A stretch of DNA of 43,995 bases from Okeania sp. SIO3I5 (lineage in GTDB: Bacteria; Cyanobacteriota; Cyanobacteriia; Cyanobacteriales; Microcoleaceae): NCBI RefSeq assembly GCF_010672085.1, contig NZ_JAAHHT010000029.1, positions 42,722 to 86,716 on the forward strand, given 5' to 3'. The notes under the pieces were generated by a model. It searched no databases, was not told the DNA's origin, and saw only the letters and a list, made by a program, of their open reading frames with translations. A program made the translations under genes and the position numbers. Below, in pieces: positions 1 through 43,995 of the stretch (its first letter is position 1; every line of letters begins with the position of its first letter).

Positions 1-171
1 CCCCATTTTTTGCCTACCCAATATTTTGTAAATTTCTCCAGAGTTAGGTGAAATTTTTAAAGCTTTAGAACAATTGGCATAAACTTGATCTAATTTTCCT
101 TCAGATAAATATCTTTCAGCTTTTTGCTGGAAATTAAATGCTGCTGTTTCTTGATTCTCTAGCTCCGACAT
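1..171 (-). CDS. TPR protein, N-terminal part, runs off left edge
   Basis: Reading the minus strand from an ATG at 171 gives 57 open codons to the window edge, beginning MSELENQETAAFNFQQKAER and continuing with a TPR-like helix pair (YLSEGKLDQVYANCSKALKI). It resembles the N-termini of the TPR proteins encoded at 1537-3582 and 4692-6044, which also start with a short Glu/Asn-rich leader and a GKLDEAY helix. The same 273-bp block, start codon included, is repeated at 274-546. Whether the gene continues intact to the left cannot be seen. If it does, it is probably another TPR or TPR-sulfotransferase paralogue. Confidence 0.55.
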   Translation of the reverse strand, partial: MSELENQETAAFNFQQKAERYLSEGKLDQVYANCSKALKISPNSGEIYKILGRQKMG

Positions 172-270
172 ATTTGCTATAACTCCTAAAAGTAAATAGT
201 TAATGACTAATCATATAGGGTTTCTCAGTCAAGGTGAGATTAACTTATCTTGTCTCTTTGCTGATTCTAA

Positions 271-444
271 CTACCCCATTTTTTGCCTACCCAATATTTT
301 GTAAATTTCTCCAGAGTTAGGTGAAATTTTTAAAGCTTTAGAACAATTGGCATAAACTTGATCTAATTTTCCTTCAGATAAATATCTTTCAGCTTTTTGC
401 TGGAAATTAAATGCTGCTGTTTCTTGATTCTCTAGCTCCGACAT
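271..444 (-). pseudogene. Truncated duplicate of TPR gene N-terminus
   Basis: This is the second copy of the block at 1-171. It has the same ATG context and the same 57 codons, but the reading frame meets a TAG stop at 271-273, exactly where the next repeat unit joins. The copy therefore carries only the first TPR helices and is most simply a by-product of tandem duplication. The duplicated unit also contains about 100 bp of upstream DNA, so both copies probably carry the same promoter. A functional short peptide is possible but unsupported. Confidence 0.6.
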
Positions 445-701
445 ATTTGCTATAACTCCTAAAAGTAAATAGTTAATGACTAATCATATAGGGTTTCTCA
501 GTCAAGGTGAGATTAACTTATCTTGTCTCTTTGCTGATTCTAACTTCCCTATTTTTTACAAAATATTACCTAATATTTTGTAAATTTCTTCCGTAGGAAA
601 TACTTCCATAAATAATTAATCATTATTGCCTCAATATGCAGCACCTTAAAGAGTGCATTTTAGATAAAGTCTTAACTTTTAATTCTCCCTCAATTTCAAG
701 G

Positions 702-1421
702 TAAGTATTTCTAATTCTTGATTAATTGCCACTTCAAAAGAGCGATTTTCCCAGTTTAATCTCTGCCAATGATGGTATTGAGAAAAAGCTCGATCTACTG
801 GATTTCTTAAAATCACCAATAATTTAATACTAGGCAATAAACTAGAGATTCTTTCTGGAACTTCATCAGTGATTAAATAGTTAGAAGTAGCTTCCCCAGT
901 AATAAAATTTTCTGACTTAGGAATAGGAGGAAAATAAGCCAGATACCAATCTATATATTTGCCAAAATACTTTTTTCCTATTCCCTATTTTCTCTTCTCA
1001 GTTAAGTGTTCCCTAACAGCAATAAATTTCTAGCTTTATTCTTGCATTGAGATGTAACTGCCTGAAAATTTACCAATTAAACTTCATCTCTAAATATTCT
1101 TCTAATCTCTGATTATGAGGTTCAAAATATTCAGATAATCTCTGACGGAGTAAATCAGAAATTGGTGCATAAGAACCAGAATTTAACTTTTTATATTTGG
1201 CTAAAAGAGCGGTCTTCCCAGTTTAATCTCTGCCAATGATGGTATTGAGAAAAAGCTCGATCTACTGGATTTCTTAAAATCACCAATAATTTAATACTAG
1301 GCAGTAAACTATAGATTTTTTCTGGAACTTCATCAGTGACTAAATAGTTAGGAGTAGCTGCCCCAGTAATAAAATTTTCTGACTTAGGAATAGGAGGAAA
1401 ATGAGCCAGATACCAATCTAT
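702..1421 (-). pseudogene. Scrambled sulfotransferase-domain fragments
   Basis: The minus strand here encodes pieces of the same sulfotransferase domain that ends the intact gene at 1537-3582. Core pieces with the ILRNPVDRAFSQYHHW motif lie at about 702-954 and 1203-1421. A C-terminal tail piece ending KFNW-stop equivalent lies at 1070-1199. The core and tail are joined directly at about 1203 and lack the roughly 700 bp between them in the intact gene. The stretch 737-1203 repeats at 1204-1670 with a 467-bp period, the second copy running into the intact gene. None of the pieces has a start or a complete domain, so they are relics of paralogous genes. Confidence 0.8.
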
Positions 1422-1670
1422 ATATTTGCCAAAATACTTTTTTCCTATTTCCTATTTTCTCTTCTCAGTTAAGTGTTCCCTAACAGCAATAAATTTCTGG
1501 CTTTATTCTTGCATTGAGATGTAACTGCCTGAAAATTTACCAATTAAACTTCATCTCTAAATATTCTTCTAATCTCTGATTATGAAGTTGAAAATATTCA
1601 GATAATCTCTGACGGAGTAAATCAGAAATTGGTGCATAAGAACCAGAATTTAACTTTTTATATTTGGCTA
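737..1670. repeat. 467-bp tandem duplication of gene fragments
   Basis: Markers repeat with a constant 467-bp offset. The core sulfotransferase segment occurs at 737 and 1204, and the stop codon of the C-terminal tail at 1070 and 1537. A spacer containing ttttttcctatt and the run ctcagttaagtgttccc lies between core and tail in both units. The right-hand unit contains the true 3' end of the TPR-sulfotransferase gene. Confidence 0.85.
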
Positions 1671-3582
1671 GTTTATATTCTGGCAAACCTAAAAAATTAA
1701 ACACTTGCTTCATCGTATCATCTGACCTTTCATAAAGGTCTTCTCCTCTCAAAATTAAAAATTGTTCTCTAGGAAATACAGCCATCCATTTCTGCATAAA
1801 TTCTATATAAACACCTCTTCCTATATAATTTCCTGAGAGTTGCCAATATTTTCTATCTCCTTGAGGTTGTTTAGGAGTAGTTTTAAGTATTTCTAATTCT
1901 TGATTAATTGCAACTTCAAAAGATCGGTCTTCCCAGTTTAATCTTTGCCAATGATGGTATTGAGAAAAAGCTCGATCCACTGGATTTCTTAAAATCACCA
2001 ATAATTTAATACTAGGCAGTAAACTATAGATTCTTTCTGGAACTTCATCAGTGACTAAATAATTAGGAGTAGCTTCCCCAGTAATAAAATTTTTTGACTT
2101 AGGAATAGGAGGAAAATGAGCCAGATACCAATCTATTCCTCGATGAAATTTACCTGACCAAAAATGAGTTTCTTTCTTAATAGCTGGTAAAACTTGGGGA
2201 TGTTGACTAATGTAATTTTCTAAAGAAGTCGTACCACTTTTTTGAGAACCAATAATAATGAAATTAGGATGCCCTAAATGATGAAAATTCCCATAATTTT
2301 CGACAAAGGCAGGATTTAATTTTAGTGTTTTGTTATAGCAAGCTTTTTGATAGCTAAAAATTGCTTCTTTGATATTCCCTTTTTCTGTAAAAATTTCCCC
2401 TAGATTAAGATGACACAAAATACTATTTGGTTCTTTTTGAGTGGCATTTTGATATAAATTTAATACTTCCTCAAGCCTACTTTCTAGTAGGTATTTCCAT
2501 AAGACTGAATGACGGGAAAACCAAGAATGTTCTGGTCTAAGTCTAACAGCTTCTAAGTAAGCAGTAATAGCTTCCTCTTTTTGAGAATTGTGCAAAAAAG
2601 CATCTGCTAAATTATAGTATGCACCAGAGAAATTTGGATTGATAATAGTTGCTTTTCGGTAAGCATAAATTCCTTCATCCCACCTTTGTTGTTTCATATA
2701 AATATTGCCTAGATTATAGTAACCCCAAAAGAAATTTGGATTGATTTCTGTAGCTTGTTGGTAACAGGCGATCGCTTCCTTTAACTCACCTTTTTTCTGA
2801 AAAACGTCTCCTAATTTTTTGTGAAATAAATGATTCTCTGGTTTTAGTTTTATCCCATTACCATAGGCAAAGATTGCTAAATCATATTCTTTTTTTTCTT
2901 GCAGAACTTCTCCTAGTAAGTAGTAACATCTAGGATTTTTAGGAGTTAGTTTTATTGCCCGCTCTAAAACTACTAATGCTGATTCTAGTTCCCCTTTTTG
3001 AGTAAGCACTTCTCCTAATTTTTGATATGAATATGATAAATTTGGTTGTAGTTTAATGGCTTGACGATAACAGTTAATTGCTGCTTCAATCTGGTCTAAT
3101 TCTAACAATTTATTTCCTAAATTCAAGTGTTCTTTAGCTGTAGCTGATTCTGGTTCTAGAATCAGTGTTTGATAAGTGCATTCTGTGGCTAATTCTTCTT
3201 GATCAATGTACTGCCATACTTTAGCTAAATTCCGATAAACTCCTACTAAATCTGGTTTAATATAGATAGCTTTTTGATAATAAAAAATTGCTTTTTCCCA
3301 GTCCTGTTGTTTAGCATACATACTACCAAGGTTAGCATGAACCTCAGCAAAATCTGGCAGTATTTTTATAGCTTTATTGTAGTAACTTATTGCTACTTCT
3401 ATATCTCCTTTTGCTTGCAAAATATCTCCTATATTTTTACAAGCTGAGGCTAATTCTTGTTTGCTATTTGCTGTTTTTAAACAAGCTGCATAAGCTTCAT
3501 CTAATTTTCCTTGGGTTAAACTAGCTTCTGCTAGCTCATTAAAATTAATAGCTAGTTTTTCTCTTTTTTCGTTATTAGACAT
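1537..3582 (-). CDS. TPR-repeat protein with C-terminal sulfotransferase domain
   Basis: A 681-residue protein with about twelve tandem TPR units (residues about 10-425, typical helices such as GDIEVAISYYNKAIKILPDF), followed by a sulfotransferase domain at 437-681. The PAPS 5'-phosphosulfate loop is GSQKSGTTS (about 445-453) and the 3'-phosphate motif is ILRNPVDRAFSQ (about 530-541), as in heparan-sulfate-type sulfotransferases. No signal peptide or membrane segment is visible. The family transfers sulfate from PAPS to a sugar or other hydroxyl. The TPR array probably binds a protein or glycan partner. In these cyanobacteria exopolysaccharide sulfation is a reasonable guess, but the substrate is unknown. 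Related genes lie at 4692-6044 and 7475-9346 on the same strand, separated by long repeats, so they are probably separate transcripts. Confidence 0.88.
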   Translation of the reverse strand: MSNNEKREKLAINFNELAEASLTQGKLDEAYAACLKTANSKQELASACKNIGDILQAKGDIEVAISYYNKAIKILPDFAEVHANLGSMYAKQQDWEKAIFYYQKAIYIKPDLVGVYRNLAKVWQYIDQEELATECTYQTLILEPESATAKEHLNLGNKLLELDQIEAAINCYRQAIKLQPNLSYSYQKLGEVLTQKGELESALVVLERAIKLTPKNPRCYYLLGEVLQEKKEYDLAIFAYGNGIKLKPENHLFHKKLGDVFQKKGELKEAIACYQQATEINPNFFWGYYNLGNIYMKQQRWDEGIYAYRKATIINPNFSGAYYNLADAFLHNSQKEEAITAYLEAVRLRPEHSWFSRHSVLWKYLLESRLEEVLNLYQNATQKEPNSILCHLNLGEIFTEKGNIKEAIFSYQKACYNKTLKLNPAFVENYGNFHHLGHPNFIIIGSQKSGTTSLENYISQHPQVLPAIKKETHFWSGKFHRGIDWYLAHFPPIPKSKNFITGEATPNYLVTDEVPERIYSLLPSIKLLVILRNPVDRAFSQYHHWQRLNWEDRSFEVAINQELEILKTTPKQPQGDRKYWQLSGNYIGRGVYIEFMQKWMAVFPREQFLILRGEDLYERSDDTMKQVFNFLGLPEYKLAKYKKLNSGSYAPISDLLRQRLSEYFQLHNQRLEEYLEMKFNW

Positions 3583-3700
3583 ATTATTTCAGTTATCAGT
3601 TATTAGTTATCAGTACCTCGTGCAATAGGGAGGTTTTAAACACTGAATTTTTTTAATTTTTTAGGTAGTCCTTTGATGATTGTGATTTATTGTAGAGAAA
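3583..3700 (-). repeat. Family B hairpin element (short, minus orientation)
   Basis: The segment starts with the tcagttatcag/ttatcagtacctc end typical of family B. It continues through gggaggttttaaac and a tttttt tract resembling the other end of the element (compare 13694-13817 and 37013-37156). The inner hairpin is shortened. A second partial match to the same end lies near 3830-3890. Confidence 0.5.
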
Positions 3701-3900
3701 GGGAACACTTAACTCTTAACTGGGAACAGTAAAGTACCTTCAATTCTTAGTTTCAAAGAAATCATATTTCCTAGAAAATTTGACTTTTTTTAGAATATCA
3801 CTACTTGTACACCACTACCATTTTTTATTCCCTTGAAAGGCGACACTTGAGACATGATTTTTTGGTCATGTTGGATTTTTTTCCAAAACCAAAAATCAAG

Positions 3901-4193
3901 GTAAGCATTCAGCTATTAGCAGTCACCTCTCCGTTTTTTAATGAATGAAGCTAACTTAATTTTAACTTCTACTAGATTTTTAATCAGAGTATTATCAAAA
4001 TTAAGCTATAAGCAGTCACCTCTCCGTTTTTTAATGAATGAAGCTAACTTTATTTTAACTTCTATTACATTTTTAACCAGAGTATTGAAGCACAAGAAAG
4101 ACTCGCTTGAGTTGTAAACCCATACAATTCTGTGGTAGGAAATGAGTTAATAATTCATAGCTGTTAGCTGAATCCTGACGACTGAATGCTTAC
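3901..4193 (+). repeat. Family A inverted-repeat element, copy 1
   Basis: It begins GTAAGCATTCAGCTATTAGC and ends GACTGAATGCTTAC, an inverted pair. The interior contains a 93-bp segment (agtcacctctccg through cagagtatt) present twice, at about 3911 and 4004, which explains its larger size of 293 bp compared with 167-190 bp for other copies. There is no open reading frame. The structure is MITE-like. Confidence 0.8.
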
Positions 4194-4691
4194 AAATAAA
4201 GTTTAGTTTCTCTCTTAACAATAAGTTTTGCAACTTTTGCGGAATAGAAAGTGATCAAAGATTATACCAATATTATTTATTATTAGGTTATACCAATTTA
4301 AAAAAATACCGTTACATTGATTTTTTTTAGTAATTTAGATTAATAATATTCAAGAATTTTTTCTGATTTCTATCTGCTTATGACTTCAAAACCCTCTCTC
4401 ATATAAAATCCGGTTATACAGTAATCGCAAAATTACTTCATCTTAATACAGATGTTAAGCATGAATACTAATTTAAAATTTCATGCTATTCAAATCTTTT
4501 TTTCTCCGTACGGACGTTGCTTGAACATTAATGCGTTACATGTCGCGCAGCAATACGTCCCTACCTCCTGACTCCTGACTCTATCAAGCGATACGATAAC
4601 TAATTACCCGGATTCTATATCACTATCAATTTTAATATTAGTTATTCGTAAAGCATAGAAAATAAATTAGTCAGCAAATTTATTTTCTTTC
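4194..4691. other. Intergenic DNA without recognisable gene
   Basis: AT-rich DNA downstream of the TPR gene at 4692-6044. The only notable sequence is a weak inverted pair around 4507-4561 (gtacggacgttgc and gcagcaatacgtcc), reminiscent of dispersed cyanobacterial palindromes. No ORF, tRNA or promoter could be supported. Confidence 0.4.
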
Positions 4692-6044
4692 TTAATATGG
4701 TAACTCCTGTTTATTTCTACATTTTTCTGCTGCTTCCCAGTCACCTAACTGCTCAAAAATATAAGCTATTTTTTCGTAAGCTTTATCGTAGTCTGGTTTA
4801 ATTTGTATTGCTTTTCTAAAACATTCGACAGCATCAGACCAATTTTTTTGTTGAATATATACTTGTCCTAATGAGGCATATAACCAACAAGAATTAGAAT
4901 TAATTTCTATAGCTTTTCGATAACTAATAATAGCTTCATCTAATTTCCCTAACTCCTGCAAAGCATTTGCTAAATTACGATGAAATAAATAGTTATCTGC
5001 TTCTAATTCTATCGCTTGATAATACGCTTTAATTGCTAGCTGCAATTTTTTTTGTTTACTTAGTGCTTCCCCCAATTTGTAGTGAAATCTTGCTAAATTA
5101 GGATTAAATTTGAGGCCTCTACGGTAGATCAAAACTGCTTGATTTATTTCCCCTTGCTTGATAAATATTTCTCCAATTTTACAGTAACTATCCCAAATAT
5201 TAGGATGATTTTTCATCAGTTTACGATAACAAGTAAGCGCTCGATTTAACTTTCCTTGCTCATACAAAATATCTGCTAAATGTTTCTGAGACCAAGGAAA
5301 CTTTGGATTAAGTTCTCTAGAAATTTTAAATGCCTCAAGTGCATCATTTAACTTACCTATTTCTCGTAAAAGTTTTCCTAGTTTATAGGGAATTAACCAA
5401 TTTTTAGGCAACAGTTCAATTAAACTTTTATAACAAGCGATCGCTGACTCTAATTCTCCCTGACTGACTAAAATTTCTGCTAGTTTCGAGTAAGCATCCG
5501 ATAAAGTAGGATTTAATTCTATAGTCTCACGATAATAAGCGATCGCCTCTTTAATTTTTCCTTGACTAAATAGAATATCTCCTTGATTTAGCTTTTCTAA
5601 TGCTTTTTTTTCTAATTCTATTTTTTCTGCGTAATACCAATATTTTTTGGCTAAACTTAAATCTCCTAACTGTTGGCAAACCCGAGATAAATTACGATAA
5701 ACACCAGGCAAATTTGGTTGTAATTCAATAGCCTTTTCATAACAAGCTATAGCTGGTTTCCACTCTTTTTGTTTAGCATATAAACTACCAATATTTGTGT
5801 AAACCTCTGCCCAATTTGGTTGTTGTATAATTGCTTGTGCATACCAATTTATTGCTTCATCTAACTTTCCCATAACCTGCAATACATTTCCCATACTTTT
5901 GCAAGCTAAAGGATAGAATGGTAAGATTTCTAGAGCTTTTTCGCAAGCTAAATAAGCATCATCTAATTTTTCTGCTTCTAAATAAGACTCTGCTTCTTGA
6001 CATAAAGTAAAAGCTGACATTTCTGGAGTTAAATTTGAATACAT
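4692..6044 (-). CDS. TPR-repeat protein without catalytic domain
   Basis: A 450-residue protein made almost entirely of about twelve TPR units, from residue 10 to the end. Helix pairs such as GKLDEAINWYAQAIIQQPNW and GKLDEAIISYRKAIEINSNS have the usual Gly8, Ala20 and Pro32 pattern. The closest relative in the window is the TPR half of the 681-residue sulfotransferase protein at 1537-3582: the N-terminal unit order and the phrase VYRNLSRVCQQLGD match well. There is no sulfotransferase domain, signal peptide or membrane segment, and the gene ends shortly after the last TPR (AAEKCRNKQELPY). It is probably a scaffold or a paralogue that lost the enzyme domain. The interaction partner is unknown. 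Confidence 0.85.
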   Translation of the reverse strand: MYSNLTPEMSAFTLCQEAESYLEAEKLDDAYLACEKALEILPFYPLACKSMGNVLQVMGKLDEAINWYAQAIIQQPNWAEVYTNIGSLYAKQKEWKPAIACYEKAIELQPNLPGVYRNLSRVCQQLGDLSLAKKYWYYAEKIELEKKALEKLNQGDILFSQGKIKEAIAYYRETIELNPTLSDAYSKLAEILVSQGELESAIACYKSLIELLPKNWLIPYKLGKLLREIGKLNDALEAFKISRELNPKFPWSQKHLADILYEQGKLNRALTCYRKLMKNHPNIWDSYCKIGEIFIKQGEINQAVLIYRRGLKFNPNLARFHYKLGEALSKQKKLQLAIKAYYQAIELEADNYLFHRNLANALQELGKLDEAIISYRKAIEINSNSCWLYASLGQVYIQQKNWSDAVECFRKAIQIKPDYDKAYEKIAYIFEQLGDWEAAEKCRNKQELPY

Positions 6045-6464
6045 ATTTCTTTTTTAAAAGAAGGAAAAAGGAAAAAGTAGGAATATAGAATGAGTCATTT
6101 GAGTTATCAGTTGTTTAATTATCAGTACCTCCTACTTACAGCAGTTTTAGAGTTAATTAATACCAAGGGTGATAAATTTTTTCTACAAATATTTGGATTG
6201 TTTATAGTAGGGGTGATTTCCTACAGAATGCTCCTAATTACGCGAATCACCCGTACAGTAGGTGCGATTCGCTCTTCGCCCATACTTTTATTATTATTTT
6301 TTGCCATGAAAAAATATATTCTAGTAAATGTGCATCTGACTTCAACTACTTTAGTTAACTAAATTATTCATAACATTTTTGTTGAAAAATGGTATAAGAA
6401 CAAAGTTTGATTCCTTGAATAAATAGGGAAGTAATATTAGTTTTCAACTATATCTTACCATCCT
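6045..6464. other. Intergenic DNA, probably non-coding
   Basis: This stretch begins with a partial family B end (gagttatcagttg to ttatcagtacctcc, about 6097-6130). It continues with an inverted-repeat-like stretch around 6209-6280 (aggggtgattt, gcgaatcacccgtac, gtaggtgcgattcgc). A 90-codon plus-strand reading frame at 6090-6362 covers these repeats and has no ribosome binding site, so it is not listed as a gene. Confidence 0.45.
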
Positions 6465-7440
6465 CAAAAGTGCTTTAAGTAATAGGTAAGAAAATCTGAG
6501 ATTTGCTTTTTTATAAGAGTCGAAGTCTAGCATTCTGCCATTGCTAAATTTTGTTTGCCGAGGATTTCCCCGCCGAAAACTAATGAGGGAGATTACTTCT
6601 GAATTTTCCATTCTCAATTCTTAATTCGGATGTACCTCTCGATTTTCTGCCTTGCTTTAAATAATAGGTAAGAAAATCTGAGATTTGCTTTTTTATAAGA
6701 GTCGAAGTCTAGCATTCTGCCATTACTAAATTTTCTTTGCCGAGGATTTCCCCGCCGAAAACTCACGAGCAAGATTACTCCTGAATTTTCAATTCTCAAT
6801 TCTTAATTCGGATGTACCTCTTGATTTTTAAAAGTGCTTTAAGTAATAGGTAAGAAAATCTGAGATTTGCTTTTTTATAAGAGTCGAAGTCTAGCATTCT
6901 GCCATTACTAAATTTTTTTTGCCGAGCATTTACCCACCGAAAACTCACGAGCAAGATTACTCCTAAATTTCCAATTCTTAATTCTCAATTCAGATGTACC
7001 TCTCGATTTTCTGCCTTGCTTTAAGTAATAGGTAAGAAAATCTGAGATTTGCTTTTTTATAAGAGTCGAAGTCTAGCATTCTGCCATTACTAAATTTTCT
7101 TTGCCGAGAATTTCCCCGCCGAAAACTAATGAGGGAGATTACTTCTGAATTTTCAATTCTCAATTCTTAATTCGGATGTACCTCTTGATTTTCTGCCTTG
7201 CTTTAAGTAATAGCTAAGAAAATCTGAGATTTGCTTTTTTATAACAATCGAAGTCTAGCATTCTGCCATTCTTAATTCAGATGTACCTCACGATTTTCTG
7301 CCTTGCTTTAAGTAATAGGTAAGAAAATCTGAGATTTGCTTTTTTATAAGAGTCGAAGTCTAGCATTCTGCCATTACTAAATTTTGTTTGCCGAGCATTT
7401 CTCCACCGAAAACTCACGAGCAAGATTACTCCTGAATTCT
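6465..7440. repeat. 182-bp tandem repeat, six copies
   Basis: The marker agaaaatctgagatttgc occurs at about 6489, 6671, 6853, 7035, 7217 and 7322. The spacing is 182 bp four times and then 105 bp, where the fifth copy is shortened. Each unit contains gtcgaagtctagcattctgc, a gccgaggatttcccc segment and a aattctcaattcttaattc tract. Units differ by scattered substitutions. No frame stays open through more than about 60 codons, so the array is judged non-coding. It sits directly downstream of the TPR-sulfotransferase gene at 7475-9346. Confidence 0.9.
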
Positions 7441-7474
7441 AAATTAATCTAAATTATAAATTCTAAATTCAGAA

Positions 7475-9346
7475 CTACTCCCAGTTAAATTCCATCCCTA
7501 AATATTCTTCTAATCTTTCATTATGAATTCGGAAATAATTACTTAAACTCCTACGCATTAATGGGTCGATTTTTGAATACTTCCCAGCATTATAATTCTT
7601 GTAATCTAACAGTTTATATTCCGGCAAATCTAAAAACGTTAAAACTTTTTGCATACTAGCTTCAGGATGTGCATAAAAATCTTCACTTTTCAAAATAAGA
7701 AATTGTTCCCGTGGAAATAAACTCATCCATTCCTTCAAAAACTCAACATATACCCCCCTTGCTAAATAATTTAATTCCTTCATCCAGTAATTAACTTTTT
7801 CAGGAGCTTTTCTTAGTTTCTCTAAATCTGATTCAATTGCCTCTTCTAAAGAGCGATTTTCCCAATTTAATCTTCGCCATTGATGATATTGAGATATGGC
7901 TCGATCTACAGGATTTCTCAATAGTATGAGCAGCTTAATTTTTTGGGAAAAGTCGTAAATCCTCCTAGCAGTATTTGGATGGTCGAAATAACTAGGACTA
8001 GCTTCCCCAGTCAATAAATTTTTTCCCTCTGGAATTCCTGGAAAATGAGCTAGATACCAATTAATTGACTTATTAAATTTCCAAGACCAAAAATCCATTT
8101 CTTTTTTAATCGGAGGAATAATTTGTGGATGTTGAATCAAATAATTATAAAGGGAAGTCGTACCTCCTTTGTGAACTCCAATAACTATAAAATTCGGTCT
8201 TTGAACTTGTTCTAAATTCCATGGTTGCGATACTAATCTAGGGTACAATTTCTGAGTTTGCCGATAACAAGCTGTTTGATAATAAGGTATAGCTTCATCA
8301 AATTTTTCCAAACGAGTTAGAGCTTCTCCTACATTCAAGTAAGAGCAAAAAGAGTCGGGATGAGCTTTCTGAAATATCTCGAAAAAAGTTAGTATTTCTG
8401 TTAGTTTACCTTCCCTAGCAAAAGCTTCCCATATATTGTAGTAAAACCACCAAGATAGGTCTGGATTAATTTCAATACCTTGACGGTAAGCTACAACTGC
8501 TTCCTCCCATTTTTGTTGTCGAGTTAGGGCAATACCAAGATTATAGTAAGAGCTACTATTCCGGTTTAATTCTATTTCTTTTCTGAGTTCTAATATTTCT
8601 CGTTCTAACTGATTTTTTTTATCTAATACTTGCTGTAGCTTTTCAGAAATCTTTAAGTCATCTTGATTAAGCTCTAGAGCTATTTTATAGAAAATAATCG
8701 CCCCGTTAATTTTATTAGCTTTAGTTAAACCATCTGCTACTTGTACAGATAAATTAGGATTTTGTTGTAAAAGTTGCAGCGATCTATCGTCAATATAATA
8801 TTGCTCATAGTCTGGAATAGCTTTGGGGTAATCCTTAATTTCTGTATCTAAATTTGACTTATATTTTTGTTCTATAGCATCTCCTAATTTACTGTAAATT
8901 CCGGGTAATTCTGTCTGCAATAGGATTACATATAAATAGTTATATATAGCTTCATCCCATTTTTGTAACTCGATCAAAGCATCACCTAAATTGTAGTAAG
9001 ACCAAGGAAAATTTACATCTATTTTAATTGTATTTATGTAAGCTTTAACAGCCTCTTCCCATCTTCCTAACTTACTTAACGCATTTCCTAAATTATAATA
9101 AGACCAAGAAAAATTACCTTCTAACTCTATTGCCTGATCATAATTTTTTATAGCTTCATTCCAATTTTGCTTTTGATATAAAGCTTGTGCTAAGTGATAA
9201 TAATACCAAGAAAATTTTGGCTTTAGCGCAATAGCTTGACGGTAGTTTTCAATTGCTAAATCCCATTTTTTTTCTTGAGCATATATGCTGCCTTGGTTAG
9301 CATACTCTTCAGGTGTATTCAAATTAGACTTATTTTTTGATAACAT
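7475..9346 (-). CDS. TPR-repeat protein with C-terminal sulfotransferase domain (second paralogue)
   Basis: A 623-residue protein. Residues 12-190 and 260-365 form TPR units (for example KWDLAIENYRQAIALKPKF), interrupted at about 190-260 by a less regular helical stretch. Residues 383-623 form a sulfotransferase domain with 5'-PSB loop GVHKGGTTS (about 390-398) and 3'-PB motif LLRNPVDRAISQ (about 475-486). The domain shares KKE-DFWSWKFN, WYLAHFPGIP and LEEYLGMEFNW stretches with the gene at 1537-3582, showing common origin, although the TPR halves differ. Probable role: PAPS-dependent sulfation of an unknown acceptor in the cytoplasm. No operon partner is visible. The stop codon is followed by the 182-bp repeat array. 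Confidence 0.88.
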   Translation of the reverse strand: MLSKNKSNLNTPEEYANQGSIYAQEKKWDLAIENYRQAIALKPKFSWYYYHLAQALYQKQNWNEAIKNYDQAIELEGNFSWSYYNLGNALSKLGRWEEAVKAYINTIKIDVNFPWSYYNLGDALIELQKWDEAIYNYLYVILLQTELPGIYSKLGDAIEQKYKSNLDTEIKDYPKAIPDYEQYYIDDRSLQLLQQNPNLSVQVADGLTKANKINGAIIFYKIALELNQDDLKISEKLQQVLDKKNQLEREILELRKEIELNRNSSSYYNLGIALTRQQKWEEAVVAYRQGIEINPDLSWWFYYNIWEAFAREGKLTEILTFFEIFQKAHPDSFCSYLNVGEALTRLEKFDEAIPYYQTACYRQTQKLYPRLVSQPWNLEQVQRPNFIVIGVHKGGTTSLYNYLIQHPQIIPPIKKEMDFWSWKFNKSINWYLAHFPGIPEGKNLLTGEASPSYFDHPNTARRIYDFSQKIKLLILLRNPVDRAISQYHQWRRLNWENRSLEEAIESDLEKLRKAPEKVNYWMKELNYLARGVYVEFLKEWMSLFPREQFLILKSEDFYAHPEASMQKVLTFLDLPEYKLLDYKNYNAGKYSKIDPLMRRSLSNYFRIHNERLEEYLGMEFNWE

Positions 9347-9374
9347 TGTTTATTGAAGATTTATCAATAGAGAT

Positions 9375-9576
9375 TTACCGAATAATTAATAATTAAATAA
9401 TTAAATAATTCAGGTTGAAAACCTCCCCAATAAAGGGGAAAAAAGCGGTTGAGGGATGGATAGGTGACCTAACCATATCCAATCAACCAAGAGAAATAAA
9501 TTTTTTCCTTCTTGGTCAATCCTCTCCCTTTTAGGGAGAGGTAATTATCCATTATCCATTATCCATTATCCATTAA
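9375..9576 (+). repeat. Family B hairpin element (plus orientation)
   Basis: It begins ttaccgaataattaat, has the caggttgaaaacctcccc / aaggggaaaaaagcgg hairpin, then ccatatccaatcaaccaaga, and ends ctcccttttagggagagg followed by attatccattatccatt repeats. It matches the copy at 15130-15316 closely. Confidence 0.8.
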
Positions 9577-9709
9577 TGAATCCCCTCCAAACCTACTCCC
9601 CTATTCTGACAAGGGTATGTTTTTAACAAAGAGGCGAGTAATCACTTTTATTCATTATAAAATCTACAAAATAATGTGCTTTTTCTATACAAGAAATCGG
9701 ATAAATTTA

Positions 9710-9776
9710 TCCCCACACTTCCCACACTTCCCACACTCCCCACACTTTCCACACTCCCCACCCCTCCCACACCCAA
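9710..9776 (+). repeat. ccacactt / ccacactc low-complexity tract
   Basis: Imperfect repetition of cccacacttcccacac and ccccacactttcc over about 65 bp. A related cttcccacccttcccacact tract occurs at about 37290-37325. It is non-coding. Confidence 0.7.
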
Positions 9777-9837
9777 TGGCATAATTCTAAAAAACATACC
9801 CCCTTACTTTGAAGATTAGAATCAGATTTTTCCCATC

Positions 9838-10895
9838 ATTAAATCTTTTCATCCATCCCTCTCCCTCATCCATCCCTCCTGAGCAGAAAACCACAAACAT
9901 TTTCATTTTCTAAAGCTCCTAAAAAAAATCGGCGCGTCAAAAGAATTTCTGTTGCATCTTGACAATTTTTGTGATACCGTAAAGATTAACTTGGGTTACT
10001 CGCCTATACGCATGATTTTTTATTCAACTAAATTTCCTAGCTTAGAGACAATCAAGTATTCAGGAATTTTCCCCAGAAAAAATACCAGAAAGATTTTCAT
10101 CTTGTGAAGCTTCCGCATAAATATATCTGCTGGTTTTTGCTCGATCAAATCTTTTCATTCATCCCTCCTGAGTAGAAAACCACAAACATTTTCATTTTCT
10201 AAAGCTCCTAAAAAAATCGGCGCATCAAAAGAATTTCCGTTGCATCTTGACAATTTTTGTGATATCGTAAAGATTATCTTGGGCTACTCGCCTATACGCA
10301 TGATTTTTTATTCAACTAAATTTCCTAGCTTAGAGACAATCAAGTATTCAGGAATTTTCCCAGAAGAAATACCAGAAAGATTTTCATCTTGTGAAACTTC
10401 CCAATAAACATATAGCCTTGGTGATGCGTGACTATGATTTTTCTGGCATTCTAGAAACCAGGGAAAGTATTAGATGCCAATACATACTGACATCTGTCTC
10501 GAACAAACCCGGTTTCTTATAACACGCTCCTTAGATTTCATATCAAATCCGGTTATCAAAACCACGTTTTTAAAATTCCTTTCTAAGTCTTCTGCCTTAC
10601 CTTCATAAATATTGGTTTTTTGTAAACCGGATTTAGTATCATAGCTCGGTTCACCAATGCCAAACATATATATATGCTTGTTTTTGCTTCATCAAATCTT
10701 TCCATCCATCCCTCCTAGTGTGGAAAACCACAAACTAGTGTGGAAAACCACAAACATTTTCATTTTCTGAAACTCCTAAAAAATTCGGCGCGTCAAAAGA
10801 ATTTCTGCTGCATCTTCACTTTAATTGTGATATTCTAAAGATTAACTGGAGTTACTCGCCAATATACATGATTTTTTCTTCAACTCAAACTAGCA
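9838..10895. repeat. Three copies of a ~200-310 bp segment
   Basis: Copies begin with aaatctttyccatccatccctcc-like sequence at about 9838, 10147 and 10685. They share aaaaccacaaacattttc, cggcgcgtcaaaagaatttc, ttactcgcc and catgattttttattcaac. Copies 1 and 2 are adjacent and extend through gaaagattttcatcttgtg. Copy 3 is shorter, follows about 280 bp of unrelated sequence, and has its own small duplication of ctagtgtggaaaaccacaaa. No open frame is conserved between copies, so they are taken as non-coding repeats. Confidence 0.8.
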
Positions 10896-11035
10896 TAGCC
10901 TGGCTTGCGCTAGAACTCCTTTCCGCTTTTCGGCTGTCGCCGACAAAAAGCTCTGCGACATGAAAGGTGAAGCAAATCGCTCAAGCGGTAGAAAGGAAAA
11001 TCAATCTTAAAGATACGCTTCAATAATTAATAATT

Positions 11036-11214
11036 GTAAGCATTCATTTATTAGCAGTCAGCAAGAGAGCAATAAGACCCTACTTTTAAGGAAGGAGTTT
11101 AAATGAATATAGACTTTAACAGCTTTATGTAGTAAAATTTAATTCTGACTTGATTGATACAGCTTTGAACCTACACTAAAAGCAATAGCTGATAGCTGAC
11201 GGCTGAATGCTTAC
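11036..11214 (+). repeat. Family A inverted-repeat element, copy 2
   Basis: It begins gtaagcattcatttattagc and ends gctgacggctgaatgcttac, with an AT-rich 179-bp body. It is immediately followed by a family B element at 11221, so the two repeat types are nested or adjacent here. Confidence 0.8.
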
Positions 11215-11220
11215 TAATAA

Positions 11221-11406
11221 TTACCTCTTCATTTTTAAGAATAGGGTTGCTTAAAAGGAATTTTTTTTTCTTGGTGATTGGATATGATGAGGTTTCCTCA
11301 GCATCCCACCCTACAAAAAACTTTCCTTACTGAATGCTATGGCAAACCTTAACGACTGCTTTTTTTTCCTTGAAAAGAGATGCTTTAAACCTGATTTTTT
11401 CGGTAA
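11221..11406 (-). repeat. Family B hairpin element (minus orientation)
   Basis: On the minus strand it reads ttaccgaaaaaatcaggttt, a hairpin of ctcttttcaaggaaa type, aagcagtcgtt, then ggatgctgaggaaacctc and tatccaatcaccaagaaa, matching the internal parts of the copies at 15130 and 16860. It forms the 3' flank of the hydrolase gene at 11595. Confidence 0.75.
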
Positions 11407-11594
11407 AGTAATGCTAGTAATATTTCATATCTTAAAAGATAACCATCCAAAAAGCCAAGAATATCGCAATAAAAGAGTTCTTAAACTTATACTAAACTAA
11501 ATTTATAATATACATCTAATAAAAAAATCAAACCAACTACCCTACTCTTATTCATCGATTATTTCCCCCTACTCCCTACTCCCTCTTTTCAAGA

Positions 11595-12503
11595 TTAAAT
11601 TCCTACTGGCAGAACCAAACCTTCTTTGGCCATAACTGCCATAGGAAAAGCTTCTTTGACTTTTTTTGCCATCTCATCCAAAAAATCATCACTATGAGTT
11701 GGTTCATGGTGAAAAATTACCACTCGCTTCACCCGAGCAGCTTTAGCAACTTTAATTGCTTCCTGCCAAGTTGAATGTCCCCAACCAACTTTAGGCGACT
11801 TTGGATTATGATACTCATCATCAGTGTACATAGCATCATAGATAAGTACATCAGCATCCCGTGCCAAATTAACCACACTTTCATCTAAGCGATCGGGAAA
11901 ATGCTCCGTATCAGAACAATAAACCGCACTCCGTCCATTCCATGTCACCCTATATCCCATTGCAGTATTAGGATGATTTAGAGAACCAGTTTCAATCTTA
12001 ATACCATGGAGCATCATTTTTTGGTTATGCTGAAGTTCATAAAATCTTAAGTCTGCCTGAATACCTTTGAGTGGCACAGGAGAGTTATAATGCAAGACTC
12101 TATTTATAAAATGCCCTTTCATTGACTTCCCTTCTGGAGGAGTTGCTCCATAGATGTGAAAACAATTTCCTTCAGTAAAAGCAGGAGTAAACAATGGGAA
12201 ACCTTGAATATGATCCCAATGATAATGAGTAAAAAATATATAAGCTTCTACTGGCATTTCCTGCATCAATTCTTTCCCTAGTTCTCGCATCCCAGTACCT
12301 CCATCAAATATCAAGCGCTTACCAGATATTTGCATTTCTATGCAGGAAGTATTTCCACCATATCTAACAGTATCTTTTCCAGGAGTAGGAACACTACCTC
12401 GCACTCCCCAGAATTTAACTACAAAATCATCTAGATTTTCAGAAAACTTAGCAGAGTCAATATTATCTTGGGTAGGCACAACAGAAGAAGGTCTAGTTTC
12501 CAT
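11595..12503 (-). CDS. Metallo-beta-lactamase-fold hydrolase
   Basis: A 302-residue protein with the metal-binding signature THYHWDH at residues 92-98. Further ligands are in LNHPNTAMGYR, CSDTEH, GWGHSTWQEA and VIFHHEPTH. The N-terminal FWGVRGSVPTPG and YGGNTSC motifs place it with the PhnP / phosphoribosyl cyclic phosphodiesterase-like branch of the superfamily. It is soluble, with no signal peptide. Substrate cannot be read from sequence; cyclic phosphodiester or nuclease-like activity is plausible. The start ATG lies only 10 bp after the aroC stop (12514), so it is likely cotranscribed with aroC, although a metabolic link is not evident. Confidence 0.85.
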   Translation of the reverse strand: METRPSSVVPTQDNIDSAKFSENLDDFVVKFWGVRGSVPTPGKDTVRYGGNTSCIEMQISGKRLIFDGGTGMRELGKELMQEMPVEAYIFFTHYHWDHIQGFPLFTPAFTEGNCFHIYGATPPEGKSMKGHFINRVLHYNSPVPLKGIQADLRFYELQHNQKMMLHGIKIETGSLNHPNTAMGYRVTWNGRSAVYCSDTEHFPDRLDESVVNLARDADVLIYDAMYTDDEYHNPKSPKVGWGHSTWQEAIKVAKAARVKRVVIFHHEPTHSDDFLDEMAKKVKEAFPMAVMAKEGLVLPVGI

Positions 12504-12513
12504 ATCAATTTTC

Positions 12514-13605
12514 TTACTTTAAGGTCTTACATTGTCCATGATGACGTAATAAGTGGTCACATAGTACTATAGCTACCATTGCTTCTACCATAGGCACAGC
12601 TCTAGGTAAAACGCAAGGATCATGCCTTCCCTTTGCTGCTAATAATGTCTCTTCACCTGCACGACTCACAGTACGTTGTTCTTTCCGAATTGTAGCTGTT
12701 GGTTTAAATGCTGCCCGCAATACAATATTTTCTCCGTTAGAGATGCCACCCTGTATCCCACCAGAACGGTTAGTAATTGTACGAATGTCACCTTGTTCAT
12801 CTGTATAAAATTCATCATTATGCTCGCTACCTGTAAGAGTAGTACCTGCAAAACCAGAACCAATTTCAAATCCTTTGCTTGCTGGTAAGGACATTACACC
12901 TTTAGCTAAATCTGCTTCTAGTTTATCAAATACAGGAGAACCCAAACCTTTTGGGACATTCCGAGCTATGCATTCTACCACACCTCCCACAGAATCTCCC
13001 ACATCTCGTATTTTTTCGACTAATTCAATCATTCTATCCGCACATTCAGTATCTGGACAACGAACAATATTACTTTCTACTTGTTCTATTGTTACTGTTG
13101 TTGGATCGACTATAGCCTCTAAATTTTTGATCCGCTTCACATACCCGACAATTTCTACACCGGAATATTTTTGCAGAATTTTTTTAGCGATCGCCCCTGC
13201 TGCTACTCGTCCAATTGTCTCTCTGGCCGAAGATCGTCCCCCACCTTGCCAATTTCTGATACCATATTTAGCGTCATAAGTTGCATCAGCATGAGATGGA
13301 CGATATTTAATGGCCATCTCGTCATAATCCTGGGGACGAGCATCCTTATTTCGGACTAAAATCATAATTGGCGTGCCCAAGGTTTGACCTTTAAATATGC
13401 CAGAGAGTATTTCACAAGTATCAGTTTCTTTACGGGGTGTAGTAATTTTACTTTGTCCTGGTCGCCTACGGTCTAACTCATATTGAATTTCTTTAATATC
13501 TATTTCTAGTTTTGGTGGGCAACCATCAATTACAACTCCTACTCCTCCTCCGTGTGATTCACCGAAGGTTGTTACCCGAAATAAATTTCCAAATATGTTG
13601 CCCAT
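12514..13605 (-). CDS. aroC: Chorismate synthase
   Basis: A 363-residue protein that converts 5-enolpyruvylshikimate-3-phosphate to chorismate, the last step of the shikimate pathway, using reduced FMN. Recognised by [20 protein letters not shown] at the N-terminus (His18 is the conserved active-site histidine), the RRRPGQS segment, [19 protein letters not shown] around residues 120-140, and [13 protein letters not shown] with AAFKPTATI near residues 280-310. The length is normal for the bacterial family. It is the first gene of a probable two-gene operon with the downstream hydrolase. A family B repeat lies about 90 bp upstream, leaving only a short space for the promoter. Shadow frames on the opposite strand are not genes. 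Confidence 0.97.
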
Positions 13606-13693
13606 TCAATTCAAACTATAAAACGTTTAATATATTATCTTAACTGGTTTTTGGTTAATCAAGTAGTCAAAACTCACCAGAGTTTTTAGATTA

Positions 13694-13817
13694 GGTCATT
13701 TCAGTTATCAGTTATCAGTTATCAGTACCTCTGCAATAAGAAGGCTTGACATAAGGAATAGTCTCTTTTTTTTATCCCTTTAAAAAGGGAGGCTTTAGAC
13801 CACAATTTTTCAGTAAA
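13694..13817 (-). repeat. Family B hairpin element (minus orientation)
   Basis: It starts ggtcatttcagttatcag with a second ttatcag and tacctctgcaataag, then atccctttaaaaagggag as the hairpin, and ends ggctttagaccacaattttt. It has the same architecture as 37013-37156 and, inverted, 25691-25808. Confidence 0.75.
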
Positions 13818-14071
13818 AGATTTTTGGTTTCTAGTTTATAGTTTTGGCATAAAAGTTTGTTACCAAATAATTCAAAATTGATATTAATAATCTAATATTT
13901 CAAGTTTCTCCTTGCCTACTTTTACCTTTTCCGAGGTAAAACTATAACATCTTTTTTATATAACTGTTCTGCTGAAGTTACCCAAAGTTAGATTTGGAGA
14001 CTGCTTCGGTGCTTGACCAAAGAATACTAACCAAAGCCTGTCATTGATTTTATCCACAAGATTAAAATTGG

Positions 14072-14441
14072 TATAAGAAACTATTTGTAAAAGGAATCTT
14101 AAATCTAAGCTTAGGGTGGATTAGGCGACAATTAGGAATCTTAATCATAGGGCAGAATCAGAATTGGAAACAAGAGATAAACTCAGGAAAAAATAACAAT
14201 CAACAATTTGTAAATATCCATCATTATCGGTTAATAGAGATGTTAACGTATAAAGCTAAATTCAAAGTAATAAAAGTAGTAATTACAGAAGTCTATTATA
14301 CATCTCAATCAAGCTGCTTTAGACGGGGATAATTTACCAAAATCTGGAGATAAAAAACCGAAATTTAGTGAAAAAATAGTAACAAGAGGGTTGTATAAAA
14401 CCAGGAAAAATAAATTATTAAATGCCGATTTCATTAATTGA
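14072..14441 (+). pseudogene. tnpB: Decayed TnpB (IS200/IS605-type OrfB) fragment
   Basis: The plus strand translates to a recognisable C-terminal half of a TnpB protein: QLGILIIGQNQNWKQEINSG, then RLIEMLTYKAKFKVIKVVIT, then EVYYTSQSS. After a frameshift at about 14321 it continues DNLPKSGDKKPKFSEKIVTR, GLYKTRKNKLLNAD and a stop at 14439-14441. In intact TnpB the same order is NKxWKQ, MLxYKA, TSxxSFLDGD, FSGKRxxRGLYK and NADxNGAYNI, with catalytic acidic residues near ITEE and NAD. Here the SFLDGD motif is broken (apparently 2 bases lost), and NADVNG has become NADFIN-stop. The N-terminal half, with RuvC-I, is missing. It is a fossil insertion, not a functional nuclease. Confidence 0.85.
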
Positions 14442-14454
14442 TAATGGATAATTG

Positions 14455-14640
14455 ATAATGGATAATTAGAGCGGATGAACGAGTTAGATAGAAATAGGAA
14501 GAGAAAATTAGAGATTAAACAAACTCTTTCATTAATGGATAATGGATAATTAGAGCAGATGAACGAGTTAGATAGAAATAGGAAGAGAAAATTAGAGATT
14601 AAACAAACTCTTTCATTATCAATTATCAATTATCAATTAT
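14455..14640. repeat. 84-bp duplication and ATTATCAATTATC-like tract
   Basis: The block ataatggataattagagcrg, atgaacgagttagatagaaa through aaactctttcatta occurs twice with an 84-bp offset (gcggatgaac at 14471, gcagatgaac at 14555). It is bounded by gataatggataatt on the left and ttatcaattatcaatt on the right, which form an inverted pair. It follows directly on the TnpB fossil. Confidence 0.75.
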
Positions 14641-14641
14641 T

Positions 14642-15129
14642 CATGTAATTTATAATTTATTTAACCAAAGAATAAAGGGTTTGCAGTTTAACCCTCTGGC
14701 GATCAATCTACTTGTGTTCAACTAAGCTTTCAGATTTTCTCGTTCAGTTTGAGTAAATTTAGTTGAGCGGTTGCTAAATTAAGGGAGGCATCTTTGCCGA
14801 ACAGGTAAATCCTATCTTTTACTTTCTTTTTCTTCAAAAAAAAGTTTATCCCACAAATATGCAACGCCCTATTTTAACAACAACATCAATCTCAACCACC
14901 AAAACCCTGTCCTTAAAGACGAGATTTGAATGTTTGAAAAAAGTATGTTTAAGCATAAGTAGTTAAAATTTTACCTTTTGTTTTTACCCTATCTCCAACT
15001 AAGCATGGTAATTTGTATTAGCAGGCATTAATTCTATGGTTATATGGGACTTCAGTTATTAAGTAATTAACACTAACCTAAGAACTTTTTCGATAATTAT
15101 TAACCAGTTCGCATGAATTATTCTTATGC
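14642..15129. other. Intergenic DNA, possible residual transposon end
   Basis: No gene is recognisable. Around 14911-14939 the sequence aaaccctgtccttaaagacg followed by agattt makes an imperfect hairpin like those found at the right ends of IS200/IS605 elements. It could be the end belonging to the TnpB fossil at 14072-14441, but the link is weak. Confidence 0.25.
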
Positions 15130-15316
15130 TTACCAAAAAATTAATAATTAAATAATTCAGGTTTAAAGCCTCCCCTTTTAAGGGGAAAAAGCGGTTGTTT
15201 GCGGAGCAGTCCGTAGGATGGGATACTGAGGAAACCTAGCCATATCCAATCAACCAAGAGAAATAAATTTTTTCCTTTTAGGGAGAGGTAATTATCCATT
15301 ATCCATTATCCATTAA
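15130..15316 (+). repeat. Family B hairpin element (plus orientation)
   Basis: It begins ttaccaaaaaattaataatt, then ttcaggtttaaagcctcccc / ttttaaggggaaaaagcgg. The interior has gtaggatgggatactgag and catatccaatcaaccaag. It ends ttagggagagg followed by three attatcc-type repeats. It contains both the short ending seen at 9375 and the interior seen at 16860. Confidence 0.8.
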
Positions 15317-15460
15317 TGAACTTTCCCCCACTCCCTCTAAGGGAACTGCGCGACATGAAAAGCGCAGCTAAACAGAACCGGACGTGAGACTTTTCGTGAC
15401 TTAAAAGGCTTATTATATTTAGCTTTAGCTAGTTTTTAAGCCAACGAGTCGCACTAACCA

Positions 15461-15592
15461 TTAATCTTCGTGTTCATCAAAGGGGTCTACTAATTCCTTG
15501 GAGGGTGGTCCAAAGGCTGTGTAAATTGAAAATCCTGTAATGGCCACAGTCATTATACCTATTGAAATACTAAGAACTGTTGCAGGTTCCAT
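15461..15592 (-). CDS. psbN: Photosystem II assembly protein PsbN
   Basis: A 43-residue protein reading [20 protein letters not shown], then [20 protein letters not shown] and HED-stop. The single N-terminal membrane helix and the GPPSKEL-DPF-EHED tail are diagnostic of PsbN. It is encoded on the minus strand, divergent from psbH, as in other cyanobacteria and chloroplasts. The family is needed for photosystem II assembly and repair rather than being a subunit of the mature complex. It starts at ATG 15592. The 87 bp between psbN and psbH must hold both promoters. Confidence 0.96.
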
Positions 15593-15679
15593 ATAATTCA
15601 TTAAAATTGTGAGTGTTATACATATACAATATTACAAAACATTAAAATTTTCTGCTGAAAATAGATTACATCGAAACTT
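15593..15679. promoter_or_regulatory. Divergent psbN/psbH promoter region
   Basis: An 87-bp AT-rich space separates the start codons of two divergent photosystem II genes. Candidate -10-like hexamers are present (tatacatatacaatat around 15614-15630), but the -35 boxes and transcription starts cannot be assigned from sequence alone. Confidence 0.5.
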
Positions 15680-15883
15680 ATGCCACAAAAAACTGGATTA
15701 GGAGACATCCTCAAACCCTTAAACTCAGAGTATGGTAAAGTATCTCCCGGTTGGGGAACTACACTATTAATGGCCGTTTTTATAGGCTTATTTTTTGTCT
15801 TCTTGTTAATTATTCTCCAAATCTACAACTCTTCCTTGTTGTTAGAAAATGTTGATGTAGATTGGGCCGGCCTAACTAAATAA
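15680..15883 (+). CDS. psbH: Photosystem II reaction centre protein PsbH
   Basis: A 67-residue protein beginning [20 protein letters not shown], followed by [20 protein letters not shown] as the start of its single membrane helix, and ending [14 protein letters not shown]. This is the PsbH pattern: a soluble N-terminus, the KVxPGWGTTxxM motif and one transmembrane segment. PsbH is a low-molecular-weight photosystem II subunit that helps stabilise electron flow on the acceptor side and bind bicarbonate. It is divergent from psbN and precedes tatA and pth. Confidence 0.97.
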
Positions 15884-16147
15884 CATAGTAGTGGTGCATA
15901 GTAATGGTAGAGCTAGGGAGGGAATGCGGCAGTGGGGGAGTGGGGGAGACCTGAAGATTGAGGGTGATGATTTTTTCACCACAAAGAAACTCCAGGATAT
16001 TTGGATAAATTAGGATATGGCGTGAATACCAAGTTTACTCAATACCATTAAGCTAGCAGGATTACTAATAAAATAAATTTAGATGTTAGTTAAGGCTAAA
16101 AAGTTCACTCAAGCTGAATTTTTTAACCACTATGCACTGAAGTGATT
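15884..16147. other. Spacer between psbH and family A element
   Basis: It holds a short G-rich tract (gcagtgggggagtgggggag, about 15930-15950) and otherwise AT-rich DNA. No gene or clear terminator was found. Confidence 0.4.
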
Positions 16148-16314
16148 GTAAGTATTTAGCTACTAGCAGTCAGCTAGGCGTGCTTTTTAATTAATGAAGC
16201 AAGCATTCACTTAATTTCTACTACTTTTTTAACTAGAAAATTGAAGTAAAAAAATGACGATTTAATTTGTCAATTAAAGGGAATAAAGCTGATAGCTGAT
16301 AGCTGAATGCTTAC
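16148..16314 (+). repeat. Family A inverted-repeat element, copy 3
   Basis: It begins gtaagtatttagctactagc and ends gctgatagctgaatgcttac, 167 bp long. Its right end lies 46 bp before the tatA GTG start. An ATG inside its right terminus (16307) is in frame with tatA and extends that reading frame artificially. Confidence 0.85.
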
Positions 16315-16345
16315 AACTGATTTATATAAATTTGAAGTAAATTTT

Positions 16346-16352
16346 GAGGAGG
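16346..16352 (+). promoter_or_regulatory. Ribosome binding site deciding the tatA start
   Basis: gaggagg ends 8 bases before the GTG at 16361, an ideal Shine-Dalgarno spacing. The upstream in-frame ATG at 16307 has no such site and lies in a mobile repeat. Confidence 0.8.
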
Positions 16353-16360
16353 AAAAAAAA

Positions 16361-16633
16361 GTGAATATATTTGGTATTGGTTTGCCAGAAATGATTGTAA
16401 TTTTGGTGGTAGCTCTTTTGATATTTGGTCCGAAGAAGTTGCCAGAAATTGGTCGGAGTTTAGGGCAGGCAATAAATAGTTTTAAAGCAGGAGCTAAAGA
16501 GTTTGAGAATGAATTTAAACGGGAAGCAAGCAAGTTAGAAGAAGGAGTGAAAGTTAGTACATACGAATCGGAATCAGAACCAGAAAAAGTAGTAAATGTT
16601 TCTTCTGCAACAGATACAAACCAGAAAAGCTAA
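16361..16633 (+). CDS. tatA: Twin-arginine translocase subunit TatA/E
   Basis: A 90-residue protein starting at GTG: (M)NIFGIGLPEMIVILVVALL, then IFGPKKLPEIGRSLGQAINS, then an amphipathic FKAGAKEFENEF helix and an acidic unstructured tail. One N-terminal membrane helix, the FGPKKLPEIGRSLG hinge and the amphipathic helix are diagnostic of TatA. TatA forms the pore of the twin-arginine export pathway in thylakoid and plasma membranes. The longer frame from ATG 16307 would add 18 residues encoded partly by a repeat and lacks a binding site, so the GTG start is preferred. TatA lying close to psbH and pth is a usual cyanobacterial order, here interrupted by an IscB element. Confidence 0.93.
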   Translation: MNIFGIGLPEMIVILVVALLIFGPKKLPEIGRSLGQAINSFKAGAKEFENEFKREASKLEEGVKVSTYESESEPEKVVNVSSATDTNQKS

Positions 16634-16859
16634 TTGGGAAGTTAAACTAGATAAAAAATTAACTGTAAGTATTCCGTGGTTAGAAAGCATCTTACAGAGA
16701 AACTGCCTTATTAGGTATTAGGTTTATTGTATTTAAAGGAGGAATTACCATATTCCTGATTTGAAAGAATTATCCTGATTTGAAAGAATTAAAAGTATGA
16801 ATAAAAGCCGAGCACTTAACCTTATACGATTTCTGTGTAACAATGCACTTAAATAATTA
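16634..16859. other. Spacer after tatA
   Basis: The only structure is a direct repeat of tcctgatttgaaagaatta at about 16754 and 16772. No gene was found. Confidence 0.35.
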
Positions 16860-17064
16860 TTACTAAAAAATCAGGTCTCTTGCTTCCCCCTTTTCAGAGG
16901 GTTAAAAAGCGGTCGTTAACGTTTGCAATAGCATTCCGTAAGGAAAGTTTACCGTAGGGTTAGATGGATGAATTAACTAACCATATCCAATCGACCAAGA
17001 GAAAATCAATTTTCTTATTTTAATCCGAATCCTTGACTTGGAGGTAATGATAACTGAAATGACC
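16860..17064 (+). repeat. Family B hairpin element (plus orientation)
   Basis: It begins ttactaaaaaatcaggtctc, with a hairpin around cttcccccttttcagagggt and aaaaagcggtcgttaac. The interior has gcattccgtaaggaaagttt and accatatccaatcgacca. It ends gaggtaatgataactgaaat, followed by gacc. It joins the left half of the 15130 type to the ctgataactgaaatgacc right end of the 25691 type. Confidence 0.75.
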
Positions 17065-17119
17065 AAGACCTGAATTTTGCTGATAACTATTATCTTTTAT
17101 TAAGTACAACTTCATGGAG

Positions 17120-17304
17120 AAATGGTATTAGCAGTATCTAGAACCACATCGACAATTTTCTGACTGTAAATTGTATGGGTTGACAACTCAAGCTTGTCGT
17201 TTTTATGCTTCAATTTATGGCTTGAAAATGTAGTATAAATTAAAGAAATACTTATTTCATTTATTAAAAAGCTGAGAGCTAACCGCTAATAGCTGAATGC
17301 TTAC
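17120..17304 (-). repeat. Family A inverted-repeat element, copy 4 (inverted)
   Basis: On the minus strand it reads gtaagcattcagctattagc from 17304, then gagttgtcaacccatacaat in the middle, matching copy 1 (3901-4193) through most of its length. The distal end is degenerate (ggtattagcagt at about 17123). It lies just upstream of the HEARO/omega-RNA. Confidence 0.75.
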
Positions 17305-17361
17305 AATTAACCTGAGCCAATCTAGAAGATTATTGTAGTTTTGATTTTAAAGGAAATGAAA

Positions 17362-17412
17362 GACTAACCACAAATCTAACCAAAACGCTTATTTGTGTTT
17401 AAATGGTTAGTC
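17362..17412. repeat. Inverted repeat at probable left boundary of IscB element
   Basis: gactaaccacaaat (17362-17375) pairs with atttgtg and ggttagtc (17390-17412, interrupted by ttaaat). Hairpins at element ends are typical of IS200/IS605-like transposons. The boundary itself is inferred. Confidence 0.45.
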
Positions 17413-17595
17413 CAGCCCACTTTTTTCAAGTAGACGTTATTTTAGTCACAATACGTCGGGATGCGTGGCCAGTTCCGACCCCTATTGTTCGGTATTAAAC
17501 AGGCAAAGAGATTTGAAAAGCTAGTGTGCCGAACCTCTCAAGCTTAAATAACCGGGCGAGGCCAACTTAACACTCTTTGTAGGAGGGACGCAACA
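17400..17595 (+). ncRNA. HEARO / IscB omega-RNA
   Basis: The approximately 190 bases before the iscB start are GC-richer than surroundings and carry the hallmark order of HEARO RNAs: gtggccagttccgaccccta, ggtattaaacaggcaaagag, gtgccgaacctctcaagctt, aaataaccgggcgaggccaa, then cttaacactctttgtaggag just before the ORF. Potential pairings include gacgt (17433) with acgtc (17453) and a multi-branched pseudoknot-like core around ggcgaggcc. In the family this RNA guides IscB, with the guide segment at the 5' end and the scaffold overlapping the ORF leader. The exact 5' end and guide are not determinable here; the guide would be expected at or upstream of about 17400. The ribosome binding site of iscB (aggagg, 17581-17586) lies in the RNA's 3' end. 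Confidence 0.85.
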
Positions 17596-18876
17596 ATGTC
17601 CAATTCAACCAATTATGTATTCGTACTAGACGCCAAGAAAAAACCCCTAGCACCGTGCCAACCAGCCATGGCGAGGTCATTGTTAAAAGCTGGCAAAGCC
17701 AAAGTTTTTAAGCGCTACCCATTCACAATAATTCTGAATAAATTGGTAGACGAAGAAAATCAGGGCTTGCAATTAAAAATTGACCCTGGTTCTAAACAAA
17801 CAGGCTTTGCAATGGTCACCCAAAGTGAAGAAGTTATCTTTGCAATGGTTCTAATCCATCGTGGCCAGCAAATTAAAAATGCGCTGCTGCGACGGCGAAC
17901 TCTTCGCCGAACTCGTCGTCACCGAAAAACTCGCTACCGTAAGTGCAGATTTCTCAACCGCAAACGAAAAAAAGGATGGCTGCCACCAAGTTTGAGGCAT
18001 CGGGTTTTGACTGTAGAAACCTGGGTTAATAGACTGTCTCAACTAAGTCCGGTAAGTAGTTTGGCTATAGAATTAGTCAAGTTTGACACCCAGAAAATAC
18101 AGAATCCTGAAATTTCAGGGGTTGAGTATCAACAAGGTGAACTATTTGGTTATGATGTCCGGGAGTATCTATTAGAGAAGTGGGGTCGCTCATGTGCTTA
18201 TTGTGGGGCAACAGATACGCCTTTAGAAGTTGAACATATCATTCCACGCTCAAAGGGTGGTAGTAATCGGGTGTCTAACTTAGCCATAGCTTGCCATCAA
18301 TGCAACCAAAATAAGGGTGCGATTGATATTCGGGAATTTCTTAAAGATCAACCGTCTGTACTAACTCACGTTCTTAAAGTTGCCAAAACGCCTTTAAAAG
18401 ATGCTGCTGCGGTTAACTCAACTCGCACATCTATTTTTGAAACCTTAAAAGTAAAAGGTTTGCCTGTGGTTACTGGTAGTGGTGCGGGTACTAAATATAA
18501 CCGTCGTCGATTGAATTTGCCAAAGGAACACTGGATAGATGCTGCTTGTATTGGTGAAGTTGAAAAGTTAACAATACTTACTAATCAACCCCTAGTCGTC
18601 ACAGCAATGGGACATGGCTGTCGACAAATGGTTCAAATGGATAAATACGGTTTTCCGAGGAAAGGTTACAAGGCCAAAAAACCTGTACCAGGCTGGAAAA
18701 CTGGGGATATTATCAATGTGGTCAAAGGCAGAAATGCTGGGTTAAAAGGAGTCAGGATTAAAACGGTGAGAAGCAAAGGCAACTTTGATATCCGACATGG
18801 GGATAAAATTTTGTCTGTATCTCGAAACCATATCCAACCTGTTCATAGACGAGATGGATACAATTACTCGTTTTAA
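17596..18876 (+). CDS. iscB: IscB RNA-guided HNH/RuvC nuclease
   Basis: A 426-residue protein of the family ancestral to Cas9. Domains in order: N-terminal PLMP-like domain (about 6-48, KPLAPCQPAMARSLLKAGKA with FKRYPFTI); RuvC-I KIDPGSKQTGF (Asp63); arginine-rich bridge helix LRRRTLRRTRRHRKTRYRK (98-116); RuvC-II LAIELVKFD (Glu159); HNH domain with CAYC (200-203), EVEHI (His214), SNLAIACHQCN and NKG (228-241); RuvC-III KEHWIDAACIG (His312, Asp315); and a C-terminal beta-rich PGWKTGDIINVVKGR domain (365-420). All catalytic residues appear present and there is no frameshift, so the nuclease is probably functional. It is preceded by its omega-RNA and separates tatA from pth, with its stop 36 bp before pth. 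No TnpA transposase is in the window, so mobility would need help in trans. Confidence 0.95.
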   Translation: MSNSTNYVFVLDAKKKPLAPCQPAMARSLLKAGKAKVFKRYPFTIILNKLVDEENQGLQLKIDPGSKQTGFAMVTQSEEVIFAMVLIHRGQQIKNALLRRRTLRRTRRHRKTRYRKCRFLNRKRKKGWLPPSLRHRVLTVETWVNRLSQLSPVSSLAIELVKFDTQKIQNPEISGVEYQQGELFGYDVREYLLEKWGRSCAYCGATDTPLEVEHIIPRSKGGSNRVSNLAIACHQCNQNKGAIDIREFLKDQPSVLTHVLKVAKTPLKDAAAVNSTRTSIFETLKVKGLPVVTGSGAGTKYNRRRLNLPKEHWIDAACIGEVEKLTILTNQPLVVTAMGHGCRQMVQMDKYGFPRKGYKAKKPVPGWKTGDIINVVKGRNAGLKGVRIKTVRSKGNFDIRHGDKILSVSRNHIQPVHRRDGYNYSF

Positions 18877-18912
18877 GTATATTTTTTCTAAGAGGTTGCG
18901 CCAGGAGCAAAC

Positions 18913-19530
18913 ATGGTGATTCCTAAATTAATTGTAGGTTTGGGAAATCCAGAGCCAAAATATAATCAAACTAGGCATAATATAGGATTTGCTGGAATAG
19001 ATACTTTAGCTAATAACTGGCAGGTTTCTTTATCTGAAAATCGTAAGTTTAAAGCGGAATTTGGAGAAAGTAGAGGAGTAAAAGCAGACAAAATTTACTT
19101 GCTTAAACCCTTAACTTATATGAATAAATCGGGAGAAGCAATTCGTGCAGTCGTAGATTGGTATAAATTACCACCTTCTTCCGTGCTGATAATATATGAT
19201 GATATGGATTTACCAATGGGACGACTGCGGTTACGGTTATCTGGATCGGCAGGTGGCCATAATGGCATGAAGTCGGCGATCGCTCATTTGGGAACCCAAG
19301 AGTTTCCTCGTTTGCGAATAGGTATTGGTAAACCCAAAAATGTTACTGCTGAAAGTGGAGACCCAAAAACTATTAGTCATGTTTTAGGAAAGTTTAGTCC
19401 CACAGAAAGCAAATTGATGACTCAAATGCTGGATCTAGTTGTAGAAACAGTAGAACTTTCTCTGAAACAAGGAATTGAAAAAGCGATGAGTCTCTATAAC
19501 AGTAAAACTATCATTTTACCAGAAGATTAA
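18913..19530 (+). CDS. pth: Peptidyl-tRNA hydrolase
   Basis: A 205-residue protein that releases peptides from stalled peptidyl-tRNA so the tRNA can be reused. Recognised by LIVGLGNPEPKYNQTRHNIG with catalytic His22, KPLTYMNKSGEA (65-76), IIYDDMDLPMGRLRLR (Asp96/97) and SAGGHNGMKSAIAHLGTQEF (about 112-131). The length is normal. The ATG at 18913 has aggag 5 bases upstream. The IscB element sits directly in front, so pth may rely on readthrough from iscB or on a promoter inside the element. A family of unknown function follows 99 bp downstream. Confidence 0.97.
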   Translation: MVIPKLIVGLGNPEPKYNQTRHNIGFAGIDTLANNWQVSLSENRKFKAEFGESRGVKADKIYLLKPLTYMNKSGEAIRAVVDWYKLPPSSVLIIYDDMDLPMGRLRLRLSGSAGGHNGMKSAIAHLGTQEFPRLRIGIGKPKNVTAESGDPKTISHVLGKFSPTESKLMTQMLDLVVETVELSLKQGIEKAMSLYNSKTIILPED

Positions 19531-19629
19531 TTGACCATTTAAAAATTATTTTCAAGACTTTTGATCAAGAGTTTGAGAAATGATTTTTGAGTGAGTGAAA
19601 GAGTGACTTTATAACTATTAATACTATTA

Positions 19630-19896
19630 ATGAGTTCTAAGGGTCTACCAGAAACTACTGCTTACATTAGAGTAACTCGCCACTCTTGGCAAAGAGGCAC
19701 TATCGAGGGAGAGGTGAGTGCTGGTCCTTTTGGTTGGCATTTTAAATGGTATTTTAGAAAGGGAAAAACTCTTTCTATTCAACCTTCTCAAGGACGTGCC
19801 CTAATTCAAGAACCTTTGGGTAGGTTTCTAGAAAAATGGGATTATCAACTAGAACCTGGTGGAGATTACTCTTTTACTATTAAGGCTAAATTTTAG
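19630..19896 (+). CDS. Conserved cyanobacterial protein (DUF3146-like)
   Basis: An 88-residue protein, MSSKGLPETTAYIRVTRHSW, then QRGTIEGEVSAGPFGWHFKW and YFRKGKTLSIQPSQGRALIQ, ending with LEPGGDYSFTIKAKF. It is rich in aromatic residues and predicted beta strands, with no membrane segment or signal. The sequence fits the small cyanobacterial family I remember as DUF3146, whose function is unknown. It lies 99 bp after pth on the same strand and is followed by a 1-kb tandem repeat array, so it may be the last gene of the pth transcript. Confidence 0.75.
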   Translation: MSSKGLPETTAYIRVTRHSWQRGTIEGEVSAGPFGWHFKWYFRKGKTLSIQPSQGRALIQEPLGRFLEKWDYQLEPGGDYSFTIKAKF

Positions 19897-19982
19897 TAAC
19901 AATTAAGTCTTAATTTTTAACTAAATCCACGAGAAGCGCCACTCCATAAAGTCTGTTTTCCGTTTATGGATTTTAGTGGGAT

Positions 19983-20975
19983 AAAAGTTAGATTAAGTCT
20001 AGCACTATAGTTTGTAATTACTATATTATAATGATGCTTTTACTGAAGCTAAAGATTACTAATTCTAGGTAGTTAGTATTTAATTTAGTTAGAAAGGAGT
20101 AAAAGTTAGATTAAGTCTAACAGTATAGTTTGTAATTACTATATATGATATTTTTGCTAAAGTTAGAGATGAGGAAATCCTTGGTAGTTCTCTAAAATAT
20201 ATATGAGTAAGAAAGGAGTAAAAGTTAGATTAAGTCTAGCACTATAGTTTGTAATTACTATTTATGATGATGCTTTTTCAGAAGCTAAGGATTACCAGTT
20301 CTAGGTAGTTAGTATTTAATTTAGTTAGAAAGGACTAAAAGTTAGATTAAGTCTAGCACTATAGTTTGTAATTACTATTTATGATGATGCTTTTTCAGAA
20401 GCTATTATTTACCAATTCTAGGTAGTTAGTATTTAATTTAGTTAGAAAGGAGTAAAAGTTAGATTAAGTCTAGCACTATAGTTTGTAATTACTATTTATG
20501 ATGATGCTTTTTCAGAAGCTATTATTTACCAATTCTAGGTAGTTAGTATTTAATTTAGTTAGAAAGGACTAAAAGTTAGATTAAGTCTAGCACTATAGTT
20601 TGTAATTACTATTTATGATGATGCTTTTTCAGAAGCTAAAGATTACCAATTCTAGGTAGTTAGTATTTAATTTAGTTAGAAAGGACTAAAAGTTAGATTA
20701 AGTCTAGCACTATAGTTTGTAATTACTATTTATGATGATGCTTTTTCAGAAGCTAAAGATTACCAATTCTAGGTAGTTAGTATTTAATTTAGTTAGAAAG
20801 GACTAAAAGTTAGATTAAGTCTAGCACTATAGTTTGTAATTACTATTTATGATGATACTTTTTCAGAAGCTAAAGATTACCAATTCTAGGTAGTTAGTAT
20901 TTAATTTAGTTAGAAAGGACTAAAAGTTAGATTAAGTCTAGCACTATAGTTTGTAATTACTATCTATATTATGAT
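19983..20975 (+). repeat. 117-bp tandem repeat array, nine copies
   Basis: aaaagttagattaagtctag starts at 19983, 20101, 20220, 20337, 20454, 20571, 20688, 20805 and 20922. Spacings are 118, 119 and then 117 bp six times. Units also share actatagtttgtaattacta, gatgatgctttttcagaagc and ttctaggtagttagtattta. The third unit is the most divergent and the last is cut short at about 20970. Stops occur in all frames, so the array is non-coding. It occupies most of the space upstream of pyrG. Confidence 0.95.
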
Positions 20976-21098
20976 AATACATTTGCCAAGAGGCCAAAAT
21001 ACTTTTTGCTATACCCAACGGTAGCCTACAGCAAAAGCATGGGTAGTAAAATTTAGTGGAGCTAATCTACAGTTTACAACTTCCTTCTTCCTTATTAA

Positions 21099-22817
<1,719 letters not shown>

Positions 22818-22977
22818 TTATGATAATTATGAAAGATTAGAGAGCAAATTTGATGGTTTATGAAATACAGTAGCAGTATATTTTTAAATAGTTTTTGAAG
22901 TATGGAGTTAAGGTTTGATTCTTGTTGAGCAAATCTACTAGAATCAGTATACAAAACTTACATGGAATAGGCTTTTA

Positions 22978-23126
22978 TTAATGGATAATGGATAATTACT
23001 TCTCCCTAAAAGGGAGAGGATTAACTAAAAGGCAAAGATTTATTTTTTTTTCCTTTCTTTATTGGGGAGACTTTAAACCTGAATTATCTAATTATTTAAT
23101 TGTTTAATTATTAATTATTTCGGTAA
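22978..23126 (-). repeat. Family B hairpin element (minus orientation)
   Basis: It starts attaatggataatggataatt and ctccctaaaagggagagg, with tttattggggagactttaaa and cctgaattatctaattattt, ending in taattatttcggtaag. On the minus strand this matches 9375-9576 with most of the interior missing. Confidence 0.8.
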
Positions 23127-23435
23127 GAGTTGTTAGGAAAGATTCTTGATTTGAACTTGATTTATTGTTTGTTATTAAGTTTAATAGCCTGAAGTTGAGT
23201 ACGATTAATTACCTGAGTATAGCGTTAAGCACTGTCAGATTTTATAATATTGGTGAATGATATTTACTCTCGAGCAAACTTTTAGTAGTGCTGGAACTAT
23301 CTGATTAAAGAATAAATCTTTTTCATTGGGTAGTTGCTGATAAGATCGAGGGTAGATGAATAATGTTGATCGGACTTTTAGGGTAACTTGCAGGAAGTGG
23401 GTATATGCAAGAAATCAAAGCTTTGAGGGGGTCGT
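23127..23435. other. Intergenic DNA before hypothetical gene
   Basis: AT-rich with no reading frame or repeat recognised. The run tttgagggggtc (about 23422-23433) immediately before the downstream GTG start could serve as a ribosome binding site. Confidence 0.35.
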
Positions 23436-23864
23436 GTGGCCTACTGGGTTAAAATAAATTATGAAAGAAGCATATACTTGATCGACCTTGACAGTATTAC
23501 TGCTTTTTCTTGTCAACCAGATAAGCGCATAACTTTTTGGTTGCCAAATAGCAGTCAGCCAATTATATTGAGTAAGCAAAATAGCGAACATGACTATTAT
23601 TTAGTTCTAGGATATATTAAAAAAAAGATTGAAATAGGCTATAAAATTTATAATGAATGCTGGGTAAAAATTATTTATGACCGCCATGAATGGTTGATCA
23701 ATTTAAGTTGTATTACTACATTTGCTTGGGAAGCTAATGGTAGGATAACTTTCTGGCTACCAGATAGTACAAAAGATATTATTATTAACCCTAATAGTAA
23801 CCCGGAAGCTTATGAAAAAGTTTTGGAATTTATCAACAAAGTAACTGGGAATTCTTTACCTTAA
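23436..23864 (+). CDS. Hypothetical protein with two internal repeats
   Basis: A 142-residue protein from a GTG start preceded by gaggggg. It consists of two homologous halves: residues 3-65 (YWVKINYERSIYLIDLDSIT, then RITFWLPNSSQPIIL) and 74-137 (CWVKIIYDRHEWLINLSCIT, then RITFWLPDSTKDIII). Each half looks like a small beta domain followed by a helix. No signal peptide, membrane helix or catalytic motif is visible. I do not recognise the family. It stands alone between a repeat element and an IS-like element. It may be a small binding protein that arose by duplication. Confidence 0.7.
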   Translation: MAYWVKINYERSIYLIDLDSITAFSCQPDKRITFWLPNSSQPIILSKQNSEHDYYLVLGYIKKKIEIGYKIYNECWVKIIYDRHEWLINLSCITTFAWEANGRITFWLPDSTKDIIINPNSNPEAYEKVLEFINKVTGNSLP

Positions 23865-23865
23865 T

Positions 23866-24102
23866 AATTAGGGTTTGCTGAAAAAGTCTTCTTGCTGTTT
23901 CTAGTAGTCAGTAGCCAGTAGAAATGGTAGATTGAGAGAATCTAATTGGAACAATTATTTCTCAAAACTTCCCGTTTTATCTTCTATTCATCCTTGCTTT
24001 TTGCAGCTCACGAGAGCAAAAAACTGGCACTTTTTTTACACAGATAATGGCTCAAATGTTTAGTCGATCAGCTTTTTATATTTATTCAGGAAGCCCTAAT
24101 TA
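23866..24102. mobile_element. Short IS-derived element with terminal inverted repeats
   Basis: The left end ttagggtttgctgaaaaagt pairs with the right end attcaggaagccctaa, giving imperfect inverted ends of the TTAGGGYTTSCTGAA type seen in several cyanobacterial IS families. ttaat occurs on both sides (23861 and 24100) and may be a target duplication. The 235-bp interior has no transposase, only gcagctcacgagagcaaaaa and ggcactttttttacacagat. It is probably a MITE or a deleted insertion sequence. Confidence 0.6.
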
Positions 24103-24366
24103 ATATAATAATTTAAGGCTCAAAGCCGATCTTTTCTTTTAAGTTGGAAAAGAAGAAAAAATTTTCCTTTTACTTAATCCTTTTATTTTTAATAAAAAGT
24201 AATTGTTTATTCTTTAATTTTTTTGATTCAAGATTTATTTCTGGCTATGATGTTATTTATAACAATCTTTTTTGCAAATAGTGTTAGTTATTATTAAACA
24301 TTCCCTACTACCGCCTACTATTACCTATTCTCTGATCCTAGAAAACCTCAAATAGAAAATCTCAAA
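24103..24366. other. Intergenic DNA downstream of ROK kinase gene
   Basis: It contains a degenerate family B-like segment (aaggctcaaagccgatcttt, about 24115-24135) and AT-rich DNA. No gene was found. Confidence 0.35.
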
Positions 24367-25278
24367 TCATCGATCTGAAAATTTAGTCCAAGCTAATTTA
24401 GCAGCTCCCACAATACCAGCTTGATTACCTAATTTAGCAGTTAATAATTGCAAACTTGAGCGAGAACTAAAAAGAACTCGTCGCTCAATTTCTGCCTTCG
24501 TTGTAGGTAAAAAAAGTTCTGAGGCGGCACTTATTCCACCACCAATAATTACTGCTTCTGGAGTTAAAATATAAATTAAACTTGCTAATCCTGCTCCTAA
24601 AAGTCGTCCGTAATTTTGCCAAAATTCTAGGGCAAACTTATCTCCAGCTAAAGCTAAATTTGCTAATTCTAAAGGTTCTTTTCCTGTCTCTCGACGAACC
24701 GCTTGAACAGAAACATATTGTTCCAAAGAACCATTATTACCACTATTACATTTAGGTCCATCAGGGTTCAAAGTTATTAACCCTAACTCTCCAGCAGTAC
24801 CTTGATGACCCACAAATAATTTGCTATCTAAAATAATAGCTCCTCCGACACCGGTACCCAGGGTAAGCATAATCATATTTTTAAACTGACTACCTGCTCC
24901 TACCCAAGCTTCTCCTAAACCAGCACAGTTAGCATCATTAGCTATAACTACTGGTAAACCTGTCTTTTCCTCCAAAGATTCTGCGAGAGGAACCTCTTGC
25001 CAGTCTGACAAATTTATTGCTATCCTAGATATTCTACCTTCCGCATCAACAGGACCTGGTACTCCAATACCTATTCCTTGGATAGTTCCTAAGTTGTCTG
25101 TTTGAGATTCTTTTCTCAGAATAGATATTGTTTCTTCTATTACTTCAATAACTGCTTTGGGGGTAGCAGGTTGAGGAGTTGGTAAAGTCAAAGATTTATG
25201 GCATATTCCATCTCTACTAAAGCACCCCATCTTAATAGCTGTTCCCCCTATATCTATACCTATTACCAAAGAGTTCAT
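24367..25278 (-). CDS. ROK-family sugar kinase (glucokinase-like)
   Basis: A 303-residue protein with an N-terminal phosphate loop VIGIDIGGTAIKMG (5-18), catalytic VIANDANCAGLGEAW (111-125, the catalytic Asp in NDAN), the LTLGTGVGGAII loop (about 138-149), the ROK signature GHQGTAGELGLITLNPDG, and IIGGGIS near 245. It is likely an ATP-dependent glucokinase or related hexokinase. In most ROK proteins the segment after GELG binds zinc through a CxCGxxGC motif. Here it reads CNSGNNGSLEQ, so two of three cysteines are serine and zinc binding is doubtful. It lies 16 bp after the small gene at 25295 and is probably cotranscribed with it. Confidence 0.9.
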   Translation of the reverse strand: MNSLVIGIDIGGTAIKMGCFSRDGICHKSLTLPTPQPATPKAVIEVIEETISILRKESQTDNLGTIQGIGIGVPGPVDAEGRISRIAINLSDWQEVPLAESLEEKTGLPVVIANDANCAGLGEAWVGAGSQFKNMIMLTLGTGVGGAIILDSKLFVGHQGTAGELGLITLNPDGPKCNSGNNGSLEQYVSVQAVRRETGKEPLELANLALAGDKFALEFWQNYGRLLGAGLASLIYILTPEAVIIGGGISAASELFLPTTKAEIERRVLFSSRSSLQLLTAKLGNQAGIVGAAKLAWTKFSDR

Positions 25279-25294
25279 TTAAAATCTTTCAACA

Positions 25295-25537
25295 CTAGAA
25301 ACTAGAATTAAATATAGGTTCAACCCGAATTGCAATTATAGCTGAAGGGCGAACTACCATATATTCTCCTTGAATAGTTTTAATAGGTACATTCACAAAC
25401 TCTTGAGAGTCATGCTTTGGAACTACAACGCCACTGTACCAGGTTTGAAAATCTTTAAGAGTAACAAAACGTACTTCTTCACGAGCGCCACCTTCTAATA
25501 ATAGGTGTATAGCAAATTCATCAGGGTTTCTTGGCAT
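25295..25537 (-). CDS. Small conserved cyanobacterial protein
   Basis: An 80-residue protein, MPRNPDEFAIHLLLEGGARE, then EVRFVTLKDFQTWYSGVVVP and KTIQGEYMVVRPSAIIAIRV. Mainly predicted beta strands, soluble. I recognise this as a type of small protein conserved in cyanobacteria but know no function. It is directly upstream of the ROK kinase gene with a 16-bp gap, so the two probably form one transcript. The ttatcagttatcagtacctt repeat end lies about 20 bp before its start. Confidence 0.7.
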   Translation of the reverse strand: MPRNPDEFAIHLLLEGGAREEVRFVTLKDFQTWYSGVVVPKHDSQEFVNVPIKTIQGEYMVVRPSAIIAIRVEPIFNSSF

Positions 25538-25690
25538 ATCTTTTATCTTTATATCAGTTATCAGTTATCAGTTATCAGTACCTTCTACTGAAATTTGTTA
25601 TTTTCATCTTAATTTGATCGAGAAAGAATTCAGAAGTCAGAATTCAGAGAAAAAACTATAGTTGTAGATTCTATCAAAGATTGAATATTA

Positions 25691-25808
25691 TTACCAAAAA
25701 AAAAGTCTAAAGTCTCCCATTGGATAGGGGATAAAAAAAGAAAATATTCCTGATGTCAAGCTTCTGGGTGAGCGCCAGAGGTACTGATAACTGTTAACTG
25801 AAATGACC
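25691..25808 (+). repeat. Family B hairpin element (plus orientation)
   Basis: It begins ttaccaaaaaaaaagtctaa, with agtctcccattggataggg and gataaaaaaagaaaatattc. It ends ccagaggtactgataactg, then ttaactgaaatgacc. It is the inverse of the elements at 13694 and 37013. A further isolated right-end sequence (tcagttatcagttatcag) lies at 25554-25582. Confidence 0.75.
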
Positions 25809-25833
25809 CAATCAGCAATGCTCAATAGCTAGT

Positions 25834-26025
25834 TTAGTTTATAAAAAATGGCGCAATCAAACCAATAAGTCCTAGTATTAGATAAAATAATCGTGCCCCC
25901 TTTCTGCCAAATAAACTTACGATAAATCTGGCTTTACGCATTCCATAAAACCATTCCCAATTAAAGATTGCAGCACAAATTAAGTAAATACCTATTACAA
26001 ACAGTAAGATTTGTGAACCATTCAT
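25834..26025 (-). CDS. Small two-helix membrane protein, Imm17-like
   Basis: A 63-residue protein, MNGSQILLFVIGIYLICAAI, then FNWEWFYGMRKARFIVSLFG and RKGARLFYLILGLIGLIAPF. Two membrane helices flank an NWEWF-x-ARF-x-LFGRKGAR loop, the pattern I associate with the Imm17 family of small membrane proteins. The Imm17 name comes from contact-dependent toxin immunity, but stand-alone members are common and their function is unclear. No toxin gene is near. The assignment is from memory of the motif. Confidence 0.65.
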   Translation of the reverse strand: MNGSQILLFVIGIYLICAAIFNWEWFYGMRKARFIVSLFGRKGARLFYLILGLIGLIAPFFIN

Positions 26026-26153
26026 CTTTTTATTTACCTATGTTTCTATAATTCAAAAAACCTAACTAGATTTTATATTGCTTGTATAACTTTTAAATTT
26101 TATTTTTAAATTTTTTAAATAGATATTTAGAAATCATCTTCCCGAAGATTATA

Positions 26154-26347
26154 GTAAGCATTCAGGTATTAGCAGTCAGCTTTTTCTATATCGTTATGCA
26201 CAAATAGCTTTTTAATTAATGAGAAATATTAGCTAATCTGCATTTAAGAGTAACTTGGAATTTTTACTTAATCTGTCAATCCTACTTCCTATTTCAAAGC
26301 TAATAAATTAATAGCTGACATTTAAAAGCTGACTACTGTTTACTTAC
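26154..26347 (+). repeat. Family A inverted-repeat element, copy 5
   Basis: It begins gtaagcattcaggtattagc, then agtcagctttttctatatcg. Internal similarity to copy 3 includes tttttaattaatgag. The right end, aaaagctgactactgtttac, is degenerate. A further gctgatggctgacacctaaa end-like piece lies at 26417-26436. It sits between the Imm17-like gene and carB. Confidence 0.65.
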
Positions 26348-26547
26348 CAAATCAAAGATTATCTATCAGTTTTGCTGCAAATTTAAAATTGGAAATAACC
26401 TAGCATTCTAAAGTAATGGCTGATGGCTGACACCTAAATGGTTTTAACAATCAAATATAAAATTGGTCTGTATATACTAACACAGCCATTATACTAACCC
26501 TTAAAATACTTTGGATTAAGTCTTAATTCTGAAGTAAAAATAAGTCT

Positions 26548-29500
26548 ATGCCGCGACGCCAAGATATACGTAAAATCCTACTGGTTGGCTCTGGTCCCAT
26601 TGTAATTGGCCAAGCCTGTGAATTTGATTATAGTGGAACACAAGCTTGTAAAGCTCTTAGGGAAGAGGGTTTTGAGGTGGTGTTGGTAAATTCCAATCCG
26701 GCCACAATTATGACAGATCCAGAAATTGCCGAACGTACCTACATTGAACCTTTAACCCTGGAACTTGTAGAAAAAGTTATTGCTAAAGAAAGACCAGATG
26801 CCCTATTACCAACAATGGGCGGTCAGACTGCTTTAAATATAGCAGTTTCTTTGGCAAAAAATGGCACTTTAGCGAAATATGGTGTGGAATTAATTGGGGC
26901 CAAATTACCAGCGATTGAAATGGCCGAAGACCGTCAATTGTTTAAGGAAGCAATGGGCCGAATAGGTATCCAGGTTTGTCCATCGGGTATTGCTAATAAT
27001 TGGGAAGAGGCCAAGGCGATCGCTCAAAAAATAGGAACATATCCTCTAATTATTCGTCCTGCTTTTACTTTGGGAGGAACTGGTGGCGGTATTGCTTATA
27101 ACCAAGAAGAATATGAGGTTATGGCACAAGCGGGGATAGATGCTAGTCCGGTGTCTCAAATTTTGGTGGAAAAATCTCTGATTGGTTGGAAAGAGTATGA
27201 GCTAGAGGTAATGAGAGATTTGGCGGATAATGTGGTGATTATTTGCTCGATTGAAAATATTGACCCGATGGGGGTACATACGGGAGACTCGATTACTGTT
27301 GCTCCGGCGCAAACGTTGACGGATAAGGAATATCAACGACTGCGGGATGCTTCGATTAAAATTATTCGGGAAATAGGTGTGGAAACTGGGGGGTCGAATA
27401 TTCAGTTTGCTGTTAATCCGGTGAATGGGGATGTGATTGTGATTGAGATGAACCCACGGGTGAGTCGCTCTTCTGCTTTGGCGTCAAAAGCGACTGGTTT
27501 CCCCATTGCGAAAATGGCGGCAAAGTTGGCGGTTGGTTATACTCTGGATGAAATTCCGAATGATATTACGAAAAAGACGCCTGCGAGTTTTGAACCTACT
27601 ATTGATTATGTAGTTACGAAAATTCCGAGGTTTGCTTTTGAGAAATTTCCTGGTTCCCAAGCAGTGCTGACTACTCAGATGAAGTCGGTTGGGGAGGCAA
27701 TGGCAATAGGTAGAACTTTTCAGGAGTCGTTTCAGAAAGCTTTGCGTTCTTTGGAAACAGGTAGGGCCGGTTTTGGTGGCGATCGCTGGGAAAAGGTACC
27801 GAGTTTGGAACAGGTACGAGCGGGGTTACGGACGCCTAACCCAGAGAGAATGTTTACAGTCCGTCATGCTCTGTTACTGGGAATGACTGTAGAAGAAATT
27901 TATGAGTTGACTGGAATAGATATTTGGTTTTTGGATAAGATGTGGGAGTTGGTAGAGACAGAAAAGTCGATCAAGCGCATTCCCCTCAATGAATTAACAA
28001 AAGAGCAGATGTGGGATATTAAACGGCAAGGTTTTAGCGATCGCCAAATTGCTTATTGTACTAAGACGACTGAGGATGAAGTCAGAAGTTATCGGTTGAG
28101 TTTGGGAGTTAAACCTGTTTATAAAACGGTGGATACTTGTGCAGCAGAATTTGAAGCGCTTACTCCTTACTATTATTCTACTTATGAGGAAGAGTCAGAA
28201 GTTTTGCCATCGGAAAAGCGGAAAGTAATGATTCTGGGAGGGGGACCTAATCGCATCGGACAGGGAATAGAATTTGATTATTGTTGTTGTCATGCTAGTT
28301 ATGCTTTGGGAGCGGATGGTTTTGAAACAATAATGGTGAATTCTAACCCGGAAACTGTATCGACTGATTATGATACGAGCGATCGCCTCTATTTTGAACC
28401 GTTGACGAAAGAGGATGTATTGAATATTATTGAGGCGGAAAACCCGGTAGGAATTATTGTTCAGTTTGGCGGACAAACACCTCTGAAATTAGCTGTTCCC
28501 CTGCAAAAATATTTGGAGCAAGCAGAAACTGAAACTAAAATTTGGGGTACTTCTCCAGACTCTATTGATGCTGCTGAAGACCGGGAACGGTTTGAGAAGA
28601 TTTTACGAGATTTAGATATTCGTCAAGCAGCAAATGGTCTCGCTCGCAGTTATGAGGATGCTTTGGCAGTTGCACAAAAAATTGGTTATCCGGTGGTGGT
28701 AAGACCTTCCTATGTTTTGGGAGGTAGGGCAATGGAAATTGTTTATTCTGACCAAGAGTTGGAACGTTATATGACCTTTGCGGTACAGGTGGAACCGGAA
28801 CATCCTATTTTAATTGACAAATTTTTGGTAAATGCTATTGAGGTAGATGTAGATGCTATTGCTGATGCTACGGGTAAGGTTGTGATCGGTGGCATCATGG
28901 AACATATTGAGGAGGCGGGTATTCACTCTGGAGACTCTGCTTGTTCTATTCCTTATCAAACTTTAGCTCCTGCTGCGGTGGAAACAATTCGCCAATGGAC
29001 TGTTGCTCTAGCAAAAGCATTGAATGTGATCGGGTTAATGAATATTCAGTTTGCGGTGCAAGGGGAAACGGTATATATTTTGGAGGCAAACCCGCGCGCA
29101 TCGCGAACGGTACCTTTTGTATCTAAGGCAATAGGAATACCTTTGGCAAAAATGGCATCGCGGGTAATGTCTGGGAAAAAATTAGAGGAATTAGGTTTTC
29201 TGGAGGAGCAAATTCCCAATCATGTTTCGGTGAAGGAGGCAGTGTTACCATTTGCTAAATTCCCTGGTACAGATACAATATTAGGACCTGAAATGCGTTC
29301 CACTGGGGAGGCGATGGGTATTGATGTTGACTTTGGAAAAGCTGTTGCTAAAGCGCAGTTATCCGCAGGGCAAAAGTTACCTTTAGAGGGAACAGTATTT
29401 GTGTCAATGAGCGATCGCTATAAGGAAGCGGTTGTACCTGTGGTTAAAGATTTAATTGATTTGGGTTTGAATGTGGTGGCGACTGAAGGAACTCGGAAGG

Positions 29501-29778
29501 TATTGCGAACTCAGGGTTTGGATGTAGGTTTGACCTTGAAGTTGCATGAAGGGCGACCTAATGTTTTGGATGGGATTAAAAATGGAATCATTCAGTTAAT
29601 TATTATGAGTCCTTCAGGGGAGGAAGCGCGCGCAGATGGTATTAAAATTCGGCGGAGTTCGTTGGATTATAAAATACCGTTGATTACGACTATTGCGGGG
29701 GCGAAAGCAACGGCGGCAGCGATCCGATCGTTGAAGTCGGGAGAGTTGGAGGTGAAGGCGATACAGAATTATTATTAA
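26548..29778 (+). CDS. carB: Carbamoyl-phosphate synthase large subunit
   Basis: A 1076-residue enzyme making carbamoyl phosphate for arginine and pyrimidine synthesis, using ammonia passed from the small subunit. Two tandem ATP-grasp halves: the first from [20 protein letters not shown], with [29 protein letters not shown] and [20 protein letters not shown]; the second from [20 protein letters not shown], with [36 protein letters not shown] and [20 protein letters not shown]. The C-terminal MGS-like allosteric domain (about 935-1076) ends [12 protein letters not shown]. Full length, no frameshift. The small subunit gene is not in the window. Confidence 0.98.
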
Positions 29779-30277
29779 GAGGAGCTAGACACGGATTATG
29801 GCACGGATAAACGGATTTTGTTAATCAGTAATCTGTCGTCACGCACGGTTTTAGTAGAACCTAACCCCCCAACCGCCTTGCTATCCCCCCCAACCCCCCT
29901 TTGAAAGGGGGGAGAAGGGAAGGGGGGGGCAGGAATATTCTTCCCTCTCCTTGTAGGAGAGGGGTTAGGGGAGAGGTTTGAATTTGACAGCGTTGCCTAA
30001 AAAAATAGTCAACCTCGTAGGGACTAACCATGGTTAGTCCCTACTGTAGTCTACGGAAATGCAAACCGCTGTAAAAAATATATAGCAGTGCGCTCTGACA
30101 TATTTATACTAAATCCGGTTATACAGTGTATGTTTATGGTTCTATAATTACTTTAATCTCCCCATCCCCTCATCTATCCCAACTATACAATAACTATTCA
30201 ACCAGATTTGAGATTATTTTATTAAATTGCTATAATTAATAAAGAACATTTTATTGTTTGTCCAAAAGGTAAAAATT
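29779..30277. other. Intergenic DNA with GC hairpins
   Basis: This spacer contains two strong hairpins. One is a perfect 19-base palindrome of six C, TTTGAAA and six G at 29894-29912. The other is ccctctccttgtaggagagg at 29943-29962. Neither is followed by a T run, so they look like dispersed repeats rather than terminators. The sequence also carries a 28-bp palindrome at 30017-30044. No gene was found. Confidence 0.6.
30017..30044. repeat. 28-bp perfect palindrome GTAGGGAC...GTCCCTAC
   Basis: It reads gtagggactaacc, then atggttagtccctac, every base pairing with its mirror. It shares outer arms (gtagggac/gtccctac) and central CCATGG with the palindrome at 42181-42208, while the positions between differ in a compensated way. 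Confidence 0.9.
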
Positions 30278-31276
30278 ATGAATTTCCTGTTAATTATCTT
30301 GAGATGTGTTTTGCCAATAATTTTTGTAGTCCAAACTTGGTTAATAAATCCTTTGCCTAGTTTTGCCCTAACTGTACAAGAAGTACCAAACTCACGACAT
30401 TACTATCATGGTTGGGTGACAGATATGGCTGAAATTCTCAGTCAAAGTACAGAAAATCAACTTAACCAAATTATTAATTTAGAAGCAACAAATGGCTCAG
30501 AAATTGTTGTTGTGACTGTACCAGAAACTCAACCCGCAGCAACTCCCAAAGAATTTACTACTAAGTTGTTTAATTATTGGGGAGTTGGTCAAAAAGGTCG
30601 AAATAAAGATCGAAATAATGGTGTCTTGTTTTTAGTTTCTGTAGGCAATAAACGTGTGGAAATTAAAACAGGTAGAGGAATACAGCGAACTTTACCAAAT
30701 AGTAAGGTTCGTAATATTATCAACACTAAAATTATTCCTGAACTTAGGTCAGGAAACTTTGAAAGTGGTATAGTTGCAGGTACAAAAGAATTAGTAAAAT
30801 CCCTGAAAACAGGGAAATATCAGTCAGCTACAACTTCTAAAACTTCTAACGCAGGTCTCGTTAGTTGTATCTTTATAGTTATAGGTATCTCCATAGTTAT
30901 ATTACTGATATGGATATTCTGGAGTATGGCCCAGGAGGAACCGGAAATCACCTATACCTATGTTAGTCGCAGTAACAACTATAGAACTACTGGCAGTAGA
31001 TCGACTAACATAAGCATTACCATTGACAGTGGTGATAGTAGCAGTAGCTATGGAAGCGATAGTGGTAGTTTTGGTGGAGGTGGTGGAGGCAGTTTTGGAG
31101 GTGGTGGAGGTGGCAGTTTTGGAGGTGGTGGTGGAGGCAGTTTTGGAGGTGGTGGAGGTGGCAGTTTTGGTGATGGTGGTGGAGGCAGTTTTGGAGGTGG
31201 TGGAGGTGGCAGTTTTGGAGGTGGTGATGGTGGTGGAGGTGGTGATGGTGGTGGAGGTGGTGATGGTGGTGGTTGA
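30278..31276 (+). CDS. TPM-domain (Psb32/YgcG-like) membrane protein with Gly-rich tail
   Basis: Start taken at ATG 30278 (332 residues), because the in-frame TTG at 30254 would put eight polar residues before an otherwise normal signal peptide (MNFLLIILRCVLPIIFVVQT, cleavage likely after PSFA). Then a TPM domain (about 40-176: HGWVTDMAEILSQ, GSEIVVVTVPETQP, RNNGVLFLVSVGNKRVEIKT, GRGIQRTLPN, IIPELRSGNFESGI), one membrane helix (about 193-216), and a tail of at least seven SFGGGGGG-like units. TPM proteins such as Psb32 are linked to photosystem II repair in cyanobacteria and plants, and the Gly-rich C-terminus resembles the YgcG group. A thylakoid or plasma membrane location facing lumen or periplasm is inferred. 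Confidence 0.85.
   Translation: MNFLLIILRCVLPIIFVVQTWLINPLPSFALTVQEVPNSRHYYHGWVTDMAEILSQSTENQLNQIINLEATNGSEIVVVTVPETQPAATPKEFTTKLFNYWGVGQKGRNKDRNNGVLFLVSVGNKRVEIKTGRGIQRTLPNSKVRNIINTKIIPELRSGNFESGIVAGTKELVKSLKTGKYQSATTSKTSNAGLVSCIFIVIGISIVILLIWIFWSMAQEEPEITYTYVSRSNNYRTTGSRSTNISITIDSGDSSSSYGSDSGSFGGGGGGSFGGGGGGSFGGGGGGSFGGGGGGSFGDGGGGSFGGGGGGSFGGGDGGGGGDGGGGGDGGG
31064..31273 (+). repeat. ggtggaggtggcagttttgg minisatellite in coding sequence
   Basis: 24-bp units encoding Gly6-Ser-Phe are repeated about seven times, then degrade to ggtgatggtggtgga units. This produces long spurious frames on both strands (Pro-rich, His-rich, Thr-rich), which are not genes. Confidence 0.9.
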
Positions 31277-31305
31277 AAATTTGCCCACCCCACAATTAGT
31301 ATTTG

Positions 31306-31336
31306 TAGTGGACTGTTTCAGCTAAAATAGTCCACT
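31306..31336. terminator. Inverted repeat after TPM-domain gene
   Basis: tagtggactgttt pairs with aaatagtccacta around a 5-base loop, 30 bp after the stop codon. It has no clear T run, so it may be a weak terminator or a repeat. Confidence 0.4.
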
Positions 31337-31443
31337 AGAATTGTTATTGAGGATGATAATGAAGCAATCTAAGCGCAAACTTGTTATTGTATCATTGATA
31401 AAACAGTCTACTACTAGACTTAGATTAAATTAGAACTAATAAA

Positions 31444-31618
31444 GTAAGCATTAAGTACTCAGCTATCAGCTATTCCTTTGAGTTTTTGATAAAAGCTTTA
31501 TTATTCAGAATTAAATCTGACTACAAAAACCAGTTTTCAAGTCTATACTCATTTAAACCTCTTCCTTAAGGTTGAGGTTTTCTTGCTGAAAGCTGATAAC
31601 TAATAGCTGAATGCTTAC
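31444..31618 (+). repeat. Family A inverted-repeat element, copy 6
   Basis: It begins gtaagcattaagtactcagc and ends aactaatagctgaatgctta followed by c, 175 bp long. It ends 19 bp before the DUF433 start codon, so it could carry that gene's promoter. Confidence 0.8.
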
Positions 31619-31637
31619 CTAATAAAGAGGTAATATT

Positions 31638-31976
31638 ATGACTATAGAACATATTTCAATTACACCAGGAATGTGTGGGGGTAAACCACATATTAAAGGA
31701 CATAGAATTCGAGTACAAGATATTGTTATCTGGCACGAACAGATGAAAATGTCTCCAGACGAAATTATTTATCATTATCCTAGTCTAACTTTGGCAGATG
31801 TATATGCAGCGCTAGCTTATTACTACGATAATTTGGATGAAATTCGTCAACAAATTCGAGATAGTGAAGCTTATATTCAAGAAGTAGCTGCGAAGACTCC
31901 CTCTATTTTAGAAGGAAAACTGAAGTTAATTGGTGTTACTACAACTGCAAATTTCAAACAAAATTTATCAGAATAA
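31638..31976 (+). CDS. DUF433 family protein (antitoxin-like)
   Basis: A 112-residue protein, MTIEHISITPGMCGGKPHIK, then GHRIRVQDIVIWHEQMKMSP, DEIIYHYPSLTLADVYAALA and a polar tail. The KPHIKGHRIRVQDI segment followed by DEI...YPSLTLADVYAALAYY is the DUF433 pattern: a winged-helix-like DNA-binding domain usually paired with a PIN-like (DUF5615) toxin. The normal toxin partner is absent here. Instead an ATPase gene starts 14 bp downstream, followed by a TOPRIM-like gene. agaggt 6 bases before ATG is the likely binding site. The protein may regulate the two genes behind it or be an orphan; the tail of about 30 residues (EVAAKTPSILEG) is longer than usual. Confidence 0.85.
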   Translation: MTIEHISITPGMCGGKPHIKGHRIRVQDIVIWHEQMKMSPDEIIYHYPSLTLADVYAALAYYYDNLDEIRQQIRDSEAYIQEVAAKTPSILEGKLKLIGVTTTANFKQNLSE

Positions 31977-31990
31977 ACTTACCTAATATT

Positions 31991-33082
31991 ATGTTCAAAA
32001 GTCTAACAATTAAAAATTTCCGATGCTTTGAAGAAATTACCATTGATAATATCGACAGAGTTAATTTAATTGGAGGTATTAATAATGTTGGTAAAACGAC
32101 TCTCCTAGAGGCAATTTATTTGTTAAACAGTTTGAATTCTCTAGAAATTCCGTTTCGATTAAATTCTAATAGAGGAGCAATTCAAGGAGAAACTTTTGAC
32201 GTTGAAGAAATTTGTGAATGGTTATTTCATCAAAAAAAAGTTCATAAAGCCATTGAAATTAAAAACATAGATAAAAATGGTGAAGGTAGAGAATTAAAAC
32301 TAACCTTAGATAAAGCGTCAAGACCTAGATTATTTCCTTTAAGTCCAAAAGCAAATAGCAGAAAAACTATCAAAGACTTGAAACTAGAGCTTAAAAAATC
32401 AGGTCAAAAATTATTGGAATTAACAGCATTTTTAAACATAGATAAACAAGAAGAAGTTAACATAGAGTTTCAGCAGCATGAAAAACAGGAAATTCAGACA
32501 ATCGAACTTTTTCCTCCTAGTGCTTTTCTCAGTAGTCGTTTAAGAGTTTCTTTAACAGATGATGCAGAAATATTTAGCAAATTTGAAGCAAAAAATCAAC
32601 AAGATGAAATTTTAGAAATCTTAAAAATAATAGAGCCAAGATTAAAACGTTTAGCAGTTTTAGTCACTGGAGGAATACCTATAATTCATGGAGATATTGG
32701 TGGAGATTATTTAATTCCTATTTCATTAATGGGAGAAGGAATGGGAAGGTTATTATCTATTATTTTATCAATTATGAATTTCCAAGGAGGAACAGTATTA
32801 ATTGATGAAATTGAAAATGGGATACATTATTCAGTTATGGAAAAAGTTTGGCAATCTATAGATGTAGCAACTAGAAAATTTAACACTCAACTTTTTGCTA
32901 CTACTCATAGTTATGAATGTATTGGTGCTGCTCATCAAGCATTTTATAACTCCGAGTCTGAATCATATAATTTTCGTTATTTGAGACTAGAGAGAGAAAA
33001 GGAAACTAATTCTATCAAGAGTTTAGTTTATGACAAAGATAATATTGAAACTTCTTTAGGACTTAATTGGGAGATGCGCTAA
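31991..33082 (+). CDS. AAA/ABC-type ATPase (OLD-like, RecF-type)
   Basis: A 363-residue protein with N-terminal MFKSLTIKNFRCFEEITID, Walker A GGINNVGKTTLLEAI (28-42), an insertion region of about 150 residues, an ABC-like signature SLMGEGMGRLLSII, Walker B GGTVLIDEIENGIHYS, and an H-loop ATTHSYE. This is the layout of the AAA_15/AAA_21 family, related to OLD nucleases and SMC/RecF proteins. It lies 14 bp after the DUF433 gene. Its stop codon touches the ATG of the TOPRIM-like gene (taa then atg), so the two are almost surely translated together. A combined ATPase plus TOPRIM nuclease, as in OLD/Gabija-type systems, is inferred. Confidence 0.88.
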   Translation: MFKSLTIKNFRCFEEITIDNIDRVNLIGGINNVGKTTLLEAIYLLNSLNSLEIPFRLNSNRGAIQGETFDVEEICEWLFHQKKVHKAIEIKNIDKNGEGRELKLTLDKASRPRLFPLSPKANSRKTIKDLKLELKKSGQKLLELTAFLNIDKQEEVNIEFQQHEKQEIQTIELFPPSAFLSSRLRVSLTDDAEIFSKFEAKNQQDEILEILKIIEPRLKRLAVLVTGGIPIIHGDIGGDYLIPISLMGEGMGRLLSIILSIMNFQGGTVLIDEIENGIHYSVMEKVWQSIDVATRKFNTQLFATTHSYECIGAAHQAFYNSESESYNFRYLRLEREKETNSIKSLVYDKDNIETSLGLNWEMR

Positions 33083-33682
33083 ATGATTCAGAATCAAAGA
33101 GTTGAAAAGCCTAAAAGTATTGAAAAACCAAAGCTGATTATTGGTGAAGGAAGAGATGAAGAATCTTTCTTTTCTGCACTAATTAAACATTTAGAAATTG
33201 ATGATATTCAAGTAGATTCTTATGGAGGAAAGCACAAGCTTAAGAATTATTTTAAAGCCTTGCCTTTCAAACCAGGTTTTTCTAATTTGCGTTCTTTATT
33301 GATTACTAGAGATGCTGATGAATCATTCGATACTGCTTCTCAAAGTATTAATGGTTCTATCAGACAAAATAAATTAAATGAGATAGAAAATTTAACAATC
33401 AAAACATTTATCTTTCCAGACAATAAGTCTTCAGGAATGTTGGAAGACCTTTGTTTAAGTGCGATTAATGATTCTGATATGGGTTGTATTGAAGAATTTT
33501 TTCAGTGCATTAAGGAAAATACAAATAGAGAATCTAATGAATTTTCTAAAGCTAAAATCCACGCCTGGTTATCTACTCAAACCATACCTGATAAACGTCT
33601 AGGTGAAGCTGCTAAAGCAGGATACTTTAACTGGAATAACGAAACTTTTAATGAGTTGATAAATTTTATAAAAAGCCTTTAA
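33083..33682 (+). CDS. TOPRIM-like protein (DUF3226-type), ATPase partner
   Basis: A 199-residue protein with KLIIGEGRDEESFFSALIKH (Glu22, Asp25 in a TOPRIM-like first motif), LLITRDADESFDTA (Asp77 and Asp79 of the DxD motif) and FIFPDNKSSGMLEDLCLSAI, a combination typical of the DUF3226 family. TOPRIM domains bind metal and cut or join nucleic acid. The gene follows the ATPase with no spacing (stop 33080-33082, start 33083). Together they look like a split version of the OLD family, in which ATPase and TOPRIM are normally fused. Target and trigger are unknown. Confidence 0.82.
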   Translation: MIQNQRVEKPKSIEKPKLIIGEGRDEESFFSALIKHLEIDDIQVDSYGGKHKLKNYFKALPFKPGFSNLRSLLITRDADESFDTASQSINGSIRQNKLNEIENLTIKTFIFPDNKSSGMLEDLCLSAINDSDMGCIEEFFQCIKENTNRESNEFSKAKIHAWLSTQTIPDKRLGEAAKAGYFNWNNETFNELINFIKSL

Positions 33683-33822
33683 ATTTACTGTCCTAATGTT
33701 CATATAATTACTCGATAAAATAGAATAATTAATCATCCTTGATTTTCTACATCTAAGTCTAAAGTCAAGGTGCAGCAATATTAAATAATTTGTGAAAAAA
33801 AACTGGAGGAGTTTGGTATCCA

Positions 33823-33846
33823 AACCAAACCAAACCAAACCAAAAA
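33823..33846. repeat. aaacc microsatellite
   Basis: ccaaaccaaaccaaaccaaa, about five units of the 5-base motif aaacc. Non-coding. Confidence 0.8.
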
Positions 33847-33895
33847 TATCAAGATTGAGAAATCGTTTGAATTTACTTTGGGAAATTGTTTGAAT

Positions 33896-34018
33896 TTACC
33901 GAAAAATTCTGGTTTAAATCCTCCCCTTGGATAGGGGATAATAAATAAAAATTTTCATGATTAGTCAATCCTATCCGTTTTCAAGGAGAGGTAATTATTC
34001 ATTATTAATTATTAATTG
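33896..34018 (+). repeat. Family B hairpin element (plus orientation)
   Basis: It begins ttaccgaaaaattctggttt, with aaatcctccccttggatagg and ggataataaataaaaatttt. It ends ccgttttcaaggagaggtaa, followed by ttattcattattaattatta. Confidence 0.75.
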
Positions 34019-34022
34019 TTGA

Positions 34023-34112
34023 AGATCCCCCTAAATCCCCCTTAAAAAGGGGGACTTTTTGTTGCCTCCCCCCTAGCGGTTCCCCCCTTATCAAGGGGGG
34101 TTAGGGGGGATC
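34023..34112. repeat. C-rich/G-rich inverted-repeat element
   Basis: The outer ends agatccccctaaatccccct and aggggggttagggggg then atct are inverted to each other. Inside lies a second hairpin (tcccccttaaaaaggggga). Related pieces occur at 29880-29960 and 42325-42352. It is a common non-coding repeat in cyanobacteria and may also act as a transcription stop for the flanking convergent genes. Confidence 0.75.
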
Positions 34113-34165
34113 TAAAACTGTATCTCACCAATTTGAGCAACACTATATTTATTTTTACTTAAAAA

Positions 34166-34705
34166 TCAGGTAAAATTCCACTCCTTTTCTATCAACTCTT
34201 GAGCATAACCATTATGTTCCCATGCACCTGTCACAACTTCAGCAACACCGACTATAACAGCACCAACTACTGGAATTTTTTGCAATTTTTTAAACTCTGT
34301 AATTTGGTAGCAACGACATTCTCCTGTTGTTACTAAACGTGCCCAATGTTCGCAATTAAACCGGAATAGTTCGTACTGCCAATTTTCGTTAAACTGAGCG
34401 AGAGAAAAGTGCATTGCTTTTTGAATTTTCTCTTTTTCTAAATGTGTTACCCACTGTGCAGGTTGAAAACGTTCCCAGTCAATATACCAAATTGCTAGTC
34501 TTCCCCTATCCTTTTGGCGATCGCTATGTACAGGTTCCCATGCTAAAGATTCTGAATTATTTAGTTGCACTGAGTAATGTAAAATGTTTGGGTTTTGCAG
34601 ATCGTGATGATACAACAAACGTCCATATTCAGGATGAGAGAAATTATTATCAATCAGAGAAGAAAGCTGTGACATATAGCTATAGTAAATAAATTCAAGT
34701 TTCAT
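34166..34705 (-). CDS. LRAT-like protein with one membrane segment
   Basis: A 179-residue protein. Residues 113-129, LFRFNCEHWARLVTTGE, match the NCEHW(F)-A motif of LRAT-type NlpC/P60 proteins, with Cys118 as the probable nucleophile. Nearby His residues (His33, His34, His43, His60) could supply the second catalytic residue. Residues 144-160 (IPVVGAVIVGVAEVVTG) form a likely membrane or hydrophobic helix, as in other LRAT-like proteins. Acyltransferase or thiol-hydrolase activity is inferred only from this motif. An internal ATG at residue 11 is an alternative start; neither start has a strong binding site. Confidence 0.65.
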   Translation of the reverse strand: MKLEFIYYSYMSQLSSLIDNNFSHPEYGRLLYHHDLQNPNILHYSVQLNNSESLAWEPVHSDRQKDRGRLAIWYIDWERFQPAQWVTHLEKEKIQKAMHFSLAQFNENWQYELFRFNCEHWARLVTTGECRCYQITEFKKLQKIPVVGAVIVGVAEVVTGAWEHNGYAQELIEKEWNFT

Positions 34706-34859
34706 TCACTATAGCAGATTCGGTGATTAATGTGGTACAATTTATCGGGTAAATATTTTGGGATTGTTCCCTATCTTAATCCCCATCTTTGCTATTACCT
34801 AAAACCATGAGAGATTTTGGGTTAAACTATTAGTCAGAATCAATCAATAATTTTAATTA

Positions 34860-35756
34860 ATGCCAATGTTTCCTGATTTTTTGCCAAAATTAACTGAAAA
34901 TTTGACCGAATCTACATCTATTTCTTTTGCTGAAAATATTCAGTATAAATCAATTTCTACTCCTCTTATTTCTCAGTCAATTAATACAACTTTTTTATCC
35001 AAAGGTAAGGGTGGTACTCCAATTTTATTACTGCATGGTTTTGATAGTTCTATTTTTGAATATCGTCGCCTTTTGCCATTACTTGCCACTCAAAATAAAA
35101 CTTGGGCAGTAGATTTATTGGGGTTTGGTTTTACAGATAGATTACCTAATTTAAAAATTAATCCCGGAGCGATCGCTACTCATCTTTATTACTCCTGGAA
35201 AAGTTTGATAGATAAACCTGTTATTTTGGTGGGTGCTTCTATGGGGGGTGCTGCTGCTATTGATTTTACTTTGACTTATCCAGAAGTTGTAAAAAAGTTG
35301 GTATTAATTGATAGTGCAGGAATGCAAAGTAATCCAATTATTAGTAAGTTTATATTTCCTCCACTTGACTATTTTGCTACAGAGTTTTTGCGTCGCCCCC
35401 AGGTGCGAGAAAATATTAGTCGTGCTGCTTATTTTGATAAAAGTTTTGCTAGTTCAGATGCTAATATTTGTGCCAGATTACATCTAGAAATGCCTCGTTG
35501 GAATAAAGCTTTAATTTCTTTTACTAAAAGTGGTGGATATGGTAATTTCAAAGATAAATTGCCTTCTTTAAAACAGCAAACTTTGATTTTGTGGGGAGAA
35601 AATGATAAGATTTTGGGCACTGGTGATGCTGCTAAATTGGAGGGAGCGATCGCTAATTCTCAACTGATTTGGATTCCTAATTGCGGTCATGTTCCTCACT
35701 TGGAAAAAGCAGAAGTTACTGCTAATTATATTCTGGATTTTATTAGAGAAAATTAG
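34860..35756 (+). CDS. Alpha/beta-fold hydrolase
   Basis: A 298-residue protein with the oxyanion motif LLLHGFDSSIFEYR (57-70), nucleophile elbow VGASMGGAAA (Ser127), catalytic acid in LILWGENDKILG (Asp249) and His277 in NCGHVPHLEK. This is a complete Ser-Asp-His triad in the usual order. No signal peptide or membrane helix. Substrate cannot be told from sequence; esterase or haloalkane dehalogenase-like relatives are common in cyanobacteria. The second in-frame ATG (residue 3) is equally likely as start. Convergent with the gene at 35843-37006, 86 bp apart. Confidence 0.9.
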   Translation: MPMFPDFLPKLTENLTESTSISFAENIQYKSISTPLISQSINTTFLSKGKGGTPILLLHGFDSSIFEYRRLLPLLATQNKTWAVDLLGFGFTDRLPNLKINPGAIATHLYYSWKSLIDKPVILVGASMGGAAAIDFTLTYPEVVKKLVLIDSAGMQSNPIISKFIFPPLDYFATEFLRRPQVRENISRAAYFDKSFASSDANICARLHLEMPRWNKALISFTKSGGYGNFKDKLPSLKQQTLILWGENDKILGTGDAAKLEGAIANSQLIWIPNCGHVPHLEKAEVTANYILDFIREN

Positions 35757-35842
35757 TGATATATTTCTCGCATCGGCTCCTATTGAAAATTGAATTCCAT
35801 AGGATCGCCATGCCATTTTCCTGCGTATGTACCTGCCCAAAC

Positions 35843-37006
35843 CTATGACTGAGCCAGAAATTCAAAAGGCAATCCCGCATCCCCGATACCTGGTCCTTTT
35901 GTCAAGCCTTGCCAAACGATGCTGTCGCCGTCAATCTCAAAATTTGCATTGCTGGCAACTTGAGATCCGATGCCAACATCTCTTGAAATTGTTAATCTAC
36001 CATCAAAATCTACTTTACCCGTAAACCCAAATTTAATTCCGTTATGTGGCCCTCCTACAAACTCACCAACACCATTAAATTCTCCAGTAGGAAATATTTC
36101 TTGGATCAAAAATTTAACAGCATGACCATGCCAAACGCCTGAATAGTCTCCTGGTTGCAATACATTCCTCACCATCTCCAGGGGAACATCGCCCGTTGGA
36201 TCTACGGTGTCGTTAGATGATGATTCGGAGGAAGTTGCAGAGCGAGAGAACGATACAGATATCCCCGAGCCGATCTTTGCCTTTTGCTTCTCCTGCCACA
36301 AATAGTAGGCTGCCTCAATATCAGGATCGATATAAAAGTTGTAGCCAGCGTTGTAGCCAGATTCTATCAAGTGCCTTGCTGCTGCCACCAATCCTTCTGC
36401 CCGCCAGAGGGGATAGCCGTAATCCCAATTGCCTGACAACACAGGCCACCTCTCGCCATCCTCAATACCTGCGCTTTCTTCTAAGCCTTCTTCTATTGTC
36501 GCGACTTCAACGTTATCAGGATAATAAATGGCGATACAGGTGTCGTGGCCCTCATCCTTGTGGAGACCCAGACGTAGTCGAGAAGGATCGATCTCGATCG
36601 TCCTTTCGCGATACTGATGCGAAATTTCCTCCCATGTCGTCGGCAGCGAATACCCATTCGGTTCGAGTTGAGTCTTGGTGTATTTCTGCATCATCTGGAG
36701 TGCAGTTTGAGCTTGTTTAACCGTCAACATTGCCCCACTTTGCAAATACATGGCTAACGAATGGCCAAACCGCGAATCGCTCTCATTGAAGCCAATACTA
36801 TCCTCCAAGTTTTCACCATCACCGCTTCCTGCCAAAAATAGAATTGCATTTTCTAAACGGCGATCGAAATTTTGCTCAATAAGCGCAATAATCTCCTCAA
36901 TTCGCCCTGTCATTTCTTCCTTAAGAGCAAGCAACTGATCGATAATTCTTCTCCCTAAGAAGGAGTCGATTTTGTTGGTTTGGTTTTGCTTATTTTCGTT
37001 GTTCAT
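35843..37006 (-). CDS. Unrecognised 387-residue protein, higher GC
   Basis: A polar N-terminus with a heptad-like helix (residues 15-60, IIDQLLALKEEMTGRIEEII), an alpha/beta middle (about 130-245: SRLRLGLHKDEGHDTCIAIY, RWPVLSGNWDYGYPLWRAEG, LIESGYNAGYNFYIDPDIEA), a Ser-rich linker (about 258-280) and a beta-rich C-terminal domain (about 283-387: GDYSGVWHGHAVKFLIQEIF, GPHNGIKFGFTGKVDFDGRL). No signal peptide, no known catalytic motif. I do not recognise it. By eye the coding region is clearly richer in G+C than its neighbours, which may mark recent acquisition. No ribosome binding site of note. A family B element ends 7 bp before its start codon. Confidence 0.8.
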   Translation of the reverse strand: MNNENKQNQTNKIDSFLGRRIIDQLLALKEEMTGRIEEIIALIEQNFDRRLENAILFLAGSGDGENLEDSIGFNESDSRFGHSLAMYLQSGAMLTVKQAQTALQMMQKYTKTQLEPNGYSLPTTWEEISHQYRERTIEIDPSRLRLGLHKDEGHDTCIAIYYPDNVEVATIEEGLEESAGIEDGERWPVLSGNWDYGYPLWRAEGLVAAARHLIESGYNAGYNFYIDPDIEAAYYLWQEKQKAKIGSGISVSFSRSATSSESSSNDTVDPTGDVPLEMVRNVLQPGDYSGVWHGHAVKFLIQEIFPTGEFNGVGEFVGGPHNGIKFGFTGKVDFDGRLTISRDVGIGSQVASNANFEIDGDSIVWQGLTKGPGIGDAGLPFEFLAQS

Positions 37007-37012
37007 TTGAAG

Positions 37013-37156
37013 GCGTCATTTCAGTTATCAGTTAGCCTCCTATCGGAGGAACTGCGTTAACAGTACCTCTGGGTTTAGCCAGAGGCTTAAAATAAGGAAT
37101 ATTTTCTTTTTTTATCCCCTTAAAAGGGTCGGCTTTAGACCTTTTTTTTCGGTAAA
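37013..37156 (-). repeat. Family B hairpin element (minus orientation)
   Basis: It begins gcgtcatttcagttatcagt, with an extra hairpin gcctcctatcggaggaact, tacctctgggtttagccagag, taaggaatattttctttttt and atccccttaaaagggtcg, ending in accttttttttcggtaa. Confidence 0.75.
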
Positions 37157-37766
37157 TAGGTTAACCTAAGTGTAGCGACTTGCAAACAAAAAGTACGACT
37201 CGTTGACGACTAAACCAGTAAGAGGTATAATATTGAGTCTGCTTAATTCGGTAGAAAAAATGTTTCATCTTCAACCATTACCAAATCTTCCGACACTTCC
37301 CATACTTCCCACCCTTCCCACACTCTTTTTACACCAATGCTACCGATTAGTATTAAAAGGTAATTGTATAATTAATACAAGACCAAGTTATACTATAAAT
37401 CAATAACTTCTGATGATGTAAGTAGATGATTGTCAAAACAATTCAAAATTATTAATTAAAAATTCAAAATTACCTCAGCTTGAAGTCTGAGGCTTGAAGT
37501 AAATAAATATTAGTCTTCTTTTTTCTCCTTGAAAGGAGAAGCTTGTGTCCTGAATTAAACAATTATTCAATTAGGTTAGATCCCACAATGGGCGAACTTT
37601 AAATTTTTAATTTTGAATTCAAAAAATGGTCAAGGTTAATTTATAACTGGGCTATGATAAATATCAATACTTTTTAGTATAACTAAACCCCAAAAAACTA
37701 TAATTATTTATTTTTTAGTTTAACTATATATTTTAATCTTATGGTTGATTTTATTAGAGAAAAGTA
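37157..37766. other. Intergenic DNA before SBBP gene
   Basis: It contains a ttcccacccttcccacact low-complexity tract (about 37290-37325) and a family B-like minus-strand fragment (about 37475-37560, cagcttgaagtctgaggctt and ctccttgaaaggagaagctt). The start of the SBBP gene has no clear binding site. Confidence 0.5.
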
Positions 37767-40580
37767 ATGACAAATTTCTTAGAGTTACCAGAAAATATCT
37801 TAACAGGTCTACCTGTAACTAATTTGCCTGAAGGTAATCAAATTAATAATCTAAATATTGTCTCTAGTTCAGAAACATTACTCCCCGAATTAGAAGTACA
37901 AGAATTTGAGATTCCCCAGGCAGATTTCTCTGAAACTAGCAAAATTAATAATCTAAATATTGCCTCTAGTTCAGAAACATTAGCCCCCGAATTAGAAGTA
38001 CAAGAATTTGAGACACCCCAGGCAGATTTCTCTGAAACTAATGACTTGCTCACAGGGATTAGTTTTATCGAAAATGTAGGGCAAATCAACAATTCTGATG
38101 TTGAGTATTTAGCAAAAGCAAATAACTACGATTTACTATTTGCTGAGGATGAAATTATCTTTAGTTATACTCAAAATATAGAAGGTGAAACTACCTCAGA
38201 TGTAGTGACATTAAACTTTGAGAATGCTAACTCCAACCCTCAGATAAATCCTCTAAATAAACTGCCGGGAGTTGCTAACTTTTTCCAAGGTAATAACTCT
38301 AATAATTGGCATACCGATCTGCCGACTTATGCCGCTATTGAGTATGAAAATTTATATTCAAATATTGACCTTATATACAGCAGTGTAGAAGGCAATCTCA
38401 AAAGCGATTTTATTGTCGCTCCCGGTGGCAATACTTCTGAAATTATTCTCAATTATAGTGGAGTTGAAGAAATTAGTATTTTCGCCGACGGTACTCTTTC
38501 TATAGATACTAAATTAGGAGAATTATCTGAAGCACCCCCAATTGCTTATCAAGAAATAAATGATGAGCAAATTCCAATAGAAGTTGCCTATAAATTACTT
38601 GGAAATAATCAAGTAGGATTCGACATTGGAGAATATAATCCCAACTATGAATTAATTATCGACCCCACTGTAGAATATTCCACATTAATCGGCGGAAATG
38701 GTTTTGATCGTGGTAATGGTATTGCTGTAGATGTTGCCGGAAATGTTTATATAACTGGAGATACTACTTCTGTTGATTTTCCCACATTAAATGCTATTCA
38801 ACCAGACTTTAATGGTGGGGGAGCAGTCTTTAATAACGATGCTTTTGTCACTAAACTCGACCAAAACGGAACTGTTCTTTGGTCTACTTATTTGGGAGGA
38901 AGTAACGATGAATTTGGTATAGATATTGCAGTAGATATTGATGGTGGAGTTTACGTTACAGGTAATACTAATTCCCTAGATTTCCTAACAGTTAATGCCT
39001 TCCAAACTACTTATGGTGGAGGAAGTTTTAACGGCGATGCTTTTGTGACAAAACTTTCTAGTTTAGGCAATAGTGTACAATATTCTACTTACCTTGGTGG
39101 TCGAGATGAAGATATTAGTAGAGGTATTGCCGTAGATAATAATGGTAATGCTTTTGTAACAGGAAGTACGGGAGGTTTTTCCCCATTTCCCGCCGATCCA
39201 GTTCCAGGTTTTGCTGACTTTCCTACAACAGAAAATGCTTTTCAAACTGAAACTACTAATAATGTGAATCGCGATGCTTTTGTGACTAAATTATCAAGAA
39301 ATGGCAGAACTTTAGAATATTCAACCTTGTTAGGAGGGTTCGATCTGGATTCAGGAATTGATATTGATGTAGATAATAATAGTAATGCTTATATAACAGG
39401 TTCAACTAGGTCTTTTGACTTCCCGCTCCAGAACCCTCTGCAAAATTTTTATGGCGGGGATAGCGATATTTTTATTACTAAATTAAATCCAGAAGGTAGC
39501 GACTTACTTTTCTCAACTTTTTATGGTCGAGGCGACGGAGATGCTGGTAGTGGTATTGCCATAGATTTAGCTGAAAATATTTATGTTTCTGGTACGACAG
39601 GAACTCGTATTCTTGAGGGAGATATTGCTATTTCTCCTGTGGGAGATTTTCCGGTTTTTAGTGGATTTCAAAATTTCTTTGGAGGCGGTAGTAGTGATGC
39701 TATTGTGATAAAAATTAATCGGGATGATAGTTTAGGATATGCGAGTTTTTTAGGTGGAAATAGTAGTGAGTTTGCTAATGATATTGCTATAGATAATTTG
39801 GGTAATGCTTATGTTACGGGTAGCACTGGTTCTGTGAATTTTCCAATTATTAATGAATTTCAACAAGGAGTTGGTTTGGCATTATCGGAGGATGTTTTTG
39901 TTAGTAAAGTTTCTAGTAATGGAACGTTTTTAGATTTTTCTGCCGCTATTGGTGGTGTGGGGAATGAGTCGGGAAATGGTATTGCGATAGATCCTGCTCA
40001 GAATACTTATGTAGTTGGTTTTTCTGATTCTATAGATTTTCCAAATATTAATGCTTTAAATAGTTTTAGTTTAGAATCTAATGCTTTTGTGGCTAAGATT
40101 GTTTCAGATATTATCCCGCCTAATACTTTTCAAAATTTTATTCAGTATGTGACGGAACAAAGAATCGAACCCATAGAAATATATTTTGATGAGGAGTTTT
40201 ATTTAGATAATAATCCTGATGTAGTTAGACAAGTGCAAAATGGTTTATTTATAAATGGTTTAGATCATTTTATTAAGAGAGGTCAATTTCAAGGGCGTAA
40301 CCCTAGTCTTTTGTTTGATGAAGCTACTTATTTAGTGGAAAATCCTGGTGTTAGTCAAGCTGTAGAAGATGATGTTTTTAATAGTGGATTCGAGCATTTT
40401 GTTAATGTTGGGTTTTTTGAAGGCCGTGATGAAGCTACTATTGAATTTGATGAAAGATTTTATTTAGCTTCTAATCCCATTGTCGCTTTAGCAGTAGAAA
40501 ATGCTATTTTTAATAGTGGATTTGAACATTTTATTGTATTTGGTGAAGCTGAAGGGCGATCGGGCTCGAGTTTAGACTAA
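37767..40580 (+). CDS. SBBP beta-propeller repeat protein with C-terminal repeats
   Basis: A 937-residue protein. Residues 25-90 hold a 34-residue tandem duplication (INNLNIVSSSETLLPELEVQ type). An N-terminal domain (about 95-300: SFIENVGQINNSDVEYLAKA, YENLYSNIDLIYSSVEGNLK, YELIIDPTVEYSTLIGG) precedes about nine SBBP repeats (305-795) with the pattern GIAVDVAGNVYITGDTTSVD, FPTLNA, DAFVTKL. The final 131 residues are three 43-44 residue repeats (FYLDNNPDVVRQVQNGLFIN, then GLDHFIKRGQFQGRNPS). Probably extracellular or surface-attached. No Sec signal is visible, so export by another route (type I-like) is inferred. Function unknown; adhesion or cell-surface structure is plausible. Confidence 0.88.
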   Translation: MTNFLELPENILTGLPVTNLPEGNQINNLNIVSSSETLLPELEVQEFEIPQADFSETSKINNLNIASSSETLAPELEVQEFETPQADFSETNDLLTGISFIENVGQINNSDVEYLAKANNYDLLFAEDEIIFSYTQNIEGETTSDVVTLNFENANSNPQINPLNKLPGVANFFQGNNSNNWHTDLPTYAAIEYENLYSNIDLIYSSVEGNLKSDFIVAPGGNTSEIILNYSGVEEISIFADGTLSIDTKLGELSEAPPIAYQEINDEQIPIEVAYKLLGNNQVGFDIGEYNPNYELIIDPTVEYSTLIGGNGFDRGNGIAVDVAGNVYITGDTTSVDFPTLNAIQPDFNGGGAVFNNDAFVTKLDQNGTVLWSTYLGGSNDEFGIDIAVDIDGGVYVTGNTNSLDFLTVNAFQTTYGGGSFNGDAFVTKLSSLGNSVQYSTYLGGRDEDISRGIAVDNNGNAFVTGSTGGFSPFPADPVPGFADFPTTENAFQTETTNNVNRDAFVTKLSRNGRTLEYSTLLGGFDLDSGIDIDVDNNSNAYITGSTRSFDFPLQNPLQNFYGGDSDIFITKLNPEGSDLLFSTFYGRGDGDAGSGIAIDLAENIYVSGTTGTRILEGDIAISPVGDFPVFSGFQNFFGGGSSDAIVIKINRDDSLGYASFLGGNSSEFANDIAIDNLGNAYVTGSTGSVNFPIINEFQQGVGLALSEDVFVSKVSSNGTFLDFSAAIGGVGNESGNGIAIDPAQNTYVVGFSDSIDFPNINALNSFSLESNAFVAKIVSDIIPPNTFQNFIQYVTEQRIEPIEIYFDEEFYLDNNPDVVRQVQNGLFINGLDHFIKRGQFQGRNPSLLFDEATYLVENPGVSQAVEDDVFNSGFEHFVNVGFFEGRDEATIEFDERFYLASNPIVALAVENAIFNSGFEHFIVFGEAEGRSGSSLD
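37841..38042 (+). repeat. 102-bp in-frame duplication in SBBP gene
   Basis: aattaataatctaaatattg begins at 37841 and 37943. Both units continue through gttcagaaacatta and gcagatttctctgaaac. In-frame (34 codons), few differences, so recent. Confidence 0.9.
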
Positions 40581-40866
40581 ATAGTTGAAAATAAAATCAA
40601 GGAAAGGATGGAAAAAATTTAGACCATCAACAGATATGAAAAACAAATGTTGAACTCAATTAAACTGATTTCGCTTTTTTTGTGTTTTTCTGGCTTTCAA
40701 ACTTACCTTTTCCTTTTTTGACTATCAGGTATCGTTTAATATTTAGCTTCAAAAAAACCGGGTTGATTGACTTGTAATTTTCAAAGAAATAAGCAGGGTA
40801 ATAAACCCGATTTATGCTTCAGTCCTCAGTACGGCAATTGCGATTGCATCTTTCTCATTAACCACA
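40581..40866. other. Intergenic DNA with AAACCGGGTT inverted repeat
   Basis: aaaccgggttgattgactt (40755-40773) and aataaacccgattta (40800-40814) form an inverted pair. The same element lies after each hsp20 gene (41411-41471 and 42079-42139). Confidence 0.6.
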
Positions 40867-40953
40867 CTTACTAACTACAAAATCTACTCTAAAGTAGAAA
40901 CATGAACAACAAATTAATTAACAAATAAAACATCAATTTAGGAGGTAATAAAT
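40867..40953 (+). promoter_or_regulatory. Conserved leader of hsp20 copy 1
   Basis: 87 bp from cttactaactacaaaatcta to the start codon is almost identical to 41535-41621. It contains a short inverted repeat ctact-ctaa-agtag (40884-40897) and the binding site aggagg (40940-40945). Such conservation upstream of a heat-shock gene suggests shared control, for example a repressor site or a temperature-sensitive 5' UTR; which one cannot be decided here. Confidence 0.6.
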
Positions 40954-41394
40954 ATGGCTATTGTTCGTTTTTCTCCCTGGCGTGAAATTGACTCTTTGCA
41001 AAAAGAAATGAATCATTTATTTGATACTTTGGCTCCGACTATGAATGGAGAAGAAAAAGGCATAGCATTTAAACCAGCAGCGGAAATGCAAGAAAACCAT
41101 GATGCGATTGATTTGAAACTGGAAATCCCTGGTTTAGAGGCGAAAGATTTAGATGTACAAGTGACTGCTGAAGCAGTAGCAATTAAAGGAGAGCGTCGTC
41201 AAGAAACTAAGATAGAATCACAAGGAATGACTCGTTCAGAATTTCGTTATGGTGGTTTCCAAAGAGTAATTTCTTTACCTGCGAGGGTTCAAAATGACCA
41301 AGTAAAAGCTGACTATAAAGATGGTATTTTACATCTACATTTGCCGAAATCTGAAGCTGAGAAAAATAAGGTTGTGAAAGTTAATGTCGGCTAA
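40954..41394 (+). CDS. Small heat-shock protein Hsp20 (copy 1)
   Basis: A 146-residue protein of the alpha-crystallin family: N-terminal MAIVRFSPWREIDSLQKEMN, then the alpha-crystallin domain (about 40-140: DAIDLKLEIPGLEAKDLDVQ, RSEFRYGGFQRVISLPARVQ, DYKDGILHLHLPKSE) and a C-terminal VVKVNVG in place of the usual IxI motif. Related to cyanobacterial HspA/Hsp17. It binds unfolded proteins and membranes under heat or light stress. The downstream copy differs at only seven residues (for example Asp24Glu, Lys40Thr, His127Tyr). The leader is conserved in both, so both are likely heat-induced. Confidence 0.95.
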   Translation: MAIVRFSPWREIDSLQKEMNHLFDTLAPTMNGEEKGIAFKPAAEMQENHDAIDLKLEIPGLEAKDLDVQVTAEAVAIKGERRQETKIESQGMTRSEFRYGGFQRVISLPARVQNDQVKADYKDGILHLHLPKSEAEKNKVVKVNVG

Positions 41395-41410
41395 ATTTTA
41401 GCTGCAACTT

Positions 41411-41471
41411 GAAACCGGGTTTATTCCCATGCCTATTTATTTTAAAATTACGAGTTGATCAACCCGGTTTC
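41411..41471. repeat. GAAACCGGGTT...AACCCGGTTTC inverted repeat after hsp20 copy 1
   Basis: gaaaccgggttta and gttgatcaacccggtttc flank an AT-rich centre, 17 bp after the stop codon. It may end transcription of hsp20 or be a dispersed element, since close relatives lie at 40755-40814 and 42079-42139. Confidence 0.7.
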
Positions 41472-41534
41472 TGCGTAGGTAGAATCAAACAAAATAGTAC
41501 GGCAATTGCGAGCGCATTTTTCCCATTTACCGAA

Positions 41535-41621
41535 CTTACTAACTACAAAATCTACTCTAAAGTAGAAACATGAACAACAAATTAATTAACAAATAAAACA
41601 TCAATTTAGGAGGTTAAAAAT
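41535..41621 (+). promoter_or_regulatory. Conserved leader of hsp20 copy 2
   Basis: Nearly identical to 40867-40953 and of equal length, with ctact-ctaa-agtag at 41552-41565 and aggagg before the start codon. Confidence 0.6.
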
Positions 41622-42062
41622 ATGGCTATTGTTCGTTTCTCCCCCTGGCGTGAAATTGATTCTTTGCAAAAGGAAATGAATCATTTATTTGAGACTTTTG
41701 CTCCGACTATGAATGGAGAAGAAAAAGGCATAGCATTTACACCGGCGGCAGAAATGCAAGAAAACCATGATGCAATTGATTTGAAACTAGAAATTCCTGG
41801 TTTAGAGGCGAAAGATTTAGATGTACAAGTGACTGCTGAAGCAGTAGCAATTAAAGGAGAACGTCGTCAAGAAACTAAGACAGAATCACAAGGAATGACT
41901 CGTTCAGAATTTCGTTATGGTGGTTTCCAAAGAGTAATTTCTTTACCTGCGAGGGTTCAAAATGACCAAGTAAAAGCTGACTATAAAGATGGTATTTTAT
42001 ATCTACATTTGCCCAAAGCTGAAGCTGAGAAAAATAAAGTTGTGAAGGTCAATATTGGCTAA
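41622..42062 (+). CDS. Small heat-shock protein Hsp20 (copy 2)
   Basis: A 146-residue near-duplicate of the protein at 40954-41394, with about 95% identity and an identical alpha-crystallin domain layout. Substitutions are at positions such as 24 (Glu), 26 (Phe), 40 (Thr), 127 (Tyr), 132 (Ala) and 145 (Ile). It is a complete, in-frame gene with its own copy of the conserved leader and binding site. The duplicated unit is 668 bp. Most third-position differences are synonymous, so selection has kept both copies. Functional divergence between copies is not evident. Confidence 0.95.
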   Translation: MAIVRFSPWREIDSLQKEMNHLFETFAPTMNGEEKGIAFTPAAEMQENHDAIDLKLEIPGLEAKDLDVQVTAEAVAIKGERRQETKTESQGMTRSEFRYGGFQRVISLPARVQNDQVKADYKDGILYLHLPKAEAEKNKVVKVNIG

Positions 42063-42078
42063 TATTTAGCTGTAACAA

Positions 42079-42139
42079 GAAACCGGGTTGATCAACTCGT
42101 AATTCCCAAAGAAATAACCAGGGTAATCAACCCGGTTTC
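42079..42139. repeat. GAAACCGGGTT...AACCCGGTTTC inverted repeat after hsp20 copy 2
   Basis: gaaaccgggttgatcaactc and gggtaatcaacccggtttc surround a short centre. The interior matches the element at 40755-40814 (cgtaattcccaaagaaataa versus cttgtaattttcaaagaaat). Confidence 0.75.
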
Positions 42140-42180
42140 TGCTTAAGTCCTAAGTACGGCTTTCATTTGGGTAAACCACA

Positions 42181-42208
42181 GTAGGGACGTTCCATGGAAC
42201 GTCCCTAC
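42181..42208. repeat. 28-bp perfect palindrome GTAGGGAC...GTCCCTAC
   Basis: gtagggacgttcc followed by atggaacgtccctac, mirror-symmetric throughout. Same outer and central bases as the palindrome at 30017-30044. Confidence 0.9.
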
Positions 42209-42413
42209 AATGTTTTGCTTGTGAAGATGTGGTTCATCAATTTGAAAAGCGCTGTATATCATGTCCGGATAATCAGTGATCAAAAAACCTTTTCCCGTAA
42301 GTACCTTTTCTTTCCTTCTGCCTCCCCCCCCTTTCAAAGGGGGGTAAGGGGGATGCCTTCTGCCTTACCTCCTCGAAAATGTAACTATTCAACCGGACAT
42401 GATATAACTTCTC
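42209..42413. other. Intergenic DNA with C/G hairpin
   Basis: ccccccctttcaaagggggg (about 42327-42346) forms a strong hairpin like those at 29894 and 34023. A weak ORF spanning this region is not supported. Confidence 0.5.
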
Positions 42414-43994
42414 TTACCAGGGACTGCCAATCATCATAAACCCAGACCAATAATAAGGATGAGATAAATTTTGATTCTCAACCTTCCCTAACGCCTGCGG
42501 TAATACTACTGCTCCACGAATACCAGTTCCCCTTAACTCCCCTTCTTCAATAACCACTTCCCCTCGCAACATTGCTAACTGCGCCTGTCGTAGTGCTTCT
42601 GCTTTAATCTTGGCATTATTCAAATGAACGTAAAATTCTGTCATTAACCCTAATGTTCCTTCATCACTCACATACCAAATACTTGCTAAAGCTGACTTGA
42701 CTCCTGCTGCTACTGCTAATCCGGCAAATCCTAATTCGGCATTTTTGTCTCCTACTGCAGTCCGACAAGCTGACAAAACTAACAATTCTACTGCTGGTTC
42801 ATCCCACCCTAACTCTCTAATTTGGTCTAACTGGAGTTGCTCTGAACCCCACAACTGAATGTAAGAATTATTTGCTCTTCCTGGTTTAAATTCTGCATGA
42901 GTAGCTAAGTGAATAATAGGATAAGGATAATTTTGTCGTTCACTTAAGAGGTTATTGTAGGTAAATTCTTCATTAATAAATTTACTGCCTTCCCATAATT
43001 TTTGGGAAATAGTTTCCAATTCTACGGGGACTGCTGGTAAGGGGTTTAATTCCTTGAAGTTAGACGCTCCCATTGCTAATACTCTGGTCTCTTGAAGCGG
43101 TCGATAGTTGGTATCCATTAAGCTGACACTGGGAATTAAACTGAGACTATATTTTTCGATTAAAAATTGTTCTCCATCGTGTAATGCTGCTACAGGTAAA
43201 GCACGCAAACCTTCATCCATGCTGAAGAGTAGGGTATCGATATTAGCTGCTTCTAGTTCTGCCGACATGGGTGCAATCAACCAATCATATAATTGTTGTG
43301 CTGGTGGTAGATAACTATTAGTCTGACGACGAGCAGGATTGGTGATATTTGCGCGGAACTTTAATACTACTTTCATTAGTTCTTCGCGGTTAACTGCGGG
43401 AACGGTTTTGAGTATGGGTTCGCTATCTGGTGTATATAATACCAGTTGTATTTCGTCTGGGTAAGCGGTGACATAGATAATAGCTGAGTTGTTACCTGTT
43501 TGACTGGCGATATCAGTTAGAACTTCCCGGATATTTTTTGTAGATGCGGTACTTGATAAGTCAAACTCAAAGTAGTCGGCAAATTCATTGTTGCGATCTT
43601 GTTCTATGTTGATCAATGTTGTGGAATTGGCAGCTACAGATAGGGGTGTGCTATTCACAATATTGATGTTTCGTAAAGCGGTGGTGGTATCTGTGTTCAG
43701 GTTGCCTTTCAGAGTATCGCTTACTTGGTTTTGCAGGTTAGGATTATTGCTGGTTGTGATAGTGCTGTTACCTCGGACTGATTGGAGAATTTGAGTAGTA
43801 GCAGGATTTAATACTTGATTGTTAGATGGAGCAATATTTTCAGTTACAAGAATTGAAGCTACTGGCGCTGACACCACGTTGGGAGCAGTTTCGGGAATTA
43901 CTGGCGCTGATACCACGTTGGGTGCAGTTTCGGGAATTACTGGCGCTGATACCACGTTGGGTGCAGTTTCGGGAATTACTGGCGCTGATACCAC
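42414..43994 (-). CDS. CHAT-domain protein, C-terminal part, runs off right edge
   Basis: 526 visible residues of a gene that continues beyond the window; the apparent GTG start at 43994 only reflects the edge. The N-terminal visible part is a tandem array of [13 protein letters not shown]-like 13-residue units, then a Ser/Thr/Asn-rich region. From about 165 the CHAT domain begins, with [40 protein letters not shown], the catalytic His in [10 protein letters not shown] (about 366) and Cys in [12 protein letters not shown] (about 410), ending [20 protein letters not shown] domains are caspase-like peptidases. In filamentous cyanobacteria they often end large secreted or TPR-containing proteins. 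What lies upstream cannot be seen. Confidence 0.9.
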
Positions 43995-43995
43995 G
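43855..43995 (-). repeat. 39-bp tandem repeat coding [13 protein letters not shown]
   Basis: ggcgctgataccacgttggg, followed by tgcagtttcgggaattact, repeats every 39 bp at least three times up to the window edge, in frame with the CHAT gene, nearly without variation. Confidence 0.9.

What the first reader, a model, noticed from the sequence alone, without database searches (positions are those of the whole stretch)
17360..18905. Apparently intact IscB nuclease with its HEARO/omega-RNA between tatA and pth
Sequence shows an uninterrupted 426-residue IscB with Asp63, Glu159, His312 and Asp315 (RuvC) and His214 (HNH), preceded by the ordered conserved blocks of a HEARO RNA that end at the ribosome binding site. 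Known biology: IscB is the RNA-guided ancestor of Cas9. No transposase gene is nearby, and pth starts only 36 bp after iscB, so the element may have become fixed and may influence pth expression. The guide segment is expected at or just upstream of about 17400.
Basis: partly seen in the sequence, partly recalled or inferred. Interest (0 to 1): 0.75.

Follow-up and report, generated by a model that had tools for sequence, protein, structure and literature searches.

The report
RNA-guided nuclease insertion beheading pth
A small mobile element that carries an RNA-guided DNA-cutting enzyme (an IscB, from the family that gave rise to Cas9) has landed two codons inside the gene for peptidyl-tRNA hydrolase in a cyanobacterium, and the gene now appears to begin at a different start codon; the element is of a known kind, but its ends, its likely target signal and what it did to the host gene can be read directly.

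Summary
In detail: an uninterrupted 426-aa IscB (17596-18876) follows a full-length HEARO/omega-RNA (17362-17571, 94.7 bits). None of 29 relatives' pth loci carries the element within about 1.5 kb upstream. Their empty site, and those of two Okeania sister elements, give the ends: 17362-18891, 1530 bp. GAG follows the right end in 23 of 26 family copies, the likely TAM. The guide is host DNA just upstream of 17362, not near 17400. The original start (17356) now reads ATG-AAA-GAC-TAA, and the remaining start, ATG 18913, lies where relatives have Leu (28) or Val (1). (2) Of 24 family elements, this one included, 8 lie within 60 nt of a sense ORF start (3.5% expected) and 0 antisense. This was noticed after looking and replicates weakly (2 of 12 added rows). 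Fixation is not supported: iscB is closer to Okeania copies than pth is, which suggests recent exchange. New member of a known kind; cleavage, RNA and Pth start are untested.

The parts
17362..18891 (+). whole mobile element (1530 bp), GACTAACC...TTTTTTCTAA
   Evidence: Junctions against empty pth loci and empty sites of two sister elements; a 2-nt ambiguity (GA) at the ends remains
17346..17361 (+). predicted guide segment (16 nt taken; true length unknown), host-derived left flank with pth's old ribosome-binding region, start codon and second codon
   Evidence: Position relative to the HEARO model start and the known IscB layout; the 16-mer occurs once without mismatch in the own genome; inferred
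17362..17571 (+). HEARO / omega-RNA scaffold
   Evidence: RF02033, 94.7 bits, model 1-211
17581..17586 (+). Shine-Dalgarno sequence of iscB (AGGAGG)
   Evidence: sequence
17596..18876 (+). iscB, 426 aa, RuvC and HNH residues intact
   Evidence: dN/dS 0.12-0.14 against three Okeania copies
18892..18894 (+). GAG right of the element: presumed TAM; third codon of the original pth
   Evidence: GAG in 17 of 19 and 23 of 26 (overlapping set) family right ends; in the 13 closest empty sites GAG 12, GAA 1
17356..17367 (+). original pth start codon, now ATG AAA GAC TAA (MKD stop)
18913..19530 (+). pth, first usable start now ATG 18913, 9 codons downstream of the original start
16307..16633 (+). tatA/E, left neighbour

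Best explanation
A mobile element of the IscB/omega-RNA (OMEGA) kind, without its own transposase, inserted between codons 2 and 3 of pth (target ...ATGAAA|GAG...). Shown: ends, empty site, conserved GAG to the right, intact IscB and RNA, loss of the original pth start codon, and an ATG at a site where relatives have a Leu or Val codon. Inferred: a transcript starting in host DNA upstream of 17362 carries about 16 nt of host sequence as guide followed by the scaffold; IscB bound to it cuts DNA that has this sequence next to GAG, that is, the empty pth allele. The filled site is spared because GAC, not GAG, now follows the guide sequence. Cutting empty alleles, followed by repair from a filled copy, keeps or spreads the element. 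pth is translated from ATG 18913, perhaps from an iscB-pth transcript, since no terminator-like site was found between them. A Y1 transposase acting in trans is presumed to move it.
For: Family and RNA; RF02033 above gathering in 4 of 6 further family loci. Empty sites: 0 of 29 relatives' pth loci match the element interior; 13 align from 18890 on, and 24 of 29 also match tatA (13 sequences). Sister empty sites: G018:C1 (...CCCAG + GAGCAATATA; the site lies in a repeat family) and G012:C75 (...TTCAGTA + GAGGTTATTGG). GAG. pth: in-frame ATG 8 to 12 codons upstream with no stop between in 29 of 29 relatives; codon at the window's ATG is Leu in 28, Val in 1. One pth match (E <= 1e-40) in the own genome. 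iscB dN/dS 0.07-0.15 in 6 pairs. No terminator-like site on + between iscB and pth. Ten Y1 transposase matches elsewhere in the genome.
Against: No transposase in the element, and the six Y1 loci examined share no ends with it, so the mover is unknown. Cleavage, RNA production, guide length and TAM are not measured. The predicted guide does not match the relatives' empty sites perfectly. The Shine-Dalgarno score of the new start (-6.6) lies within the range of the same column in relatives, and one of 29 is stronger. RF02033 did not reach gathering in 2 of 6 further family loci (L082, L083), and the RNAalifold covariation term on 13 RNAs was weak. The horizontal-exchange argument rests on one host gene, pth.
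Confidence: 0.78

Rival explanations
1. Domesticated element: the block is fixed and kept by the host, for example as a regulator of pth.
For: Intact IscB under purifying selection in the family; directly upstream of pth in sense with no terminator-like site between.
Against: Absent at this site in 29 of 29 relatives, all other species; iscB closer to Okeania copies than pth is; sister copies at other sites with different flanks.
Confidence: 0.08
2. Inert relic: an intact-looking copy that no longer makes RNA or cuts.
For: Many IscB fragments, several with stops, lie in the same genome; no transposase among the window ORFs scanned.
Against: Catalytic residues, full ORF, SD and a full-length RNA above gathering score are all present.
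Confidence: 0.15
3. The ATG at 18913 existed before the insertion, so the insertion was tolerated from the first; no repair of a beheaded gene took place.
For: Order of events cannot be read from one genome; L051 has a comparable SD score at this column (-6.2) without the ATG.
Against: None of 29 relatives has ATG there, but none is of the same species.
Confidence: 0.4
4. The upstream ATG in relatives is not the true start; they begin at the TTG codon or later, so nothing was lost.
For: TTG can start translation; the Pth domain models begin only at residues 5-6 of the window protein.
Against: 18 of 29 have TTA, not a usual start codon; an in-frame upstream ATG is kept in 29 of 29 without a stop between, at the same distance (-9) in all 13 closest.
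Confidence: 0.05

Closest known systems
IscB / omega-RNA (OMEGA) elements of the IS200/IS605 superfamily; Rfam HEARO RF02033, NCBIfam NF040563
   Same: RuvC-HNH-RuvC nuclease with RRXRR region directly downstream of a HEARO RNA; guide side at the left end; target motif to the right. Lack of a nearby TnpA is usual: PMC9755519 (passages read) found only a few HEARO nucleases associated with TnpA
   Different: Inferred TAM GAG. PMC13180657 (passages read) gives NTAAA for OrufIscB and NWRGNA as the better TAM for engineered OgeuIscBs; GAGG, seen in 11 of 26 copies, fits the first four letters NWRG.
Okeania copies G018:C1, G023:C468, G012:C75
   Same: 91-94% identical IscB, same ends, GAG on the right; genus named through matching records and contig lengths
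   Different: Other insertion sites; none at pth
IsrB nickases (DtIsrB, PMC9581776, passages read)
   Same: Related RNA-guided layout; DtIsrB has an NTGA TAM
   Different: IsrB lacks the HNH domain (recalled); this protein has it
TnpB-driven retention or gene drive of IS200/IS605 (PMC11870625, abstract and outline read)
   Same: The guide records the insertion site and cuts the empty allele: the model used here
   Different: TnpB, not IscB; shown on plasmids

Membership tests
IscB | Curated family model above its cut-off | tested here: met
   NF040563 459.7 bits, cut-off 175
IscB | RuvC acidic/His residues and HNH domain | tested here: met
   D63, E159, H312, D315, H214; PF01844/PF14279
IscB | Associated omega-RNA (HEARO) directly 5' of the ORF | tested here: met
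   RF02033 17362-17571, 94.7 bits
IscB | Guide taken from the host flank at the left end, TAM on the right flank | tested here: inconclusive
   Positions and conserved GAG agree; no RNA or cleavage data
IscB | RNA-guided DNA cleavage | not testable with these tools
   No biochemistry
IS200/IS605 element | Y1 transposase (TnpA) in the element | tested here: not met
   The 1530-bp element holds iscB only; Y1 matches are elsewhere and six of their loci share no ends
IS200/IS605 element | Insertion without target duplication | tested here: met
   Flanks join to the empty site exactly, apart from a GA that can be assigned to either side
Cas9 / Cas9d | Score above family cut-off | tested here: not met
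   NF049971 43.5 bits (cut-off 375); TIGR01865 23.5 (cut-off 100)
IsrB | Absence of the HNH domain (recalled criterion) | tested here: not met
   HNH present

The most novel reading that the evidence does not exclude
This IscB family lives at the starts of host genes by design or by selection: its target motif GAG(G) resembles the Shine-Dalgarno core, it sits in sense just upstream of genes (pth, rnpA, fbp, a ferredoxin, ycf66, a GH3 enzyme), borrows the host gene's promoter to transcribe a host-derived guide, and thereby arms itself against the empty allele of a gene the cell may not be able to lose. At pth the insertion overshot the start codon and the host now uses another.
Probability: 0.3. 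Interest if true: 0.7.

Novelty: new member of a known kind. Interest (0 to 1): 0.5.

Why it matters
It gives a natural IscB element with both ends, its empty site and its inferred TAM read from comparison, so the retention model (guide = empty site, TAM split off by insertion) can be tested with real sequences. It also shows a single-copy translation gene that lost its start codon to a mobile element and apparently runs from another. If the start-proximal, sense-only placement is confirmed in more genomes, it would suggest how a guide that lies outside the element gets transcribed.

Tried and rejected
AlphaFold model from 12 sequences was poor (mean pLDDT 61.2, pTM 0.41) and was neither used nor searched. 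RNAalifold on 13 RNAs gave 31 pairs, 6 with a compensated change, and a weak covariation term; the Rfam covariance hit is the better evidence. Exact left end GACTAACCACAAATCTAA in viral contigs: 0 matches. The 4-nt AAGA shared by both window junctions looked like a target duplication; sister empty sites show that AA belongs to the element, leaving GA ambiguous. A 17-nt left-flank match at G012:C75 looked like a moved guide, but L161 aligns on both sides of a further insertion, so it was dropped. G023:C468 was not counted as a resolved empty site: two relatives (L153, L154) align from AAGAGG on the right, but not contiguously on the left. Papers not held: PMC8929163 and PMC4810608; what I know of them is recall. 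Searches for print on IscB, HEARO, placement, cyanobacteria and start codons; no title or abstract start in the rows listed dealt with this placement or with a pth start lost to such an element. The lists were capped and most subscription papers are not held, so this is weak evidence. PMC8400943 (one passage) sets HEARO RNAs of Limnospira aside as mobility remnants.

Full report
Observation. The window is G000:C212:42722-86716 of a 10.5-Mb genome. The closest IscBs outside it are in records titled Okeania and Hydrocoleum, so the host is a cyanobacterium of that group. ORF 17596-18876 encodes a 426-aa IscB with the stated catalytic residues. A complete HEARO RNA lies at 17362-17571 (94.7 bits, gathering 83), followed by iscB's SD at 17581. 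tatA lies to the left and pth to the right.

Boundaries. pth was found in 59 of 59 genomes including the own; loci with about 1.5 kb of flank were returned for 30, of which 29 are relatives. None of the 29 matches the window between 17352 and 18889; 13 align from 18890 onwards, and 24 of the 29 also match tatA. The closest relatives read ...AATGAAA|GAGGTTGCGCC..., the window ...AAATGAAA|GACTAACC...TTTTTTCTAA|GAGGTTGCGCC. Two sister elements in Okeania resolve the same way: G018:C1 against L139/L140 (in a repeat family) and G012:C75 against L160. The element is thus 17362-18891, 1530 bp.

Target motif and guide. Across 19 right ends found by pattern the next triplet is GAG 17, GAA 1, AAG 1. Across 26 elements with both ends it is GAG 23, GAA 1, AAG 1, TAG 1, with GAGG in 11 (the sets overlap). 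GAG is present in the empty sites (of the 13 closest pth sites GAG 12, GAA 1), so its third base belongs to the target and not to the element. By the known IscB layout the guide is the host flank left of 17362. The 16-mer 17346-17361 occurs once without mismatch in the genome. In the filled site it is followed by GAC, not GAG.

What happened to pth. In all 29 relatives the pth frame has an ATG 8 to 12 codons upstream of the column of the window's ATG, with no stop between. The script printed 21 at -9, 3 at -8, 1 at -11 and 4 at -12; L069's match starts at residue 2, so its ATG is really at -8, which makes 20 and 4. The codon in the column is TTA in 18 and TTG in 10; for L069 the script printed GTT, and the right codon is GTA, Val. 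None is ATG. In the window the old ATG at 17356 reads MKD-stop, and the pth frame has a stop immediately before GAG, so ATG 18913 is the first usable start. The SD score of the new start is -6.6 kcal/mol; the same column in relatives ranges from +1.0 to -7.0 and one of 29 is stronger, so the SD is no evidence of repair; the ATG is the difference. There is one pth match at E <= 1e-40 in the genome. That pth is essential in bacteria is recalled, not tested.

Age and spread. iscB of the window against Okeania G018, G023, G012: dS 0.26, 0.30, 0.36; pth of the same genomes: 0.61, 0.64, 0.55. Against two same-genus genomes (G002, G003) the order reverses: iscB 1.15 and 1.20, pth 0.38 and 0.33. This fits horizontal exchange of the element; pth is the only host gene compared. 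dN/dS of iscB is 0.07-0.15 in six pairs (the 0.07 pair has a saturated dS of 1.76).

The family in this genome. There are five full-length IscBs (100, 83, 53, 53, 52% identity) and many fragments, and 18 HEARO matches, five above the cut-off. Nine of the 18 (L034, L036, L037, L041-L045, L047) carry the same right end, or a close variant, without an iscB; they are 346-563 bp long. They look like internal-deletion derivatives that could use an IscB from elsewhere; this is inference.

Placement. After seeing the right flanks I counted how many elements lie within 60 nt of the start of a sense ORF of at least 120 aa. First set: 6 of 12 against 48 of 1600 random GAG sites. Extended set: 52 left ends matched the pattern in 14 genomes. 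I fetched 40 of them, leaving 12 unexamined (all of G001, G004, G005, G013 and one of G027), and added G023:C468, 41 in all. Fifteen had no recognised right end and 26 had both ends. One with 7 nt of right flank and one that shares its site with another were dropped, leaving 24, the window's included. Result: 8 of 24 sense, 0 antisense, 1 inside an ORF; control 83 of 2400 sense and 66 antisense. p is 9e-7, and 1.6e-4 among intergenic sites only (8 of 23 against 76 of 1030). Against this: the idea came from the same data; the elements not in the first set give 2 of 12 (p 0.06), and one of these two had already been seen; the control comes from the own genome only. An ORF minimum of 80, 150 or 200 aa gives 9, 7 and 5 of 24 sense and 0 antisense. 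Downstream proteins that match Pfam: GH3, RNase P protein, Ycf66, PG-binding, FBPase, ferredoxin (6 of 6 submitted), and Pth; the eighth, at C26, was not scanned.

Mechanism and verdict. The best-supported reading is an IscB/omega-RNA element held in place by cutting empty alleles. The general model is described for the related TnpB (PMC11870625, abstract and outline read). What is new here is the case: exact ends, GAG, and a translation gene that lost its start codon. It is a new member of a known kind. The start-proximal placement is the part that could matter most, and it needs an independent count.

Noticed in passing
window 16666-17304: About 640 bp between tatA and the element are missing from same-genus loci L050, L057 and L058 and consist of pieces that recur in the own genome (45 matches, one being itself). 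A second, repeat-rich insertion thus lies 57 nt upstream of the element.
   Followed up: partly
L034, L036, L037, L041, L042, L043, L044, L045, L047: Nine HEARO-only mini-elements (346-563 bp) with the right end of the full element or a close variant, and no IscB; possible guides in trans.
   Followed up: partly
G018:C424 (L162, L179) and G012:C75 (L081): The same insertion site is filled in two Okeania genomes and empty in three others (L159, L160, L161); a case for testing retention.
   Followed up: no
G000:C115 (L269) and G002:C1137 (L264): A mini-element occupies the same site in two genomes of the genus, so some copies may be older than the window's.
   Followed up: no
window 15680-15883 and 15721-15781: A 67-aa ORF that looks like psbH (by eye) with an Rfam Plastid-psbN match on the opposite strand (51.1 bits, cut-off 50).
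   Followed up: no
window 40954-41394 and 41622-42062: Two HSP20 genes of 146 aa in tandem.
   Followed up: no
own genome, e.g. L023, L028-L030: Many open frames of about 600 aa match only the HNH part of IscB; probably group II intron proteins (recalled type, not tested).
   Followed up: no
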